Shown piece after piece: positions 1 to 64,000 of a DNA stretch of 64,000 bases. The position numbers and the translations under genes were made by a program. The notes beneath the pieces were generated by a model. That model did not search any database, was not told the DNA's origin, and worked only from the letters and a program-made list of their open reading frames with translations. This stretch comes from Methylobacterium nonmethylotrophicum (GTDB lineage: Bacteria; Pseudomonadota; Alphaproteobacteria; Rhizobiales; Beijerinckiaceae), in NCBI RefSeq assembly GCF_004745635.1, contig NZ_SRLB01000017.1, positions 1-64,000 of the forward strand, written 5' to 3'. Each line of letters begins with the position of its first letter. Position 1 is the first letter of the stretch.

Positions 1-51
1 CATGGTACTGTGTCTCAAGACACGGGAGAGTCGGTCACCGCCAGACCTGCC
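1..51 (+). rRNA. 5S ribosomal RNA, 3' part
   Basis: The first ~51 bases match the conserved 3' half of alphaproteobacterial 5S rRNA: the loop-E/helix IV region (GGTACTGTGTC, AAGACACGGGAGAGT) followed by the closing strand ACCGCCAGACCTGCC. The 5' half lies outside the window. The exact 3' end is an estimate. An initiator tRNA lies 37 bases downstream, as in many alphaproteobacterial rrn operons (16S-Ile-Ala-23S-5S-fMet), so the window starts at the end of an rRNA operon. Confidence 0.88.
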
Positions 52-88
52 AAGCACGCAACGTTCCCTCATCACGACGACACCCTGG

Positions 89-165
<77 letters not shown>

Positions 166-172
166 ACCGAAA

Positions 173-210
173 CGAACAAGCCCGCCCGGTCACCCTGGCG
201 GGCTTGTTCG
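173..210. terminator. Strong bidirectional hairpin after the rRNA operon
   Basis: A perfect 14-bp inverted repeat (arms 173-186 and 197-210, core CAAGCCCGCC/GGCGGGCTTG) with a 10-base loop. It lies 7 bases after the tRNA and 3 bases before the stop of the opposing tautomerase gene. It probably ends both the rrn operon and the convergent minus-strand operon. There is no long T run. Confidence 0.8.
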
Positions 211-213
211 CGT

Positions 214-444
214 TCAGGGCGGCGCGTAACCCGGCTTCTTGAGGATCGTCTCGGCCTTGGCGACGATGTCGGGCTCGTAGACGGTGGCTGTCCAGGCGCT
301 CGGCTCGACGTCCTCGACGCCGACCGAGACCGCGCCCTCGGAGCAACCCGTCGCGCTCATCAGCGCCTTCGTGATCGCGTCGGCGATGCGCTGCTTCTGC
401 TCGTCGCTCCGGCCGGCATAGAGCTTGACGATGACGTGCGGCAT
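214..444 (-). CDS. Tautomerase family protein (PptA/4-oxalocrotonate tautomerase-like)
   Basis: A 76-residue protein starting Met-Pro. After Met removal, Pro is the catalytic general base in this superfamily. The beginning (MPHVIVKLYAGRSDEQKQ) and the block SVGVEDVEPSAW resemble E. coli PptA/YdcE, which is also about 77 residues. It should be a small cytoplasmic oligomer that tautomerises enol/keto acids; the substrate is unknown. The start has a GAGGGA ribosome site. The cupin gene ends 16 bases upstream in the same direction, so the two probably form an operon read towards the terminator at 173-210. Confidence 0.85.
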   Translation of the reverse strand: MPHVIVKLYAGRSDEQKQRIADAITKALMSATGCSEGAVSVGVEDVEPSAWTATVYEPDIVAKAETILKKPGYAPP

Positions 445-460
445 GGGATCGGTCCCTCGT

Positions 461-859
461 CTAGCGGGCGCCGTACTGGGCGTCGGTGACCGGCTCGAGC
501 CAGGTCACGGCGCTGCCGCCCTGCTTCTCCTGGATGGCGATGTGGCTCATGCCGGTGGTGGCGGTGGCGCCGTGCCAGTGCCGCACGCCGGGGGGAAACC
601 ACACCACGTCGCCGGGCCGGATCTCCTCGCGCGGACCGCCCTCGGTCTGGGCCCAGCCGAGCCCCGCCGTCACGATCAGGGTCTGGCCGAGGGGATGGGT
701 ATGCCAGGCCGTGCGCGCGCCCGGCTCGAAGGTGACGTGGGCGCCGGCGACCCGGGCCGGGTCCGGCGGGCTGAGCAGCGGGTCGATCCGCACCCGGCCG
801 GTAAAATACTCCGCGGAGCCCGTCTGCGACGGGCGGGACCCGCTCCGGTGGATCTCCAT
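461..859 (-). CDS. Cupin-domain protein, (R)-mandelonitrile lyase-like
   Basis: A single-cupin protein of 132 residues. The metal-binding motif reads HTHPLGQT near residues 57-64, followed by a later His in PPGVRHWH. Having Gln where most cupins have Glu matches the Mn-binding three-His/one-Gln set of the bacterial cupin hydroxynitrile lyases (GtHNL type); that family also includes proteins whose natural reaction is unknown. The start has an AGGAGGG ribosome site. It is the first gene of a probable two-gene operon with the tautomerase, so a role in detoxification or aromatic side-product handling is possible but unproven. Confidence 0.82.
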
Positions 860-948
860 GCCAAAACCCTCCTGGCGCGCGCCTTCGCGCGGGATCGGAC
901 GTGATCTAGCCCAGTCCCGCGCGCCGCCGCCAGGGGAGAGGGCCTTCC

Positions 949-2433
949 TCAGCGCGCCGCCTCGCGCCCGACCCGGCTGTGGCGCCGGCCATAGCCGAAA
1001 TAGATCGCGAGCCCGATCCCGAGCCAGATCACCAGGCGCAGCCAGGTCTCGCCGTCGAGGGACAGCATCATCGCCAGGCAGACCAGGATGCCGGCCACCG
1101 GCACGATCGGCACCAGCGGCGTGCGGTAGCCCCGCGGCTCGTCCGGGTGGGTGCGCCGCATGATGACGACGCCGGCGCAGACGATGATGAAAGCGAGCAG
1201 CGTGCCGATGCTGGTCATGTGGCCGAGCGTGCTGATCGGCGTCAACCCGCCGAGCAAGGCCGCGAACACCATGAAGAACAGGTTCGAGCGGTACGGCGTG
1301 CGCCAGGTCGGGTGAATGGCGGCGAAGAATTTCGGCAGCAGCCGGTCGTTAGCCATGGCGTAAAAGACCCGCGACTGGCCGTAGAGCAGCACCAGCATCA
1401 CGGTGGTGAAGCCCGCGATGACGCCGAGCGTCACCAGGCTCTGGAGCCACGGGAACGGCGTCTGCTTGATGGCGGTGGCGACCGGCGCCGCGTCGCCCTT
1501 CATCTGCGCGTAGGGAACGAGGCCGGTCAGCACCGCCGCGAAGGCGATGTAGAGCACGGTGCAGATCGCCAGCGAGCCGAGGATGCCGGTCATCATCGTG
1601 CGCTGGGGATTCTTCACCTCCTGCGCCGCCGTCGAGACCGCATCGAAGCCGATATAGGCGAAGAACACCACGCCGGCCGCCCGCATGATGCCGCTCCATC
1701 CGTACTCGCCGAAGGTGCCGGTGTTGTCGGGGATGAACGGCACGTAGTTCTGCGCCTTGACGTAGAACAGGCCGACCCCGACCACGGCCAGCACCACGGC
1801 GACCTTCACCACCACGATCACGCCGTTGACCCGCGCCGATTCGCGCACGCCGCGCATCAAGAGCAGCGAGATCAGGCACAGGATCAGCACGGCCGGGAGG
1901 TTGACGAGGCCGTGGACACTTGAACCGTCGGCGAGAGTCACGGTCTCGAACGGCGAGTGGAGGAGGCGCGGCGGCAGCGTCACGCCCCAGTCCTGCAGCA
2001 GGGTGGCGACGTATTTCGACCAGCTCACCGACACCGTGGCGGCGCCGACGGCGTATTCGAGCACCAGGTCCCAGCCGATGATCCAGGCAACGAACTCGCC
2101 CATCGTGGCGTAGGCGTAAGTGTAGGCGCTGCCCGAGACCGGGATCATGCTGGCGAGCTCGCTGTAGCACATGCCGGCGAGGGCGCAGCCGATCGCCGCG
2201 ATGGCAAACGAGATCACCACTGCCGGCCCGGCATTCTCCGCCGCCGCGATGCCGGTGAGCGAGAACAGGCCGGCCCCGATGATCGCCCCGATGCCGAGCC
2301 CGACCAGGCTCCAGGGACCCAGCGTCCGCTCGAGGCCGTGGCCGCCGCCCTCCGCGTCCTGCCGCAGGCGGTCGATCGGCTTCGTGCGCATCAATCCGCC
2401 GGACGCTGTCTCCTGCACGCTCTCCTGCGCCAT
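949..2433 (-). CDS. APC-family amino acid permease
   Basis: A 494-residue inner-membrane transporter of the amino acid-polyamine-organocation superfamily, closest in style to cationic amino acid (CAT/YfnA) permeases. The hallmark [15 protein letters not shown] forms TM1 near residue 45, followed by many hydrophobic segments and the [20 protein letters not shown] block typical of CAT proteins. An in-frame Met 45 codons further upstream is possible, but the start at 2433 is preceded by AGGGAGGT at good spacing and begins MAQESV, so I prefer it. It is probably monocistronic. The substrate (cationic or broad amino acids) is inferred from family only. Confidence 0.9.
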
Positions 2434-2630
2434 CGCGTACCTCCCTTGCCGTTGAGGTCTCAACGCGGCGCTCACGCCGAGGCTGCAAGCCCGATCCCGA
2501 GACGTTCCCTTTCGGCAGCCCTCGCACTCAGGGATCGCTGCGCCGCGATTGCCTCGCCCGCGACGCATCAGCCGCTTGCCGACCGCGCCCCCGCTTCAAT
2601 ACTCTGGCCTCATAACCAGGGAGGAGCCCC

Positions 2631-2921
2631 ATGTGCCGGATCTTCGCCGAGCAGACGCCGGAGCGCTACGCCTGCGAGACGCGCTCGCTGCGGATCGGCG
2701 GGCACTGCACCTCGCTGCGGCTCGAGGCGGCCTTCTGGGCCATCCTGGAGGAGATCGCCCGGCAGGAGGGTCTCAGCGTCGCGAAATTCGCCACCAAGCT
2801 GCACGACGAGGTGCTGGAGCGCCACGGCGAGGTGCGCAACTTCGCCTCGCTGCTGCGCTGCTCCTGCCTGATCTACCTGTCCCAGGGTGACCGCGCCCCG
2901 GTCCTGATGGCGGCGGAATAG
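2631..2921 (+). CDS. Ribbon-helix-helix domain protein
   Basis: A 96-residue protein. Residues ~17-66 fit the ribbon-helix-helix (RHH_4-type) pattern: a short beta strand (RSLRIGGHCTSLRLE) and then two helices (FWAILEEIARQEGLSVAKFATKLHDEVLE). Such proteins are common in alphaproteobacteria, usually as single genes with unknown targets, and probably bind DNA as dimers. The start is preceded by GGGAGGAG. It lies between divergent and convergent neighbours, so it stands alone. Its regulatory target cannot be read from the context. Confidence 0.8.
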   Translation: MCRIFAEQTPERYACETRSLRIGGHCTSLRLEAAFWAILEEIARQEGLSVAKFATKLHDEVLERHGEVRNFASLLRCSCLIYLSQGDRAPVLMAAE

Positions 2922-2937
2922 TCCGGGGGCCGCGCCC

Positions 2938-4581
2938 TCATCCGGCATCCTCCAGGATCATCGCGGCGCCCTTCTCGGCCAGCATGATCGTCGGCGAGTT
3001 GGTGTTGCCGGAGGTGATGCGCGGCATCGCCGAGGCGTCGGCCACCCGCAGGCCCCGCACCCCGCGCACCCGCAGCCGTGCGTCCAGCACCGCGCCCGCA
3101 TCGTGGTCGGCTCCCATCCGGGCGGTGCCGACGGGGTGGAAGATCGTGGTGCCGAGGTCGCCCGCGGCCCTCAAGAGGGCCGCGTCGTCGGTGATGCCGG
3201 GGCCGGGCAGGTGCTCCTCCGGCCGGTAGCGGGCGAGCGGCGCCTGCGCGACGATGCGGCGGGTGAGCTTGAGCGAATCCACCGCCACCCGCCGATCCTC
3301 CTCGGTCGACAGGTAGTTCGGCCGGATCTCGGGAGGCGCGAGCGGGTCGGGGCTCGCGGCGTGCACGCTGCCGCGGCTCGACGGGCGCAGGTTGCAGACG
3401 CTCGCCGTGAAGGCGCCGAACGGGTGCAGGCCCTCGCCCCACTTGTCGAGAGAGAGCGGCTGGAAGTGGTATTCGAGGTTGGCGGTGGCGTAGTCGGGCG
3501 AGGAGCGGGTGAACACCCCGACCTGGCTCGGCGCCATGGTGAGCGGCCCGGTGCGGAACAGCGCGTATTCCACCCCCATCCAGCCGCGCTTGATCAGGTT
3601 GGCGTAGGTGAGGTTGAGCGTCGGCACCCCCGTCACCTTGTAGACGGGGCGGATCTGCAGGTGGTCCTGCAGGTTCTCGCCGACGCCCGGCGCGTGATGC
3701 GCGACCGCGACGCCGAGGGCCTGGAGCCGCGCCCCGTCGCCGATGCCGGAGAGCTCGAGCAGCTTCGGGCTCGCGACGGCGCCCGCCGAGAGCACCACCT
3801 CGCCCTGCGCCCGCGCCAGGTAGCGCTGCCCGCCGCGTTCGAACACCACGCCGGCGGCGCGGCCGTCCTCGATCAGCACCCGCTCGACATGCACCCCGGT
3901 CTCGAGCCGCAGGTTCGGACGGTTGAGCGCCGGCTTGAGGAAGCCGCGGGCCGCGCTCCAGCGCCGGCCGCGGCGCTGGTTGACCTGAAAATACGAAGAA
4001 CCCTCGTTGTCGCCGGTGTTGAAGTCCGGGATCTTGGGGATGCCGGCGGCCTCGGCCGCGTCGCGGATCGCGTCGAGGATCGCCCAGCGGATCCGCGGCG
4101 GCTCGACCCGCCACTCGCCGCCGGAGCGGTGGAAGCCGTTGGGCGGCGCGATGTGGTCCTCGTGCTTGAGGAAGTAGGGCAGCACGTCGTCCCAGCCCCA
4201 GCCCGCGAGGCCGAGCTGGCGCCAGCCGTCGTAATCGGCCGCCTGGCCGCGCATGTAGATCATCGCGTTGATGGCCGACGACCCGCCGATGACCTTGCCG
4301 CGCGGATAGGCGAGCTGGCGCCCGTTCAGCCCCGCCTCGGCCTGGGTGGTGAAGAGCCAGTCGGCCCGCTTGTTGCCGATGGCGAAGAGGTAGCCGGCCG
4401 GGATGTGGAACCAGATCCAGTTGTCGCGCCCGCCCGCCTCCAGCACCAGCACGCGGCGACGCGGCTCGGCCGAGAGGCGGTTGGCGAGCACGCAGCCCGC
4501 CGAGCCCGCCCCGACCACGATGTAGTCGTAGGTGCCGAAATCCCCGAAATCCCGCCCGGTGCCGGCCGTGCTGCCTGCCAT
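2938..4581 (-). CDS. GMC-family FAD oxidoreductase (choline/alcohol dehydrogenase-like)
   Basis: A 547-residue flavoprotein. The N-terminal dinucleotide fold is YIVVGAGSAGCVLANRLS with a following VLVLEAGG. GMC signature regions follow (YPRGKVIGGSSAINAMIYMRG near residue 95-115), and the C-terminal catalytic part contains FHPVGTARMG and SGNTNSPTIMLAEKGA, giving the conserved His and Asn. The family oxidises primary alcohols, choline or sugars and passes electrons to quinones or oxygen. Members cannot be assigned a substrate from sequence alone. No betaine-aldehyde dehydrogenase or betI is adjacent, which argues against a dedicated choline role. It is convergent with the RHH gene. Confidence 0.92.
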   Translation of the reverse strand: MAGSTAGTGRDFGDFGTYDYIVVGAGSAGCVLANRLSAEPRRRVLVLEAGGRDNWIWFHIPAGYLFAIGNKRADWLFTTQAEAGLNGRQLAYPRGKVIGGSSAINAMIYMRGQAADYDGWRQLGLAGWGWDDVLPYFLKHEDHIAPPNGFHRSGGEWRVEPPRIRWAILDAIRDAAEAAGIPKIPDFNTGDNEGSSYFQVNQRRGRRWSAARGFLKPALNRPNLRLETGVHVERVLIEDGRAAGVVFERGGQRYLARAQGEVVLSAGAVASPKLLELSGIGDGARLQALGVAVAHHAPGVGENLQDHLQIRPVYKVTGVPTLNLTYANLIKRGWMGVEYALFRTGPLTMAPSQVGVFTRSSPDYATANLEYHFQPLSLDKWGEGLHPFGAFTASVCNLRPSSRGSVHAASPDPLAPPEIRPNYLSTEEDRRVAVDSLKLTRRIVAQAPLARYRPEEHLPGPGITDDAALLRAAGDLGTTIFHPVGTARMGADHDAGAVLDARLRVRGVRGLRVADASAMPRITSGNTNSPTIMLAEKGAAMILEDAG

Positions 4582-4687
4582 CGCGTTCCCCGCCTGATCT
4601 CTCTTGGTCTGGCGGCGGGTTTAGCGCATTCCGCTGGCGACGGCGCAAGGGGTTGCCGCTAAGCTGCGCGAAAAGCGGGGAGGCGGG

Positions 4688-6235
4688 ATGATGCGGCGAC
4701 GATTCGGGATCGCGGTCGGGGTGGCGGCCGGCCTGGCGGCGGCACCGGCCATCGCCGGCGAGTGCGGGGCGCTCGCCAACCTCAAGATCGAGGCCGTGAA
4801 TCTCCACTCCGCCGCCGAGGTGCCGGCGACCGGCGACCTGCCGGCCTATTGCCGGGTGCTCGGCACGGTGCGGCCGGCGACCAGCTTCGAGGTGCGGCTG
4901 CCGCTGCAGAACTGGAACGGCAAGTATTACGGCACCGGCTGCGGCGGCTTCTGCGGCAGCCTCCTCTCGGACCAGCCCGGCTTCACCAACGCGATGAATC
5001 ACGGCCTGCGCCGGGGCTACGCCGCCTCGACGATGGACGGGGGGCACTGGGGCACCGGTGCGGCCGACGGCCGCTGGGCCGCCGGCGATCTCGTCGCCCG
5101 GATGGATTGGGGACAGCGCGCCGTGACCGAGACCGCCCGGGCCGCCAAGGCGCTGGTCCGTGCCTTCTACGACCGGCCGCAACAGAAGTCCTACTTCGCC
5201 GGCTGCTCCACCGGCGGCCGCATGGCCGCGATGGAGGCGCTGAAGTATCCCAAGGACTTCGACGGGATCATCAGCGGCGCCCCGGCCCTCGACTATACCG
5301 GCCTCGTCGCCACAACCTTCGCCTGGGTGACGAAGGCGAATACCGGCGCCGACGGCAAGCCGATCCTGACGACGCCGCGGGTCAAGCTCGTCGCCGACGC
5401 GGTCGCGGCGTCCTGCGGGACGAAGGACCAGGCCGGCCTCGTCGCAGACCCGCGGCAATGCAATTTCAAGCCGTCCTCCCTGCGCTGCACCGGCCCGGCC
5501 TCACCCGAGTGCCTGAGCGAGGCCGAGATCGGTGTGCTGGAGAAGTGGTATGCCGGGCCGACCGATGCCGGCGGCCGGCCGCTCTATCCGGGGGGCGTGC
5601 CCTTCGGCTCGGAGGCGCATTGGCCGCGCTGGCTCACGGGCTTGGGGAATGCGCCGGCGATCCTGCCGCTCTTCGCCGCCGATTTCCTGCGCTACATGGC
5701 GTTCTGGCCCTCGCCCGGGCCGTCCTACCGGGTCACGGATTTCGATTTTGCCGCCGATCCGGCCCGGATGGCGCCCCAGGCGCAGATCTACAACGCCGCC
5801 ACCTACGATCCCGCGGCCGAGGCGGTGCGCCCGGTCGCCGACCTCGCTGCCTTCCGCGACGCCGGCGGCAAGCTCCTGCTCTATCACGGCTGGGGCGACC
5901 CGCTGGTCACGCCGTTCATGACCGTCGCCTTCTACGAGGCCCTCGCCAGAGGGGCGGGGACGCTCGACACGCTCAAGGACACGGCGCGCCTGTTCATGGT
6001 GCCGGGCATGGATCATTGCGGCATCGGCACCGCGGGGCCGGGGATCAGCGACACCGGCATCGATCCGCTGACGGCGCTGGAGCGCTGGGTCGAGGCCGGC
6101 GAGGCGCCGCGCGAGCTCGTGGCGACGAAGCGCGACGCCGGCGGGGCGGTGCTCTGGTCGCGGCCGGTCTGCGCCTACCCGCAGGTCCCCCGTCCGGGCA
6201 CCGACGGGGCCGGGCTCACCTGCGCGGTGCCGTAA
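4688..6235 (+). CDS. Tannase/feruloyl esterase family secreted hydrolase
   Basis: 515 residues with an N-terminal signal peptide (MMRRRFGIAVGVAAGLAAAPAIAGE, cleavage after AIA), so it is exported. It carries the nucleophile motif GCSTGGRMA (~residues 178-186), the acid region YHGWGDPLVTP and the catalytic His in MDHCGIG, i.e. the CS-D-HC pattern in which paired cysteines join Ser and His in tannase-family esterases. It would cleave ester bonds of plant phenolics such as feruloyl or galloyl esters, which fits a plant-associated bacterium. It is divergent from the GMC oxidoreductase across a ~100-base gap. Confidence 0.9.
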   Translation: MMRRRFGIAVGVAAGLAAAPAIAGECGALANLKIEAVNLHSAAEVPATGDLPAYCRVLGTVRPATSFEVRLPLQNWNGKYYGTGCGGFCGSLLSDQPGFTNAMNHGLRRGYAASTMDGGHWGTGAADGRWAAGDLVARMDWGQRAVTETARAAKALVRAFYDRPQQKSYFAGCSTGGRMAAMEALKYPKDFDGIISGAPALDYTGLVATTFAWVTKANTGADGKPILTTPRVKLVADAVAASCGTKDQAGLVADPRQCNFKPSSLRCTGPASPECLSEAEIGVLEKWYAGPTDAGGRPLYPGGVPFGSEAHWPRWLTGLGNAPAILPLFAADFLRYMAFWPSPGPSYRVTDFDFAADPARMAPQAQIYNAATYDPAAEAVRPVADLAAFRDAGGKLLLYHGWGDPLVTPFMTVAFYEALARGAGTLDTLKDTARLFMVPGMDHCGIGTAGPGISDTGIDPLTALERWVEAGEAPRELVATKRDAGGAVLWSRPVCAYPQVPRPGTDGAGLTCAVP

Positions 6236-6280
6236 CGCGATGCCGAGCCGACCGGCCTAAGACGGATTGCTTACCAATGC

Positions 6281-6294
6281 GAGCAAATTTGCTC
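6281..6294. promoter_or_regulatory. Perfect 14-bp palindrome in an A/T-rich promoter region
   Basis: GAGCAAATTTGCTC is a perfect palindrome in the only A/T-rich stretch between the esterase and the next small gene, about 70 bases upstream of that gene's start. A dimeric repressor site is the natural reading. The binding protein is unknown. Confidence 0.4.
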
Positions 6295-6362
6295 TATATT
6301 GATGCATGTTAGGAGTTGTTCAGGGCCGCTTTCGTGGCATCTGTGCCGCAGGAGTGGCGGGT

Positions 6363-6602
6363 ATGACCGACGACGCACGACCCCAGGTTCTGGCCATCGC
6401 CAGCGTGACCGCCGTCAGCACGATCGACGGCGGCGACACCCTGGCGGCCGAGGTGAGCGGGCCGGATGGCGGCACCATCTTCCTGCTGATCCCCCTCGGC
6501 GCCGCCGGCGCCCTGATCACCCAGCTCACCGACGCCGCCGAGCGCGGAGCCCAGGAGCGGCGCCTCCACAGCCAGGGGCGCCGCCCGAGCCCGGAGGCGT
6601 AG
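6363..6602 (+). CDS. Small hypothetical protein
   Basis: 79 residues from an ATG with an AGGAG ribosome site 8 bases upstream; an earlier in-frame Met at 6306 has no such site. The protein has a hydrophobic middle (TIFLLIPLGAAGALITQL, about residues 35-53) and a basic, polar tail (AAERGAQERRLHSQGRR). I do not recognise the family. The middle could be a buried strand-helix unit rather than a membrane segment. It precedes the diguanylate cyclase gene by 120 bases on the same strand, with no sign of coupling. Confidence 0.6.
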   Translation: MTDDARPQVLAIASVTAVSTIDGGDTLAAEVSGPDGGTIFLLIPLGAAGALITQLTDAAERGAQERRLHSQGRRPSPEA

Positions 6603-6722
6603 GCAAGGGGCGAAGGGGTGCAGCCCCCAGGATGATGGGCGATCGTTCGAATGCAAGCGATCCGCCGAACCGATCGTTGAGGGGCACCGGCGAGAACGGG
6701 CCTCCGATCGCGGAGGTGGGGC

Positions 6723-8444
6723 GTGTCGTTCAGGAATCGATTCCGGTTCGAGCACCAGATCGCCGCGCTGGTCGGCCTGCTCTGCCTCGCCCTCGTGGGG
6801 GCGACGGTGACCGGCGCCGTCTGGCTCGAGCGCCGCAGCGCCCTCGCGCTCGCCGAGGCCCGTCTCGCCCGTCTCGCCGCCGGCATGGCCGAGAGCCTCG
6901 ACGCCACCCTGCGCGAGCGGTTCCGCGAGATCCAGGTTCTCGCCGGCCTCGAACCGTTGCGCGAGCGCTGGGGGGGCGATCCGACGGCGATCCGCGGCGT
7001 CCTCTCGGCCATCCGCACGACGGCGCCGGATTACGCCTGGCTCGGCTTCGTCGCGCCGGACGGCCGCGTGCGGGTCGGGACCGAGGGCATGCTCGAGGGC
7101 CTGGCGATGACCGGCCGGGCCTGGTTCGAGACCGGGCTGACCCGGCCCAATGTCGGCGACGTGCACGAGGCGAGCCTCCTGAACCGCCTTCTCGTGCGTG
7201 CCGAGCCGGAGCCCCTGCGGCTCGTCGACCTCGCCGCGCCGGTGCGCGACCCGGCCGGCCACGTCATCGGGGTGCTCGGCGGTCACCTGAGCTGGGATTG
7301 GGCGATCCGGGTGCGCCGCCGCTTCCTCGACGAGGGGCTGTCCGGCACCGACCTGTGGGTACTCGACCGGCGCGGGCGGGTGATCCTGGGGCCGCATCTC
7401 GGCGCCACGCCGTTCGGGCCGGGCCGGGTCGGCGCCATGGTCGAGCAGGGGAGCGGCCGGTTCGCGGCGGCGATCGGGGGCGAGACGCTGCTGGCGGGCT
7501 TCGCCTCGGCGGCCAAGGGCGAGCGGAGCGAGATCGCCGGCGGTGATCCCGGCCTCGGCTGGCTCGTGGTCGCGACCCGGCCCGAGGCGCAGGTCCTCGC
7601 GCCGGTGCGGCGCTCGGTTGAGGCGCTGATGGGCCTCGGCGCCGCCGTCGCGATGATCGGCGTGGCGCTGGCATTGTGCCTCGGCCGCCGCGCCGCGGCG
7701 CCGCTCCGGCGGATGACCGCCGCCGCGGACCGGATCGGCCGCGACGCCGATGCCACGACGCTGCCGCGCCTCGACGGATCCCGGGAATTCGTCGCGCTCT
7801 CGGCGGCGCTGCGCTCGCTCCTGCGGCGGATCGGCACCGCCGAGCGCGAGCTCAACGACGTCGCCGCCCGCTCGACCCGCGTCGCCGCCTTCTACCGGCG
7901 CCAGATCGAGGATCTGCGCCAGGTCGCCGGCACGGACGCGCTCACCGGCCTCCTCAACCGGCGCGGCTTTGCGGCGCCGGCCGAGGACGCCTTCGCCCAG
8001 GCCCGCAGCGGCCGCTGCGGGATCGCCGTGCTGGTCGTCGACATCGACCACTTCAAGCACGTCAACGACCAGAACGGCCACGATGCGGGCGACGCCGTGA
8101 TCCGCCATGTCGGCGCCCTCCTGGCGGAGGCGGTGCGGAGCACCGACACCGTGGCGCGCTTCGGCGGCGAGGAATTCGTGGTGCTGCTCGTCGGCCTCGG
8201 AGGGCCCGAGGCGGCGCTCATCGCCGAGCGCCTCTGCGCCGCGGTGCGGGCGGCGGAGATCCCCCATGCCGGCGGCACGATCCCGGTCACGGTCAGCATC
8301 GGGGTCGCGACGTTGTCCCCGCGGGACCCGGACATCCAGGCGGCCATCGCCCGCGCCGACGCGGCGCTCTACGAGGCCAAGGCGCGGGGGCGCGACCGGA
8401 TCAGCGTCGCGGCGACGGCTGAGGCGGTCGAGCGGGCGGCGTAA
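6723..8444 (+). CDS. Membrane-bound diguanylate cyclase (sensor + GGDEF)
   Basis: 573 residues from a GTG start with a GGAGG site. TM1 is at ~14-33, a periplasmic Cache-like sensor spans ~34-300, TM2 is at ~305-325 (LMGLGAAVAMIGVALALCLG), a HAMP-like linker and a short coiled region follow, and the GGDEF domain is at ~395-560. The active site reads RFGGEEFVVLL, i.e. an intact GGEEF signature, and the metal-binding VVDIDHFKHVND is present. It should synthesise cyclic di-GMP in response to an external ligand and so control motility or biofilm. No typical RxxD inhibitory site lies just before the signature (the preceding residues are RSTDTVARF, where R-S-T-D may qualify). Confidence 0.93.
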   Translation: MSFRNRFRFEHQIAALVGLLCLALVGATVTGAVWLERRSALALAEARLARLAAGMAESLDATLRERFREIQVLAGLEPLRERWGGDPTAIRGVLSAIRTTAPDYAWLGFVAPDGRVRVGTEGMLEGLAMTGRAWFETGLTRPNVGDVHEASLLNRLLVRAEPEPLRLVDLAAPVRDPAGHVIGVLGGHLSWDWAIRVRRRFLDEGLSGTDLWVLDRRGRVILGPHLGATPFGPGRVGAMVEQGSGRFAAAIGGETLLAGFASAAKGERSEIAGGDPGLGWLVVATRPEAQVLAPVRRSVEALMGLGAAVAMIGVALALCLGRRAAAPLRRMTAAADRIGRDADATTLPRLDGSREFVALSAALRSLLRRIGTAERELNDVAARSTRVAAFYRRQIEDLRQVAGTDALTGLLNRRGFAAPAEDAFAQARSGRCGIAVLVVDIDHFKHVNDQNGHDAGDAVIRHVGALLAEAVRSTDTVARFGGEEFVVLLVGLGGPEAALIAERLCAAVRAAEIPHAGGTIPVTVSIGVATLSPRDPDIQAAIARADAALYEAKARGRDRISVAATAEAVERAA

Positions 8445-8548
8445 GCATCGACGGCATCCCCGCCCCGGACGACGGCCCGGGCGGAACCGAATCGCGCCAA
8501 GCTCCGTTTATGCTCTAACAGAGTATTCGCGGAGTAATGGAGGCAACG

Positions 8549-8632
8549 ATGCTGAAAGGTGGGCTTCTCTGGCTGATCGGGATCCCGATCCCGATCATTC
8601 TTATCCTGTTCTTCCTGGGGTACCTGCACTGA
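8549..8632 (+). CDS. 27-residue single-pass membrane peptide
   Basis: A short reading frame with ATG at 8549 and TGA at 8630-8632, preceded by TGGAGG five bases before the start. The product begins MLKGGLLWLIG and continues as an almost fully hydrophobic Ile/Pro/Leu-rich helix ending in Gly-Tyr-Leu-His. Peptides of this type (Met-Leu-Lys, then one membrane helix) are widespread, poorly studied small proteins in rhizobia-like bacteria. The good ribosome site and compact reading frame support translation. The function is unknown. Confidence 0.7.
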   Translation: MLKGGLLWLIGIPIPIILILFFLGYLH

Positions 8633-9127
8633 CAGGATTGATGGAAGAATGGTTCGGGATGGCGCGAGATTCGGGTTATGCGGTTATCGCGCCGGGACGG
8701 TGACGGTCTACCGCCGCCATCGATCGGCGTGACATCCCCTTTCCCGGTTCCCTGGTCTCGCCGCGGCCGCCGTGATCCGGCGCTCCGGATCGCGCGCCAC
8801 CGCGTCCTCCGTCCTCCGAGGATGGGGGATCCAGGCCGGCCGCTTCTGACGCGCACGAGGCCTGCACCGTCACACGGGCAGGCACGCCCTCCGCCGCTTG
8901 CCCGGGCGGCCGGTCTCACCAGCCCGCGACGGCGGAGCTTCGCTCCGCACGCCTGAGCGACGCCGCAATCCGCATCGCGAAGCGATCAATCGGATTTCGG
9001 ATGACCGGGTGCGTTGACGCCTCGCCCCGAACCACCGCATCCCCTGTAGCGCGAAGGCCTCGGAGGGGCACCGCCCGAAGCGGCGCCCCTCTGGGGGCCG
9101 TCGATGGTCCCGCCCCGCGGAAACGGC
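8633..9127. other. Intergenic region with two hairpins, no gene seen
   Basis: About 495 bases without a convincing reading frame. It holds a compact hairpin at 8932-8948 (GCGGAGC, TTC, GCTCCGC) and a terminator-like stem at 9064-9090. Several simple GC-rich imperfect repeats are present. I see no tRNA or riboswitch. Confidence 0.5.
9064..9090 (-). terminator. Terminator of the DAHP synthase gene
   Basis: 11-bp arms (9064-9074 and 9080-9090, one mismatch) around a five-base loop, just beyond the stop of the minus-strand gene at 9128. The stem core is AGGGGC/GCCCCT. Confidence 0.6.
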
Positions 9128-10510
9128 CTATTCGGCGGCCTCGATCCGCGGGCGCTCGTGCTGCCGGCGCTCGCGCTTGACGAGATCGGCGGTCAGGAAC
9201 GCCACCTCGAGCGCCTGCTCGGCGTTGAGGCGCGGGTCGCAATAGGTGTGGTAGCGGTCGTGCAGGTCCTCGGCCGTCAGGGCCCGGGCGCCGCCGGTGC
9301 ACTCGGTGACGTTCTTGCCCGTCATCTCGAGGTGGATGCCGCCGGCATGGGTCCCTTCCGCCTGGTGGATGTCGAAGAAGCCCTGGATCTCCTTCATCAC
9401 CCGCTCGAACGGCCGGGTCTTGTAGCCGCTCGCCGTCACGGTGTTGCCGTGCATCGGGTCGCAGGACCACACGACAGTCCGGCCCTCGCGCTCCACCGCC
9501 CGGATCAGCCCGGGCAGGTGCTCGCCGACCTTGTCGGCGCCGAAGCGGCAGATCAGGGTCAGGCGGCCGGCCTCGTTCGTCGGGTTCAGCAGGTCCACGA
9601 GCCGGATCAGGTCGTCGGCCTTGAGCGACGGGCCGCACTTGAGCCCGATCGGGTTCCTGATGCCGCGGGCGAACTCGACATGGGCATGGTCGGCCTGCCG
9701 GGTGCGGTCGCCGATCCACAGCATGTGGCCCGAGGTGGCGTACCAGTCGCCGCTCGTCGAATCGACCCGGGTCAGGGCCTCCTCGTAGCCGAGCAGCAGC
9801 GCCTCGTGGCTGGTATAGAAGTCGGTCTGGCGCACCTCCTGGTGCGTCTCCGGGTTGATGCCGATCGCCCGCATGAAGTCGAGGGTCTCGGTCATGCGTT
9901 GCGCCAGGTCGGCATAGGCCGAGGACTGGGGCGAGTCCTTGACGAAGCCGAGCATCCAGCGATGCGCGTTCTCGAGGTTGGCATAGCCGCCGGTCGCGAA
10001 GGCGCGCAGCAGGTTGAGCGTCGCGGCCGACTGGCGGTAGGCCTCGGCCTGCCGGCGCGGGTCGGGCACGCGCTCGGCCTCCGTGAAGCCGATGCCGTTG
10101 ACGATGTCGCCGCGGTAGCTCGGCAGCGAGACGCCGTCCACGATCTCGACCGGCGAGGAGCGCGGCTTGGCGAACTGACCGGCGATGCGGCCGACCTTCA
10201 CCACCGGCGAACCGCCCGCGAAGGTCAGCACCAGCGCCATCTGCAGGAAGACGCGGAAGAAGTCGCGGATGTTGTCGGCGGAATGCTCGTCGAAGCTCTC
10301 GGCGCAGTCGCCGCCCTGGAGCAGGAACGCCTCGCCGGCCGCGACCTTGGCGAGCCCCTGCTTCAGCTTGCGCGCCTCGCCTGCAAAAACCAGCGGAGGA
10401 AAGCTCGCGAGCTGCCGCTCCACCGCGGCCAGGGCCGCGGCATCCGGATAGTCCGGAACCTGCTGAATCGGCAGCCGCCGCCAGCTCGTGGGGGTCCAAC
10501 GCTCGCTCAT
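9128..10510 (-). CDS. Class II 3-deoxy-7-phosphoheptulonate (DAHP) synthase
   Basis: 460 residues. This is the first enzyme of the shikimate pathway, condensing phosphoenolpyruvate and erythrose 4-phosphate. Class II (plant/mycobacterial type) hallmarks are all present: [11 protein letters not shown] near residue 65-75 with the metal-binding Cys, [19 protein letters not shown] and [18 protein letters not shown]. The length is normal for the class. The start at 10510 has GAGGAGAGG upstream; a Met six codons earlier lacks support. No aro neighbours are present, as is usual in alphaproteobacteria. Feedback control cannot be judged from sequence. Confidence 0.96.
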
Positions 10511-10863
10511 CGTCCTCTCCTCGCGCACCTCTTCGATAACCGGTCAGGTCGGTCGCGGAAGCCGGGCTTATAGGGTGGTTTGGCCCGCGGCGCGAGGGGC
10601 GTCCCGCTGCGCCGGGCCCGACCTTCGGGCATGCCGCACGCGCTGGCCCGTCCGCACCCGAGGCTGGACCTCTGCTTCCACCTATGACAGTATTCGCGCC
10701 AAGCCTGCGCGGGGATATTGATATTTATCAAAGCAGAGGGTTTTCTGCATTGAAGCGGGCTGTTCGCTCTCCGGTCGTTCGAGGCGGGTCATGATGCGAA
10801 ACCATGGCTGTAGGCTGGAGACGGGGCCCGGCCGGCGCTCCGCCATGGGTTGAGGGTCCGGCG
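10511..10863. promoter_or_regulatory. Divergent promoter region between DAHP synthase and adenylate cyclase
   Basis: About 350 bases between divergent genes. An A/T-rich core (GGGGATATTGATATTTATCAAAG at ~10711-10733) stands out from the GC-rich flanks and probably carries the cyclase promoter. On the minus strand a TATAAG-like element near 10567-10572 could serve the DAHP synthase gene. No clear attenuator was seen. Confidence 0.35.
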
Positions 10864-12615
10864 ATGGAGCGCCGCCTCGCCGCCATCCTGGTCGCCGACG
10901 TCGTCGGCTACACGAGGCTCAGCGAGGCGGCGGAGGAGGAGACCCACCGCCGCCTGAAGGCGCTGCGCACCGGCATCATCGATCCGCGGGTCGCGGGATG
11001 CGGCGGCCGAATCGTCAAGAATACCGGCGACGGCTTCATCGCCACCTTCGCGCAGGCCGCCGCGGCCGCCGATTGCGCGCTCGCCCTGCAGCGCGGGATC
11101 GCCCGGGCGACCGAGGGCGAGCCCGAGGCCTCGCGCCTCGCCTTCCGGATGGGCCTCAACCTCGCGGAGGTCATCGTCGAGGACGGCGACGTGTTCGGCG
11201 ACGGGGTCAACGTGGCGGCCCGGCTCCAGGCCTATGCCGAAGCGGGCGACGTGATCGTGTCCGAGGCGGTCTTCTCGGAGGCGAGCGCCGAGGCGACGTC
11301 GCGGGCGATCGATCTCGGGCCGCTTCCCTTGCGCAACCACGCCCGGCCGGTGCGGGTCTTCGCCCTGCGGCCCCTGGCCGGCGCGGCGCGCACCGGCGAG
11401 ACCGCGCCCGGGGCCGAGGCGCGCGCCTCGATCGCGGTGCTGCCGTTCCGGACCGGCGAGCCGGACCCGGACACCCTGAGGGATACCCTGGCGGACGGCT
11501 TCACCGACTGGATCGTCCGGGCGCTGTCGTCGCTGCGCGACCTGTTCGTGATCTCCCGCGGCTCGACCCTGGCCTATCGCCGCCGGCGCCCCGACCCGGC
11601 GGCCTTCGGCCGCCGCCTCGGGGTGCGCTACGTCATGGATGGGGCGATCCAGCGCGACGGCGGCCGGCTGCGGGTCTGCACCGCGCTGATCGAGTGCGGG
11701 ACCGGCGCGGTGGTCAGCGCCGACCATTACGAGGGCGTGATCGACCAGGTCTTCGCCCTTCAGGACACCATCGCCCTCAAGCTGATCCGCACCATCGCCC
11801 CGCACGTGCGCGAGCGCGAATTGCAGCGGGCCCTGCGCAAGCACCCCGCGAGCCTGACGAGCTACGACCTGCTGCTCCAGGCCCTCGACCAGCTGACCCG
11901 GATGGATGCCGAGAGCTTCGCCCGCGCCGGCGGCCTGCTGCAGCAGGCGATCGCCCTCGACCCGTCCTACGCGCCGCCCTTCGCCTACGCGGCCTGGTGG
12001 CACGTCCTCCGGGTCGGCGAGATGGGCTCGCCCGATCCCGACGGCGACGGGCGCGCCGCCGCCGACCGGGCCCGCGCGGCGGTCGAGCGCGACGGCAACG
12101 ACCCCCTGGCGCTCGCGATCTACGGCCACGTCCAGGCCTACCTCCTGCGCGATCGGATCACGGCGCGGCGCTTCCTCGACCGGGCGATCGAGGCCGGCCC
12201 GAGCGTCGCCATGGCCTGGACGATGAGCAGCGCCGCCCACGGCTTCTCCGGCGACGGAAGGCTGGCGATCGCGCATGCCGCGACCGGGCAGCGCCTGGCG
12301 CCGAGCGACCCCTACACCTTCTGGCACGAGGGCCTGCTCGCCCAGGCCCACTACATCGCGGGCGATCACGACGAGGCCGCCGCCTGGGCGCTCAGCGCCG
12401 TCGCCCGCAACCGCGCCATTCGCTTCACCCTGCGCATCCTCGCGGCGAGCCTCGCCGCGGCGGGCCGTGCGGCCGAGGCCCGCGAGGCGGCGGCGGAGCT
12501 GATGCGGCTGCAGCCGGATTTCCGGCTCGCCTCTTACGCGCCGCGCTGCCCTTTCGCGCCCCCGGTCCTGGCGCGCTGGCTCGGGCACCTGCGGATGGCG
12601 GGGCTGCCGGACTGA
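10864..12615 (+). CDS. Class III adenylate/guanylate cyclase with TolB-like and TPR regions
   Basis: About 583 residues from ATG 10864 (GAGGG upstream); a Met 20 codons earlier is possible. The cyclase homology domain occupies ~1-165: LAAILVADVVGYTRLS and IVKNTGDGFIATF supply the two metal-binding Asp positions, and FGDGVNVAARLQ fits the dimer interface. A TolB-like block follows (SIAVLPFRTG, ~195-330, with RYVMDGAIQRDGGRLRV), then helical repeats of TPR type to the end. This soluble three-part form is common and multiply present in methylobacteria and rhizobia. It would make cAMP, with the C-terminal part sensing proteins or ligands. It is followed at 111 bases by the PAP2-like gene. Confidence 0.9.
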   Translation: MERRLAAILVADVVGYTRLSEAAEEETHRRLKALRTGIIDPRVAGCGGRIVKNTGDGFIATFAQAAAAADCALALQRGIARATEGEPEASRLAFRMGLNLAEVIVEDGDVFGDGVNVAARLQAYAEAGDVIVSEAVFSEASAEATSRAIDLGPLPLRNHARPVRVFALRPLAGAARTGETAPGAEARASIAVLPFRTGEPDPDTLRDTLADGFTDWIVRALSSLRDLFVISRGSTLAYRRRRPDPAAFGRRLGVRYVMDGAIQRDGGRLRVCTALIECGTGAVVSADHYEGVIDQVFALQDTIALKLIRTIAPHVRERELQRALRKHPASLTSYDLLLQALDQLTRMDAESFARAGGLLQQAIALDPSYAPPFAYAAWWHVLRVGEMGSPDPDGDGRAAADRARAAVERDGNDPLALAIYGHVQAYLLRDRITARRFLDRAIEAGPSVAMAWTMSSAAHGFSGDGRLAIAHAATGQRLAPSDPYTFWHEGLLAQAHYIAGDHDEAAAWALSAVARNRAIRFTLRILAASLAAAGRAAEAREAAAELMRLQPDFRLASYAPRCPFAPPVLARWLGHLRMAGLPD

Positions 12616-12726
12616 GCGGGATCGCCGGATACGCCTTTCGGGGCGGGCCTGCGCTCCGAAATCGGGTCTGGCCGCGAGGCGGGAGCGCGCCGACATCCTC
12701 GCGTGGCGCGCCGGGGGAGGTGAGCG

Positions 12727-13764
12727 ATGACCGGCAACACGGGCAACACCGGCAATACGGGAAATACCGGGAACACGGGGAATACCGGCAATGCCGGCAT
12801 CAACGGCGATGCCGGCGGCGGCTGGTTCGTGCCCGACCGGGCCGACTTCCCGTTCTCCCTGGAGGTGACGCAGGACGAGATCGAGATCGGCACCCTGCGG
12901 CGCCCGGTCTTCATCCGCGACGAGACCCCGGCGGGTGCGACGCGCAAGAGGATCGCCTTCCGCAGCGCCGACGCGCCGACCGGGCGCCCGCTCGCCTTCG
13001 AGAACCGCGCCTGGGCCGGGCGCTGGTACGCCTACCGGGTGCTGCGGGAGTTCGCCGCCACTCCTTGGGACACCGACGGCCTCAACGACGCCCTGGCGCA
13101 GATCCTCCTCGACCTGCGCGGCCCGGCGGGCGGCCCGACCGGCCAGGAACTCGAACTCGAGACCCTCGTCGTGCTGGCCCGCGACGAGCGCGCCTCGGCC
13201 ATGGCCGAGATCCTGGCCCAGGACGTCGAGTTCATCACCGCCTTCATGGAGGCCCTGTCGATGACGCCGGGCTCCCATCCCCGGACCTACCGGGTGCTGC
13301 ACGCCGCGAGCCTCGTCGGCTCCTTCGCGGCCCTGCGCTTCAAGGAGGCCTTCGACCGGCCGCGCCCCTCCTTCCTCTGCCCGGCCCTCATGCCGCCGGT
13401 GCCGGTGCCGGGGCACGCCTCCTTCCCGAGCGGCCACGCCACCCAGTCGCGCCTGATGGCGCGCTGCGTCGCCTTCGCGTTGCGCCTCTCCGGCCTGCCC
13501 CATGCCGAGCGCCGCCCGGTCAACGAGACCCTGAAGGCGCTCGCCCGGCGCGTCGCCCGCAACCGCGAGATCGCCGGGCTGCATTATCCCAGCGACTCGG
13601 TCGCCGGCCGCCGGCTCGCGAACGCCGTGTTCGAGACCCTGGCGCGGCATTCCGGCGACGGCCTGAGCCGCCGGCACTACGCCCTGCCGGCCTTCGGCGA
13701 CGCGGTGATCAAGGCCGCCCGGGAGTTCAACCCGGACCTGGTCCTGCCGCCGGAGACGCCGTGA
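12727..13764 (+). CDS. PAP2/vanadium haloperoxidase-like protein with GNT collagen-like N terminus
   Basis: 345 residues. The acid-phosphatase/vanadium-haloperoxidase signature is complete: KEAFDRPRP (~206-214), SFPSGHAT (~232-239) and RNREIAGLHYPSD (~278-290). Other PAP2 proteins have several membrane helices, but this one looks largely soluble, like haloperoxidases. The first ~22 residues are a run of Thr-Gly-Asn units, i.e. a Gly-Asn-Thr triplet repeated like collagen Gly-X-Y; the DNA is a matching 9-base repeat (12730-12795). No signal peptide is visible. GGGGGAGG lies upstream of the ATG. The stop is 14 bases before the next gene, so the two are probably co-transcribed. Confidence 0.85.
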   Translation: MTGNTGNTGNTGNTGNTGNTGNAGINGDAGGGWFVPDRADFPFSLEVTQDEIEIGTLRRPVFIRDETPAGATRKRIAFRSADAPTGRPLAFENRAWAGRWYAYRVLREFAATPWDTDGLNDALAQILLDLRGPAGGPTGQELELETLVVLARDERASAMAEILAQDVEFITAFMEALSMTPGSHPRTYRVLHAASLVGSFAALRFKEAFDRPRPSFLCPALMPPVPVPGHASFPSGHATQSRLMARCVAFALRLSGLPHAERRPVNETLKALARRVARNREIAGLHYPSDSVAGRRLANAVFETLARHSGDGLSRRHYALPAFGDAVIKAAREFNPDLVLPPETP

Positions 13765-13778
13765 GGGGGGAGGGCGCG

Positions 13779-14798
13779 ATGACGGGTGAGCCGCAGGAGC
13801 GCGAGACGCAGAGCGCGACGGAGACAGGTGCCACCGAGATCCTGGCCGGGGGCCTCGCCCTCCGGCTCCACCCGCTGCCGCCGGCCGATCTCGACCTGGC
13901 GCGGACCGATGCGCGGACCCTCGCCCGCTACGGCCTGCCCGTCCCGCGGCCCGGGGACGGTCCGGCGGCGTCGGCCTTCCGCCGTGCGATCCTGGAACCG
14001 CCGCCGGACCGCCCGTTGCGCCTCGTGCCGGCTTTGCCGCGGGCGAGCGTCGCCCCGCGGTTGAGGGCCTTCACCCACGCCGCGGTGCCGGTGCGCCGGA
14101 GCGCCAACTGGGCGGGCGGCACGCTCACCGCCGGCCATGGCCGCAGCTTCGTCGGCGTGATGGCGCGCTGGCGCGTGCCGGCGGTCACGGGCGGGGGCCC
14201 GCCGGCCCGCGCCTCGACCTGGATCGGCCTCGACGGGCAGGGCTTCTACCGCAACGCCAGCCTGCCGCAGATCGGCACGCTGCAGACCTGGGACGGCCAG
14301 CGCGCCCGCTATGAAACCTGGGTCCAGTGGTGGGCCCGCGGCGAGGCCAATGCCCCCCTTCCCCTCGGCCTCGCCGTGGCGCCGGGCGACGCGGTGAGCG
14401 CGATCGTGACGCTCCTCGACCCCGCGACGGTGCGCTTCAACCTGAAGAACGAGACCACCGGCACGCTGCTCCAGCCCTTCGACGTCGCGGCGCCCGGGGG
14501 GCGGCATGTCTCCGGCGCGAGCGCGGAGTGGATCCTGGAACGCCCGAGCCCGCCGGGCGCCGATGGCTGGCACCCCTATCCCCTGGCAGCCCTGGCGCCG
14601 TTCCCGTTCACCGCCTGCCTCGCCCAGTCCCGGGCGCCGGGCGAGACGGCCCTGACCGAGCACGACCTCGCCCGGGCGAGCCTGGTCCGCATGATCGCCC
14701 TCGGGACCCGGCCGGCCCGCGCCCGCACGATCGCGTACCCGGCCCGGGTGAAGGGCGATCCACGGGCCCTGCGGATGAGCGTCGGGTCGCCGTTCTGA
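13779..14798 (+). CDS. G1 (eqolisin) glutamic peptidase-like protein
   Basis: 339 residues from ATG 13779 with a strong GGGGGGAGGG site. Residues ~108-255 follow the eqolisin pattern: SANWAGG (109-114), ASTWIGLDGQG (145-155), LPQIGTLQTW with the candidate catalytic Gln164, ARYETWVQWWA (176-186), GDAVSAIV, and SAEWILE with the candidate catalytic Glu250. Fungal G1 enzymes use exactly this Gln-Glu pair and act at acid pH. No clear signal peptide is seen; ~107 leading residues could be a propeptide. It lies directly behind the PAP2-like gene. The overlapping long frame from 10998 is a composition artefact. Confidence 0.75.
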   Translation: MTGEPQERETQSATETGATEILAGGLALRLHPLPPADLDLARTDARTLARYGLPVPRPGDGPAASAFRRAILEPPPDRPLRLVPALPRASVAPRLRAFTHAAVPVRRSANWAGGTLTAGHGRSFVGVMARWRVPAVTGGGPPARASTWIGLDGQGFYRNASLPQIGTLQTWDGQRARYETWVQWWARGEANAPLPLGLAVAPGDAVSAIVTLLDPATVRFNLKNETTGTLLQPFDVAAPGGRHVSGASAEWILERPSPPGADGWHPYPLAALAPFPFTACLAQSRAPGETALTEHDLARASLVRMIALGTRPARARTIAYPARVKGDPRALRMSVGSPF

Positions 14799-15374
14799 GA
14801 GCCATCCCGCCGGCCGCAGACGGCCGCCAGTTGGGCGGACAGAAAGATAAAAAAACAAGATGGGCAGAGCTACGTCATCGACGCCACGGGACACGCCGCT
14901 GCCGATCTGTCTGCGGCGACGCATCTCCAACCCACACCCTCATCCTGAGGTGGCCGGCGATCTTCGATCGTGGGCGATCTCCGATCGCCGGCACCTCTGG
15001 ATGAGGTTCGAGGATCGGAGGTCCGTGACCCCGGTCGATCGCAGTGTCGTGGACTGTGGATCGACGCGCACGGTCCACGACGATGGGTGGATCGCGCCGC
15101 CCGGTCCGGGAGCGGCCCTGGACGTGATCGAGGCCGCGTTCCTCCTCGCGGTGCCGGTGCGCCGGCTCGCAGGCCCGGCGCACCGTGATCGCCCCGGCGA
15201 GCAACGGCCGCGTGACCTGACGTCCCGCGCGGATGCCGCTGTTCCGCCGCCTTCGCCCCCCGGATATTTCTACATGTAACCGCGACTTCGCCATCCTGGT
15301 CGGATGCCGGATCTTGCGGCAGGCGGTGATCTGCGCTCTCTGTTCGAGGGCCGCCGTGCTCGATGAGGCATCCG
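14799..15374. other. Intergenic region with palindromic repeats, no gene seen
   Basis: About 575 bases without a supported gene. It holds the REP-like element at 14938-15006 and a second dyad (GTCGTGGAC at 15046-15054, GTCCACGAC at 15073-15081). The part around 14845-14860 has an A-rich run (AAAGATAAAAAAAC), possibly the end of the preceding transcript. Confidence 0.5.
14938..15006. repeat. REP-like palindromic element, CCTCATCC family
   Basis: The arms of 24-25 bases begin CCTCATCC(T/A)GAGGTG and continue into CCGGCGATC, with one mismatch and one bulge between them. The element resembles those at 29013-29092 and 38659-38721, which share the CATCCTG/CAGGATG ends. It is extragenic, between two plus-strand genes. 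Confidence 0.65.
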
Positions 15375-15767
15375 ATGACTCGACATGTCCGCGTCGCTGC
15401 CTTGCTCTCGGGCGGACTCGTCGGCCTGGCCTCGACCGCCGGCACCGCGCCGCCGCTGGCGGCGGACGGCAAGCCGCCGGCCTACGCGATCGTGGAACTC
15501 GACGTGCGGCAGCCGCAGGAATTCGCGCGCGAGTTCTTCCCCCGCGCGGCGGAGGTGTTCGCGAAGGCGGGCGGAACCTTCCTGGCGCGGCCCGGCGCCC
15601 CCACCGCCGTCGACGGCGCTCCGCCCGGCCGGGTCGCGGTCATCCGGTTCGAGACGCGCGAGATCGCGGTCGCGACCTTCGCGTCGGACGCCTACCGCGA
15701 GGCGCGCAAGATCGGCGACCGTTACGCCGATTTCCGCATCTTCATCGTCGAGGGTCAGGCGCCCTGA
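15375..15767 (+). CDS. DUF1330 domain protein, exported
   Basis: About 130 residues. The N terminus is a signal peptide (MTRHVRVAALLSGGLVGLASTAGTA). The mature part has the DUF1330 dimeric alpha-beta-barrel features: AYAIVELDVRQPQEFAREF, a central Gly-rich strand with FLARPG, and VAVIRFETREIAVATFASDAYREAR. The start at 15375 has GAGG six bases upstream; an in-frame ATG at 15363 is the alternative. DUF1330 proteins have no settled function. It is monocistronic, with a small hairpin (CAGGCC, GGA, GGCCTG) at 15778-15792 behind it. Confidence 0.82.
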   Translation: MTRHVRVAALLSGGLVGLASTAGTAPPLAADGKPPAYAIVELDVRQPQEFAREFFPRAAEVFAKAGGTFLARPGAPTAVDGAPPGRVAVIRFETREIAVATFASDAYREARKIGDRYADFRIFIVEGQAP

Positions 15768-16148
15768 CACGCGACCGCAGGCCGGAGGCCTGAGCCCCGA
15801 CGATCCGGCCCACCGTCACGCCGGTCGCGCCCCGATCTTGGCTGGCCCCTGCTTCGCCGCCTTGACCCGCGAGACCCGCCGGCATCGGGCGCCGCTTGGC
15901 CTGCCCGGGTCCTCCGAGCAATAGACCCTGCCGCCGACGGCCGGACGCACGGGTCTGGCCCCCGGCAGGATTTTCTCCGCGAACCGATGTGACATGCCGC
16001 GCGATGCGGCTTAGAGGCAATCGCCAGAAGGCCGCCGCCCGCACCCCGGTGCGGGCGCGTCCCCGTTCTTTGTCATGCCGGGCCGCTCGCGCCCGCCCTC
16101 GAAGGATTCGTCCATGACCCCGACCCGCATCCCGGGAGCCGCCGCCCG
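15768..16148. other. Intergenic region, no gene seen
   Basis: About 380 bases. Apart from the hairpin directly after the DUF1330 gene I see only ordinary GC-rich sequence. The A/T-richer stretch TTTTCTCCGCGAACCGATGTGAC near 15971-15993 may contain the promoter of the inositol-monophosphatase gene. Confidence 0.4.
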
Positions 16149-16943
16149 ATGATCGTCTCCCCCCTGATGACCGTGATGGTCGACGCGGTGCGCAAGGCGG
16201 CGCGCGGCCTCAAGCGCGACTTCGGCGAGATCGAGAACCTGCAGGTCTCCCGCAAGGGGCCGGGCGACTTCGTCTCCGCCGCCGACCGCAAGGCCGAGGC
16301 GACCTTGCGCGAGGCGCTGATGAAGGCGCGGCCGGGCTATGGCCTGGTGATGGAGGAGAGCGGGACCATCGAGGGCCAGGACAAGACCCATACCTGGCAC
16401 GTCGACCCCCTCGACGGCACCACCAACTTCCTGCACGGCGTGCCGCATTTCTGCATCTCGGTCGGGCTCGAGCGCGAGGGCACGATCGTCGCCGCGGTGA
16501 TCTACGAGCCGATCAAGGACGAGCTCTACATCGCCGAGCGCGGCAAGGGCGCCTTCCTCAACAACAAGCGCCTGCGGGTCGCCGGGCGGCAGGATCTCGC
16601 CGACAGCCTGGCGCTCTACGGCTCGCCTTATCTCGGCCGCGGCAGCCATCCGCGCCTGCTCAAGGAACTCGCCGCCGTGATGGCGGTGACCGGCGGCGTG
16701 CGCCAGACCGGCTCGGCCGCCCTCGACCTCGCGGCAGTCGCCTGCGGCCGGGCCGACCTGTACTGGGAGCGCGACATCCAGACCTGGGACATGGCCGCGG
16801 GCCTGCTCCTGGTGCGCGAGGCCGGGGGCTTCGCCAGCAGCGCCGACGGCGGCGCCGACCCGATGACCGCCCGCTCGGTCGCCTGCGGCAACGAGGTCCT
16901 GCACCGCGAGCTCGTCGCCATCCTGCGCAAGGTCGGCGGCTGA
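16149..16943 (+). CDS. Inositol monophosphatase family protein (SuhB-like)
   Basis: 264 residues, the usual length for the family. The metal-dependent phosphatase motifs are intact: VMEESG (~69-74), the DPLDGTTNFLHGVPHF signature (~88-103) and the C-terminal IQTWDMAAGLLLVREAGG. It hydrolyses inositol phosphates or related sugar phosphates with Mg2+ and is cytoplasmic. In bacteria related SuhB proteins also act in transcription antitermination, which cannot be decided here. It is followed by apt after 88 bases. Confidence 0.92.
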   Translation: MIVSPLMTVMVDAVRKAARGLKRDFGEIENLQVSRKGPGDFVSAADRKAEATLREALMKARPGYGLVMEESGTIEGQDKTHTWHVDPLDGTTNFLHGVPHFCISVGLEREGTIVAAVIYEPIKDELYIAERGKGAFLNNKRLRVAGRQDLADSLALYGSPYLGRGSHPRLLKELAAVMAVTGGVRQTGSAALDLAAVACGRADLYWERDIQTWDMAAGLLLVREAGGFASSADGGADPMTARSVACGNEVLHRELVAILRKVGG

Positions 16944-17031
16944 CGGCGCCGCAAGGCCCCCAGGGTCGGCCCTCCGGCCGGCCCCCGATCTGGTCTAAAG
17001 TCCCCGCTCACGCATCACCGGAAGGCCCCGC

Positions 17032-17577
17032 ATGGACCCGCGCACCCTGTCCGCGCTCAAGGACGCGATCCGCTCGATCCCGGACTACCCGAAGCCCGGC
17101 ATCGTCTTCCGCGACATCACCACGCTGCTCGGCGACGCCCGCGCCTTCCGGCGCGCGGTGGACGAGCTGGTCCACCCCTTCGCGGGGGGCCGGATCGACC
17201 AGGTCGCCGGCATCGAGGCGCGGGGCTTCATCCTCGGCGGCGCCATCGCCCACCAGCTCTCCTCGGGCTTCGTGCCGATCCGCAAGAAGGGCAAGCTGCC
17301 CCACACCACGGTCTCGATCGCCTACGCGCTCGAATACGGCACCGACGAGATGGAGATCCATTCCGACGCGGTGCGGCCCGGCGACCGGGTGATCCTCGTC
17401 GACGACCTGATCGCCACCGGCGGCACCGCCACCGCGGCGGTGAACCTCCTGCGCCAGATCGGCGCCGAGGTGGTGGCGGCCTGCTTCGTCATCGACCTGC
17501 CGGAACTCGGCGGCGCCGACCGCCTGCGCGCCCTCGACCTGCCGGTGCGCACCCTGATCGAGTTCGAGGGGCACTGA
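17032..17577 (+). CDS. apt: Adenine phosphoribosyltransferase
   Basis: 181 residues. Adenine salvage: adenine + PRPP gives AMP + pyrophosphate. Family blocks: [20 protein letters not shown] (~15-34), [15 protein letters not shown] (~61-75), the basic RKKGKLP loop and the PRPP-binding [18 protein letters not shown] (~122-139). Length and order are standard. A palindromic terminator follows directly, shared with the convergent purQ gene, so two purine genes meet here. Confidence 0.96.
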
Positions 17578-17584
17578 CGAGAAA

Positions 17585-17606
17585 GGCGGGCCCGTCAAGG
17601 CCCGCC
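17585..17606. terminator. Bidirectional terminator between apt and purQ
   Basis: Arms GGCGGGCC (17585-17592) and GGCCCGCC (17599-17606) with a six-base loop, between the stops of the convergent apt and purQ genes. On the minus strand the stem is followed by TTTCTC. Confidence 0.75.
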
Positions 17607-17637
17607 CTCTCATGTGTCCGTCCCGGACCGTGACGGC

Positions 17638-18324
17638 TCAGGCGGCCTTGGCCAGGCTCTCGAACAGGCCGCGCCCGTCGGTGCCGCCGACCAGGCCCTC
17701 GACGAAATTCTCCGGATGCGGCATCAGCCCGAGCACGTTGCGGGTCTCGGAGTAGATGCCGGCGATGGAGTTGAGCGAGCCGTTGCGGTTGGCCGCGACG
17801 GTGAGCTGCCCGGCCTCGTCGCAGTAGCGGAACGCCACCCGGCCCTCGCCCTCGATCCGCGCGAGCGTGTCGGGATCGGCGAAGTAGTTGCCCTCGCCAT
17901 GGGCGACGCAGACGTCGATCACCTGGTGCTGGCCGTAGGCCCGCGTGAAGGCGGTGTCCGTGCGCTCGACCCGAAGGGTCTGGCGATGGCAGATGAAGCG
18001 GCGGTTGACGTTGCGCATCAGCACGCCCGGCAGCAGGCCGGATTCGCACAGGATCTGGAAGCCGTTGCAGATCCCGAGCACCAGGCCGCCGCGGGCGGCG
18101 TGGGCCCGCACCGCATCCATGGCGTGCGCGCGGCCCGCGATGGCGCCGCAGCGCAGGTAGTCGCCGTACGAGAAGCCGCCGGGCAGGACCGCGAGGTCGG
18201 TGCCGGCGGGAAGCGCGGTCTCGGTGTGCCAGACCGAGGTGACCTCGGCGCCGGACAGCCGCAGCGCGCGGGCGACGTCGGCGTCGCGGTTCGAGCCCGG
18301 GAAGACGACGATGGCGGCCTTCAT
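17638..18324 (-). CDS. purQ: Phosphoribosylformylglycinamidine synthase, glutaminase subunit PurQ
   Basis: 228 residues, a class I glutamine amidotransferase that feeds ammonia to PurL in step four of purine synthesis. Motifs: VVFPGSNRDAD near the start, VLPGGFSYGDYLR, the nucleophile in LVLGICNGFQIL (Cys ~86), CVAHGEGNYF, and the C-terminal His/Glu in LMPHPENFVE. Its ATG overlaps the stop of purS by four bases (ATGA), so the two are translated together. The purL gene is not in the window. Confidence 0.97.
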   Translation of the reverse strand: MKAAIVVFPGSNRDADVARALRLSGAEVTSVWHTETALPAGTDLAVLPGGFSYGDYLRCGAIAGRAHAMDAVRAHAARGGLVLGICNGFQILCESGLLPGVLMRNVNRRFICHRQTLRVERTDTAFTRAYGQHQVIDVCVAHGEGNYFADPDTLARIEGEGRVAFRYCDEAGQLTVAANRNGSLNSIAGIYSETRNVLGLMPHPENFVEGLVGGTDGRGLFESLAKAA

Positions 18325-18563
18325 CGGGCGATCTCGACGCGGTAGTTCTCGACCACGGTGTTGGCGAGCAGCCGGTCGCAGGCCGCCTTCACGGTGGCCT
18401 CCGCGGCGGCCTCGTCGGCAGCCTCGACGTCGACCTCGAAGAACTTGCCCTGGCGCACCCCGGCGATGCCGGCGATGCCGAGCGAGCGCAGCGCCCCTTC
18501 GATCGCCTTGCCCTGGGGGTCGAGGACGCCGGTCTTCAGGGTGACGGTGACGCGCGCTTTCAT
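18321..18563 (-). CDS. purS: Phosphoribosylformylglycinamidine synthase subunit PurS
   Basis: 80 residues, standard for PurS, the small subunit that bridges PurQ and PurL in the three-part FGAM synthase. It begins MKARVTVTLKTGVLDPQGKAI and contains the typical RQGKFFEVDVEAADEAAAE block. It overlaps purQ by four bases. The upstream 200 bases are shared with the divergent luxR-type gene. Confidence 0.95.
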   Translation of the reverse strand: MKARVTVTLKTGVLDPQGKAIEGALRSLGIAGIAGVRQGKFFEVDVEAADEAAAEATVKAACDRLLANTVVENYRVEIAR

Positions 18564-18666
18564 CGGCCAGACCTTCGACAGCGGAGGGCTTCGTGCCGCT
18601 CCCGATAGTGCGTAATCTGGCCTGAGGCAACGCCGGGGACGGTGACCGCGGGCGCTCGCGCGCGCA

Positions 18667-18694
18667 TTGATCTTTGCTGGTAGGATTCTAATAC
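18667..18694 (+). promoter_or_regulatory. Possible promoter of the luxR-type gene
   Basis: TTGATC (18667-18672) and TAATAC (18689-18694) are separated by 16 bases in the A/T-richest part of the gap, about 80 bases before the luxR start. It fits a housekeeping-sigma promoter loosely. Confidence 0.35.
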
Positions 18695-18771
18695 TGGCGC
18701 GGGCTCACGGGCATCGCGGCACGGAACCGGTTCGCTTCGCGCGAGGGCGGCGTGGGCTTCAGGGGTGGGTC

Positions 18772-19509
18772 ATGGCGGACGCCGATGACGCGTTCATTCA
18801 TCAAGCATTCGACCTGATCGACGGCCTCGAGGGCCTGTCGGACCCCCTCGACGTGCAGAAAACCATCCTCGATCTCGTCGCCCGCTGCGGCTTCTCCTAC
18901 TTCGCGATCACGCGGCTGCCGCAGCCGAGCGAGCGGCTCGGCCCCAACCTGCTGCTCAACGTGTGGCCGGAGGGCTGGCTGTCGCACTACGACCGGGTCG
19001 GCCATTACCGTTATGATCCGGTGGTGCGGCACTGCTTCCGCACCACCGAGCCCTTCGCCTGGAGCGAGGTGCCCTACGAGGCGGCGGTCGCCCCCCAGGC
19101 CCACCGGGTGATGGAGGAGGCCCGCGAGCACGGCATGGGGGCGGGCTTCTGCGTGCCGATCCACGACGCCCACGGGTTCCAGGGCGGGATCTCGCTCGCC
19201 GGCGAGCGGATCGAGATGCCGCCCCGGGTGCGCCGGGCAATCCACCTGCTCGGGCTCTATGCCTGGTCGGCGGCGACCCGCACCACCGCCCGGCGGCGCA
19301 AGCCGACCGGGCGGCTCCTGAGCGCGCGCGAGCGGGACGTCCTGTCCTGGGCCGCGCAGGGGCGCACCCGCGAGGAGATCGCCGACCTCCTCGGCGTGTC
19401 GAGCGAGACCGTCGCGACCCACCTGCGCAATGCCCGCAGCAAGATCGGCACCCGCAACACCACCCATACGGTGATCGAGGCCCTGCGCCTGCGCGAGATC
19501 GTACTCTGA
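18772..19509 (+). CDS. LuxR-family quorum-sensing transcription factor
   Basis: 245 residues from ATG 18772 (AGGGGTGGG upstream). The N-terminal autoinducer-binding fold (~15-165) has the conserved ligand-pocket features in NVWPEGWLSHYDRVGHYRYDPVVRH (the W-Y-D-P set) and the later GMGAGFCVPIHDAHG. The C-terminal helix-turn-helix (~180-240) reads LSARERDVLSWAAQGRTREEIADLLGVSSETVATHL. It should bind an acyl-homoserine lactone and control the luxI gene 160 bases downstream and other targets. The pair is in the same orientation, the usual arrangement for autoinduction. Confidence 0.93.
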   Translation: MADADDAFIHQAFDLIDGLEGLSDPLDVQKTILDLVARCGFSYFAITRLPQPSERLGPNLLLNVWPEGWLSHYDRVGHYRYDPVVRHCFRTTEPFAWSEVPYEAAVAPQAHRVMEEAREHGMGAGFCVPIHDAHGFQGGISLAGERIEMPPRVRRAIHLLGLYAWSAATRTTARRRKPTGRLLSARERDVLSWAAQGRTREEIADLLGVSSETVATHLRNARSKIGTRNTTHTVIEALRLREIVL

Positions 19510-19668
19510 ACTCCGGCCCGGCGGCGTCGCGCCGCCGCGATCACCGCAAGGTTGCGCCCGACAAAACTGCGCCAATTGCGCGCGCCAGCGCCGCCCTACC
19601 GGTTTTCGGGGATACCTGAGGTCATTCGCCTCTGGCCTTATGGAGGCCGGACCGAGGGACGTCAGCGC

Positions 19669-20340
19669 ATGATCCGCCTCCACGTCATCGACCGGGCGAG
19701 CCGCGCGGCCTACGCGGACGCGCTCGATCAGCACCGTGCCTTGCGCCTCGGCATCGTCGAGGAGACCTGCCGCCGGGTGCTGCGGGCGGGCGACGGCGGC
19801 ACGGCGTGCGATCCGTTCGACACCGAGGCCACGCGTTACCTCCTGGCCCTCGACGGCGCCGGCCGGGTGGCGGGCGGGACACGCCTGCTGCCCGCCGAGC
19901 GCCCGACCCCGCTCTCCGAGGTGTTCTCGCACCTCGCCGACCTGCGGGGGTTCGAGCGCAGCCCAGGAACCTGGGAATGCACGCGGTTCCTGCTCTCCCC
20001 GCGCTTCCGCGAGGACAGGCCTTTGTCGCGGGCGGCCGGCGTGGTGGCGGCCGGCCTGATCGAGCACTGCCTCGAGCAGGGGATCCCGCGGCTGAACCTC
20101 GTCAGCGAGACCTACTGGATCCCCAGGATGGCGGAGCTCGGCTGGCGCCCGCGGCCCCTCGGCCTGCCGGTCGCCTATGCGGGCGCCTCGCTCTGCGCCG
20201 TCACGATCGCGATGACCGAGAGCGCCTTGAGCGGCACCCGGGCCGCCTACGGGATCGCGACGTCCGTCCTGGCCCGTCCCCGGCCGGCGCCCCCGCCGGA
20301 CCGCGCCCGGGCTCCGGGCGGCCGCGGCCTGGCAGCCTGA
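19669..20340 (+). CDS. Acyl-homoserine-lactone synthase (LuxI family)
   Basis: 223 residues. It makes the diffusible signal from S-adenosylmethionine and an acyl-ACP or acyl-CoA. Family blocks: DPFDTEATRYLLALD (~45-60), VAGGTRLLPAERPTPLSEVF (~65-84) and the WECTRFLLSPRF block (~101-112) with the conserved Glu and Arg. The C-terminal tail (after ~200) is Pro/Arg-rich and unusual. The start at 19669 has GAGGGAC upstream. It lies behind the luxR gene and in front of two small unknown genes on the same strand. Confidence 0.9.
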   Translation: MIRLHVIDRASRAAYADALDQHRALRLGIVEETCRRVLRAGDGGTACDPFDTEATRYLLALDGAGRVAGGTRLLPAERPTPLSEVFSHLADLRGFERSPGTWECTRFLLSPRFREDRPLSRAAGVVAAGLIEHCLEQGIPRLNLVSETYWIPRMAELGWRPRPLGLPVAYAGASLCAVTIAMTESALSGTRAAYGIATSVLARPRPAPPPDRARAPGGRGLAA

Positions 20341-20351
20341 AGGCCGACGCG

Positions 20352-20588
20352 ATGGCGCATCAGAACGGCACCCGCTTCTCCGTCCCGTCGGCGCTCCCCT
20401 CCGGCCGGCCGCCGGACAGCGGACGTCCCCCGGCCGACCGCCTGGCCGAGCACCTGATCGAGGCCTACCGGCAGGCCGCCGCCTGCGAGGATCCGGTCGC
20501 CCTCGACCTGATCCGCCTCGCGCTCTGGCATGTCGGCCACACCTACCCGCCGTCCGGCCTCGCGCCCCTGGAGGAGCATTGGTCGTGA
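20352..20588 (+). CDS. Small hypothetical protein downstream of luxI
   Basis: 78 residues starting MAHQNGTRF, 11 bases after the luxI stop, so probably in the same transcript. The first third is Pro/Arg-rich. The rest is helical and acidic (RLAEHLIEAYRQAAACED, VALDLIRLALWHVGHTYP). I do not recognise it. Its position suggests a partner or modulator of the quorum-sensing pair. Confidence 0.6.
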   Translation: MAHQNGTRFSVPSALPSGRPPDSGRPPADRLAEHLIEAYRQAAACEDPVALDLIRLALWHVGHTYPPSGLAPLEEHWS

Positions 20589-20671
20589 CTCTCCGCGGGT
20601 CCTCCGCCTTCCGTCCCCGCTCGGGGCCGGCTCACCCCCAGAACCGTTCCGTACTCCACCAGGCACACACC

Positions 20672-20902
20672 ATGGCGACCGCGATCCATTCCCCCCTGTC
20701 GCAATCCGCTCTCTCCCAGGCCGCCCGGGCCGAGATCCAGGCCCTGCGCCTCGCCGCCGGCATCCTCGACCTGCAACACACCGCGAGCCCGGACATCCGC
20801 GACCTCCCTTCGGTGCAGGCGATGATCCGCGCAGCCGCGGCCGTGTTCGACGAGTTCGGCTTCGGCGAGGACGGCGAGTCCGACCGGGCGATCTCGGCCT
20901 GA
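20672..20902 (+). CDS. Small hypothetical helical protein
   Basis: 76 residues starting MATAIHSPLSQ, 83 bases behind the previous small gene and in the same direction. It looks fully helical (ARAEIQALRLAAGILDLQ, SVQAMIRAAAAVFDEFGFGED) with an acidic tail. It has no recognisable domain or strong ribosome site. It may be the last gene of the luxI transcript, which would end at the hairpin at 21120-21147. Confidence 0.5.
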   Translation: MATAIHSPLSQSALSQAARAEIQALRLAAGILDLQHTASPDIRDLPSVQAMIRAAAAVFDEFGFGEDGESDRAISA

Positions 20903-21119
20903 AGGCGGCGCCGGTCCTCAGGGGCCGGGATGCGGCGCGGGACCTCGTCCCGCGAGACGGACGCGCGACGCCGACCGAAGGCGCCTCGCCGGCCTCCCGG
21001 TCCGGTCGTGGATCACACCTTTTCGGACGTTCTCGGACCTGACGTGCCGCGATCGAAGGGCTCCTGCGAGCCCCACCTGATCGGTGCCGACGCGAACAGG
21101 GCGCGGGATCCCCTCTCCA

Positions 21120-21147
21120 AGCGATCCCGGTCCGCCCCGGGATCGCT
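21120..21147. terminator. Terminator between the luxI transcript and motB
   Basis: A perfect 11-bp stem (AGCGATCCCGG at 21120-21130, CCGGGATCGCT at 21137-21147), six-base loop, between convergent transcripts. The rest of the gap 20903-21230 holds nothing else that I can support. Confidence 0.7.
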
Positions 21148-21230
21148 GCAAGGTGTGGGACAGGGGAGACGCGCTCGATGTCTGCACGAACGGATCAGGC
21201 GGAGGTTGTTTCGGTCCCCGCGGGGACGCC

Positions 21231-22061
21231 CTATGGAAAGCCGACCCCCCGCGGCGTCGGCGGCGCCTCGTTGAGCAGCGTCACCGTCACCCGCCGGTTG
21301 GCCGGGAGGTAGGGATTGTCCGGAAACAGCGGCTCCGTGTCGGCCTTGCCGGACACCGAGGCGAAGCGGTCGCCCGGCAGGCCGCTGCCGGCCAGGACCT
21401 CGCGCACGCTGATCGCGCGGCCGGCGGAGAGTTCCCAGGGCGGGGCGGCGGGGCGGCGGCCCGGGCGGTCGGCGGAGGTGTAGCCGGTCACCGCGATGCG
21501 GTTCGGCATCCGCCGCAGGGTCGGGGCGATCCGCTCGAGCACCTGCCGGGTGCGGTCGTTCGGCCGGGTCGAGCCCTCCGGGAACATCGAGCGGTTGTCC
21601 TGGTCGACGAGCGAGATGTCGAGGCCGCGCGCCGTCACCTCGATCACGATGCTCTTCGACAGTTCGGCGATCTCCGGCAGGTCCTGCAGGGCCTGGCGCA
21701 ACGACGTCATGGCGAGGCCGAAGCCGTCCTTGTAGGCGTTGTGCTGGAGCCCGTCGGACAGGATCTCGTCCGGGTTCGGCGGCTCGGCCCGGTCGGAGGA
21801 CTTTTCCGGCGGGATGTCGCGGGTGTCGCGCAGCTTGCTGGCCGAGGGCAGGCCGTCCCGCTCGATGATGCCGTTGAAGCGCGATTCCCGGTTGTTGCCG
21901 AAGGCGTCGCGCATCGAGCCCGCCACCGCCTGGAGCTTCTTCTGGTCCTGGGTCGAGTAGGCGGCGATCATCACGAAGAAGCTCATCAACAGCGCCATCA
22001 GGTCCGCGAAGGTCACGAACCAGCCGTGGCCGCCATGCGCCCCGCGCTTCTTTCTAGCCAC
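21231..22061 (-). CDS. motB: Flagellar motor protein MotB
   Basis: 276 residues. The N terminus (GGHGWFVTFADLMALLMSFFVMIAAYST) is the single membrane helix with the proton-binding Asp (FADLMA) that defines the stator. The C-terminal OmpA-like peptidoglycan-binding domain contains IAVTGYTSADRPG, ELSAGRAISVREVL and NRRVTVTLL near the end. It forms the stator with MotA, whose gene lies 107 bases upstream on the same strand. The gap between them contains the repeat array at 22102-22206. Confidence 0.93.
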   Translation of the reverse strand: MARKKRGAHGGHGWFVTFADLMALLMSFFVMIAAYSTQDQKKLQAVAGSMRDAFGNNRESRFNGIIERDGLPSASKLRDTRDIPPEKSSDRAEPPNPDEILSDGLQHNAYKDGFGLAMTSLRQALQDLPEIAELSKSIVIEVTARGLDISLVDQDNRSMFPEGSTRPNDRTRQVLERIAPTLRRMPNRIAVTGYTSADRPGRRPAAPPWELSAGRAISVREVLAGSGLPGDRFASVSGKADTEPLFPDNPYLPANRRVTVTLLNEAPPTPRGVGFP

Positions 22062-22101
22062 CGCTCAGGTCTCCTCGGAAGGGCACGCCGGCGTCCGCTC
22101 C

Positions 22102-22206
22102 GGCCGCCTCGGCGGCCATCGCGTCGCGGTGCATCAGGCCGCCTCGGCGGCCATCTCGTCGTGGTGCATCAGGCCGCTTCGGCGGCCATCTCGTCGCGGT
22201 GATTGT
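22102..22206. repeat. Three tandem 35-bp copies of the motA 3' end
   Basis: Copies start at 22102, 22137 and 22172 with a constant 35-base period. The third copy (reading plus-wise) is the real 3' end of motA, encoding Arg-Asp-Glu-Met-Ala-Ala-Glu-Ala-Ala and the stop. The other two lie beyond the stop in the motA-motB gap and differ at only a few positions. The unit contains GGCCGCCTCGGCGGCC, a strong dyad. Confidence 0.85.
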
Positions 22207-22942
22207 GGGGCAGGTAGGCGATCAGCATCTCGCGCACCAGCGAGGCGCTCTTGGAGTCGCGGATCAGCAGCACCCCGTCGATGATCAGGGTGCGCGACAC
22301 GTCCTCCTCCTCGAGCTTGACGTGCAGCTTGTCGGCGATCGGCAGGGCGACCATGTTGGCGATGAGCGCGCCGTAGAGCGTGGCCAGCAGCGCGGTCGCC
22401 ATGGCGGGCCCGAGCTTCGAGGGGTCCGACATGTTGGCGAACATCGTCACCATGCCGAGGATCGTGCCGATCATGCCCCAGGCCGGCGCGCAGTCGCCGA
22501 AGGCGCGGTAGACCTTCGAGCCCTCGTCGAGGTGCATCAGGAAGTTGTCGCGGTCACGCTCCATCGTGTCGCGGATGAACTCGCGGTCGTAGCCGTCGGC
22601 GATGTAGCGCACGCCCTGCGCCAGGAACGGGTCCGAGATGTCGAGGTTCTCGAGCGCCATCGGGCCCTGCCGCTTCACCACGTCGGCGATCTTGGTGATC
22701 TCGTCGATCAGCTCGCGCGGCTTGACCGAGCGCATGTTGAAGACGAAGCGCAGGCCCATCGGCACGCCGTGCAGGATGACCGAGAACGGGAAGCGCAGCA
22801 TGGTGGCGGCGGTGGCGCCGCCGAAGATCACGATCACCGCGTGCTTGTCGAAATACGCGGCGAAGTTGCCGCCATCGATCATGATGAGCACGAACACGAC
22901 CGCGATGCCGCCGACGAGGCCGGCGCCGGTTGCGATATCCAT
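22169..22942 (-). CDS. motA: Flagellar motor stator protein MotA
   Basis: 257 residues with four membrane helices: AGLVGGIAVVFVLIMIDGG (~6-24), HAVIVIFGGATAATMLRF (~34-51), AWGMIGTILGMVTMFANM (~153-170) and ATALLATLYGALIANMVALP (~182-201). The cytoplasmic loop holds the charged residues that meet the rotor (DREFIRDTMERDRD). It is shorter and simpler than enterobacterial MotA, in line with the PomA-like stators of alphaproteobacteria. It is followed by motB on the same strand. AAGGGG lies upstream of ATG 22942. Confidence 0.94.
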   Translation of the reverse strand: MDIATGAGLVGGIAVVFVLIMIDGGNFAAYFDKHAVIVIFGGATAATMLRFPFSVILHGVPMGLRFVFNMRSVKPRELIDEITKIADVVKRQGPMALENLDISDPFLAQGVRYIADGYDREFIRDTMERDRDNFLMHLDEGSKVYRAFGDCAPAWGMIGTILGMVTMFANMSDPSKLGPAMATALLATLYGALIANMVALPIADKLHVKLEEEDVSRTLIIDGVLLIRDSKSASLVREMLIAYLPHNHRDEMAAEAA

Positions 22943-23239
22943 CTGTGGTCGGCCCCTTCGTGCGCCGTCGCGCGTCCGGTCCGGCCGCGTCCCCGATCGC
23001 GGGGCCGCCTCGCGCCGGGCTCGTCGCGTGCTTCCTGCGCAGCAGGCTAACGCCGACAGGCTCAACGAAGGGTAAAAAGCCGCGTCCCGCCCCGGTGCCG
23101 TCATGCGCCGTTCAGCGAGGATCGGGCATACCGGCCACCATGCGATCGAACGGCCGCCGCAGACGGCCGCGCGCGGGGCAGGCGGCGGGCGGGCGCCCGG
23201 GCCGCACACAAGGGCATCTCTGTCTAGGGTTCACAAGCC

Positions 23240-25015
23240 ATGCGGCTGATCAGGCTCTACGTCCGGGTCATGGGCCAGCTCGGGTCCGATCTGCGCCTCG
23301 GGGCGCTCCTGGCCGCCGCCAACGTGGCGCTGGCGGTCGCGGCCTTCGCCGAGCCGGTGCTGTTCGGCCGCATCATCGACCGCCTCACCCATCCGTCGGC
23401 CGGGGGCACCGGCACGCAGGACCTGCTCGTCCTCGTCGGGGCCTGGGTGGGCTTCGGGCTGTTCTCGATCGCCGCCGGCGTGCTGATCGCGCTCCACGCC
23501 GACCGGCTCGCGCATCGCAGCCGGCTCGCCGCGATGGCGAACTACTTCGAGCACGTCCTCGACCTGCCGCTCGCCTTCCACTCCGCCAACCATTCCGGCC
23601 GGGTGCTGAAGGCGATGCTGGAGGGCACGAGCGGCATGGCGGCGACCTGGCTCGGCTTCTTCCGCGACCATTGCGCCGCGCTCGTCTCCCTCGTCGTGCT
23701 GCTGCCGATGACGCTCTTCCTCAACTGGCAGCTCGGCTCGATCCTGGTCGCCCTGATGGTGGTGTTCACCGGGCTCACCACCTTCGTCCTGCGCCGCACC
23801 GAGACGCTGCAGGGGAAAGTGGAGGAGTACCATTCGGGCCTCGCGGCGCATGCCTCGGACGCCCTCGGCAACGTCGCGGTGATCCAGTCCTTCACCCGCG
23901 CCAAGGCCGAGAAGGAGGCGATGCACGGCATCATCCGCGACCTGCTCGCGGCCCAGATCCCGGTCCTGTCGTGGTGGGCGCTCGCCTCGGTCGCCACCCG
24001 CGCCTCGGCGACGCTCACCATGACGGCGATCTTCGTCACCGGCATCGTGCTGCACGGCCACGGCCTGGCGACGGTCGGCGACGTGGTCTCGTTCATGAGC
24101 CTCGCCACCATGCTGGTCGCCCGGCTCGACCAGGTCGTCGCCTTCGTCAACGGGGTCTTCCTGCAGGCGCCGAAGATGCAGGAATTCTTCGACATTCTCG
24201 ACACCGCTCCGGCCGTCCACGACCGGCCCGGCGCCAAGGCGGTGGCGCGGCTGTCCGGCGACGTCTCGTTCGAGGACGTGCGCTTCTCCTATGACGGCCG
24301 CCGCCCGGCCCTCGACGGGATCTCGTTCACGGCCCGGGCCGGCGAGACCGTGGCCCTCGTCGGCACCACGGGTTCCGGCAAGTCGACGACGCTCGGCCTC
24401 CTCCATCGCGCCTTCGATCCGGAATCCGGCACGATCCGCATCGACGGCGAGGACCTGCGCGACATCGGCCTCTCGTCCTTGCGCCACAACATCGGGGTGG
24501 TGTTCCAGGAGCCGATGCTGTTCGCCCGCTCGATCCGCGAGAACCTCCAGGTCGGCCGCCCCGACGCCACCGACGCCGAGATGCTCGACGCCCTCGAGCG
24601 GGCCCAGGCCTCCGAATTCATGGCGCGCCAGCCCGAAGGGCTCGACACGGTCATCGGCGAGCGCGGCCGCTCGCTCTCGGGCGGCGAGCGCCAGCGGCTG
24701 TCGATCGCCCGGGCGCTCCTGAAGAACCCGCCGGTGCTGATCCTCGACGAGGCGACGAGCGCCCTCGACGCCGCCACCGAGCGCAAGCTCCAGGGCGCGC
24801 TCGAAGCCGTGATGGAGGGGCGGACCACCTTCGTGATCGCCCACCGCCTCTCGACGATCCGCGACGCCGACCGCATCCTGGTCTTCCACCAGGGCCGCAT
24901 CGTCGAGAGCGGGACTTTCGAGGAACTGGTGGCCGAGGGCGGCCGCTTCGCCGAGCTCGCCCGGGCGCAGTTCATGGCGGCGACGCCGGAGCCGGGCTAC
25001 GCCCTGGCGGCGTGA
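23240..25015 (+). CDS. ndvA: Cyclic beta-1,2-glucan ABC exporter (NdvA/ChvA type)
   Basis: 591 residues, a fused half-transporter: six-helix permease domain (~15-310) and ATPase domain (~340-580). Walker A is GTTGSGKST, signature [16 protein letters not shown], Walker [13 protein letters not shown], and the His switch [13 protein letters not shown]. The permease features ([44 protein letters not shown]) match NdvA/ChvA of rhizobia and agrobacteria. It exports cyclic glucan to the periplasm for osmoadaptation and plant contact. It has no N-terminal C39 peptidase domain, so it is not a bacteriocin exporter. It is monocistronic, followed by a hairpin at 25025-25047. Confidence 0.9.
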
Positions 25016-25024
25016 GACCTGAGA

Positions 25025-25047
25025 GGGTCGGGCGGACAGCCCGGCCC
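25025..25047 (+). terminator. Terminator after ndvA
   Basis: 9-bp arms (GGGTCGGGC, GCCCGGCCC, one G-T pair) with a five-base loop, 10 bases after the ndvA stop. Confidence 0.6.
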
Positions 25048-25161
25048 GTTCCCGCGACACAGCCGCAACCCTCCGGCGCCGGCCCGGGGCCCGGAGCGGC
25101 CGAGAACCCCGGATGGGGCGATCGTCCGTTCCGTCGCGCGTGAGGTCGGCCCCGCCTTGCC

Positions 25162-27543
25162 TCAGCGGCAGGGCGGCTCGCCCGGGCGGCCGCAGCCGCG
25201 GCCCGGCGACGGGGCGTGGGGCGTGGGGCGCGGCCCGACCTGCAGCGGATGCGGCTGCATCGGCTGCGGCCTTGGCGCCATCATCTGCGGCTGGCGCATC
25301 GCCTGGGCCTGCTGGCGCCGCATCGCGTCCTGCATCTCCTGGTGCTGGCGCTGCATCATCTGCTGCGCCTCGAAGCGCTGGCGGGCCTGGGCCTGCTGCG
25401 CCTGCATCGCCTGCTGCCGCTGCATCGCCTGCTGCTGCATGGCCTGCTGTCGCACCGCCTGCTCCATCCGCATCCGCTGCAAACCGTCATCCGGCCGTGG
25501 CGCGCGGGTGGGAGCGGCCATGCGGGGCGGCTGCATCGCCTGGGCTGCCGGCCGGGGCGGCTGGGCCGGCACGGCCATCCGCGGCGGCTGCGTCGGGCGC
25601 AGCGGCGAGATCGGCGGCCGCACCCCCTGCGGCTGCAGGCCCTGCGGGGCCGGGGCCGGCGCCTGCGGCGGACGGGCCGCCAGGGCCGGCTGGCCTGGCC
25701 GGCCAGCCGCGGCGGGCGGGCCTGCGGGCGGCGCGGCTGCGGGCGGGATCTGGCCGAGGCCGGGCGCGCGCCCGGCCGGTGGCTGTCCGGGGAGCATGCC
25801 GGGACGGCCGGCGACGGCCGGCAGCGGGGCGCCGCCCGCTCCGGGGAGCGCCTGGCCTGGAGGAACGGCCTGGCCGGGATTAGGCCCCGGGGCGCGCGGG
25901 CCTGCCGGCGCCGGGATCTGCCCGGGCAGGCTCGGCCGCAGGGCCACCGGCCCGCCGACCGGTCCTCCTGCCGGGCCGTTCGGGCGCGGGATCTGCCCCG
26001 GCGCCCCGCGCGGATCCGGCCGCAGGGCCGCCTTCTGGGCGAGGGCCGGCGGCAGGGCGACGCGGGACGCCGCGGCCCCGAGCGCCGCGCCCGCGACGGC
26101 GCCGGCGACCGGCGCGAGGCGGGCCGCCCCCGCCGGCTCGGGCCCGTCGGGGGTCCGGGCGTGGAGGTTGTGGAACAGCGCGGGGTTGGGCGGCGGCACC
26201 ACCGCCGGCGGCGCGACCACGTAAGGAGGCACCGGCACGTAGACCGGGGTCGGCAGCAGGTAGGCCTCGACCGGCGGCGGGGGCGGGGCCAGCTCCACCA
26301 GCACGGTCGGGCGCGGCGGCAGGAAGGCGACCGGCGGCGGCGGCAGGGCGTAGGCCGGATCGTCGAGAAGGAGCGCAGGCCGCTCGACATAGACCACCTC
26401 CTCGGGAAGAGGCGGCGGCACGTCGTAGGTGAGCACGCGGTAATCCGGCGGCGGCTCGACGGCGGCGGCGAGTGCCGAGAGGCGCCGGCGGGCGTCCCAG
26501 GCATGGGGCCCGCGGGGATAGCGGGCGAGGTAGGACCAGTAGGCCTCCGGCGTGTTGGCAAGCGCGCTGCGCCGCCAGGTGAGGGCCTCGCGCCGCGCCG
26601 CGATGATGGCCCGCACGCGCCTGGCCAGCGGGTCGCGCGGATAGGCGGCGACGAACTCCTCGTAGGCCGGCAGGGTGTCGCGGGCGAGGCAGGCGGCGTA
26701 GGCCTCGCGGGCGCCGATCTCGCCGAGCGGTCTTGCCGGCGGCTCGAAGCCGGCGAGCGAGGGCGCCCCGGCCTCGCGCTCCAGGAAGACGAACGGCGCC
26801 GCGATGCGCGACGCGCTCCACGGCACCGCGGCCCCGCGGGTGACTTCGGCCACCCGCAGGCGCACCCGCTCGAACAGGGCGGCGGGGACGAGGCCGCCCT
26901 CGCGGATCATCTCGACCAGCGCCAGCGCATAGGCGCCGTAGGGACCGGTCTCGGCCGGGCCGACGGTGCCGGGGGCGGCGTTGGTGGCGATCAGGCTGCC
27001 GGGCTCCGCCTCGACGAGCGGCAGGCCGCCGGCCAGCGGATCGCCCGTGAGGCGGAACGGGGCCGTGCGGGCCGCGTCGAGCACCACGAAGCGGGCCTTG
27101 AGCGGCAGGGCGGCGAGGCGCTTGACGTAGTCGGAGACCCGCAGGGCCTGGAGCGGCACGTCGGAGGCGGTCGCGATCCGGGCATCGACCGGCGCGAAAT
27201 AGGCCTCGTTCTCGAGCTGCAGGCCGTAGCCCGCGAGATACACGAACGCCACGGCATCCGCGCCCGCCGCCGCGGCCTTGTCGGTGAAGTCGCGCAGGGC
27301 GCGCCGCAGGGACTCCTCGTCGAGGTCGCGGGCGCCCACCACGTCGAACCCCGCCGCCTGGAGGGTCTGGGCGACGAGGCCCGCGTCGTTGGCGGCGGTC
27401 GGGATCGGTCCGCCCGCATAGGCACCGTTGCCGACCACGAGGGCGATCCGGCGCTCCGCCGGCGCGGCCCGCGAGGGAAGGGCCGAGACCACGAGGCCGG
27501 CCAGCGCCGCGAGGACGAGGGCGAGGTGGCGGAGCGGCGGCAT
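25162..27543 (-). CDS. Caspase-fold (C14-like) protein lacking the catalytic dyad, Gln-rich tail
   Basis: 793 residues, exported (signal peptide to ~residue 26, ALPSRAAPA). The p20 caspase fold starts at ERRIALVVGNGAYAG (~30-44). Where active relatives have His in a SGHG/AGHG loop this protein has AGYGLQ (Tyr106), and where they have Cys in DACR it has DAAR (Ala158), so both catalytic residues are missing. A middle region with DTLPAYEEFVAAYP and YWSYLARYPRGPHAWDARRRL resembles the short helical repeats often attached to such proteins. Then comes a very long Pro-rich stretch, and finally a Gln/Met/Arg-rich coiled tail (~700-780). Start 27543 has GGGAGGG upstream. Confidence 0.82.
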   Translation of the reverse strand: MPPLRHLALVLAALAGLVVSALPSRAAPAERRIALVVGNGAYAGGPIPTAANDAGLVAQTLQAAGFDVVGARDLDEESLRRALRDFTDKAAAAGADAVAFVYLAGYGLQLENEAYFAPVDARIATASDVPLQALRVSDYVKRLAALPLKARFVVLDAARTAPFRLTGDPLAGGLPLVEAEPGSLIATNAAPGTVGPAETGPYGAYALALVEMIREGGLVPAALFERVRLRVAEVTRGAAVPWSASRIAAPFVFLEREAGAPSLAGFEPPARPLGEIGAREAYAACLARDTLPAYEEFVAAYPRDPLARRVRAIIAARREALTWRRSALANTPEAYWSYLARYPRGPHAWDARRRLSALAAAVEPPPDYRVLTYDVPPPLPEEVVYVERPALLLDDPAYALPPPPVAFLPPRPTVLVELAPPPPPVEAYLLPTPVYVPVPPYVVAPPAVVPPPNPALFHNLHARTPDGPEPAGAARLAPVAGAVAGAALGAAASRVALPPALAQKAALRPDPRGAPGQIPRPNGPAGGPVGGPVALRPSLPGQIPAPAGPRAPGPNPGQAVPPGQALPGAGGAPLPAVAGRPGMLPGQPPAGRAPGLGQIPPAAAPPAGPPAAAGRPGQPALAARPPQAPAPAPQGLQPQGVRPPISPLRPTQPPRMAVPAQPPRPAAQAMQPPRMAAPTRAPRPDDGLQRMRMEQAVRQQAMQQQAMQRQQAMQAQQAQARQRFEAQQMMQRQHQEMQDAMRRQQAQAMRQPQMMAPRPQPMQPHPLQVGPRPTPHAPSPGRGCGRPGEPPCR

Positions 27544-27718
27544 GGCGTTGCCCTCCCGTGACGGCGACGATCGGGAGCGGGCCCCCCGGAGCTGTCCCGT
27601 GAGATCGCCGCTCTTCTGGGCAGGACCAAGGCGTGCCCCAACGCGAGCCGTCGTGCTTGAACCGGCCCGGTACGATGCGGCATCAGGCTTGCTCGACGCT
27701 GCCGATGGGGAAGCCTGC

Positions 27719-28969
27719 ATGCCGGACCGCCTGATCCACGCCGCCGCCAGCATCGCGTTCCTGATCGCGATCGCGGTGCTGTTCTCGACGAACCGGCGGG
27801 CGATCCGGCCGCGGGTGGTGCTGTCGGCGCTGGCGGTGCAGGTCGCCCTCGGCGCCCTGGTGCTGTTCTGGCCCGCCGGCCGTGCCGGCCTCGGGGCCGT
27901 CGCCGACGCGGTGCAGGCCGTCCTGTCCTACGGCGACAAGGGCGTGGCGTTCCTGTTCGGCGGCCTCGTCGAGCCGAAGATGTTCGAATTGTTCGGCGGC
28001 GGCGGCTTCGTGCTGGCGCTGCGGGTGCTGCCGCAGATCATCTACGTCTCGGCGCTGATCGCGGTGCTCTACCATTTCGGAATCATGCAGGCGCTGGCGC
28101 GGGCCCTGGGGGCGGCTTTGCAGCGGGTGCTCGGTACCTCGCGGATCGAGACCTTCTCGGCCGTGATCACGATCTTCATCGGCCAGAGCGAGATCGCGGT
28201 GGCGCTCCGGCCGTTCCTGGCGCTGCTGACCGGGGCCGAACTCTTCGCCGTGATGACGAGCGGCGCGGCCTCCACCGCCGGCTCGATCCTGGCCGGCTAT
28301 GCCGGCCTCGGCGTGCCGATGCCCTACCTGCTGGCCGCCTCGTTCATGGCGATCCCCGGCGGGCTCCTCTACGCCAAGATCCTGGTGCCCTCGACCGAGC
28401 CGAGCCGGGTCAAGACGATGCGGGTCGAGTTCGGCGAGACCCGGGCCGTCAACGTGATCGAGGCTGCCGCCGACGGCACCCAGAAGGGCCTCGCCGTGGC
28501 GGTCGCGGTCGGCGCCATGCTGATCGCCTTCGTGGGGCTGATCGCGCTCGTCAACGGGATCGTCAGCTATGCGGGCGGCCTCTTCGGCCTGCCCGGCGCC
28601 TCGATCGAGGGGATGCTCGGCGCGGTGCTGGCGCCCCTCGCCTGGCTCCTGGGCGTGCCCTGGGACCAGGCGACGCTCGTCGGCGGCGCCATCGGCCAGA
28701 AGCTCGCCTTCAACGAGTTCCTGGCCTACGCCAACCTCTCGCCGGTGCTGAAGAGCGGCGAGCTCGGGTCTCGCACCACCGCGATCCTGTGCTTCGCGCT
28801 GTGCGGCTTCGCCAACCTGTCGTCGATCGCGATCCAGCTCGCGAGCTTCGGCAGCCTGGTGCCGGAGCGCCGGGCCGAGGTCGCGGCCTTCGGCCTCAGG
28901 GCGATCCTCGCCGGCACGCTCTCGAACCTGACGAGCGCGGCGATCGCCGGGGTGTTCATCGGGGCGTGA
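27719..28969 (+). CDS. Concentrative nucleoside transporter (NupC/CNT family)
   Basis: 416 residues from ATG 27719. Membrane protein of the CNT family, which brings nucleosides in with H+ or Na+. Family blocks: YGDKGVAFLFGG near residue 72-83, LPQIIYVSALIAVLYHFGIMQ, FIGQSEIAVALRPFL, SGAASTAGSILAGYAGLGVP (the gate region), and GQKLAFNEFLAYANL near the C terminus. It lies in a divergent arrangement with the caspase-like gene. Nucleoside uptake fits the purine salvage gene (apt) elsewhere in the window, but there is no operon link. Confidence 0.93.
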   Translation: MPDRLIHAAASIAFLIAIAVLFSTNRRAIRPRVVLSALAVQVALGALVLFWPAGRAGLGAVADAVQAVLSYGDKGVAFLFGGLVEPKMFELFGGGGFVLALRVLPQIIYVSALIAVLYHFGIMQALARALGAALQRVLGTSRIETFSAVITIFIGQSEIAVALRPFLALLTGAELFAVMTSGAASTAGSILAGYAGLGVPMPYLLAASFMAIPGGLLYAKILVPSTEPSRVKTMRVEFGETRAVNVIEAAADGTQKGLAVAVAVGAMLIAFVGLIALVNGIVSYAGGLFGLPGASIEGMLGAVLAPLAWLLGVPWDQATLVGGAIGQKLAFNEFLAYANLSPVLKSGELGSRTTAILCFALCGFANLSSIAIQLASFGSLVPERRAEVAAFGLRAILAGTLSNLTSAAIAGVFIGA

Positions 28970-29012
28970 GGCTCTGGGTCATGATGGGTCGATACGGGAA
29001 TCCCGCCCGCGC

Positions 29013-29092
29013 CCTCATCCTGCGGCGCGACTTTGATCGCCGGCGATCCTTGATCGCCAGTGATTCTTGATCGCCAGTACCTCAGGATGAGG
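29013..29092. repeat. REP-like palindromic element with internal tandem repeat
   Basis: The ends are CCTCATCCTG (29013-29022) and CAGGATGAGG (29083-29092). Inside, a ~17-base unit beginning TTGATCGCC occurs three times. It lies between convergent genes and belongs with the elements at 14938 and 38659. Confidence 0.65.
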
Positions 29093-29130
29093 TCGAGGGT
29101 TCGGATGAGCCGGGAACCGCCACCCGGTCC

Positions 29131-30315
29131 TCAGGCCCGGCTCCGGTACACCGCCGTCTCGAAGTCGAGGTAGTTCTCGACCGAGGCCGGATCGGCGAAG
29201 GGGAAGACCTGCGTGCCCCAGAAACCCCCGACCCCGGCATGCCGGTCGATCCAGAAATACAGGTTGGCGAGCCCCGCCCAGGCCAGGGACCCGGCGGAGC
29301 GGCCTGTCGGCGCCGCCTCGTCGTTGATCATGAAGCTCAAGGACCAGGATTTCGGCATGCCGGGGAAGAACTCGGCGTCGTGCGAGAGGTGGCGCTTCAC
29401 GCCGGGCAGGGCGCGGATCTTCAGCGTCGGCCCCAGCCCGTTCGTCGCCGCCATCGCGACGGTCTCCGGCCGCAGCACCGGCCCGTGCGGGCCGGCGCCG
29501 TCGTTAAGCCACATCCGGATGAAGCGCAGGTAGTCCTCGGCGGTGGAATAGAGGCCGTGGCCGCCCATCTCGACCTCCGGCTCCTGCGGCAGCTCGAAGC
29601 CGGCGAGCGCCGTCAGCGCGCCGTCCTCGCCCCGCTGGTGCACCCGGGCGAGGCGGGTGCGCATGCCGGGCGTCAGCACGAAGCCGGTCGAGTCCATGCC
29701 GAGGGGCGAGAAGATCCGCTCCCGCATCACGGCGCCGAGGCGCTGGCCCGTCACCGCCTCGACCACCTGGCCGGCCCAGTCGATGTTGCTGCCGTACTCC
29801 CAGGACTCGCCCGGATCGAACAGCAGCGGGGTCATCAGCGAGGCGCGGGTGCCGCTGGTCACGCTCGCCCGCCCGCTCTCGCGCAGGAGGCGGGCATAGG
29901 ATTCGTTGAAGATGTCGTAGCCGAAGCCGGCGGTGTGGAGCAGCAGCATGCGGGTGGTGACCGGGCGCGCCGGCGCCCGCAGGCGCGGGCTGCCGTCCTT
30001 GGCGAAGCCCTCCAGCACCTGGACCTCGCCCAGCGCCGGCACGTAGCTGGCGGCCGGGGCGTCGAGGTCGAGCCGGCCCTCCTCCGCGAGCTGCAAGGCC
30101 GCGGTGGCGGTGACCGCCTTGGTGGTCGAGAAGATCGCCAGGACCGTGTCGGTGGTCATCGGCGCGTCCTCGCCCGCGACCCGCCGCCCGGCGGCGCCGG
30201 CATAGAGCGTGCGCGCCCGGTCGGTCGCCATCGCCACCACCCCGGGCAGGTGAGGGGCCCGGTCCACCCCGCGCCGCAGGATCGCGTCTGCGGCCGTCTT
30301 GAGATCGTCGCTCAT
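29131..30315 (-). CDS. Serine hydrolase of the beta-lactamase/EstB esterase family
   Basis: 394 residues, no signal peptide. The active-site triad of the class C beta-lactamase fold is visible: SxxK as FSTTKAV (Ser63, Lys66), YxN-like YGSN in [11 protein letters not shown], and WGTQ near the C terminus where KTG lies in true beta-lactamases. The latter is typical of EstB-type esterases that hydrolyse small esters and not beta-lactams. It is probably cytoplasmic; substrate unknown. It is monocistronic. Confidence 0.88.
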
Positions 30316-30424
30316 CGCTTCCTCCCTCTCTTCGTGTCCATTCGGCTCTCGGCCGCATTCTCACGCGCGGCTCGCGATCCGAGATCTCGAGGATCCTGCC
30401 GAGGTCATGATGCCCCGCCGGCCC

Positions 30425-32734
30425 TCACCGCCGCGGCCCCCGGTCGAGCCCCGCTTTGCGCAGCGCGTCGGCGAGCGCCCCGCCGCCGGCGGGCTCCTCG
30501 CGGCGCGCCGGCGGGCGCGGGGCGTCGCGGCGGGGGGCGCCCTGGTCGCGGGGCGCCCGCGCGCCGACCTCGTCGTCGAGGCGCATCGTGAGCGCGATGC
30601 GCTTGCGGGGCGCGTCGACGTCCAGCACCTTCACCCGCACCACGTCGCCGGGCTTCACCACCGCCCGCGGGTCCTTCACGAAGGTCCTGGACAGGGCCGA
30701 GATGTGGACGAGGCCGTCCTGGTGGACGCCGATGTCGACGAAGGCCCCGAAGGCCGCGACGTTGGTCACCACGCCCTCCAGCACCATGCCGGGCCTCAGG
30801 TCGCCAATGCTCTCGACGCCCTCCTGGAAGGTCGCGGTCTTGAAGGTCGGGCGCGGGTCGCGGCCGGGCTTCTCCAGCTCGGCGATGATGTCGGTGACGG
30901 TCGGCAGGCCGAAGGTCTCGTCGGTGAAGGACGTCGGGTTCAGGCTCTTCAGCACCGTGCCGTTGCCGATCACCGCCTTGATGTCGCTCTTCGTCGCCTG
31001 GAGGATCCGGCGCACCACCGGATAGGCCTCCGGATGCACGCCGGAGGCGTCGAGGGGATCGTCGCCGTTCTGGATCCGCAGGAAGCCCGCCGACAATTCG
31101 AACGCCTTCGGCCCGAGGCCCGCGACCTTCTTGAGGGCGGAACGGCTGCGGAACGGGCCGTTGGCGTCGCGGTGCGCGACGATGTTCTGCGCCACCCGCT
31201 CGGTGAGCCCCGACACCCGGGCGAGCAGCGGGCCCGAGGCCGTGTTGACGTCGACCCCGACGCCGTTCACGCAATCCTCCACCACCGCGTCGAGGGAGCG
31301 CGACAGCTTCCCCTCCGCCAGGTCGTGCTGGTACTGGCCGACGCCGATCGCCTTCGGCTCGATCTTCACGAGTTCCGCCAGCGGGTCCTGCAGGCGCCGG
31401 GCGATCGAGACGGCGCCGCGCAGCGACACGTCGAGCCCCGGCAGCTCCTGGCTGGCATAGGCCGAGGCCGAGTAGACCGAGGCTCCGGCCTCCGAGACCA
31501 TCACCTTGGTGAGCGTCAGCTCCGGCTGCTTGGCGATCAGCTCGGCGGCGAGCCGGTCGGTCTCCCGAGAGGCGGTGCCGTTGCCGATCGCCACCAGCTC
31601 GACCTTGTGGGCCCGGCACAGCCGGGCGAGCGTGATCAGCGCGCCGTTCCAGTCGCGGCGCGGCTCGTGCGGGTAGATCGTGTCCGTCGCCACCACCTTG
31701 CCGGTGGCGTCCACCACCGCGACCTTCACGCCGGTGCGGAAGCCCGGGTCGAGGCCGAGCGTCGTCCGGGCGCCGGCGGGCGCGGCAAGCAGCAGGTCGC
31801 GCAGGTTGCCGGCGAAGACCTTGACGCCGGCCTCCTCGGCCGCCTCCCACAGCCGGGCGCGCAGGTCGAGCTCGATCGAGAGCTTCAGCTTGGTGCGCCA
31901 GGCGAAGCGCACCACCTCCATCAGCCAGCGGTCGCCGGGCCGGCCGCGGTCCTGGATCCCGGCCGCGAGGGCGATGCGGCCGTCGTAGAGGCTCTGGGCG
32001 TCGGCCCCCTCGGGGGCCTCGTCGAGGCGCAGGTCCAGCACCTCCTCCTTCTCGCCCCGGAACAGGGCGAGCACCCGGTGGGAGGGGAGGCGGGTCAGCG
32101 GCTCGGAGAAGTCGAAATAGTCCGAGAACTTGGCGCCGGCCTGCTGCTTGCCCTCGCGCACCCGCGAGACGAGCCGGCCGCGGCTCCAGACCGCCTCGCG
32201 CAGTTGCCCCACCAGCTCGGCATTTTCGGAGAAGCGCTCGACCAGGATGGCGCGCGCACCTTCGAGCGCCGCCTCCGGCGTCGCGACGCCCTTTCCCTCG
32301 TCGACGAAGGCGGCGGCGGCGGTGAGCGGCACCTGGTCGGGGCGCGAGAGCAAAGCTTCGGCCAGCGGCCCGAGGCCGGCCTCGCGGGCGATCTGCGCCT
32401 TGGTGCGGCGCTTCGGCTTGAACGGCAGGTAGAGGTCCTCCAGGCGCGCCTTGGTGTCGGCGGCGAGGATCTGGCCTTTCAGCGCGTCGTCGAGCTTGCC
32501 CTGCGCCCCCACGCTCTCGAGGATCGCGGCGCGGCGGGCCTCGAGCTCGCGCAGGTAGCGCAGGCGCTCCTCGAGCGTGCGCAGCTGGGCGTCGTCGAGG
32601 GTGCCGGTCGCCTCCTTGCGGTAGCGGGCGATGAACGGCACCGTCGCGCCGCCGTCGAGCAGCTCCACCGCCGCCTTGACCTGCCAGTCCTGCGCGCCGA
32701 GCTCCGTGGCGATGCGCTGGGTGATGCTGGACAT
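30425..32734 (-). CDS. Tex-family RNA-binding transcription accessory protein
   Basis: 769 residues, full length for Tex. Order: N-terminal helical Tex domain, YqgF/RNase H-like fold beginning at [20 protein letters not shown] (~320-340), two helix-hairpin-helix regions ([36 protein letters not shown]), and an S1 RNA-binding domain at [33 protein letters not shown] (~640-672). The basic, Arg/Pro-rich C-terminal tail is typical of the group. It binds nucleic acid and is homologous to eukaryotic Spt6. It stands alone. Confidence 0.95.
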
Positions 32735-32820
32735 GACGACTCCGCGATTCGGGGGCGACGGGGAGGCGTGTCCTTAGAGGGGTTGGGGGCGGGTTGGAAG
32801 GGCGGGCGCGGTCGGCCGCG

Positions 32821-33249
32821 TCAGCCGTTCGGGAGGCCCGGCGCCTGCCCGGCCTGCGCGCGCGGGCGCCTCGACCAGGCGTCGCGCTCGGCGCGGCTGA
32901 ACAGGGCAAAGGACGTCACCTGGGTGAGGGCGACGACGGGCACGAGCAGGATGAAGCCGAGGGCCAGCTTGCCGAGACCGCCGGGCAGGCTCCAGAGGGC
33001 CGAGCCGTCGAGGATCGCCAGGACCAGGCTCAGCTGGCCGCCCATGAGCCAGCCGTAGCGCTGGCCGGGCGGCACGTTCCGCTCGGCCCAGGGCAGCGTC
33101 ACCGCGACGACGATGACGGACCAGGCCACCAGACCGGCCACCAGGGGCACCAGGGCCGGCTCGAGCGTGCCGGTGAGCACGAACCGCAGGATGTGGAAGA
33201 GGGCGGCACCGGCCAAGCCCGCGCCGAGCAGGAAGAGGAAACGGGGCAT
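32821..33249 (-). CDS. Hypothetical four-helix membrane protein
   Basis: 142 residues from ATG 33249 (GGGAGCC upstream). Four hydrophobic segments: FLFLLGAGLAGAALFHILRF, LVPLVAGLVAWSVIVVAVTL, LMGGQLSLVLAILDGSALWSL and LALGFILLVPVVALTQVTSFALF, with a basic tail (RRPRAQAGQ). I do not recognise a family. It sits between tex and the DMT exporter on the same strand, with 164 bases to the latter. Confidence 0.7.
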   Translation of the reverse strand: MPRFLFLLGAGLAGAALFHILRFVLTGTLEPALVPLVAGLVAWSVIVVAVTLPWAERNVPPGQRYGWLMGGQLSLVLAILDGSALWSLPGGLGKLALGFILLVPVVALTQVTSFALFSRAERDAWSRRPRAQAGQAPGLPNG

Positions 33250-33413
33250 GCCTGGCTCCCTCGCGGGCGGTTCCGCCGCCGCGACTGTCACACCGCACGA
33301 TTCCACGGTCAACCGAGGGGCGCGGTGCCCGGACGCACACGTCCGGACGCCGAAGCGGGCGGCCGTCGAGGGAGGCCGCCCGCTGAACAGGGTCGGTGCT
33401 CGGTGCGTGGCCC

Positions 33414-34394
33414 TCAGCGCACCCCGCCCGCCGGCAGCACCCCGGTCGGGGCCGGGATCCGGCGCATCCGCTCGCGGTGGGCGGTGTAGAGGCCGCTGCC
33501 GCAGATCACCAGGACGCCGAGGCCCATCGTGGCATCCGGCACGGTGCCGAAGAACAGGAAGCCGAGGAGGCCGGCCCAGACGATCTGGGTGTAGGAGAAC
33601 GGCACCAGGGTCGAGGCCGGGGCGTGGCGGTAGGCGATGGTGACGAGCCAGTGCCCGGCGGTCGAGATGAAGCCGATCGCGGCGCCGATCGCGACCTGGG
33701 TCAGGTTCGGGGTCTCCCACACGAAGGGCACGACGGCCGAGAGCACCGCGAAGCCGACGAGGGCCGACCAGGTCATGGTGGTCTGGGGCGCGTCGTAGCC
33801 GTTGATCTTGCGGGTCACGACCAGGGCGGCGGCCCAGAACAGGGCCGAGACGATCGGCAGGATCGCCGCGGCCTGGAACGCGCTGGTGCCCGGGCGCACG
33901 ATGATGAGGACGCCGAGGAGCCCGACCAGGGAGGCGATCCAGCGCCGCGCGCCGACCGTCTCGCCGAGCACCGGGATCGAGAGGGCGGTGACGAAGATCG
34001 GCGACACGAAGGCGATCGCGGTGATCTCGGCCACCGGCAGGACGCGCAGGCCGGCGAGGAAGAGGAGGGCGGAGCCCACGAGGGCGATCCCGCGCACCAC
34101 CTGCAGGCCCGGCCGCGCGCTGCGGAACGGCGAGGCACCGCGCTTGAGATGCGCCCTGACCAGGGCCGCCACCAGCATCACGGCGACGAAGCCGGTGTAG
34201 CGCAGCCACGCCACCTCGATGCCGGCGAGCTGGCCGGTGAGGTACTTCGCCGTCGCGTCGGAGCTCGACAGGAAGATGGTGGAGATCACCACCAGCGCGA
34301 TGCCCCGCAGGGGCTGGTCCCCGAGCAAAGCCGGCAGGGCCGGGCGGGTTGAGGGGGCGGCGGCGGGAAGAGTGAGGGTGGCCACGGGTGTCAC
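33414..34394 (-). CDS. DMT-superfamily (EamA) transporter
   Basis: 326 residues with ten predicted membrane helices in two five-helix repeats (EamA domains), the first starting at GIALVVISTIFLSSSDATAKYL and the second near AAILPIVSALFWAAALVVTRK. The start codon is GTG. Family members export metabolites such as amino acids or import small molecules; the substrate is not readable. A hairpin (GGATGAG/CTCATCC, 34404-34421) lies directly in its 5' leader. Confidence 0.9.
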   Translation of the reverse strand: MTPVATLTLPAAAPSTRPALPALLGDQPLRGIALVVISTIFLSSSDATAKYLTGQLAGIEVAWLRYTGFVAVMLVAALVRAHLKRGASPFRSARPGLQVVRGIALVGSALLFLAGLRVLPVAEITAIAFVSPIFVTALSIPVLGETVGARRWIASLVGLLGVLIIVRPGTSAFQAAAILPIVSALFWAAALVVTRKINGYDAPQTTMTWSALVGFAVLSAVVPFVWETPNLTQVAIGAAIGFISTAGHWLVTIAYRHAPASTLVPFSYTQIVWAGLLGFLFFGTVPDATMGLGVLVICGSGLYTAHRERMRRIPAPTGVLPAGGVR

Positions 34395-34403
34395 GGCGGG
34401 TGC

Positions 34404-34421
34404 GGATGAGGGGCCTCATCC
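34404..34421 (-). promoter_or_regulatory. Leader hairpin before the DMT transporter
   Basis: GGATGAGG and CCTCATCC form a near-perfect palindrome 10 bases upstream of the GTG start, covering the place where a ribosome site should be. It could limit translation, or be a half of a REP-type element (same CCTCATCC motif). Confidence 0.35.
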
Positions 34422-34637
34422 TTAGCACCGCCTCGGCCGTTCAAGCCGTGCCGATTGCGCGTTACGGCCATGCTGCCGGATCAGCCCTAGTTAAGGCGGG
34501 CTTTACGCAATCGTGGTGGGGGAGCGGCGACTGGCGAGATCACGGCCATCATCCGGCCGCAAGCGTTACCGGTGTGTCCTGAATGAAGCATGAAGACGTT
34601 TCGTCTTCAGCGGAACCGGTTTGCGGCTTGCGTGTTG

Positions 34638-34677
34638 TCTCGCCCGCGCAGGGTCGCGGGAGCCTGCGCGGGCGAGA
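34638..34677 (-). terminator. Terminator of cstA-ybdD
   Basis: A perfect 15-bp stem (arms 34638-34652 and 34663-34677, core CGCCCGCGCAGG) with a ten-base loop, three bases behind the end of the YbdD gene. Confidence 0.8.
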
Positions 34678-34680
34678 ATG

Positions 34681-34905
34681 TCAGCAGCAGCGGAAGCCGC
34701 CGCGGCCGCCCACGCCGTAGCGGGCGTTCTGGCGCTCGCGGAAGAACTCCGTCGCGGTCATCGGCTGCTGGTCGGGATGGGTCTTGCGGATATGGGCGAC
34801 GTAGGTGTCGTAGTTGCCCTGGCCGACCATCAGCCGCGCCCCGTCGCAGACGCAGCGCGTCAGGGTCGCCCAGCGCTCCCGCAAGCTCTCGGCGGCGTTC
34901 GGCAT
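34681..34905 (-). CDS. YbdD/YjiX family small protein
   Basis: 74 residues. The sequence WATLTRCVCDGARLMVGQGNYDTYVAHIRKTHPDQQPMT, with the FFRERQNARYG end, is the signature of the YbdD/YjiX (DUF466) family, always found behind CstA-type pyruvate transporters. Four bases separate it from the cstA stop, so they are one operon. Family knowledge suggests it helps CstA/BtsT act in pyruvate uptake. Its Cys-rich end (RCC) and the conserved Cys pair might bind a metal, which is speculation. Confidence 0.92.
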   Translation of the reverse strand: MPNAAESLRERWATLTRCVCDGARLMVGQGNYDTYVAHIRKTHPDQQPMTATEFFRERQNARYGVGGRGGFRCC

Positions 34906-34909
34906 CGCC

Positions 34910-36973
34910 TCACTCCGCCGCCGCCGGCACGGCCCGCGGATCCGCCTCCATGGCGGTCCAGCTTTCGGTGCGGTAGGCCTTGAGGCAGGCCTGGACGCCG
35001 AAGGCGATGATCGCCACCACGACGCCGACGAAGAGCAGCGCCAGCACCGCGTCGATGCGGTCGTTGAAGACGATCTGGCTCATCTGATCGGCGGTCTTGG
35101 CCGGGGCCAGCACCTTGCCCTCGGCGAGCGCCGAGGAATAGCGCTCGGCATGCGCCAGGAATCCCACCCGCGGGTCGGCGGAAAAGACCTTCTGCAGGCC
35201 GGCCGTGAGGGTGCAGGCGACGAGCCAGAGCGTCGGCACGATGGTGACGAGGGCGTAGCGCTCCCGCTTCATCTTGAAGATCACCACGGTGCACAGCGTG
35301 AGCGCGATCGCCGCCAGCATCTGGTTCGAGATGCCGAAGAGCGGCCACAGGGTGTTCACGCCGCCCAGCGGATCGGTCACGCCCTGGTAGAGGAAGAAGC
35401 CCCAGAAGGCGACGCAGAGCGCGGTCGCGACGATGCTCGGACCCCAGGATGCCGTGTCCTTGAAGGCCGGCACCGCGACGCCGATCAGGTCCTGGAGCAT
35501 GAAGCGCCCGGCTCGGGTGCCCGCGTCGACGGCGGTGAGGATGAACAGCGCCTCGAACAGGATGGCGAAGTGGTACCAGAACGCCATCATCGCCTTGCCG
35601 CCGATGACGTTCGAGATGATGTGGGCCATGCCGACCGCCAGCGTCGGCGCACCGCCGGCCCGCGAGATCACGGTGTGCTCGCCGACATCGGAAGCGGTCT
35701 GCTTGATCGTGTCCGGCGAGATCGGGAAGCCCATGGCGGTGACCGCGGTCGAGGCGCTCTCCGCCGTGGTGCCGACGACGGCGCCGGGCGAGTTCATGGT
35801 GAAGTACACGCCCGGATCGATGACGCTGGCGGCGACGAGCGCCATCACGGCGACGAAGGATTCCATCAGCATGCCGCCATAGCCGATGAAGCGGGCATTG
35901 ACCTCGTTGTCGATCAGCTTCGGGGTCGTGCCGGACGAGATCAGGCTGTGGAAGCCCGACACCGCGCCGCACGCGATGGTGATGAACAGGAACGGGAACA
36001 GCGAGCCCGACCAGACCGGGCCGGTGCCGTCGACGAACTTCGTCACCGCCGGCATCTGCAGGTGCGGCGCCAGGACCAGGATGCCGAGGGCCAGGCCGAC
36101 GATCGTGCCGATCTTGAGGAAGGTCGAGAGGTAGTCGCGCGGGGCGAGCAGGAGCCAGACCGGCAGGATCGAGGCGACGAAGCCGTAACCGATCAGCATC
36201 CAGCACAGCTGGGTGCCGGTGAAGGTGAACATCGCCGAGAGCGTCGGGTCGTCGGCGACGTTCTGGCCGAAGATGATCGCGGCCATCAGCAGCACGAAGC
36301 CGAGGATCGAGACCTCGCCGATGCGGCCCGGGCGGATCCAGCGCGAGTAGACGCCCATCAGCAGCGCGATCGGGATCGTCGCCATCACCGTGAAGGTGCC
36401 CCAGGGGCTCTCGGCCAGCGCCTTGACGACGATCAGCGCCAGCACCGCCAGGATGATGACCATGATCAGGAAGGCGCCGAACAGCGCGACGATGCCGGGA
36501 ATCGTGCCGAGCTCGGCCCGGATCAGCTCGCCGAGCGAGCGGCCGTCGCGGCGCATCGAGACGAACAGCACCATGAAGTCCTGCACGGCGCCGGCCAGCA
36601 CGACGCCGGACAGGATCCACAGCAGGCCCGGCAGGTAGCCCATCTGCGCGGCCAGCACCGGGCCGACCAGCGGGCCGGCGCCCGCGATCGCCGCGAAGTG
36701 GTGGCCGAACAGGACGTACTTGTCGGTCGGGACGTAGTCGAGCCCGTCGTTGTGGCGCACCGCCGGGGTCTGGCGGTTCGGGTCGAGCCGCATGATGCGG
36801 TCGGCGATGAACAGCGAGTAGTAGCGGTAGGCGATCAGGTAGACCGAGACCGCCGCGACGACGATCCAGAGGGCGTTGACGGTCTCGCCGCGCTGCGTCG
36901 CCACGACGGCGAGGGCGGCGGCCCCGAGCGCCCCGACGAGGGCCCAGGGCCCGTGCTTCCGGACGGCAGTCAT
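34910..36973 (-). CDS. cstA: Carbon starvation protein CstA (pyruvate/peptide transporter)
   Basis: 687 residues with about 16-18 membrane helices. CstA family blocks: DYVPTDKYVLFGHHFAAIAGAGPLVGPVLAAQMGYLPG (~80-115), the DFMVLFVSMRRDGRSLGELI block, and ACGAVSGFHSLISSGTTPKLI. E. coli CstA takes up pyruvate and peptides during starvation. ATG 36973 has GGGAGGA upstream. It is the first gene of the operon with ybdD. A perfect TATAAT at 37095-37100 on this strand is the likely promoter element. Confidence 0.95.
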   Translation of the reverse strand: MTAVRKHGPWALVGALGAAALAVVATQRGETVNALWIVVAAVSVYLIAYRYYSLFIADRIMRLDPNRQTPAVRHNDGLDYVPTDKYVLFGHHFAAIAGAGPLVGPVLAAQMGYLPGLLWILSGVVLAGAVQDFMVLFVSMRRDGRSLGELIRAELGTIPGIVALFGAFLIMVIILAVLALIVVKALAESPWGTFTVMATIPIALLMGVYSRWIRPGRIGEVSILGFVLLMAAIIFGQNVADDPTLSAMFTFTGTQLCWMLIGYGFVASILPVWLLLAPRDYLSTFLKIGTIVGLALGILVLAPHLQMPAVTKFVDGTGPVWSGSLFPFLFITIACGAVSGFHSLISSGTTPKLIDNEVNARFIGYGGMLMESFVAVMALVAASVIDPGVYFTMNSPGAVVGTTAESASTAVTAMGFPISPDTIKQTASDVGEHTVISRAGGAPTLAVGMAHIISNVIGGKAMMAFWYHFAILFEALFILTAVDAGTRAGRFMLQDLIGVAVPAFKDTASWGPSIVATALCVAFWGFFLYQGVTDPLGGVNTLWPLFGISNQMLAAIALTLCTVVIFKMKRERYALVTIVPTLWLVACTLTAGLQKVFSADPRVGFLAHAERYSSALAEGKVLAPAKTADQMSQIVFNDRIDAVLALLFVGVVVAIIAFGVQACLKAYRTESWTAMEADPRAVPAAAE

Positions 36974-37416
36974 GAGGCATTCCTCCCGGCTACGCCGCCG
37001 GGCGGGACAATGCGTCGGCGGCTTCTTCGACTTTCGGGTAACGGAAACGCCCAGGGCTGCCAATGCGGCGGCGGGCCGGCGGTGATAGTGGAGAATTATA
37101 CTTTCGTCGCAGGACGGGATGACGGCTGGTTCAGGCGCGCAAGGCCGCGATCTGACGCGTACCGGTGGGTTCGGTGAACGGCCCAAGGACCGATCACGAT
37201 GCTCGCCTCCGCCATCCCCTCCGGGTTCGCCCTGCTCCTCGCACCATCGCCGTCCTGCTGGCGGTAAGCCGCTGAGGAGATGCGGAGCAGTGCTCGGGTG
37301 TCCGGGCGATCGTCGCGGAGCAGGGCACTGTGTCTCAGCGCACGGACCTGGAGCGTGCCGCGGGTAGCCTGTGCCGCATCCCGTTCACCGAACCTCCGGC
37401 CAAAGGAGCGGCACCC
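36974..37416. other. Intergenic region between cstA and the peptide cluster
   Basis: About 440 bases. It holds the cstA promoter (minus strand, 37095-37100) and the upstream part of the peptide cluster. A 22-codon frame at 37199-37267 and an in-frame GTG at 37330 lack ribosome sites. Base composition changes here from very GC-rich to mixed. Confidence 0.5.
37095..37100 (-). promoter_or_regulatory. -10 element (TATAAT) for cstA-ybdD
   Basis: Minus-strand TATAAT in an otherwise GC-rich region, about 120 bases before the cstA start. No good -35 element stands at 17 bases, so an activator may be needed, in line with starvation control. Confidence 0.5.
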
Positions 37417-37632
37417 GTGAAGTCTTTGATCAGCGCGACGAAGGACTCTGCTCCCTCGCAGGAGCCGGATATCGACATGGCTGTCCTCGATGCCTTGTCT
37501 GACGCCGATCTCGACGCCGTCGCCGGAGGGATCATCATCGTTGGCGGCATCACGAGCCGTGGTCTGACGGCCGGAGGCTTGCCGTCCGGGCTCTCGGCAT
37601 ACGCTTCTCTCGGTAGAGTTCTGAACGGGTAG
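37417..37632 (+). CDS. Putative double-glycine leader peptide precursor 1
   Basis: 71 residues from a GTG start with AAAGGAG eight bases upstream (an upstream in-frame GTG at 37330 has no ribosome site). The leader (~38 residues) is acidic and ends LSDADLDAVAGG, the classic double-glycine processing signal seen in class II bacteriocin and NHLP-type leaders. The 33-residue core starts IIIVGGITSRG and is rich in Gly, Leu, Ser, with no Cys and one Tyr. No cognate peptidase-transporter is in the window. It could also be a RiPP substrate with an enzyme elsewhere. A small hairpin follows at 37644-37660. Confidence 0.65.
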   Translation: MKSLISATKDSAPSQEPDIDMAVLDALSDADLDAVAGGIIIVGGITSRGLTAGGLPSGLSAYASLGRVLNG

Positions 37633-37643
37633 CCAAGCTCGCA

Positions 37644-37660
37644 TCCTCGCCGAGCGAGGA
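37644..37660 (+). terminator. Small hairpin after peptide gene 1
   Basis: TCCTCGC and GCGAGGA with a three-base loop, 12 bases behind the stop of peptide 1. Its strength is modest, so it may act as an attenuator or RNA-end stabiliser and not as a full stop. Confidence 0.4.
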
Positions 37661-37781
37661 CTGCAGCGAGGCGAAGTGTGCCGTTCGGCACCGCAGCGCG
37701 AACCGAAGCCGATCTATCAAAAAGACAGGACAGGTGCCGATCTGAAGCCTGTGGTTACGCTGACTGTGATGGAGAGGATCA

Positions 37782-37988
37782 ATGTCGGATGTCGTTCTCA
37801 AAATCGATCGCAGCAATTCTGCAGAACCTGGAATCACGTCACAGACCGAGGATCAGCGCCCGGACAGCGATCAACTAAGCCTGCAAGAACTCGATGAGAT
37901 CAATGGGGGCTTGCCTGCGCTCCTCATCGCAAGTCTTTTAACGGCGTATGGCGCGCGGGTCCTGCTTGGCGGCTCCCGGTATCTTTGA
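37782..37988 (+). CDS. Putative double-glycine leader peptide precursor 2
   Basis: 68 residues from ATG 37782 with GGAGAGG upstream. The leader (residues 1-43) begins MSDVVLKIDRSNSAE and ends LSLQELDEINGG, matching the LSxxELxxIxGG consensus of peptides matured by C39-type ABC transporters. The 25-residue core is hydrophobic (LPALLIASLLTAYGAR, then VLLGGSRYL). The gene and about 80 bases of its 5' region are duplicated as peptide gene 3, 344 bases further on. The leaders share 25 of 43 residues, the cores almost none. Confidence 0.72.
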   Translation: MSDVVLKIDRSNSAEPGITSQTEDQRPDSDQLSLQELDEINGGLPALLIASLLTAYGARVLLGGSRYL

Positions 37989-38125
37989 GGGCATAATCCC
38001 AATATCTTAAACGTCATGGAAGTCTGGCTGTCTAACACTGCAGATCGAACCAAAATCGATCTAGATTCGGTGAATTACAGCCACCGATCTGAGCCTTGTT
38101 GTTCCTGTCATCTTGGAGAAGACCC

Positions 38126-38329
38126 ATGTCGGATGTCGCTTTCGAAACCGATCGTCGCAACTCTGCCGAATTCAAGCTCGTGCCGCAGACCGAAGAGCAG
38201 CACGCGGACACAGGCGAGCTGAGCCTAGACGAACTTGATGAAGCCAACGGTGGTCTGCTGCTCCTCGTCGCTGCATTCGCGGGGGCCGTGGGCTACCGGA
38301 TGTACCTAGACTACCGCGGGTGGCGGTGA
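38126..38329 (+). CDS. Putative double-glycine leader peptide precursor 3
   Basis: 67 residues from ATG 38126 with TTGGAGAA upstream. It is a paralogue of peptide 2: the leader begins MSDVAFETDRRNSAE and ends LSLDELDEANGG at residue 43. The 24-residue core (LLLLVAAFAGAVGYRMYLDY, then RGWR) is hydrophobic first and basic-aromatic at its end, which suits a membrane-active peptide. No Cys. It is followed by a GNRA-loop terminator at 38361-38386, so it is the last gene of the cluster. Confidence 0.72.
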   Translation: MSDVAFETDRRNSAEFKLVPQTEEQHADTGELSLDELDEANGGLLLLVAAFAGAVGYRMYLDYRGWR

Positions 38330-38360
38330 TCGCAGGCCTAAGCAGATCTCGCATAGGTGG

Positions 38361-38386
38361 CCGCCGGTTTCGCAAGAAACCTGCGG
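38361..38386 (+). terminator. Terminator with GCAA tetraloop after the peptide cluster
   Basis: An 11-bp stem with one mismatch (38361-38371 and 38376-38386) closed by a GCAA tetraloop, followed by CAAAACAAAAAC. It lies 32 bases after the stop of peptide 3 and should end the peptide transcript. Confidence 0.7.
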
Positions 38387-38494
38387 CAAAACAAAAACCT
38401 GATCTGACGAAGCGAGTGTCCGCTCTTCATTGGCCAGACCATAGGAATGCTTGCATCGTGGCGCTCATGCTGGCGGGGCGGGGACGCATAGTGC

Positions 38495-38598
38495 CGCCTG
38501 AAGGACATCCGTAACATCGCCACCCGCTATGACAAGCTCGCCCGTGACACGTCTCGGCTATCACACTGGTCGCCGTCATCGCGTTCTGGTGCCGACGA
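38495..38598 (+). mobile_element. IS5-like transposase C-terminal remnant (frameshifted)
   Basis: Read from 38495, the sequence encodes RLKDIRNIATRYDKLARD. After a one-base frame change it continues VSAITLVAVIAFWC. That is the conserved C-terminal end of IS5-family transposases (RLKDWRRIATRYDKLA, AFWC). No start, no active-site part and no terminal repeats remain, so it is a relic. It lies behind the peptide cluster and marks past insertion at this site. Confidence 0.75.
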
Positions 38599-38658
38599 GC
38601 CTCGACCTTGACAGTCGTCGACTTCCGTTTGTGCACACTGCTCGCAGAGGCATGCTCA

Positions 38659-38721
38659 TCCCACGCGCGACCGCATCCTGAGGCCGCTCCACGGCACCTC
38701 AGGACGCGGTCACGCGTGGGA
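38659..38721. repeat. Long inverted repeat (25-bp arms)
   Basis: Arms 38659-38683 and 38697-38721 match at 23 of 25 positions; the inner ends are ATCCTGAGG and CCTCAGGAC, the outer ends TCCCACGCG and CGCGTGGGA. The loop is 13 bases. It resembles the CATCCTGAGG elements at 14938 and 29013. It could end the minus-strand response-regulator transcript (stop at 38772). Confidence 0.75.
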
Positions 38722-38771
38722 CAAACTCCGTGGATAGACTTGGCGGCCGCTCGCGCGATCCGCGGCCCTGC

Positions 38772-39437
38772 TCAGTTCGACGGCAAGCCCGCCAGGATGT
38801 GGTCGTAATCGAGGTTCGCGGTCTCGATCACGATCTGGGTCCGGCTGATGACCCCGAGCTTGCGCAGGATCTCCGAGACGTGGGCCTTGACGGTGGAATC
38901 GCCGACGCCGAGCTCGTGGGCGATCTGCTTGTTGAGCTTGCCCTGGCGGATCATCAGCAGCACCCGGACCTGCTGCGGGGTCAGCTCGGCGATGCGCTGG
39001 GCGATCGGCGCCTTGCCGGTCTTGCGGCCGGGGGCCTCGGCCGGGCCGGAGAGGCCCTCCGGCACGAAGACCGCGCCGTTGAGCACGTCGGTGATGGCAC
39101 GGATCAGGACCGGCTTGCCGGCGGCCTTCGGCACGAAGCCGGCGGCGCCATGGGCGAGCGCCTCGCGCACGATGCGCGGATCGTCGAGGCCCGACACGAC
39201 CAGCACCGGGATGCGCGGGAAGCGGGTGCGGATGGCGATCAGCCCATCGAAGCCGTTGACGCCCTGCATGGTGAGGTCGAGGAGCGTCAGGTCGATCGAG
39301 CGGGCCCGGGACAGGGCCGCGCAGGCGCTCTCGATGCCGTCCGCCTCCTCGACCTCGGCGGCCGGGAAGGCGAGGCGGACCGCGCTGCTCAGGGCATCGC
39401 GAAACAGCGGGTGATCGTCGACGATGATCAGGTGCAT
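38772..39437 (-). CDS. NarL/FixJ-type response regulator
   Basis: 221 residues from ATG 39437 (GGAGGGG upstream). Receiver domain ~1-120: LIIVDDHPLFRDAL with the acidic pair, phospho-acceptor Asp in LTLLDLTMQG, and the Lys in GFVPKAAGK. The C-terminal LuxR-type helix-turn-helix (~150-215) reads ELTPQQVRVLLMIRQGKLNKQIAHELGVGDSTVKAHVSEIL. It is divergent from the FIST and histidine kinase genes, so it is probably their output regulator. Confidence 0.92.
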   Translation of the reverse strand: MHLIIVDDHPLFRDALSSAVRLAFPAAEVEEADGIESACAALSRARSIDLTLLDLTMQGVNGFDGLIAIRTRFPRIPVLVVSGLDDPRIVREALAHGAAGFVPKAAGKPVLIRAITDVLNGAVFVPEGLSGPAEAPGRKTGKAPIAQRIAELTPQQVRVLLMIRQGKLNKQIAHELGVGDSTVKAHVSEILRKLGVISRTQIVIETANLDYDHILAGLPSN

Positions 39438-39987
39438 GTCCGACCCCTCCGCGACGGGCGTCCCGTCCGGCCGCGGAAGAGACACCTCAGGGGCCGGACC
39501 GGTCAATCCCACCATCGCTGCGGATCATCCTCTCACCAGGGCGCCGACCCGTGGCGCACGCAAACGCAGATCGGGCACAGCAACGCCGCCGCACCCAGAA
39601 GTCGACGGAAGAGTTATCACGCGGCCGCGCCAACAGCCACCGTGCTTTGGTACGGAGCCGCGGCGAAGATCCCGCCGGCTGCACCTTGGTCCAATGGTGG
39701 CGTGCGCCGAACCGGTCCTATCGTCACCCGACCTCGGAGGCGGATCAAGGACATCGTCACCGCGGAACGGGCGGGAGCGGAGCGTGGCATCCGGTGGCCG
39801 CGTCGCGTGGGGCGGCGCGGCCACCGATCGCGGGGGCGATCGCCCGTCCGCTTCCCAGCGCAGGCGCGGCCGCCGCACCGGCCGCGCCTGCGCACCCGCA
39901 GGTCCGTCCGCTGCCGTTGCCTTGCGCAACCCCTCGTCGCATAATGCGGCAACGCCGCGGCGGAGCCGGCGAGACGGGAGGGAGTCC
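39438..39987. other. Divergent regulatory region between response regulator and FIST gene
   Basis: 550 bases without a convincing gene. It contains the hairpin at 39858-39893 and the A/T-richer stretch GAAGAGTTATCACGCGG near 39607-39623. The codon bias of the frame in phase with the FIST gene is not protein-like here. Confidence 0.45.
39858..39893 (+). promoter_or_regulatory. Strong hairpin in the 5' leader of the FIST gene
   Basis: A perfect 15-bp stem (39858-39872 and 39879-39893, core AGGCGCGGCCG) with a six-base loop, about 95 bases upstream of the FIST start. It may be a terminator of an upstream short transcript or an attenuator in the leader. Confidence 0.45.
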
Positions 39988-41163
39988 TTGGCGCGGGGAG
40001 ATTCGGCGCACGGCACGCGCACGCGCTCGCATCGTTGCGGGATTCAGACGGCCTGGACCGAGGCCGCCGGGGCCGAGGCCGCCGTGGCGGCGCTCGCGTC
40101 CTCCCTCGACGTCACCCGCATCGCTCATCTGGTGATCTTCTTCTCGCCGGCCTACGGGGTCGAGGCGCTGAACGCCGCGCTGGCCCGCGCCTTCCCGGGC
40201 GTGCGGGTCGCCGGCTGCACCTCCTCGGGCGAGATCAGCCCGATGGCCGGGCTCGACCGCGGCCTCGTGGCGATCGCCTTCCCGCACGAGGGCTTTCGCA
40301 TCGCCTCGACGGTGCTGGAATCCGTCGACCACCTCGACGCCGAGCGGGCCGCCGCCTCGATCCGCTCCTTACGCTGCGCGCTCGAGACGATCGCTCGCGG
40401 CGGGCAGCGTTTCGCCATCTCGCTGATCGACGGGCTCGCCAACGCGGAGGAGACGGTGATCGCCGCGATCGGCTACGGGCTCGACGGGGTGCCGCTGGTC
40501 GGCGGCTCGGCGGGCGACGAGCTGACCTTCTCCGAGACGGCGCTGATCCATGACGGGCGGGTGCACCGCCGGGCCGCGATCCTGCTGCTGGTCGAGTCCG
40601 ACTTCCCGGTCGAGATCTTCAAGAACGACAATTTCGAGCCGACCGGCGTCAAGTTCGTGGTCACCGACACCGACCACGAGCAGCGCACGGTGCGCGAGCT
40701 CAACGCCGAGCCGGCGGCGGTCGAGTACGCCAACGCGCTCGGCCTCGATCCCGACGCGCTCACGCCGACGAGCTTCGCCGCGCACCCGCTGGTGGTGCGG
40801 GTCGGCGGCGACTATTTCTGCCGCTCGATCCGCCACCTCAACCCGGATCTGTCGCTCAGCTTCCACTGCGCGATCGAGAGCGGCGTGGTCCTGACCCTGG
40901 CGCGCCAGAAGGACCTGGTCGAGGCGACCCGCGAGGAGCTCGCGCGGCTCGACGCGCGGCTCGGTGGCGTCGACCTGGTGATCGGCTTCGAATGCGTGCT
41001 GCGCCGCCTCGACGCCGAGATCCACCAGGCCCGCCACAGCATCGCCGAGCTCTACCGGCACTACAACGTCGTCGGCTTCGAGACCTACGGCGAGCAGTAC
41101 CGGTCGATGCACCTGAACCAGACCTTCACGGGCATCGCCATCGGCCGGCCCGCCGGCCCGTGA
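39988..41163 (+). CDS. FIST-domain sensor protein (NosP-like)
   Basis: 391 residues from a TTG start chosen because GGGAGGGAG lies directly upstream and no ATG or GTG fits. The FIST N-terminal domain (~10-210) includes AHLVIFFSPAYGVEALNAAL, VRVAGCTSSGEISP and GVPLVGGSAGDELTF. FIST_C (~215-375) includes AIGRP at the end and the VGFETYGEQYRSMHLNQTFTGIAIG block typical of the family. In Pseudomonas and relatives, NosP is a FIST heme protein that senses nitric oxide and controls the neighbouring kinase NahK. Here the next gene overlaps it (GTGA) and encodes just such a kinase. Confidence 0.88.
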   Translation: MARGDSAHGTRTRSHRCGIQTAWTEAAGAEAAVAALASSLDVTRIAHLVIFFSPAYGVEALNAALARAFPGVRVAGCTSSGEISPMAGLDRGLVAIAFPHEGFRIASTVLESVDHLDAERAAASIRSLRCALETIARGGQRFAISLIDGLANAEETVIAAIGYGLDGVPLVGGSAGDELTFSETALIHDGRVHRRAAILLLVESDFPVEIFKNDNFEPTGVKFVVTDTDHEQRTVRELNAEPAAVEYANALGLDPDALTPTSFAAHPLVVRVGGDYFCRSIRHLNPDLSLSFHCAIESGVVLTLARQKDLVEATREELARLDARLGGVDLVIGFECVLRRLDAEIHQARHSIAELYRHYNVVGFETYGEQYRSMHLNQTFTGIAIGRPAGP

Positions 41164-42554
41164 CCGGGACGGACGAGGCGAAGGCGGGGCCGGCGGGCGA
41201 CGCCGTCGCCGCCGAGGACGTCGCGACCAAGGACGTCGCGACCTTGCACCGCCGCATCGCCAAGCTGGAGCGCATCAACGCCGCCCTGATGTCCCAGGTC
41301 GAGCGCACGATGGACCAGCGCGGCAGCGCCTACTCGCTGTTCCAGACCGCCATCACCCTCGAGGGCCAGGTCCGCGCCCGCACCGAGGAGCTGACGGCGC
41401 TGATGCGCAGCCTGGAGCGGTCGAACCAGGCGCTCACCGCCGCCAAGGAGGAGGCCGAGCAGGCCAACCGCTCGAAGACCCGCTTCCTGACGGCCGCGAG
41501 CCACGACCTGCTCCAGCCCCTCAATGCCGCCCGGCTGTCGCTCTCGGCGCTCGCCGACATGCCGGTCGGGCCGGAGGCCCGCGGCATCGTCGGACAGGTC
41601 GAGCGGGGCCTGCAGACCATCGAGGACCTGATCAAGACGCTCCTCGACATCTCGAAGCTCGATGCCGGGCTGATCCAGCCGGTGGTGCGGCCGGTGCGCG
41701 TCGCCGACGTGCTCGAGAGCCTGGAGGCGAGCTTCGGGCCGCTCGCCGCCCGCAAGGGCCTGCGCCTCTCGGTGCGGGGCGGGCAAGCCTGGGTGGCGAG
41801 CGACCTGGTGCTGCTCCAGCGCATCCTCCAGAACCTCGTCTCGAACGCGATCCGCTACACCGCCGCCGGCGGCGTGCTGGTGGCGGCGCGCAAGCGCGGG
41901 GCCGAGATCCGGATCGACGTGGTCGATTCCGGCTCCGGCATCCCGGAGGGCGAGCAGGAGCTGATCTTCGAGGAATTCCATCGCGGCGGGCGGGAGAGCG
42001 TCGACGGCGAGATCGCGCTGGGCCTCGGCCTGGCGATCGTGCGCCGCTCGGCCCAGGCGCTCGGGCATCACCTGAGCCTCGATTCCCGCGTCGGCCACGG
42101 CTCGCGCTTCAGCCTGCACCTGACGCCTTGCGCCCCCGAGCCGCCCCGGCCCGCCCCCTCGCTGGTGCCGCCGACGAGCCTCACCGGCGCCCGCATCGCC
42201 CTCATCGAGAACGACAAGGCGGCCCTGGAGGCCCTGGCGCGGCTCTTCCACGGCTGGGATGCCAACGCCTTCGCGGCCCGCGACCACCTGAGCCTGGTGC
42301 GGCTCCTCGGGACCACCTGGAGCCCCGACGTGGTCGTGGCCGACTACCACCTCGACGGCGGCGCCTGCGGCCTCGACACCGTGGCCTGGCTGCGCTCGGT
42401 CCACGGCCATGACATCCCGGCGGTCATCACCACCGCCGACCATTCGGCCGAGGTCGAGGCGCGGGTGCGGGCCGCCCGCTGCGAACTCGTCCACAAGCCG
42501 CTGAAGCCCGCCCAGCTGCGGGCGCTGCTCGCCCACCTCCTGAGCCGGGGCTGA
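41160..42554 (+). CDS. Hybrid histidine kinase (NahK-like, with receiver domain)
   Basis: 464 residues from GTG 41160, overlapping the FIST stop. A coiled coil at ~28-105 leads into the HisKA domain with phospho-accepting His115 in FLTAASHDLLQPLNAARLSL, a sequence shared with NahK/ExaD-type kinases. The ATPase domain follows (NLVSNAIRYT N box, VVDSGSGIPEG, GLGLAIVRRSAQALG), then a receiver domain (~335-460) with Asp in VVVADYHLDGG and Lys in VHKPLKPAQL. It has no membrane helix, so input comes from a cytoplasmic partner, most likely the FIST protein. The phosphate could pass to the divergent NarL-type regulator. Confidence 0.9.
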   Translation: MTGTDEAKAGPAGDAVAAEDVATKDVATLHRRIAKLERINAALMSQVERTMDQRGSAYSLFQTAITLEGQVRARTEELTALMRSLERSNQALTAAKEEAEQANRSKTRFLTAASHDLLQPLNAARLSLSALADMPVGPEARGIVGQVERGLQTIEDLIKTLLDISKLDAGLIQPVVRPVRVADVLESLEASFGPLAARKGLRLSVRGGQAWVASDLVLLQRILQNLVSNAIRYTAAGGVLVAARKRGAEIRIDVVDSGSGIPEGEQELIFEEFHRGGRESVDGEIALGLGLAIVRRSAQALGHHLSLDSRVGHGSRFSLHLTPCAPEPPRPAPSLVPPTSLTGARIALIENDKAALEALARLFHGWDANAFAARDHLSLVRLLGTTWSPDVVVADYHLDGGACGLDTVAWLRSVHGHDIPAVITTADHSAEVEARVRAARCELVHKPLKPAQLRALLAHLLSRG

Positions 42555-42811
42555 GCGCTCCGCGATTGTTTCCGAAAGATGTCCCGCAGGCGGGAGAATG
42601 ATGGCCTTCGCTCAGTCTTAGGCCACGTGGACGATCGCGAAGGACCATCTCTCGAGATTTCCTCGGTGAATGGCACGAATGATCTAAGCACAATGAGACA
42701 TGGACGGTTGCGCGCACGCAACATACAGCATCAATACGAGTTTGGTGCCGCTGGAAGGGATTATCTGTCCGCTCGCATGTGGCATCTCTCCTGAACGCGG
42801 GGAGGTCCAGC
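42555..42811. other. Intergenic region, A/T-richer, no gene seen
   Basis: 257 bases, clearly less GC-rich than the flanking genes. A 71-codon frame (42579-42794) shows no ribosome site or recognisable motif. I regard the stretch as a promoter region of the reductase gene. Confidence 0.4.
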
Positions 42812-43963
42812 GTGGGACGGATACTACTGACAGGCGCAACCGGCTTTCTGGGCGGCGCCGTTCTTCATCAGGCGTTGAGCCGGCGCGACGGGACCGAGTG
42901 GGTCTGCCTCGTGCGCTGCCCCAGCGCCGAGCAGGGCCGGCAGCGTATCGCCGCGCGGCTGTCCCGCTTCACCGACCCGTTCACCGCCCAGCGCCTCGCC
43001 CGCTCCGTCGAGGTGGTGCCGGGCGACTTCACCCGGGCCGACCTCGACGCCGACCCGCGGCTCGATTCCGTCACCCACGTGCTGCATCTCGCCGCCGACA
43101 CCTCGTGGTGGGGCGAGGAGCGCGTCAGCCGCACCAACCACGACGGCACCCTGGCGCTCGCCCGCCGCGCGCGGACCATGCCGCGCCTCGCCCGCTTCCT
43201 CCATGTCAGCACCGCGATGATCTGCGGGGCCGAGGCGCCGTCCCTCGTCGAGGAGGCGGCCTACCCGTCCCGCGACGCCCGCCACCTCGTCGCCTACACG
43301 GTCTCGAAGGCGGCGGCCGAGACATCCCTCGCCGGCACCTTCTCGGACCTGCCGATCGTGGTGGCCCGCCCGTCGATCGTCGTCGGGCACTCGACGCTCG
43401 GCGCGGCGCCGAGCTCGAGCATCCTGTGGGTGATCCGCGCCGCCGACCGGCTGCGCCTGGTGCCGTGCGATCCGGACAGCGCCGTCGACGTCGTCCCGGT
43501 CGACTGGGTCGCCGACAGCCTGCTCGGGCTCCTGCGCAAGTCGCAGCTCGCCCACGACCTCTACCACGTCTCGGCCGGCGCTCGCGCGCGGGCCACCTGG
43601 CACGACCTGATGCGGGCCTTCGAGGCCGCCGATCCGGCGGGCGGCGTCCGGACTTTCACCCGGTTCGACCTCGCCGCCGACCGGGCGCTGCTGCGCCGGC
43701 GCTTCGCCGAGACCTTCGGCCTCGACGGCTCCCTGAAGCAGGCGATGCTGCGGGCGGTGCGGGCCTACTACGCCTTCTCGTCCCTCGACCTGACCTTCTC
43801 GAACGCGCGGCTCCTCGCGGAAGGCCTCCCGCCCCCGCCCGCCTTCGCCGACTACCTCAAGGTCTGCCTCGCCAACGCGCCGGAGATCACCGAGCAGTTC
43901 GCCGACGACCTCGACATGTTCGTGCCGCCGGCCCCGTCCCTGCCGCTGACGGCGAGCGCATGA
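42812..43963 (+). CDS. Extended SDR / thioester-reductase-like NAD-binding protein
   Basis: 383 residues from GTG 42812 (GGGGAGG upstream). The start VGRILLTGATGFLGGAVLHQAL is a Rossmann TGxxGxxG fold, and VTHVLHLAAD and YTVSKAAAE (Tyr-x-x-x-Lys catalytic pair) follow as in extended short-chain dehydrogenases of the NAD_binding_4 (thioester or fatty acyl reductase) group. The C-terminal part is helical. The stop overlaps the start of the SMR exporter (ATGA), so they form an operon. The substrate is unknown. Confidence 0.85.
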   Translation: MGRILLTGATGFLGGAVLHQALSRRDGTEWVCLVRCPSAEQGRQRIAARLSRFTDPFTAQRLARSVEVVPGDFTRADLDADPRLDSVTHVLHLAADTSWWGEERVSRTNHDGTLALARRARTMPRLARFLHVSTAMICGAEAPSLVEEAAYPSRDARHLVAYTVSKAAAETSLAGTFSDLPIVVARPSIVVGHSTLGAAPSSSILWVIRAADRLRLVPCDPDSAVDVVPVDWVADSLLGLLRKSQLAHDLYHVSAGARARATWHDLMRAFEAADPAGGVRTFTRFDLAADRALLRRRFAETFGLDGSLKQAMLRAVRAYYAFSSLDLTFSNARLLAEGLPPPPAFADYLKVCLANAPEITEQFADDLDMFVPPAPSLPLTASA

Positions 43964-44286
43964 ACCCGTTCCTGACCCTCGCGGTGGCGATCGGCGCCGA
44001 GATCACCGCGACCCTCGCGCTCAAGGCCGCCGACGGCCTCACCCGCCCGGGCCCGACCCTGCTGGTCGTGCTCGGCTACGGCACCGCGCTCTGGCTGATG
44101 TCGACCAGCATGGACATGCTGCCGATCGGGGTCGTCTACGCGATCTGGGCCGGGATCGGCATGGTCGGGGCGGCGGTCGGCGGTGCCATCCTGTTCGGCG
44201 AGCCGGTCACGCCGCTGATGATCCTCGGCATCGGGGTGATCGCGCTCGGCGTCGGCATCCTGGCGGCGGCCCAGGCTCACGCCTGA
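43960..44286 (+). CDS. SMR-family small multidrug exporter
   Basis: 108 residues with four membrane helices. The essential membrane Glu stands in AVAIGAEITATLALKAADG (Glu14). GVVYAIWAGIGMVGAAVGG and GIGVIALGVGIL complete the family pattern. It acts as a dimer that exchanges lipophilic cations or guanidinium for protons. It is translationally coupled to the reductase. The last codons overlap the end of the convergent tetR gene by 10 bases. Confidence 0.92.
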   Translation: MNPFLTLAVAIGAEITATLALKAADGLTRPGPTLLVVLGYGTALWLMSTSMDMLPIGVVYAIWAGIGMVGAAVGGAILFGEPVTPLMILGIGVIALGVGILAAAQAHA

Positions 44287-44861
44287 GGGCGGGTCACCGC
44301 GGCGAGCAGCTGAACGGCGCCGTCGATCGCCTCGCGCATCGCGGCCTCGTCCCAATGCACCCGGGCGAGCACGTAGCCGCCCTCGATCACCGCGATCAGC
44401 GCGGCGGCGAGCGGGCCGGGCTCGATCCCGGGCGACAGGCTCCCGGCCGCCTCCGCTTCCCGAAGGCTCGCGCGCAGGGACGCCTGGATGTGGCCGAGAT
44501 AGGCCGCGACCGGTTCGCGCAGGGCCGGCTCCTCCATGGCGGATTCGTTGGCGAGGCGGCCGAGGCGGCAGCCGCGCAGGGCCTGCCGCTCGCGGGTCAG
44601 ATAGGCCCGGACGCGGTCGAGGGGCGGGGTGCCGGCGGCAAACAGCCCGTCGACGACCGCGATCTCCTCCTCGGCCATCTCGGCGAGCGCCGCGGCCGCC
44701 ACCTCCCGCTTGCCCGGGAAGTGATGGTAGAGGCTGCCCTGGCCGGCGCCGCTGCGCTCGAGCACGTCCCGCGGGCTCGTCGCCTCGTAGCCGCGCTCCC
44801 ACAGCAGCGCCTTCGTGGCCGCGACGATCGCCTCGCGCTTCGATGATCCCTGCCGCGGCAC
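44277..44861 (-). CDS. TetR/AcrR-family transcription regulator
   Basis: 194 residues. The N-terminal helix-turn-helix (~10-55) reads IVAATKALLWERGYEATSPRDVLERSGAGQGSLYHHFPGKREV, typical of TetR. The C-terminal region is helical with CRLGRLANE, seen in the TetR group that controls small exporters and oxidoreductases. It is convergent with the reductase/SMR operon with a 10-base overlap and is the best candidate regulator of it. Confidence 0.92.
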   Translation of the reverse strand: MPRQGSSKREAIVAATKALLWERGYEATSPRDVLERSGAGQGSLYHHFPGKREVAAAALAEMAEEEIAVVDGLFAAGTPPLDRVRAYLTRERQALRGCRLGRLANESAMEEPALREPVAAYLGHIQASLRASLREAEAAGSLSPGIEPGPLAAALIAVIEGGYVLARVHWDEAAMREAIDGAVQLLAAVTRPQA

Positions 44862-45189
44862 GTCCTGTCTCCTGTCGCCGCCGAGGCTGTCCGGAACAGG
44901 GAAGAGGCGCGGGTCTCCTCCATCCCGGATAGCCCCGCGTCATCGGTGAGCGGTATGCCGCGCCCGGGCCAGTCAGGCCAGAGCCTTGGGATTGCCCCGG
45001 ATCGGGTTCTTGCTCGTTTTGCGTGGATGGCGGTGAATCGACTCGGGCCGCTGATGGGGAGGCCTGCCCTCCCCATCGTGGGCGGCATGGATATTCCCCT
45101 CGCCATCCCCGAGCGCCGTGTCGCGCGGTTCGTAGAGCATCACGAGGATCACCTCATCATCCCCGTGCAACTGGACGCAGCCAGCCAGC
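44862..45189. other. Intergenic region before the ISL3 relic
   Basis: About 330 bases. The minus-strand frame 44973-45170 has a protein-like piece (DDEVILVMLYEPRD, then KNPIRGNPKALA and a stop) that may be the tail of a lost gene. I do not recognise it and do not call it a gene. Confidence 0.35.
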
Positions 45190-45560
45190 GTCGAACTCGT
45201 CGCCCGGGATCGCTCGACCGAGTATGCCCGAGGCGCAAGCCTCGGCGCTCCCCAGGCGCAGCAGGTCGCCGATCGATGGCAGCTGCTCACCAACATGCGG
45301 CAGCCCGTCGAACGCTGGCTCCACGATGCCCATGCCCGATTGCGCAGCCTGCCGCCCCTCCCTGGCTCGACCGCTCGTCCCGCCCGGCGCGACCGCGCCT
45401 TCGCCCGCTCCAAGCCAGAGCTGGAAGCGGGGGCACAGAGCCGGATGCGATGGCAGGCTGTCCTACGACGAGGTCCGCCGCCGGCACGCCGGCGGCGAGC
45501 CCCTGCTCGGGATCGCCCGTGCCATGCGATCCGGGGCAATCCCAGCGCCCGCCTCCTACC
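45190..45560 (+). pseudogene. ISL3-family transposase remnant
   Basis: From 45190 the frame reads VELVARDRSTEYARGASLG, QQVADRWQLLTNMRQPVERWLHDAHARLRSLPP, a characteristic part of ISL3-family transposases (the catalytic-core end and linker). After a frame change near 45430-45450 it continues SYDEVRRRHAGGEPLLGIARAM, the following helix-turn-helix-like segment of the same family. Both ends are missing and the frame is broken, so this is a decayed relic. It runs into the stop of the L,D-transpeptidase gene. Confidence 0.75.
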
Positions 45561-47682
45561 ACCATCCCCGCCGGATCGCCCCGGTCTCCCCGAAGTAGTC
45601 CGGCGCCGGCTGCACCACGGCCGGCTCGGGCGGCTCCGTCGCCGTCGCCACCGGCCGGCGCGGGGCCGGACGGGGGGCGCCCTGCTGCTGCGCGACGTCG
45701 CGGTGATGGGGCGCCGTACCGGGCGGCTTCGGTCCGGCGGTCTTCGGCTTCTGGCCGGCCTCGGGCGGCAGGGCCTCGGTGGAGAGGCCGAGCGCCACCT
45801 TCACCCGGGCGTTGACGCCGTAGAGGTCGGGCAGGCTGCGCAAGCCGCCATAGCCGTCCGCCTCCAGGGTGAAGTAGGCGAGGTGGACCGGCAGTTTCTC
45901 GGGCAGCATCACGGTGCGCTCGCCCTTGCCGATCAGCTTCTGCAGCCGCTCGGTCGGCCAGTTCGGCCCGAGCACGACCTGCGCGAACCGGAACGGATCG
46001 TCGACGCGCACGCAGCCGTGGCTGAGCGCCCGCTCGGAGCGGGAGAACAGGCTGCGGTTCGGCGTGTCGTGCAGGTAGACCGCATGGTCGTTGGGGAACA
46101 TGAACTTGATGAAGCCGAGCGCGTTGCGCTCGCCCGGCGGCTGCCGGATGGCGATGCCGTTGCCGCGCCGCACCACCTGGTAGCCGAGGCGCGCCGCGTA
46201 GTTCGGGTCGCGGGCGAGGCCGGGCAGGAACTGGCTCTTGAGGATCGAGGGCGGCACCGTCCAGGACGGGTTGACCACCGCGTAGGTCATCTCGCCGGAG
46301 AAGATCGGGGTCGGGGATTCGGGCTTGCCGACGATCACCCGGGCCTCGTCGAGCACCCGTCCGTCGCGCATCACCCGCACCTTGTAGTCGGGGATGTTGA
46401 CGAAGATGTGGGTGCGGCCGAGTTCCGCCGGCAGCCAGCGCCAGCGCTCCATGTTGGCGAGGAGGTCGGCCTCCTGCTTGCCCGGCGTCGGCCCGGCGAG
46501 CGCCGCCACCGTGGCGGGGTCGAGGACGCCGCTCGCCTTCAGGCCGCGCTCGCGCTGGAAGCTCGCGACGGCGGTCGCCACGCCGTCGTCGTAGGCGGTG
46601 GCGTCGCGGGCGCCGCCGAGGCCGAAGCGGGCGCGGATCAGCGGCACGCGGGGGTCGCGCATCCCGGTCTTGAGCGCCGGGCCCTTGGGGAGGCGCACCA
46701 TCGGCACGGCGCGGTTCGGCTGCTGGGCGCGCAGCGAGGCGAGCTTCGCCTTGAGGGCGAGGTAGCCGGGTTGCGCGGGGTTGTAGGCCTGGAGCAGGCC
46801 GCCGGCCGTCGCGCCCGCCGGGGTGAGCCGGGTCAGCACCGTGTCGGCGCCGGGCAGGTCGAGCTTCGGGGTGACGAAGCGCGACAGCCGCGGCGGGTCG
46901 ATGCGCCCGCCGCGGGCGTCGCGGGCGTAGAGCACGGCGGCGGCGGAGAGCTTCAGGTCGGCCTCGGCCCGGTCGGCCGCGGTGGCATTGGGCGGGTCGA
47001 GGAGCGGGATCGGGTAGGCGAGGGGGTCGAGCCCGTCCTCGCCCGCCGCCTGCAGCCGGGCGATCACCGCCTTGGCGGCGTCGCTCCAGCCGGCCTCGGT
47101 GAGCCAGACCGCCTTGAACGCCCCGAGCGCGTAGAAGGCCTGCATCGCCTCGCGCTGCTTGGCGGTGAGGCGCCGGATCAGGGTGAAGCCCGGGTCGGCG
47201 AGGCGCGCCGCCACCGCCTCGGCGACCGGGTCGCCGGGGGCGGGCGGGGGCAGGGCGGGGGCCGCCGTCTCGGCCGGCGCGGGCGATGCCTCGGCGGGCG
47301 AAGGGGTTGCGGTGGGCGAAGGGGCCGCAGCGCCTGGCAGGGCCGCGGCGCTTGGAAGAGCCGCGGCGCTTGGAAGAGCCGCGGCGCTTGGAAGAGCCGC
47401 GGCGCTTGGAAGAGCCGCGGCGCCCGGCGGGCTGGCGGGCGGAACCGGGACGGCGTCGGGGGAGGCCGTGGCGGAGACGGTCTTCGGGGTGCCTGCCTCG
47501 GGAGCCGGCGGTCCCGGCAGGGGGACGACCGCCGGGGCGGGCGCGGCCGGCGCGCGCGCGGCCGGGCTGCCGGCGGCGACGCCCTCGGCCCGGGGCCCCG
47601 GCAGGCCGGCCTGTGCGGCCAGCAGCACCGCGAGGGTGGCCGCCGCACCCGCGTTCCTGCCGACCTTGCGCCTGGGAGCCAT
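45556..47682 (-). CDS. L,D-transpeptidase (YcbB/LdtD type)
   Basis: 708 residues. Signal peptide at 1-~32, then a ~150-residue low-complexity Pro/Ala linker with Pro-Ser-Ala-Ala-Ala-Leu repeats. Catalytic-domain features: a peptidoglycan-binding repeat (DGVATAVASFQRERGLKASGVLD), the insertion typical of YcbB, and the active site SHGCVRVDDP with Cys. It cross-links peptidoglycan by 3-3 bonds in the periplasm. Start 47682 has GAGGAGAGG upstream. The C-terminal tail is Pro/Ala-rich. The ISL3 relic touches its 3' end. Confidence 0.92.
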   Translation of the reverse strand: MAPRRKVGRNAGAAATLAVLLAAQAGLPGPRAEGVAAGSPAARAPAAPAPAVVPLPGPPAPEAGTPKTVSATASPDAVPVPPASPPGAAALPSAAALPSAAALPSAAALPSAAALPGAAAPSPTATPSPAEASPAPAETAAPALPPPAPGDPVAEAVAARLADPGFTLIRRLTAKQREAMQAFYALGAFKAVWLTEAGWSDAAKAVIARLQAAGEDGLDPLAYPIPLLDPPNATAADRAEADLKLSAAAVLYARDARGGRIDPPRLSRFVTPKLDLPGADTVLTRLTPAGATAGGLLQAYNPAQPGYLALKAKLASLRAQQPNRAVPMVRLPKGPALKTGMRDPRVPLIRARFGLGGARDATAYDDGVATAVASFQRERGLKASGVLDPATVAALAGPTPGKQEADLLANMERWRWLPAELGRTHIFVNIPDYKVRVMRDGRVLDEARVIVGKPESPTPIFSGEMTYAVVNPSWTVPPSILKSQFLPGLARDPNYAARLGYQVVRRGNGIAIRQPPGERNALGFIKFMFPNDHAVYLHDTPNRSLFSRSERALSHGCVRVDDPFRFAQVVLGPNWPTERLQKLIGKGERTVMLPEKLPVHLAYFTLEADGYGGLRSLPDLYGVNARVKVALGLSTEALPPEAGQKPKTAGPKPPGTAPHHRDVAQQQGAPRPAPRRPVATATEPPEPAVVQPAPDYFGETGAIRRGWW
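47342..47424. repeat. Four perfect 18-bp tandem copies in the L,D-transpeptidase linker
   Basis: The unit GCCGCGGCGCTTGGAAGA is repeated at 47342, 47360, 47378 and 47396, followed by an incomplete copy. It encodes Pro-Ser-Ala-Ala-Ala-Leu units in the minus-strand gene. Since 18 is a multiple of three, copy number can change without loss of frame. Confidence 0.9.
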
Positions 47683-47780
47683 GGTCCTCTCCTCGAAGCC
47701 GCGGCCGAAGGAGCGGCCACGCTGGTAATCTAGGTTAGTCAACACGGAATCGGATGCCGTGCCATCGCACACCTGCCACA

Positions 47781-47802
47781 CTCCGGCGGCATGCCGCCGG
47801 AG
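47781..47802 (-). terminator. Perfect 22-bp palindrome behind the NtrC-type regulator
   Basis: CTCCGGCGGC and GCCGCCGGAG with AT in the centre, between the regulator stop (47924) and the L,D-transpeptidase start (47682), both on the minus strand. It is a likely terminator; a regulator site is the alternative because of the very short centre. Confidence 0.55.
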
Positions 47803-47923
47803 CGTTCGGCCAGACCGGCCTGCCGCAGGGTCAGTGATCGCCGCACGGGATGCGGCCGGATTCCGGCTGAAGACTCGCCAAATGCGGTTTTCTTCGGACC
47901 ACGACGGGTCACGCAGACCCGGA

Positions 47924-49411
<1,488 letters not shown>

Positions 49412-49761
49412 CTGTTCTCCTCGAGGGATCGGCACCGCGGCGGGGAACCGGAGCCTTCCGGCTCCCCGGGCGGGACCGCTCTCCCGCGCCGTGCGCCCCG
49501 ATCCCTGCGAGCGGGTCGGGGGCGCAGCGCGAATCGCGCGGGTGTTTCGTTTCGACCCGTATGCTGCGCCACAACCGTGAAGTGGCCCTTAACGCCAACG
49601 GAAGGTTACGCCAGGGTGGGGCCGCAGCGCCGCAAGGCGTCGCCGTCGCGGCCGTGTCGGTTGATCGCGGGCGCCTGCCGTCCGATATGTCCGGGCGCAC
49701 GCGCATCCCTTGCGATCCCGCCTTGCGACCCCGCCTTGCGACCCCGAGAGGAACATCGTCC

Positions 49762-51630
49762 ATGCCGCTGAGTGCCGCCGCGCCGTCGGACAGCGCCCTG
49801 AGCACCGCCCAGGCCACGGCCCGCGCCGTCGATCTCGGGCCGCTGCCGGAATGGGACCTGTCGGACCTCTATGCCGGCCTGGACGATCCCGCCTTCGCCG
49901 ACGATCTCGCGCAGGCCGAGGCCGAGTGCCGCGCCTTCGCGGAGAGCTATCGCGGCCGCGTCAGGGACCTGGCGGCGGGCACCGAGGCCTCGGACAACCT
50001 CGGCACCGCGGTCGCCGCCTACGAGGCGATCGAGGACCGCCTCGGCCGGCTGATGTCCTATGCGGGCCTGGTCTATTCCGGCGACACCACCGACTCGGGC
50101 CGGGCGAAGTTCTACGGCGACACCCAGGAGCGGCTGACCAACGCGGCCAGCGACCTCCTGTTCTTCACCCTCGAGCTCAACCGGATCGAGGACGCGAGCA
50201 TCGACGCCGCCGCCGCCCACCCGCCGCTCGCGCGCTACCGCCCCTGGCTCGAGGACATCCGGCGCGAGAAGCCGCACCAGCTGAGCGACGAGGCGGAAAA
50301 GCTCTTCCTCGAGAAGTCGGTGACCGGCCGCTCGGCCTGGAACCGGCTGTTCGACGAGACCATCGCGTCCTTACGCTTCCCCCTGCGGGGCGAGGAGCTG
50401 ACGCTGGAGCCCACCCTCAACAAGCTCCAGGACCCCGACGAGACCGTGCGACGGGACGCGGCGGGCGCGCTCAGCAGCGTCTTCCGGTCGAACCTGCGGG
50501 TCTTCACCCTCATCACCAACACGCTCGCCAAGGACAAGGAGATCTCCGACCGCTGGCGTGGCTTCTCGGACGTGTCGGATGCCCGCCACCTCGCCAACCG
50601 TGTCGAGCGCGACACCGTCGAGGCCCTGGTCGCCGCCGTGCAGGCGGCCTATCCGCGCCTGTCGCACCGCTACTACAGGTTGAAGGCGCGCTGGTTCGGG
50701 CGTGACAGCCTGGCCTACTGGGACCGCAACGCGCCGCTGCCGAAGGTCGAGCAGCGCACGATCCCCTGGGCCGAGGCGCGCGAGACCGTGCTGTCGGCCT
50801 ACGGCGCGTTCTCGCCGAAGATGGCCGAGATCGCCCGGCGCTTCTTCGACGGCGGGTGGATCGACGCGCCCGTGCGCCCCGGCAAGGCGCCGGGCGCCTT
50901 CGCGCACCCGACGGTGCCCTCGGCCCATCCCTTCGTGCTGGTCAACTACCAGGGCAAGCCGCGGGACGTGATGACGCTCGCCCACGAGCTCGGCCACGGC
51001 GTGCACCAGGTGCTGGCCGGCCCCAACGGCGCCCTGATGGCGCCGACGCCCCTGACGCTCGCCGAGACCGCCAGCGTGTTCGGCGAGATGCTGACCTTCC
51101 GCCGGGTGCTCGAAGCCACGACCGACCCGGTGCAGCGCCGGGCGATGCTGGCCGCCAAGGTCGAGGACATGATCAACACGGTGGTGCGCCAGATCGCGTT
51201 CTACTCCTTCGAGCGCAAGGTCCACCTGGCCCGCCGCGAGGGCGAGCTGACCGCCGAGACGATCTGCGCCCTCTGGATGTCGGTGCAGGCCGAGAGCCTG
51301 GGACCCGCGATCCGCCTCGACGAGGGCTACGAGCCGTACTGGGCCTACATCCCGCACTTCATCCACTCGCCGTTCTACGTCTACGCCTACGCGTTCGGCG
51401 ACTGCCTGGTGAACTCGCTCTACGGCGTCTACCAGCGGGCGAGCGGCGACCCGGCGGCGGAAGAAGGCTTCGTCGAGCGCTACTTCGCGCTGCTGGCCGC
51501 CGGCGGCAGCAAGCCCTACGGCGAGCTGCTGGCACCGTTCGGGCTCGATGCCCGCGATCCGGCCTTCTGGCAGATCGGCCTGTCGATGATCGAGGGGATG
51601 ATCGCGGAGCTGGAGGCGATGGAAGGGTGA
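49762..51630 (+). CDS. pepF: M3-family oligoendopeptidase (PepF type)
   Basis: 622 residues from ATG 49762. Cytoplasmic zinc metallopeptidase that cleaves oligopeptides. The zinc site HExxH is in VMTLAHELGHGVHQ, and the third ligand lies in APTPLTLAETASVFGEML. N-terminal features (LPEWDLSDLYAGLDDPAF) match PepF/M3B proteins. In-frame upstream ATGs exist (49686) but the downstream one is preceded by GAGAGGAAC. It is followed after 107 bases by the CorA-like gene. Confidence 0.93.
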   Translation: MPLSAAAPSDSALSTAQATARAVDLGPLPEWDLSDLYAGLDDPAFADDLAQAEAECRAFAESYRGRVRDLAAGTEASDNLGTAVAAYEAIEDRLGRLMSYAGLVYSGDTTDSGRAKFYGDTQERLTNAASDLLFFTLELNRIEDASIDAAAAHPPLARYRPWLEDIRREKPHQLSDEAEKLFLEKSVTGRSAWNRLFDETIASLRFPLRGEELTLEPTLNKLQDPDETVRRDAAGALSSVFRSNLRVFTLITNTLAKDKEISDRWRGFSDVSDARHLANRVERDTVEALVAAVQAAYPRLSHRYYRLKARWFGRDSLAYWDRNAPLPKVEQRTIPWAEARETVLSAYGAFSPKMAEIARRFFDGGWIDAPVRPGKAPGAFAHPTVPSAHPFVLVNYQGKPRDVMTLAHELGHGVHQVLAGPNGALMAPTPLTLAETASVFGEMLTFRRVLEATTDPVQRRAMLAAKVEDMINTVVRQIAFYSFERKVHLARREGELTAETICALWMSVQAESLGPAIRLDEGYEPYWAYIPHFIHSPFYVYAYAFGDCLVNSLYGVYQRASGDPAAEEGFVERYFALLAAGGSKPYGELLAPFGLDARDPAFWQIGLSMIEGMIAELEAMEG

Positions 51631-51737
51631 GGACCCGTCATCGAACCGTCGCGCCTGCCCCCTAGCCACGGCCGCCGGGTGCGGCGGCGTCCCCGGTCGT
51701 TCCCCCTCGGACAGGCGGGGACGCGAAGGACGCCCGG

Positions 51738-52766
51738 ATGGCCCCTCTCCTCAGCGACGAGCCCGCCCTGCCGGGCCTGATCTGGGCGATGCGGTTCGAC
51801 GCCGCCGGGCGCGGGCGCCTCGTCGCGCCCGGCGAGGACGTCCCGGGGCTCGGCCGCTTCGGCGAGGGCTTCGTCTGGCTCCACGTCAACCTCAACGACG
51901 CGCGGGTGCCGGGCCTCGTGGCGGAGGGGCGCCTCGGCCCGCCGGACCTCGCCGCGGTGGCCTTCGCCAGCGATCCCCACCAGCGGGTCGCGGTCGAGGA
52001 CGGCCAGGTCGGCGGCGTCATCGCCGACCTCTCCCGCGACGCCGACGCTCCGGCCGCACCGGAGCGGCTGCCCGACGCGACGGGCCGGCTGCACTTCGTG
52101 CTCGGCGCGAACTACCTCGTCAGCGGGCGCCGGCACCCGATCCTCGGCCCCGACGCCGTGCGCGACGCGGTGGCGGAGGGGCGGTCGCTCGCCGGGCCGG
52201 TGGCGCTCCTCGAGACGCTGATCGGCCGGGTCGCGGCGGCGATCGGCGCCCGCGGCACCGCCCTGTCCGAGCGCCTCGACGGGATCGAGGACCACATCCT
52301 CGACGAGCGCATCCGCGACGAGACCCGCCAGCTCGGGCCGATCCGCCGCGACGCGGTGCGGCTGCACCGCCAGCTCCACGGCCTCAGGGCGGTGTTTCAC
52401 CGCCTGGAGGAGGACGGGGAGGACCTGCCGGAGGCGACCCGCGAGGCGGCCGCCCGCATCGCCCAGCGCCTCGACGCCCTCGACCGTGACATGGTCGTGC
52501 TGGCCGACCGCAGCCGGCTCCTGCAGGAGGAGCTGTCAGGCCTGCTCGCCCGGCAATCGAACCGGCAGCTCCACACCCTGTCGGTCCTGACCGCCCTCTT
52601 CCTGCCGCCGACCCTGGTCACCGGGCTGTTCGGGATGAACACCAAGGGCCTGCCGCTGGCCGAGCTGGAGGAGGGCTCGACGATCGCGATCCTGATCGCG
52701 GCCCTGTCCGCCGCGGCGGCCTTCCTGCTGATCCGACGGCTCGGAATCGGGGGCCGGAGGGTCTGA
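51738..52766 (+). CDS. CorA/ZntB-family divalent metal transporter
   Basis: 342 residues. Large cytoplasmic N-terminal domain with EGFVWLHVNLNDARV, coiled coil in the 180-270 part (ALSERLDGIEDHILDERI, QLHGLRAVFHRL), and two C-terminal membrane helices (LTALFLPPTLVTGLFGMNTKGLP with the GMN gate motif, and IAILIAALSAAAAFLLIRRLG). The ZntB branch (Zn2+) and CorA branch (Mg2+/Co2+) share this. Features such as LEDHILDE and the form of the N terminus are ZntB-like, so Zn2+ is the better guess. Confidence 0.88.
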   Translation: MAPLLSDEPALPGLIWAMRFDAAGRGRLVAPGEDVPGLGRFGEGFVWLHVNLNDARVPGLVAEGRLGPPDLAAVAFASDPHQRVAVEDGQVGGVIADLSRDADAPAAPERLPDATGRLHFVLGANYLVSGRRHPILGPDAVRDAVAEGRSLAGPVALLETLIGRVAAAIGARGTALSERLDGIEDHILDERIRDETRQLGPIRRDAVRLHRQLHGLRAVFHRLEEDGEDLPEATREAAARIAQRLDALDRDMVVLADRSRLLQEELSGLLARQSNRQLHTLSVLTALFLPPTLVTGLFGMNTKGLPLAELEEGSTIAILIAALSAAAAFLLIRRLGIGGRRV

Positions 52767-53074
52767 GGGCGGCCATGCGCGCGGGGAGGAGCGCATGAGT
52801 TTTCCTCACAGGCCGGTGCGGCGAAGTCGCGTTTGCGCGGACCCCGCCCTCCGCTAGGCTGCCCATCGCCGGAAGCGCCCCCGACGATGCGGGGGCGCGA
52901 ACCGGGCCGACGCCGGCAACCGGCGCGCGGGAGGCGGAGAGCCGGATCCTGGAGACGGGCCGGCGCCGCCCCGGGAGGAGACTGGGAGGAATCCGTGCAG
53001 GCCGCAACCGGACTCGCGCCCGACGCGCGCACGAACGCCGCCCCGTTCCGCCCCCTCGACGCCCGGCGGGCCGC
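52767..53074. promoter_or_regulatory. Leader region of the sugar-acid island
   Basis: 308 bases in front of the RuBisCO-like gene. It holds the hairpin at 52875-52898 and the possible leader frame at 52995-53078. The A/T-richer GAGTTTTCCTCACAGG near 52797-52812 may be the promoter. Confidence 0.4.
52875..52898 (+). terminator. Hairpin before the sugar-acid island
   Basis: GCGCCCCCG and CGGGGGCGC with a six-base loop. It could end the CorA/ZntB transcript or act in the leader of the RuBisCO-like gene. Confidence 0.45.
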
Positions 53075-53078
53075 GTGA
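52995..53078 (+). CDS. Possible 27-residue leader peptide coupled to the RuBisCO-like gene
   Basis: GTG 52995 has GGGAGGA five bases upstream, a better site than that of the following gene, and the frame ends in a TGA that overlaps the GTG of the RuBisCO-like gene (GTGA). The product is VQAATGLAPDARTNAAPFR and a short Arg/Ala tail, with no recognised motif. It may be a leader peptide that couples translation, or the tail of a lost gene. Confidence 0.45.
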   Translation: MQAATGLAPDARTNAAPFRPLDARRAA

Positions 53079-54337
53079 CGGCGCCCCCGATCCGGATCGA
53101 GGCGGATTACCTCCTCGAGACCGCGAGCGATCCCCGCCGGGTGGCGGAGACGATGGCCGGCGAGCAGTCGAGCGGCACCTTCGTGCCCGTCCCCGGCGAG
53201 ACTCCCGAGCTCAAGGCGCGCTCGGCCGCCCGGGTCGAGCGCCTGGAGGTGCTGGACGAGCCGGTCGACGCCCCGTCCCTGCCGACGACCGCCCGGGTCG
53301 CGACGGAGAGCTTGCGCCGGGCGCGCGTCACCCTGTCCTGGCCGATCGAGAATCTCGGCCCCTCCCTGCCGAACCTCCTCGCCACGGTGGCCGGCAACCT
53401 GTTCGAGCTGCGCCCGCTCACGGGCCTGCGCCTCCTCGACATCCGCCTGCCCCAGGCCTTCGCGGCGGCCTATCCGGGACCCCGCTTCGGGATTCCCGGC
53501 ACGCGCCGCCTCGCCGGGGTGGAGGGGCGCCCGCTCATCGGCACGATCATCAAGCCGAGCGTCGGCTTCGGGCCCGAGGAGACCGCCGCCCTGGTCAGGA
53601 CCCTGTGCGAGGGCGGCATCGACTTCATCAAGGACGACGAGTTGCAGGCGGACGGGCCGCACTGCCCCTTCGAGGCGCGGGCCCGCGCGGTGATGCGCGT
53701 CGTCAACGATCACGCCGAGCGCACCGGCAAGAAGGTGATGGTCGCCTTCAACCTCACCGGCGAGATCGACGAGATGCGCAAGCGCCACGACCTCGTGCGG
53801 GATCTCGGCGGCACCTGCATCATGGCGAGCCTCAACTCGGTCGGCCTCGTCGGCATGATCGCGCTGGCCCGCATGACCGAATTGCCGATCCACGCCCACC
53901 GCAACGGCTGGGGCTACCTCACCCGCCACCCGCTGCTCGGCTGGTCCTACGTCGCCTGGCAGAAGATCTGGCGCCTCGCCGGCGCCGACCACATGCACGT
54001 CAACGGCCTCGACAACAAGTTCGCGGAGGACGACGACAGCGTCGTCACCTCGGCGCGCACCTGCCTGACCCCGCTCTTTCCCGACAAGCCGTGCCTGGCG
54101 ATGCCGGTCTTCTCCTCCGGCCAGACGGTGCGGCAGGCGCCGGGCACCTTCGCGGCCCTCGGCTCCACCGATCTCATCGTCACGGCGGGCGGCGGCATCG
54201 TCGCCCATCCGGGCGGGCCGGGGGAGGGCGTCGCGGCCCTGCGCCAGGCCTGGGAGGCGGCGGTCGCCGGCATCGACCTTAACGCCCATGCCCGCACCCA
54301 TCCGGCGCTGGCCCGGGCGCTCGAGGGCGCGGCGTGA
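53075..54337 (+). CDS. RuBisCO-like protein (form IV), OiaX-type candidate
   Basis: 420 residues. The large-subunit fold is clear: GTIIKPSVGF with Lys160, the metal/carbamate motif FIKDDEL (Lys186, Asp187, Asp188, Glu189), and GGGIVAHPGGPGEG as the phosphate loop. The second Lys of IKPKLG is Ser here and the loop-6 region is not that of a carboxylase, so it does not fix CO2. RuBisCO-like proteins next to a DUF1537 kinase act as transcarboxylase/hydrolases on 3-oxo-isoapionate 4-phosphate (OiaX), giving 3-phosphoglycerate and glycolate. The next gene is such a kinase and overlaps by four bases. Confidence 0.85.
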   Translation: MTAPPIRIEADYLLETASDPRRVAETMAGEQSSGTFVPVPGETPELKARSAARVERLEVLDEPVDAPSLPTTARVATESLRRARVTLSWPIENLGPSLPNLLATVAGNLFELRPLTGLRLLDIRLPQAFAAAYPGPRFGIPGTRRLAGVEGRPLIGTIIKPSVGFGPEETAALVRTLCEGGIDFIKDDELQADGPHCPFEARARAVMRVVNDHAERTGKKVMVAFNLTGEIDEMRKRHDLVRDLGGTCIMASLNSVGLVGMIALARMTELPIHAHRNGWGYLTRHPLLGWSYVAWQKIWRLAGADHMHVNGLDNKFAEDDDSVVTSARTCLTPLFPDKPCLAMPVFSSGQTVRQAPGTFAALGSTDLIVTAGGGIVAHPGGPGEGVAALRQAWEAAVAGIDLNAHARTHPALARALEGAA

Positions 54338-55725
54338 GCGCGCCCCGCTCCCTGCCGCGCCCCTTGCCCGACGGCCCCCTCGTCGCCTTCTACGGCGACG
54401 ACTTCACCGGCTCCTCGGCGGCGATGGAGGTGCTGGCCTTCGCGGGGCTGAAGACCGTGCTCTTCCTCGCACCCCCGAGCGCGGAGCGCCTCCGGGCGTT
54501 CCGGGATCATCGCGCCGTCGGCATCGCCGGGGTCGCGCGCTCGCAGCCGCCGGCCTGGATGGACCGGGAGCTGCCCCCGGCCTTCCGGCTCCTCGCCACG
54601 CTCGGCGCGCCGGTCGCGCATTACAAGGCCTGCTCGACCTTCGATTCGGCCCCGCATGTCGGCTCGATCGGCCGGGCGACGGAGATCGCCCGCGGGATCT
54701 TTCCGGGCGACTGGACCCCGATGGTCGTCGCCGATCCGGGGATGGGGCGCTACCAGAGCTTCGGCCACCTGTTCGCGATGGCGGGCGGCACCGGCTACCG
54801 CCTCGACCGCCACCCGACCATGGCCCGCCACCCGGTGACGCCGATGGACGAGGCGGATCTCGGGCGCCACCTCGCGCGCCAGACCGCGCTGCCGATCGGC
54901 CTCGTCGACTTCGTGGCGATGAAGCGGGGCGAGGCCGACGCGGCCCTCGCCCGGGCCCGGGAGGAGGGCGCGGCGATCGTCTCCCTCGACGTGCTCGATT
55001 CCGAGACCCTGGCGGAGGCCGGCCGGCTGATCTGGGAGCGGGGTGGCGACCCTGTCTTCGCGGTCGGGTCGCAGGGGGTCGAGGCCGCCCTCGTCGCCTA
55101 TTGGCGCGCCGCCGGCCTCCTGCCGGTGGAGGCGCCGGTCGCCCGGCGCGCGGCGGCCACCCGGATCGCGGTGGTGTCCGGCTCGGTCTCGCCGGCGACG
55201 GCCGGGCAGATCGCGCACGCCCTCGACCACGGATTCGCGGGCATCCGGCTCGATGCGAGGCGGGTCGTCGACGCGGCGGCCTTCGCGCAGGAGATCGGCC
55301 GGGCCGTCGCGGAGGCGCGGGCCGCGCTCGATGCCGGCCGCGACCCCCTGATCTACAGCGCGGCGGGTCCCGACGACCCGGCCGTCGCCGCCCTGCGCGA
55401 GGCCGTGCAGGCTGCAGGGCTCGATCCGGTTCTGGCGAGCGAGCGGCTGGGATCGGGGCTCGGGCGGGCCCTGCGCGAGATCGTCCTCTCGGCCCGCCTG
55501 ACCCGGGCGGTGATCGCGGGCGGCGACACCTCGGGCCATGCCGCGATGCAGCTCGGGATCGACGCGCTCACGGCGCTCAGCCCCCTCGATCCGGGCTCGC
55601 CGCTCTGCCGCGCCCACGGCGCCGACACGCCGCTCGACGGGCTCGAACTGGCCCTCAAGGGCGGCCAGGTCGGCCGGCCCGACTTCTTCCCGGCCGTCAA
55701 GCAGGGCGGCCGCGCCCCCGCGTGA
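54334..55725 (+). CDS. Four-carbon acid sugar kinase family (DUF1537), OiaK-like
   Basis: 463 residues from GTG 54334, overlapping the RuBisCO-like gene (GTGA). The N-terminal acid-sugar-binding domain begins LVAFYGDDFTGSSAAMEVLAFAG, with the conserved DDFTG motif. The C-terminal nucleotide-binding domain has VVSGSVSPATAGQI, VIAGGDTSGHAA and LALKGGQVGRPDFF. The family phosphorylates sugar acids such as threonate, erythronate or 3-oxo-isoapionate. Pairing with the RuBisCO-like gene supports the last substrate or a close relative. Confidence 0.9.
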   Translation: MSAPRSLPRPLPDGPLVAFYGDDFTGSSAAMEVLAFAGLKTVLFLAPPSAERLRAFRDHRAVGIAGVARSQPPAWMDRELPPAFRLLATLGAPVAHYKACSTFDSAPHVGSIGRATEIARGIFPGDWTPMVVADPGMGRYQSFGHLFAMAGGTGYRLDRHPTMARHPVTPMDEADLGRHLARQTALPIGLVDFVAMKRGEADAALARAREEGAAIVSLDVLDSETLAEAGRLIWERGGDPVFAVGSQGVEAALVAYWRAAGLLPVEAPVARRAAATRIAVVSGSVSPATAGQIAHALDHGFAGIRLDARRVVDAAAFAQEIGRAVAEARAALDAGRDPLIYSAAGPDDPAVAALREAVQAAGLDPVLASERLGSGLGRALREIVLSARLTRAVIAGGDTSGHAAMQLGIDALTALSPLDPGSPLCRAHGADTPLDGLELALKGGQVGRPDFFPAVKQGGRAPA

Positions 55726-55738
55726 GGAGACCGATGGC

Positions 55739-56524
55739 ATGACGCAGAGGCTCGCAGGCAAGATCGCCCTCGTGACCGGCAGCGCGCGGGGCATCGGGTT
55801 CGCGGTCGCGACGGCCTTCGCCCGCGAGGGCGCGAAGGTCGTCATCGCCGACCTCGACGGGGCGGGCGCGGCGGAGGCCGCCGCCGGGATCGGCCCGGCG
55901 GCGATGCCGCTCTCCGTCGACGTCGCCGACCCGGCCTCGGTCGCCGCCATGATGGAGCGGATCCTCGCCGCCCACGGGCGCGTCGACATCCTGGTCAACA
56001 ATGCGGGGATCGGCGCGAACACCCCGTTCCTCGAGACGAGCCTCGCCGACTGGAACCGCATCATCGGCGTCAACCTGACCGGCGCCTTCATGGTGGCGCA
56101 GGCCTGCGCCCGGGAGATGGTGCGCGTCGGCGGCGGCAAGATCGTCAACATCGGGTCGCTGTCGGGCCAGCGCGGCGGCAACGGACGGGCGGCCTACGGC
56201 GCGGCCAAGGCGGGGCTGGAACTCCTCACCAAGGTGATGGCGGTCGAGCTGGCGCAAGCCAATATCAACGTCAACACCATCGCCCCCGGCGCGATCGAGA
56301 CCGAGATCGCGAAGGCGATGCACGACCGGGCGACGCGGGCGGCCTATCACCGCCTGATCCCGATGAGCCGCTACGGCACGCCGGAGGAGATCGCCGACGC
56401 CGCGGTGTTCCTGTGCTCGGACGAGGCGGGCTACATCCACGGCCACACCCTCAACGTCGATGGCGGCTTCCGCGAGGCGGGCCTGATGTTCACGCGCGAT
56501 CCGGACACACCCGCCGCGACCTGA
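55739..56524 (+). CDS. SDR-family dehydrogenase
   Basis: 261 residues, classical short-chain dehydrogenase. Cofactor motif VTGSARGIGFAVA (~13-25), NNAG in ILVNNAGIG, catalytic Ser in IVNIGSLSGQ and Tyr-x-x-x-Lys in AAYGAAKAG, with the final HTLNVDGG. Asp in VIADLDG after the second strand indicates NAD+. It starts 13 bases after the kinase stop, so the three genes are one operon. It probably oxidises or reduces a hydroxyl of the sugar acid. Confidence 0.92.
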   Translation: MTQRLAGKIALVTGSARGIGFAVATAFAREGAKVVIADLDGAGAAEAAAGIGPAAMPLSVDVADPASVAAMMERILAAHGRVDILVNNAGIGANTPFLETSLADWNRIIGVNLTGAFMVAQACAREMVRVGGGKIVNIGSLSGQRGGNGRAAYGAAKAGLELLTKVMAVELAQANINVNTIAPGAIETEIAKAMHDRATRAAYHRLIPMSRYGTPEEIADAAVFLCSDEAGYIHGHTLNVDGGFREAGLMFTRDPDTPAAT

Positions 56525-56569
56525 CCGTCATCGCTCGCGGCTGCTCGGCGACGTTCCGGGCTCGAAGCC

Positions 56570-56601
56570 AGCGCCTTCGAACGGACCCGTTCGAAGGCGC
56601 T
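56570..56601. terminator. Bidirectional terminator, TTCGAA palindrome
   Basis: Perfect 15-bp arms (56570-56584 and 56587-56601, core GCGCCTTCGAACG) between the convergent SDR and TRAP genes. The same core returns at 63615-63644. Confidence 0.8.
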
Positions 56602-56607
56602 GCGACA

Positions 56608-58482
56608 TCACAGGAAGCCGGTCGAGAACCACGGCACGAAGGTCAGCACCAGGAGGCCGAGGAACAGCGCGCCGAGATAGATCCAGATCCGGCGCATCCC
56701 GGCCTCGGGCGCGACGTCGCCGATGATGCAGGCGGCGTAGTAGCAGAGGCCGAAGGGCGGGGCGAAGAGGCCCAGTCCCATCGCGAGGATCACGATCATG
56801 CTGTAATGCACCTCGTGGATCCCGAACTGGTGCGCGATCGGAAACAGCAGCGGGCCGAACAGCACGATCGCCGGAATGCCTTCGAGCAGGCTGCCGAGCA
56901 CGATGAAGGCGACGACCGAGATCAGCAGGAAGCCGACCTGGCCGCCCGGCACCGCCGCCATCGCCCGGGCGAGGTCGTGCGAGAAGCCGGACTGGGTCAG
57001 GGCCCAGGCCATGGCGCTCGCCGCTCCGACGATGAACAGGATCGCGCCGGACAACGAGGCCGTGCGCGCCAGCATCGGCAGGATCTCCCGCCGCTTGAGC
57101 CCGCCGCGATAGATCACGAGGCCGAGGACCAGCGAGTAGGCGATACCGATCGTCGAGACCTCGGTGGCGGTCGCGACCCCCTCGACCACCGCCGTGCGGA
57201 TCAGGAACGGCAGCAGCAGGGCGGGCAGCGCGACGAGGAGCGTCTTCTTCACCACCGAGACGGGGGCGCGGGCGATCACGACGGCGTCCTCCTCCTTTCC
57301 GGCCCGGTAGCGGGCGACCGCCGCGAGGACGAGGGCGAGCACCAGGGCGGGCAGGATCCCGGCGGTGAACAGGGCGGCGATCGACACCCCCGTCGCCGAC
57401 GCGATGGCGATGAGCACGATCGAGGGCGGGATCGTCTCGCTCATCGCGCCCGACGCCGCCAGGATCGACAGCAATTCGCCGTCCTTCATCCCGCGCCGGC
57501 GCATCTCGGGAAACAGGACGGGGGCGACCGCCGCCATGTCGGCGGTCTTCGAGCCGGAGATGCCCGACACGAGGAGCATCGCGCCGAGCAGCACGTAGGA
57601 CATGCCGGCCTTCACGTGGCCGAGGAGCGAGGCCAGGAACGCCACCATCACCCGCGCCATCCCGGTCGCGTCGACGAGCTGGCCGAGCAGCACGAAGAGG
57701 GGAATCGCGAGCAGGATCAGGCTGCTCATCCCCTCGTCCATCCGCCCGACCACGATGGTGAGCGGGGTCGAGGTCGTGGTCAGCAGGTAGGCCGAGGTGG
57801 CGAGCGCGAACGAGAACGCGATCGGCACGCCGGCCAGGATGCCGACACCGAGCAGGCCGACGAAGAACACCAGGAGCGCCCAGTTGCCGATCCCGGCGAG
57901 CAGGGGAGCCGCGAGGGCGAGGAGCACCGCGATCCCGGCGAGCACCGCGCCGACGCCCAGGAGGTCGGCGAGGCGGTGGCGGGCGAGGCGCAGGGCGCAG
58001 GCCAGGAGCGCCAGCACGAAGCCGACCGGCACCGCCAGCGCCCGCACCGTGCCCGACCAGCCGAGAGCCGGCGTCTCCACGAAGGACTGGTCCTCGGTGT
58101 AGTCGTAGGCGGCGTGCATCAGCAGGGCCAGGAAGACGAACACCGTCCCGACGGCGAGCGCCTCGCACCAGCCCCGCGCCCGCGGCGACAGCGACCCGAC
58201 CACGAAGGTCAGCCGCATGTGCTCAGCCCGTTGCACCGCCACGACGCTGCCGAGCATGGCGAGCCACAGGAACAGGATCGAGGCGAGCTCGTCGCTCCAG
58301 ATGATCGAGTGCCCGATCGCCCGCGAGACGATGCCGGCGAACAGGATGACCGCCTCGGCGGCGACCAGGATCGCGGCCGGGACCTCGACGGCGAGGCGCA
58401 AGGCCCGCTCGGCCGCCGAGAGCCAGTCCGAGGGAGGGGCGGCGGCGGCCGGCCGCCCGTGGGTGTCGGCGAGGGCGCTCAT
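56608..58482 (-). CDS. TRAP transporter fused small and large permease (DctQM)
   Basis: 624 residues. Residues ~1-170 form the four-helix DctQ part (WSDELASILFLWLAMLGSVVAVQRAEHMRLTFVV), and residues ~190-620 the DctM part with GILAGVPIAFSFALATSAYLL, GSKTADMAAVAPVLFPEM, ASGAMSETIPPSIVLI and FGPLLFPIAHQFGIHEVHYSMIVILAMGLGLFAPPFG. The fusion form is a known variant. With the binding protein it imports a sugar acid or other carboxylate by a sodium or proton gradient. Its start overlaps the binding-protein stop (ATGA). Confidence 0.93.
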   Translation of the reverse strand: MSALADTHGRPAAAAPPSDWLSAAERALRLAVEVPAAILVAAEAVILFAGIVSRAIGHSIIWSDELASILFLWLAMLGSVVAVQRAEHMRLTFVVGSLSPRARGWCEALAVGTVFVFLALLMHAAYDYTEDQSFVETPALGWSGTVRALAVPVGFVLALLACALRLARHRLADLLGVGAVLAGIAVLLALAAPLLAGIGNWALLVFFVGLLGVGILAGVPIAFSFALATSAYLLTTTSTPLTIVVGRMDEGMSSLILLAIPLFVLLGQLVDATGMARVMVAFLASLLGHVKAGMSYVLLGAMLLVSGISGSKTADMAAVAPVLFPEMRRRGMKDGELLSILAASGAMSETIPPSIVLIAIASATGVSIAALFTAGILPALVLALVLAAVARYRAGKEEDAVVIARAPVSVVKKTLLVALPALLLPFLIRTAVVEGVATATEVSTIGIAYSLVLGLVIYRGGLKRREILPMLARTASLSGAILFIVGAASAMAWALTQSGFSHDLARAMAAVPGGQVGFLLISVVAFIVLGSLLEGIPAIVLFGPLLFPIAHQFGIHEVHYSMIVILAMGLGLFAPPFGLCYYAACIIGDVAPEAGMRRIWIYLGALFLGLLVLTFVPWFSTGFL

Positions 58483-59510
58483 GCGAGCCCCCCGGTCACC
58501 GCCTCGAGGGCCTTCCACGCCTCGGGCCCGAACTTCTCCTTCCAGTCGCGGTAGAAGCCCGCCTGGCTCAGGGCCTTGCGGAACGCCTCCTTGTCGGGGG
58601 CCTCGAAGACCAGCCCGCGGGCGGTGAGCTGCGACTTCAACGTGCCGCTGAGGCGCACCACGTCCTCGCGCTGCTCCGCCGCGGCGCGGTCGAGCTCGCG
58701 CCGGACGATCTCCTGCAGCGGATCGGGCAGGCGGGAGAGCGCGCGCCGGTTGGCCACGAGCCAGAACGGGTCCCAGATGTGGTTGGTCTCGGAGACGTAT
58801 TTCTGGACCTCGTAGAGCTTGCCGGAATCGATCGCCACGAGCCCGTTCTCCTGGCCGTCGACCAGCCGGGTCTGCAGCGCGGTGTAGAGCTCGTTGAAGT
58901 TGATCGAGGTCGGGCTCGCCCCGAGGGCCGAGAACAGCGAGGTGAAGATCGGCGCCACCGGCACGCGGATGCGGTAGCCCTTGAGGTCGTCGGGGGTGCG
59001 GATCGGCTTGGCCGCCGAGGTGATCTGCCGGAAGCTGTTGTCGGCGGCCTTGGCGGCGACGATGAGGCCGGCCTTCTCGATCTGCGTGCGGACGTACTGG
59101 CCGATCGGCCCGTCGACCCCGCGCCAGACCTGGTCGTAATCCGAGAAGGCGAAGCCGACATTGGTGATCGCCGCGCCGGCCGCGACGGTCGAGATCACCG
59201 ATCCGGCGATGTTGAGGAACTCGATGCCGCCGGAGCGCACCTGCGTGATCAGGTCGGTGTCGGAGCCGAGCTGGCTCGCCGGGAAGAAGCGCAGCTCCAT
59301 CCGCCCGCCCGAGGCCTCGCGGATGCGCCCGCAGGCCTGCTCGAGCCGCGCGTTGATCGGCTGGGTCAGGGACTGGCCGGTCGCGAGCTTGTAGGTGAAC
59401 TCGGCGGCGCGCGCCGGGCCGGTGCGGATCGCGACGAGCGGGAACGCGGCCGCGCCGGCCAGGACGAGGCGGCGCGACGGTCCGGTGGTGAATCCGGTCT
59501 TCGACGTCAT
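58479..59510 (-). CDS. TRAP transporter solute-binding protein (DctP)
   Basis: 343 residues with a Tat-type signal sequence (SRRLVLAGAAAF, RTGPARAAEF), so it is exported folded. DctP features: LATGQSLTQPINARLEQACGRI, GGRMELRFFPASQLGSDTDLITQVRSGGIEF, and RTPDDLKGYRIRVP with the Arg that binds the substrate carboxylate. The ribosome site GGAGG precedes ATG 59510. Located beside a sugar-acid operon, it probably binds apionate, isoapionate or a similar acid, which is inferred. Confidence 0.92.
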   Translation of the reverse strand: MTSKTGFTTGPSRRLVLAGAAAFPLVAIRTGPARAAEFTYKLATGQSLTQPINARLEQACGRIREASGGRMELRFFPASQLGSDTDLITQVRSGGIEFLNIAGSVISTVAAGAAITNVGFAFSDYDQVWRGVDGPIGQYVRTQIEKAGLIVAAKAADNSFRQITSAAKPIRTPDDLKGYRIRVPVAPIFTSLFSALGASPTSINFNELYTALQTRLVDGQENGLVAIDSGKLYEVQKYVSETNHIWDPFWLVANRRALSRLPDPLQEIVRRELDRAAAEQREDVVRLSGTLKSQLTARGLVFEAPDKEAFRKALSQAGFYRDWKEKFGPEAWKALEAVTGGLA

Positions 59511-59766
59511 GGGTTTCCTCCACTGCGCCGGCATCCGCGCTTGCTGCGGTGCGGCATCGTTTCGTCGGGGTAATGTGGCGTGTCGGCGTTGGGCGCCGCC
59601 CCGTCGGTCATGGCGTGAGCCGGGGCGGGCCGGATGGCGCACGGCGTGAAGCGCGGTCTCGCGCTCGTCGTCCTCCCTGTCGGCGCCCTCGCTGGCAGCG
59701 CACCTCTCGGGTGGGCGCGGGGCGGCTCGTCTCGCTATCGGACGACACTAGGAACCGGCTTCTTGT

Positions 59767-59779
59767 AGGACAATCCAGA
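59767..59779 (+). promoter_or_regulatory. Candidate operator copy 1 (AGGACAATCCAGA)
   Basis: 13-bp motif 39 bases before the lysR start, in the gap shared with dctP. An identical copy in inverse orientation lies at 60770-60782, before the next operon. Likely binding site of the LysR protein. Confidence 0.5.
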
Positions 59780-59817
59780 ATATTTGCATGTTCGTGTAGC
59801 GTCGCTAAACTGTCGGG

Positions 59818-60744
59818 ATGTCGGTCCCGCTTCGCGCCATCACGGTCTTCCACGCCGTCGCCCGCTCCGGCAGCGTCACCCGGGCGGCGGAGGATCTCGG
59901 CGTCACGCCCTCGGCGGTGAGCCAGCAGATCCAGGCGCTCGAGGTCAGCCTCGGTACCGCCCTCATCGGCAAGGCCGGCCGCAACGTCGTGCTGACCGAG
60001 GCGGGCGAGCGCTACTTCGAGATGATCGGGACCGAGATCGACCGGATCATGGAGGCGACCCAGCGCATCCAGGGCTTCCGGTCGGTGACGACGCTCACCG
60101 TGCGGGCGACCCCGAGCCTGTCGACCAAGTGGCTGCTGCCGCGGCTCGCCGGCTTCATCGAGGCGCATCCCGACATCGAGCTGCGCCTCGACGGCACCAA
60201 CGAGCCGACGGCGTTCCAGAAGGAGAGCGTCGACATCGAGATCCGGCACGGCACCGGCGGCTGGCCGGGGCTGTTCGCCGAGGGCCTGGTCGAGGAGAGC
60301 TTCCGGCCGGTCTGCGCCGCCTCCCTCGCCGCTCCCGGCAGCCTCGCGGCCGAGGACCTGCCCCGCCACCTGCTGATCCACTCGGTGAAATCCCAGGTGC
60401 AGTGGGCGCACTGGTTCAAGCTCGCCGGCGTGGTGCCGGCTTCGCGCTGGCGCCGGCTCCTGTTCGACCGCACCCACATGGCGATCGACGCCGCCGCCGC
60501 CGGCCTCGGCATCGCGCTGGAGAGCGACCTGATGCTGTGGGGCGACCTCCGGGCGGGGCGGCTCGCCTGCCCGCTGCGGACGCCCCCGCGGATCACCCTC
60601 GTCACCCAGTGGGTGACCTGCCCGCCCGACCACCTGCGGCACCGCAAGGTTCGGGCCTTCCTGGACTGGATCCGCCGGGAACGGGATGCCTGGGCGAGGG
60701 AGCGCGACGCCTGGGCGCCGGAGCGGGCCGAGACGAACCTTTAG
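59818..60744 (+). CDS. LysR-family transcription regulator (GcvA-like)
   Basis: 308 residues. The N-terminal winged helix-turn-helix reads FHAVARSGSVTRAAEDLGVTPSAVSQQIQALEVSLG. The substrate-binding domain (~90-290) contains VRATPSLSTKWLLPRLAGFIEAHPDIELRL, as in GcvA-type regulators. The C-terminal tail has a short Arg-Asp-Ala-Trp repeat (RDAWARERDAWAPER). It is divergent from the TRAP operon and in front of the oxidoreductase operon; copies of one 13-bp motif lie on both sides, so it is the likely controller of the island. Confidence 0.93.
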   Translation: MSVPLRAITVFHAVARSGSVTRAAEDLGVTPSAVSQQIQALEVSLGTALIGKAGRNVVLTEAGERYFEMIGTEIDRIMEATQRIQGFRSVTTLTVRATPSLSTKWLLPRLAGFIEAHPDIELRLDGTNEPTAFQKESVDIEIRHGTGGWPGLFAEGLVEESFRPVCAASLAAPGSLAAEDLPRHLLIHSVKSQVQWAHWFKLAGVVPASRWRRLLFDRTHMAIDAAAAGLGIALESDLMLWGDLRAGRLACPLRTPPRITLVTQWVTCPPDHLRHRKVRAFLDWIRRERDAWARERDAWAPERAETNL

Positions 60745-60769
60745 CGGCGCTTCACGGTGGCGCTGGAAA

Positions 60770-60782
60770 TCTGGATTGTCCT
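60770..60782 (-). promoter_or_regulatory. Candidate operator copy 2 (AGGACAATCCAGA)
   Basis: Exact inverse copy of the motif at 59767-59779, about 155 bases before the start of the SAF-domain oxidoreductase operon. See the finding on the shared motif. Confidence 0.5.
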
Positions 60783-60935
60783 TCACGAAGCGCGCTTCTA
60801 GCGTTTCGGCCGTCACGACCGCGCCGGGCCGCTCCAGGCGCCCGCCACGGTCGCGCCCCGAGACCGGCCCCGCCCTCCGGCATCCAGCCCGGAGCGAGCG
60901 GACGAGAGCCCGGTCGGCGGAAAACGGAGGAAACG

Positions 60936-62297
60936 ATGAACCTGTCCACCCTGCTCCTCGCCCGCGCCTCGGCCGGCCGGCCGGTCCGCGTCGGCCTGAT
61001 CGGCGCCGGCAAGTTCGGCTCGATGGTGCTCGCCCAGGCCCAGCGCATCGAGGGAATGCACGTCGTCGGCGTCGCCGACCTCAATGTCGGCCGCGCCCGC
61101 GACTCCCTCGCCCGCGTCGGCTGGCCGGCGGAGCGCTACGCCGCGACCTCGCTGGGCGACGCGATCAGGACCGGCCGCACCTGCGTCACCGACGATGCCG
61201 GCGCGCTCAGCGCCTGCGACGAGGTCGAGTGCATCATCGAGGCGACCGGGCACCCGATCGCCGGAATCCGCCACGCCATCCAGGCGATCGATGCCGGCAA
61301 GCACGTCGTGATGGTCAACGTCGAGGCCGACGTGCTGTGCGGCCCCCTGCTCGCCGAGCGGGCCCGCCGCAAGGGCGTCGTCTACTCCATGGCCTATGGC
61401 GACCAGCCGGCGATCATCTGCGAACTGGTCGACTGGGCCCGCTCCTGCGGCTTCGAGCTGACCTCGGCCGGCAAGGGCATGAACTTCGAGCCGCGCTACC
61501 GCTACTCCACCCCCGACACCGTGTGGGGCTTCTTCGGCTGGTCCGAGGAGGAGGTGAAGAAGGGCGACTTCAACCCGAAGATGTACAACTCGTTCACCGA
61601 CGGCACCAAGGCGGCGATCGAGATGGCGGCGGTGGCCAACGGCACCGGGCTCGACTGCCCCGACGACGGCCTCGCCTTCCCGCCGACCGGCCTGCACGAC
61701 CTCGCCCGGGTCTTCCGCCCGGTGAGCGACGGCGGCAGGCTGCCGCGGTCGGGCCTCGTCGACATCGCGGCGAGCCAGGAGCCGGACGGGCGCGAGGTGT
61801 TCAACAACATCCGGTACGGCGTCTTCGTCACCTTCAAGGCGACGAGCGAGTACACCCGGGCCTGCTTCCGCCAGTACGGCCTGCTCACCGACCCGTCCGG
61901 CTGGTACGGCTCGATGTGGCGCCCCTTCCACATGATCGGGCTGGAGACCAGCGTCAGCGTGCTCTCGGCGGTGCTGCGGGGCGAGCCGACCGGCTGCTCG
62001 AAGGAGTTCCGCGGCGACGCCGTGGCGACCGCCAAGCGCGACCTCAAGCCCGGCGAGATGCTCGACGGCGAGGGCGGCTACGCGGTGTGGGCGAACGCGA
62101 TCCCGGCGACGAAGAGCCTGGCGCTCAACGCCCTGCCGATCGGGCTCGCCCACAACGTCAAGCTCAAGCGCCCGGTCGGAAAGGACCAGATCGTGAGCGT
62201 CGACGACGTCGAGCTCACCAGCGACCTCGACGTGGTGGGCTTGCGCCGGCAGATGGAGGACGAGACCCGCCGGACGGCGCCGCAGAAGGCGGCCTGA
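60936..62297 (+). CDS. Rossmann/SAF-domain oxidoreductase (homoserine-dehydrogenase-like)
   Basis: 453 residues, CGGAGG five bases before ATG 60936. N-terminal NAD(P) fold: RVGLIGAGKFGSMVLAQAQ with GxGxxG (~19-37), then CIIEATGHPIAG and GKHVVMVNVEADVLCGPLLA as in homoserine-dehydrogenase-like enzymes. The C-terminal part (~355-430) looks like a SAF domain (AKRDLKPGEMLDGEGGYAVW). This combination is found in sugar and polyol catabolic clusters, but I know of no certain reaction. Position suggests oxidation or rearrangement of the imported acid before the kinase step. Confidence 0.82.
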   Translation: MNLSTLLLARASAGRPVRVGLIGAGKFGSMVLAQAQRIEGMHVVGVADLNVGRARDSLARVGWPAERYAATSLGDAIRTGRTCVTDDAGALSACDEVECIIEATGHPIAGIRHAIQAIDAGKHVVMVNVEADVLCGPLLAERARRKGVVYSMAYGDQPAIICELVDWARSCGFELTSAGKGMNFEPRYRYSTPDTVWGFFGWSEEEVKKGDFNPKMYNSFTDGTKAAIEMAAVANGTGLDCPDDGLAFPPTGLHDLARVFRPVSDGGRLPRSGLVDIAASQEPDGREVFNNIRYGVFVTFKATSEYTRACFRQYGLLTDPSGWYGSMWRPFHMIGLETSVSVLSAVLRGEPTGCSKEFRGDAVATAKRDLKPGEMLDGEGGYAVWANAIPATKSLALNALPIGLAHNVKLKRPVGKDQIVSVDDVELTSDLDVVGLRRQMEDETRRTAPQKAA

Positions 62298-62393
62298 GTT
62301 GAAGCGTCGCCGGCCGGCCCGTCCGGCCGGCGGCGTCCCTCACCGGATCCGTCCATCCGGCGCCGGACGGGCCGGCGCCGCGCGAGCCCGCCC

Positions 62394-62720
62394 ATGCCTC
62401 TGACATCCCGGCCCTTCGTGGTCATCGCCGAGTTCCGGGTGAAGCCCGGCTCCCTCGACGCGTTCCTCGACCTCGCCCATGACGATGCCCGCGCCTCGGT
62501 GGCGCACGAGCCCGGCTGCCGCGCCTTCGACGTCGCGGTGAGCGGGAGCGACCCGCTCACGGTGGTGTTCTACGAGGTCTACGACGACCGCGCCGCCTTC
62601 GACGCGCATCTCGAGACGCCGCACCTCGCCCGGTTCCGGGCCGGCTTCCCGGCGCTGATCGCGGAGGAGCGGCCGGTGCGGTTCCTTCACCGGACCTTCA
62701 GCGGCGCGGAGGCGGCATGA
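62394..62720 (+). CDS. ABM-domain protein (putative quinol monooxygenase fold)
   Basis: 108 residues. A dimeric alpha-beta-barrel protein of the antibiotic biosynthesis monooxygenase group: FVVIAEFRVKPGSLDAFLDLAHDDARASVAHEPGCRAFDV, then LTVVFYEVYDDRAAFDAHLETPHLARF. In catabolic operons such proteins have been found to act as isomerases or epimerase-like helpers as well as monooxygenases. The stop overlaps the start of the following dehydrogenase (ATGA). Confidence 0.88.
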   Translation: MPLTSRPFVVIAEFRVKPGSLDAFLDLAHDDARASVAHEPGCRAFDVAVSGSDPLTVVFYEVYDDRAAFDAHLETPHLARFRAGFPALIAEERPVRFLHRTFSGAEAA

Positions 62721-63607
62721 CCGCGCCCCTGACGATCGGCTTCCTCGGCACCGGCATCATGGGCGCGCCGATGGCGCGCCACCTCTGCCGGGCCGGCCAC
62801 GCCGTCCGCGCCTGGAACCGCTCGCCGGCCAAGGCGGCCGCCCTGGCGGAGGACGGGGCGACGGTCGCGGCCGACCCGCGCGAGGCGGCCCGCGGCGCCG
62901 ACGCGGTGATCTGCATGCTGAGCTCCGGCCCGGCCTGCGACGAGATCCTGCTCGGCTCCCGGGGCGTCATCGCGGCGATGTCGCCCGGCAGCGTGCTCGC
63001 GGTGATGAGCTCGATCCCGGTCGAGACCGCGCAGCGCCAGGCCGAGGCCGCCGCCGCGGCCGGGATCCACGCCGTCGACGCACCCGTCTCCGGCGGCGAG
63101 CGCGGCGCGGTCGCCGGCACCCTCGCGATCATGGCGGGCGGCACCCCGGAGGCGTTCGGCCGGGCGGAGCCGATTCTGGCGGCGATGGGGCGGGTGACCC
63201 ATGTCGGGCCGGCCGGAAGCGGGCAATTGGCCAAGCTCGCCAACCAGGCCATCGTCGCCTCGACCCTCGTCACGGTGGCGGAGGCGATCACCTTCGTGGA
63301 GCGCGGCGGGGCCGATCCGGCCAAGGTCCGCGAGGCGCTCCTCGGCGGCTTCGCCGATTCGACGATCCTCAAGCAGCATGCCTTGCGGATGATCGCCCGG
63401 GACTTCGCCCCGGGCGGCCCGGCCAAGTACCAGGTCAAGGATACCGGCACCGCCCTGTCCCATGCCGCGACGCTCGGCCTGACCTTGCCGGTCCTGTCCC
63501 TCGTCGATCGCCTGTTTTCCGAGATGGTGGCGCAGGGCGACGGCGACCTCGACCACAGCGCGGTGATCCGCGAGATCCGCCGCCGCAACGGCCTGTCGAC
63601 GGCCTGA
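62717..63607 (+). CDS. 3-hydroxyisobutyrate dehydrogenase-family oxidoreductase
   Basis: 296 residues. The beta-hydroxyacid dehydrogenase pattern is complete: IGFLGTGIMGAPMARHL (cofactor), DAPVSGGERGAVAGTLAIMAGG (substrate site), GQLAKLANQ with the catalytic Lys (GxxxKxxxN), and KDTGTALSHA. Arg and no Asp after the second strand (AWNRSPAK) suggests NADP+, as in the GlxR/GarR-like group or L-threonate dehydrogenase relatives. It is the last gene of the operon. It could make the 3-oxo acid that the RuBisCO-like/kinase pair needs. Confidence 0.92.
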   Translation: MTAPLTIGFLGTGIMGAPMARHLCRAGHAVRAWNRSPAKAAALAEDGATVAADPREAARGADAVICMLSSGPACDEILLGSRGVIAAMSPGSVLAVMSSIPVETAQRQAEAAAAAGIHAVDAPVSGGERGAVAGTLAIMAGGTPEAFGRAEPILAAMGRVTHVGPAGSGQLAKLANQAIVASTLVTVAEAITFVERGGADPAKVREALLGGFADSTILKQHALRMIARDFAPGGPAKYQVKDTGTALSHAATLGLTLPVLSLVDRLFSEMVAQGDGDLDHSAVIREIRRRNGLSTA

Positions 63608-63614
63608 TGCCGCC

Positions 63615-63644
63615 GCGCCTTCGAACGGACTCGGTCGAAGGCGC
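63615..63644 (+). terminator. Terminator after the oxidoreductase operon, TTCGAA palindrome
   Basis: 10-bp arms GCGCCTTCGA and TCGAAGGCGC, 8 bases after the last stop. It shares the core with the palindrome at 56570-56601, including the inner ACGGAC. Confidence 0.75.
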
Positions 63645-63673
63645 AAGGGGATGAGAGTCGAGCCCGGACTCCG

Positions 63674-63693
63674 CCCCCGGCCTGAGCCGGGGG
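63674..63693. terminator. Second hairpin after the operon
   Basis: CCCCCGGC and GCCGGGGG with a CTGA loop, a perfect 8-bp stem 30 bases after the first terminator. Confidence 0.5.
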
Positions 63694-64000
63694 AGCCGGA
63701 GCGAACCTGGCTCGGGTCGCGCGCTCGGCGGTGTCCGCCGCGCGGATCCCGGACATGACCGGCATCACCGTCGCGGTGATCGTGTTGCGCGCGATGCGGG
63801 CCGGCCTCGCGCGCCACGCCGCCAGGCCGGTTCGGCCAAGCGCACCCGCCGGCCCGCTTCCATCGCGGGTCGAACGCGACGAATACGCGGGCGGATTGCA
63901 TGCGACGGTCTGGTGATGACGTCGGCCTCAAGGCAATTTCCGACCAATAACCAAGATTATACGACCGTTAACCCTGTTATTCTGCGCGGTTGCAACATAT

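Follow-up and report, generated by a model that had tools for sequence, protein, structure and literature searches.

Three double-glycine leader peptide genes in a small, apparently acquired insert of Methylobacterium nonmethylotrophicum, probably exported in trans

Background

The described systems closest to the genes reported here are the NHLP and N11P precursors. The available text of Haft 2010 (PMC2887384) describes for them exporter families, a leader box called motif 2, hypervariable cores and precursors which may lie at a distance from the genes for their modification and export; in Methylobacterium sp. 4-46, according to the same text, the NHLP is not near its cyclodehydratase gene.

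Four other systems invite comparison, each as described in the accessible part of its source. Class II microcins of the MccV type have small GG-leader precursors, a C39 ABC exporter and a membrane fusion protein, and typically an immunity gene at the locus (PMC13174018). The Cdz small proteins of the alphaproteobacterium Caulobacter leave the cell by type I export and are encoded in a single cluster with a three-TM immunity protein (PMC5380434). In Synechococcus elongatus, the four small GG-motif proteins EbfG1-4, whose secretion needs a C39 peptidase transporter, enable biofilm (PMC4997328). Finally, a small acquired island of Neisseria gonorrhoeae encodes three cationic GG-motif peptides, the Naps, which promote autolysis in Neisseria, together with a C39 peptidase, an export channel and a regulator of its own (PMC11798529).

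We describe here three short genes, P1, P2 and P3, found in the window, that is, in the whole stretch of 64,000 nucleotides which was analysed (contig C12 of a genome of 7.83 Mb). A sequence-only reading of the window had proposed them as an orphan cluster of double-glycine leader peptides forming an undescribed antimicrobial or signalling system, an interpretation which is partly supported by the analysis below.

Results

Layout of the locus

The features of the locus are collected in Table 1. As that reading had claimed, the three frames are where it placed them, each with GGAG 7-8 nt upstream of its start, the leaders end in AVAGG, EINGG and EANGG, and the cores have the lengths claimed and contain no cysteine. 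Its statement that the region is A/T-richer than its flanks is borne out around P2 and P3, where the GC content is lowest (0.53-0.57, rising to 0.60-0.61 directly to their right), but not clearly for the P1 part (0.63-0.67, against 0.66-0.76 in the flanks). The GNRA-loop terminator that it saw is present as a hairpin with a GCAA loop, but the sequence following it is A-rich and not a U-tract, and a terminator scan of the + strand found none. A sigma-70 promoter scan was equally negative, as was a search of Rfam over 36900-38800. The announced IS relic belongs to the IS5 family. A perfect 14-nt inverted repeat (37168-37181 / 37381-37394) brackets the region upstream of P1.

Table 1. Features of the P1-P3 locus (positions in the window) and of LNPQPLPP-type precursors (positions in the locus named)
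Feature	Sequence	Position	Strand	Remarks
cstA, carbon starvation protein, left flank	window	34910..36973	-	PF02554; outside the system
Insertion between cstA and response-regulator gene	window	37140..38770		approximate extent; exact ends not resolved
P1 upstream region	window	37329..37416	+	GGAG 37405-37408; 72% DNA identity to upstream region of G030 homologue (over 37329-37409)
P1	window	37417..37632	+	GTG start, 71 aa; leader 38 aa (37417-37530) ending ALSDADLDAVAGG; core 33 aa (37531-37629)
P2 upstream region	window	37678..37781	+	GGAG 37771-37774; 78% DNA identity to C47 copy over 37678-37913
P2	window	37782..37988	+	68 aa; leader 43 aa (37782-37910) ending QLSLQELDEINGG; core 25 aa (37911-37985)
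P3 upstream region	window	38036..38125	+	GGAG 38115-38118; kept with P2 and C47 copy (74% DNA, 38036-38264)
P3	window	38126..38329	+	67 aa; leader 43 aa (38126-38254) ending ELSLDELDEANGG; core 24 aa (38255-38326)
GNRA hairpin, GCAA loop	window	38360..38387	+	no U-tract on + strand
IS5-family (ISMpo7-like) transposase relic	window	38469..38607	+	inside the insert
LuxR-type response regulator, right flank	window	38772..39515	-	PF00072 + PF00196; outside the system
LNPQPLPP-type precursor	L119	597-797
LNPQPLPP-type precursor	L120	573-845	-
LNPQPLPP-type precursor	L121	650-832	-
LNPQPLPP-type precursor	L012	12001-12144
LNPQPLPP-type precursor	L135	4957-5136	-
LNPQPLPP-type precursor	L138	4159-4422	-
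LNPQPLPP-type precursor	L133
LNPQPLPP-type precursor	L124
LNPQPLPP-type precursor	L125

P1-P3 as genes

Comparison with related sequences confirms P1-P3 as real genes for predicted double-glycine-leader precursors. Chance ORFs are ruled out: the combination of such a leader with a short ORF is found in the window in P1, P2, P3 and one match judged false, and not once in 40 random 64-kb sequences generated with the composition of the window (order-2 Markov). From its own genome, a search with P3 returned P2 and, at 62% identity, a copy on contig C47. In the other genomes of the genus (111 in all), it matched one copy in G109, two in G106 and nothing else; scanning the G106 contig for the motif and aligning the results gives four members of the P2/P3 family there, in tandem. 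The family is present in 3 of the 111 genomes and the P1 type in 2, our genome being counted both times. The homologue of P1 is in G030 (E 6e-12) and keeps the block LSDxDLDAxxGGIIxVGGITSRGLT. Of the 26 rows of the P1 search, we excluded 24 as homologues, all with an E of 3e-4 or higher; the best of these is in G016, a genome without TIGR03796, and the ORFs around two weak matches (L049, L050) include no P1-like peptide. In related genomes, the frames are kept as a family but not at the cstA locus (see below).

Purifying selection acts on the leaders, as measured across paralogues and species. The leader dN/dS is 0.11-0.35 over the 6 pairs compared (15 are possible among the 6 sequences; two of the four G106 copies were left out), with 0.17 for P2 and 0.11 for P3 against the C47 copy. 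The dN/dS of the core exceeds that of the leader in all six pairs, its values of 0.42-2.22 coming from short ungapped alignments which are partly saturated. Between P3 and the C47 copy, the contrast of leader and core has p=2e-6 for nonsynonymous and p=1.0 for synonymous changes, calculated on rounded counts. Cores of the P2/P3 type are variable, diverging even between tandem copies of one genome. The core of P1 is conserved in part: the block common to P1 and G030 has a dN/dS of 0.22 over 26 codons, and the remainder of that core 0.93.

The sequence in front of the genes is also kept. In the P2/P3 family, GGAG precedes each of the eight members aligned, which include P2 and P3. Conserved 5' DNA reaches back about 100 nt from P2 and 90 nt from P3 in the comparison with the C47 copy, and about 80 nt from P1 in that with G030, so that regulation may be common within each group.

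Pfam and NCBIfam give no family above cut-off for P1-P3, a plasmid collection contains no relatives of P3 or P1, and viral contigs contain none of P1, P2 or P3. A search of GTDB contigs with P3 confirmed no relative, in a collection which may omit records close to our genome. Our genome aside, profile A1 gave only weak matches in a sample of 397 genomes of the family; it contains sequences of G106 and G109, which we take not to be among the 397 since both are absent from the matches. Eight of these weak matches (L020, L021, L022, L025, L036, L033, L035, L040) were rejected from the P2/P3 family as other leader-type peptides or chance. The order-wide P1 search (397 genomes) had, besides our genome, one weak match, dismissed since its frame is 721 aa long. 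Three of the loci rejected above (L036, L022, L021) lie in genomes of the genus (G064, G045 and G007) that have no TIGR03796 match at E<=1e-150; their GG-leader peptides are of a separate class, in which glycine-rich stretches such as LSLGLGLELDLS occur.

An insertion beside cstA

The insertion is of about 1.5 kb: the window has about 1.6 kb where the empty sites of relatives have a gap of about 65-455 bp. With the start of cstA as a DNA query, 110 of the 111 genomes were matched; among the 29 loci listed of the 109 other genomes matched, the site is empty in each of the 18 with both flanks aligned, the 11 loci without an aligned right flank being left out of the comparison. Genus-wide searches found no P1-P3 homologue at the cstA site of relatives, G106, G109 and G030 included. 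The insertion as such is shown by these alignments, and P1-P3 would constitute a small acquired cassette without an exporter of its own or a recognised immunity gene. The response regulator beside the insert is also present in relatives which lack the insert, and hence it is not a dedicated receptor gene.

Contig C47, the bearer of the closest copy, looks plasmid-like: it carries two ParA-type proteins, a phage integrase and a match to replication protein C below cut-off. It holds three leader-type precursors (L249, L014). Near the right end of the insert, a 25-nt imperfect palindrome resembling a REP element lies within 38659-38721, parts of which match the empty site of L222 and L227.

A candidate exporter on another contig

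The sequence-only reading had seen no C39 exporter in the window and had placed maturation in trans. Both statements agree with what the whole genome contains: its five C39 matches are all on other contigs, and contig C7 carries an intact NHLM set, by which the "orphan" problem is largely solved. The C7 set consists of an HlyD (TIGR03794, 296 bits), an ABC1 with peptidase (TIGR03796, 1034 bits) and an ABC2 (TIGR03797, 846 bits), all above their cut-offs; in the alignment, its ABC1 has the peptidase Cys, His and Asp at the positions which we take to be catalytic in C39. Contig C37 has a weaker NHLM-like ABC1 (785 bits, for a cut-off of 853.3) accompanied by an HlyD above cut-off, and another C39 match, at C37:23990, which is assignable to no clear gene. 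For the C39-like matches on C40 and C22, the best score is as type I HlyB-like, and the Cys is lacking at the aligned position.

In G106, the four P2/P3 homologues and one LNPQPLPP peptide lie directly upstream of genes for HlyD (TIGR03794, 302 bits), C39-ABC1 (TIGR03796, 1012 bits) and ABC2 (TIGR03797, 820 bits); the ABC1 is 84% identical, and the HlyD 82%, to its C7 counterpart. Homologues in G109, in G030 and in our genome do not adjoin an exporter, so it is in G106 alone that the family is linked to one. A clear P1-P3 homologue is present in four genomes, ours included, and all of them are among the 19 of 111 which have TIGR03796 (E<=1e-150), a co-occurrence with a hypergeometric probability of 6e-4 for thresholds set afterwards and ancestry uncorrected. 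Taken together, these comparisons make it very probable that P1-P3 are exported through an NHLM-type C39 exporter. By homology, the C7 set would be the most likely one, and the second, NHLM-like set on C37 could take its place. The LNPQPLPP precursor beside the C7 exporter (L016, about 14553-14710) appears frame-disrupted in the assembly, and so C7 could be decaying. Just upstream of the precursor-exporter cluster of G106 are genes for a sigma-70-type factor with regions 2 and 4 and for a zf-HC2 zinc-finger protein (L012, 7852-9148, - strand).

The leader box and a wider set of precursors

The PCAT1 leader consensus, in the available text of PMC6959990, consists of L(-12), E(-8), L(-7) and GG. 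P1, P2 and P3 have both leucines, with E or D at position -8. We made a leader profile from 16 hand-picked leaders, P1-P3 being included by construction; the two leucines are in all 16, which were picked by such a motif. On our genome the profile has 13 matches at E<=0.3, two of which we set aside (one on C37, dismissed as part of a 2392-aa frame, and one on C7 without an intact start). The 11 intact short precursors left are spread over 7 contigs: three on C12, three on C47 and one each on C27, C15, C59, C86 and C81. The 11 do not include two additional candidates, one more on C86 and one on the minus strand of C81. The classic bacteriocin leader model TIGR01847 has 3 matches in the genome, none above cut-off.

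The same scattering is seen in G049, where all nine profile matches are short ORFs with the leader box, situated between 0.83 and 7.38 Mb of a 7.5-Mb contig; the sole TIGR03796 match is at 5.80 Mb and none of the nine is within 0.5 Mb of it. A further weak precursor candidate is found about 8 kb upstream of this gene. Leader matches at E<=0.3 occur in 66 of the 111 genomes, some of them by chance in long frames; many of these genomes have no TIGR03796, which shows that the leader box is not specific to the NHLM exporter. Around 80 exporter loci of other taxa (best 70 rows), we saw long N11P-like leaders, and short ones in Bradyrhizobium, the box being present by construction. We put it at somewhat below even chances that one NHLM exporter serves scattered, mobile, unmodified short-leader peptides, mostly without cysteine, and that mini-cassettes devoid of exporter, enzyme and immunity gene plug into it by the leader box alone.

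Short precursors whose core starts with LNPQPLPP right after Gly-Gly recur in our genome and in several others, some beside NHLM exporters (Table 1); the literature text searched does not contain NPQPLPP. In Bradyrhizobium hipponense, a precursor near an NHLM exporter (L156, 14853-15077) has GGIILVSG (compare GGIIIVGG of P1) and, farther along, LNPQPLPP.

Comparison with the described systems

Haft 2010 and our genomes have the exporter families TIGR03794, TIGR03796 and TIGR03797 in common, and motif 2 of the NHLP, given as ELSDEQLDAVAGG in the available text (PMC2887384), is nearly identical to the leader end of P1. All three peptides have a motif 2 ending in Gly-Gly and then a variable core, that of P1 being partly conserved. 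Precursors possibly far from enzymes and exporter and hypervariable cores are further common traits. Unlike NHLP and N11P, for which the same text gives an average of about 70-83, P1-P3 reach their Gly-Gly at residue 38-43; their cores lack cysteine and no modifying enzyme is recognised nearby. The NCBIfam models of the long leaders, TIGR03793 and TIGR03798, do not match P1-P3 at E<=1, and hence we do not count them as members of NHLP or N11P. By analogy, they look as if they function in the NHLP/N11P manner.

P1-P3 resemble class II microcins in their small GG-leader precursors (67-71 aa) and in having a C39 ABC exporter and a membrane fusion protein in the genome, and differ from the description of PMC13174018 in that their exporter is not adjacent and no immunity gene is recognised in the insert. 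They differ from Cdz, likewise small alphaproteobacterial proteins with type I export (PMC5380434, as far as available), in lying apart from the exporter: the window has no C39 exporter, and no TM immunity ORF is found beside P1-P3. The likeness to EbfG1-4 is one of GG motif and, as proposed for P1-P3, of C39-dependent secretion, and the EbfG role is biofilm (PMC4997328). From the Nap island, as described in the accessible text of PMC11798529, the P1-P3 insert differs in having no recognised peptidase, channel or regulator. Two further classes were rejected: the lanthipeptides, as P1-P3 cores have no Cys and the genome no LanC-like gene, and the class IIb bacteriocins of the lactobin A/cerein 7B type (TIGR03949), for which P2 scores 13.5 bits against a cut-off of 21.5 and P1 and P3 do not match.

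To call the system undescribed was an overstatement, because leader box, exporter type and exporter-remote precursors are already in PMC2887384. In the literature accessible to our search, subscription literature being mostly outside its scope, we found no description of short-leader or scattered NHLM substrates or of Methylobacterium GG-leader peptides, and thus no published account of a short-leader, cysteine-free, scattered class of precursors.

Discussion

Proposed working and alternatives

The explanation which we judge best as a whole, and probably correct, is that P1-P3 are secreted small peptides with an exporter in trans and a membrane-directed use. They would be one of several scattered precursor loci with a common leader type. 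Docking would be by the leader box, on the C39 peptidase of a remotely encoded NHLM-type exporter (HlyD, ABC1 and ABC2 of C7). Cleavage behind Gly-Gly would then remove the leader, and the cores (33, 25 and 24 residues) would leave via ABC1/ABC2/HlyD and an outer-membrane channel. The cores may then act as unmodified, hydrophobic helices with a charge of +2 which insert into the membranes of competing bacteria. The comparisons show the genes, their leaders and the selection on them, the exporter genes, the linkage in G106 and the insertion; the choice of exporter, cleavage, secretion and activity are what we infer.

The cores themselves accord with such a use. P1-P3 have a net charge of +2, as do nine of the ten cores listed, the remaining one having +3, and most cores of the P2/P3 type combine a hydrophobic sequence with a tail that is cationic and aromatic; a G106 core that contains Cys is less hydrophobic. 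An AlphaFold model of P2, of low confidence (mean pLDDT 59), places a short helix in front of GG and runs a single one through the core. Antagonism is suggested by the variability of the cores, by the divergent copies in tandem and by mobility. That no immunity gene is recognised argues against it, or else for a self-directed role. Bacteriocin loci usually have an immunity gene, which need not be hydrophobic. Among the ORFs of at least 35 aa wholly within 36990-38770, only P2 and P3 pass our hydrophobicity threshold; three others pass it in the G106 cluster (36, 74 and 256 aa) and two near the G109 copy (46 and 163 aa). Membrane-directed antagonism between bacteria is a function that we put forward with reserve, at slightly less than even chances. 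P1, with its partly conserved core, probably has another and more constrained target.

Self-directed or signalling peptides, using the same exporter and acting on siblings as EbfG1-4 or Naps do, are an alternative favoured by the lack of a recognised immunity gene in the insert and by the partly conserved P1 core. GG-motif peptides without an antimicrobial role are known, and the Naps likewise come from a small acquired island (PMC4997328 and PMC11798529, in their available text). The cores of the P2/P3 type, however, differ between tandem copies in one genome, which is unusual for one common signal, and the adjoining response regulator is no help to a signalling role, being found in insert-free relatives. 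We consider this alternative unlikely, if a serious one.

A good deal less probable still is that P1-P3 are RiPP precursors, modified before export by enzymes encoded elsewhere in the genome, such as a YcaO. The available text of PMC2887384 has NHLM exporters often handling modified peptides, and our search for RiPP enzymes, which covered the YcaO and LanC-like classes, did find a single YcaO gene in the genome (L251, G000:C6:61837-62898). This gene is unlinked to P1-P3, and for these two classes the claim that the window has no RiPP enzyme is upheld. The cysteine-free cores argue against modification, as do the negative LanC-like search, leaders which match neither the NHLP nor the N11P model and the surroundings of the G106 precursors, where the export genes and the sigma/zinc-finger pair are the only neighbours identified.

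That P1-P3 are decaying relics, a recently inserted fragment without function in this strain, is about as improbable: the insert bears an IS5 relic and is itself missing from relatives, and the precursor on the side of the C7 exporter is apparently disrupted, but the three frames are intact with their ribosome sites, the genome has 11 intact precursors, and selection keeps the leaders, though this was measured across paralogues and species and not within the species.

Meaning for Methylobacterium

We return to secreted peptides with an exporter in trans as the reading we prefer. The sequence-only reading had named as fatal to itself a genome without a C39 or NHLM-type exporter in which, moreover, the frames were not conserved among relatives; what we found is the C7 set and frames kept as a family. 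Searches for bacteriocins and RiPPs usually start beside an exporter or a modifying enzyme. As P1-P3 are neither exporter-adjacent nor long-leader and have no Pfam or NCBIfam family above cut-off, peptides of this kind would easily escape notice in Methylobacterium and related bacteria. They can be listed directly by means of the leader box, and the exporter would be one or two genes common to all.
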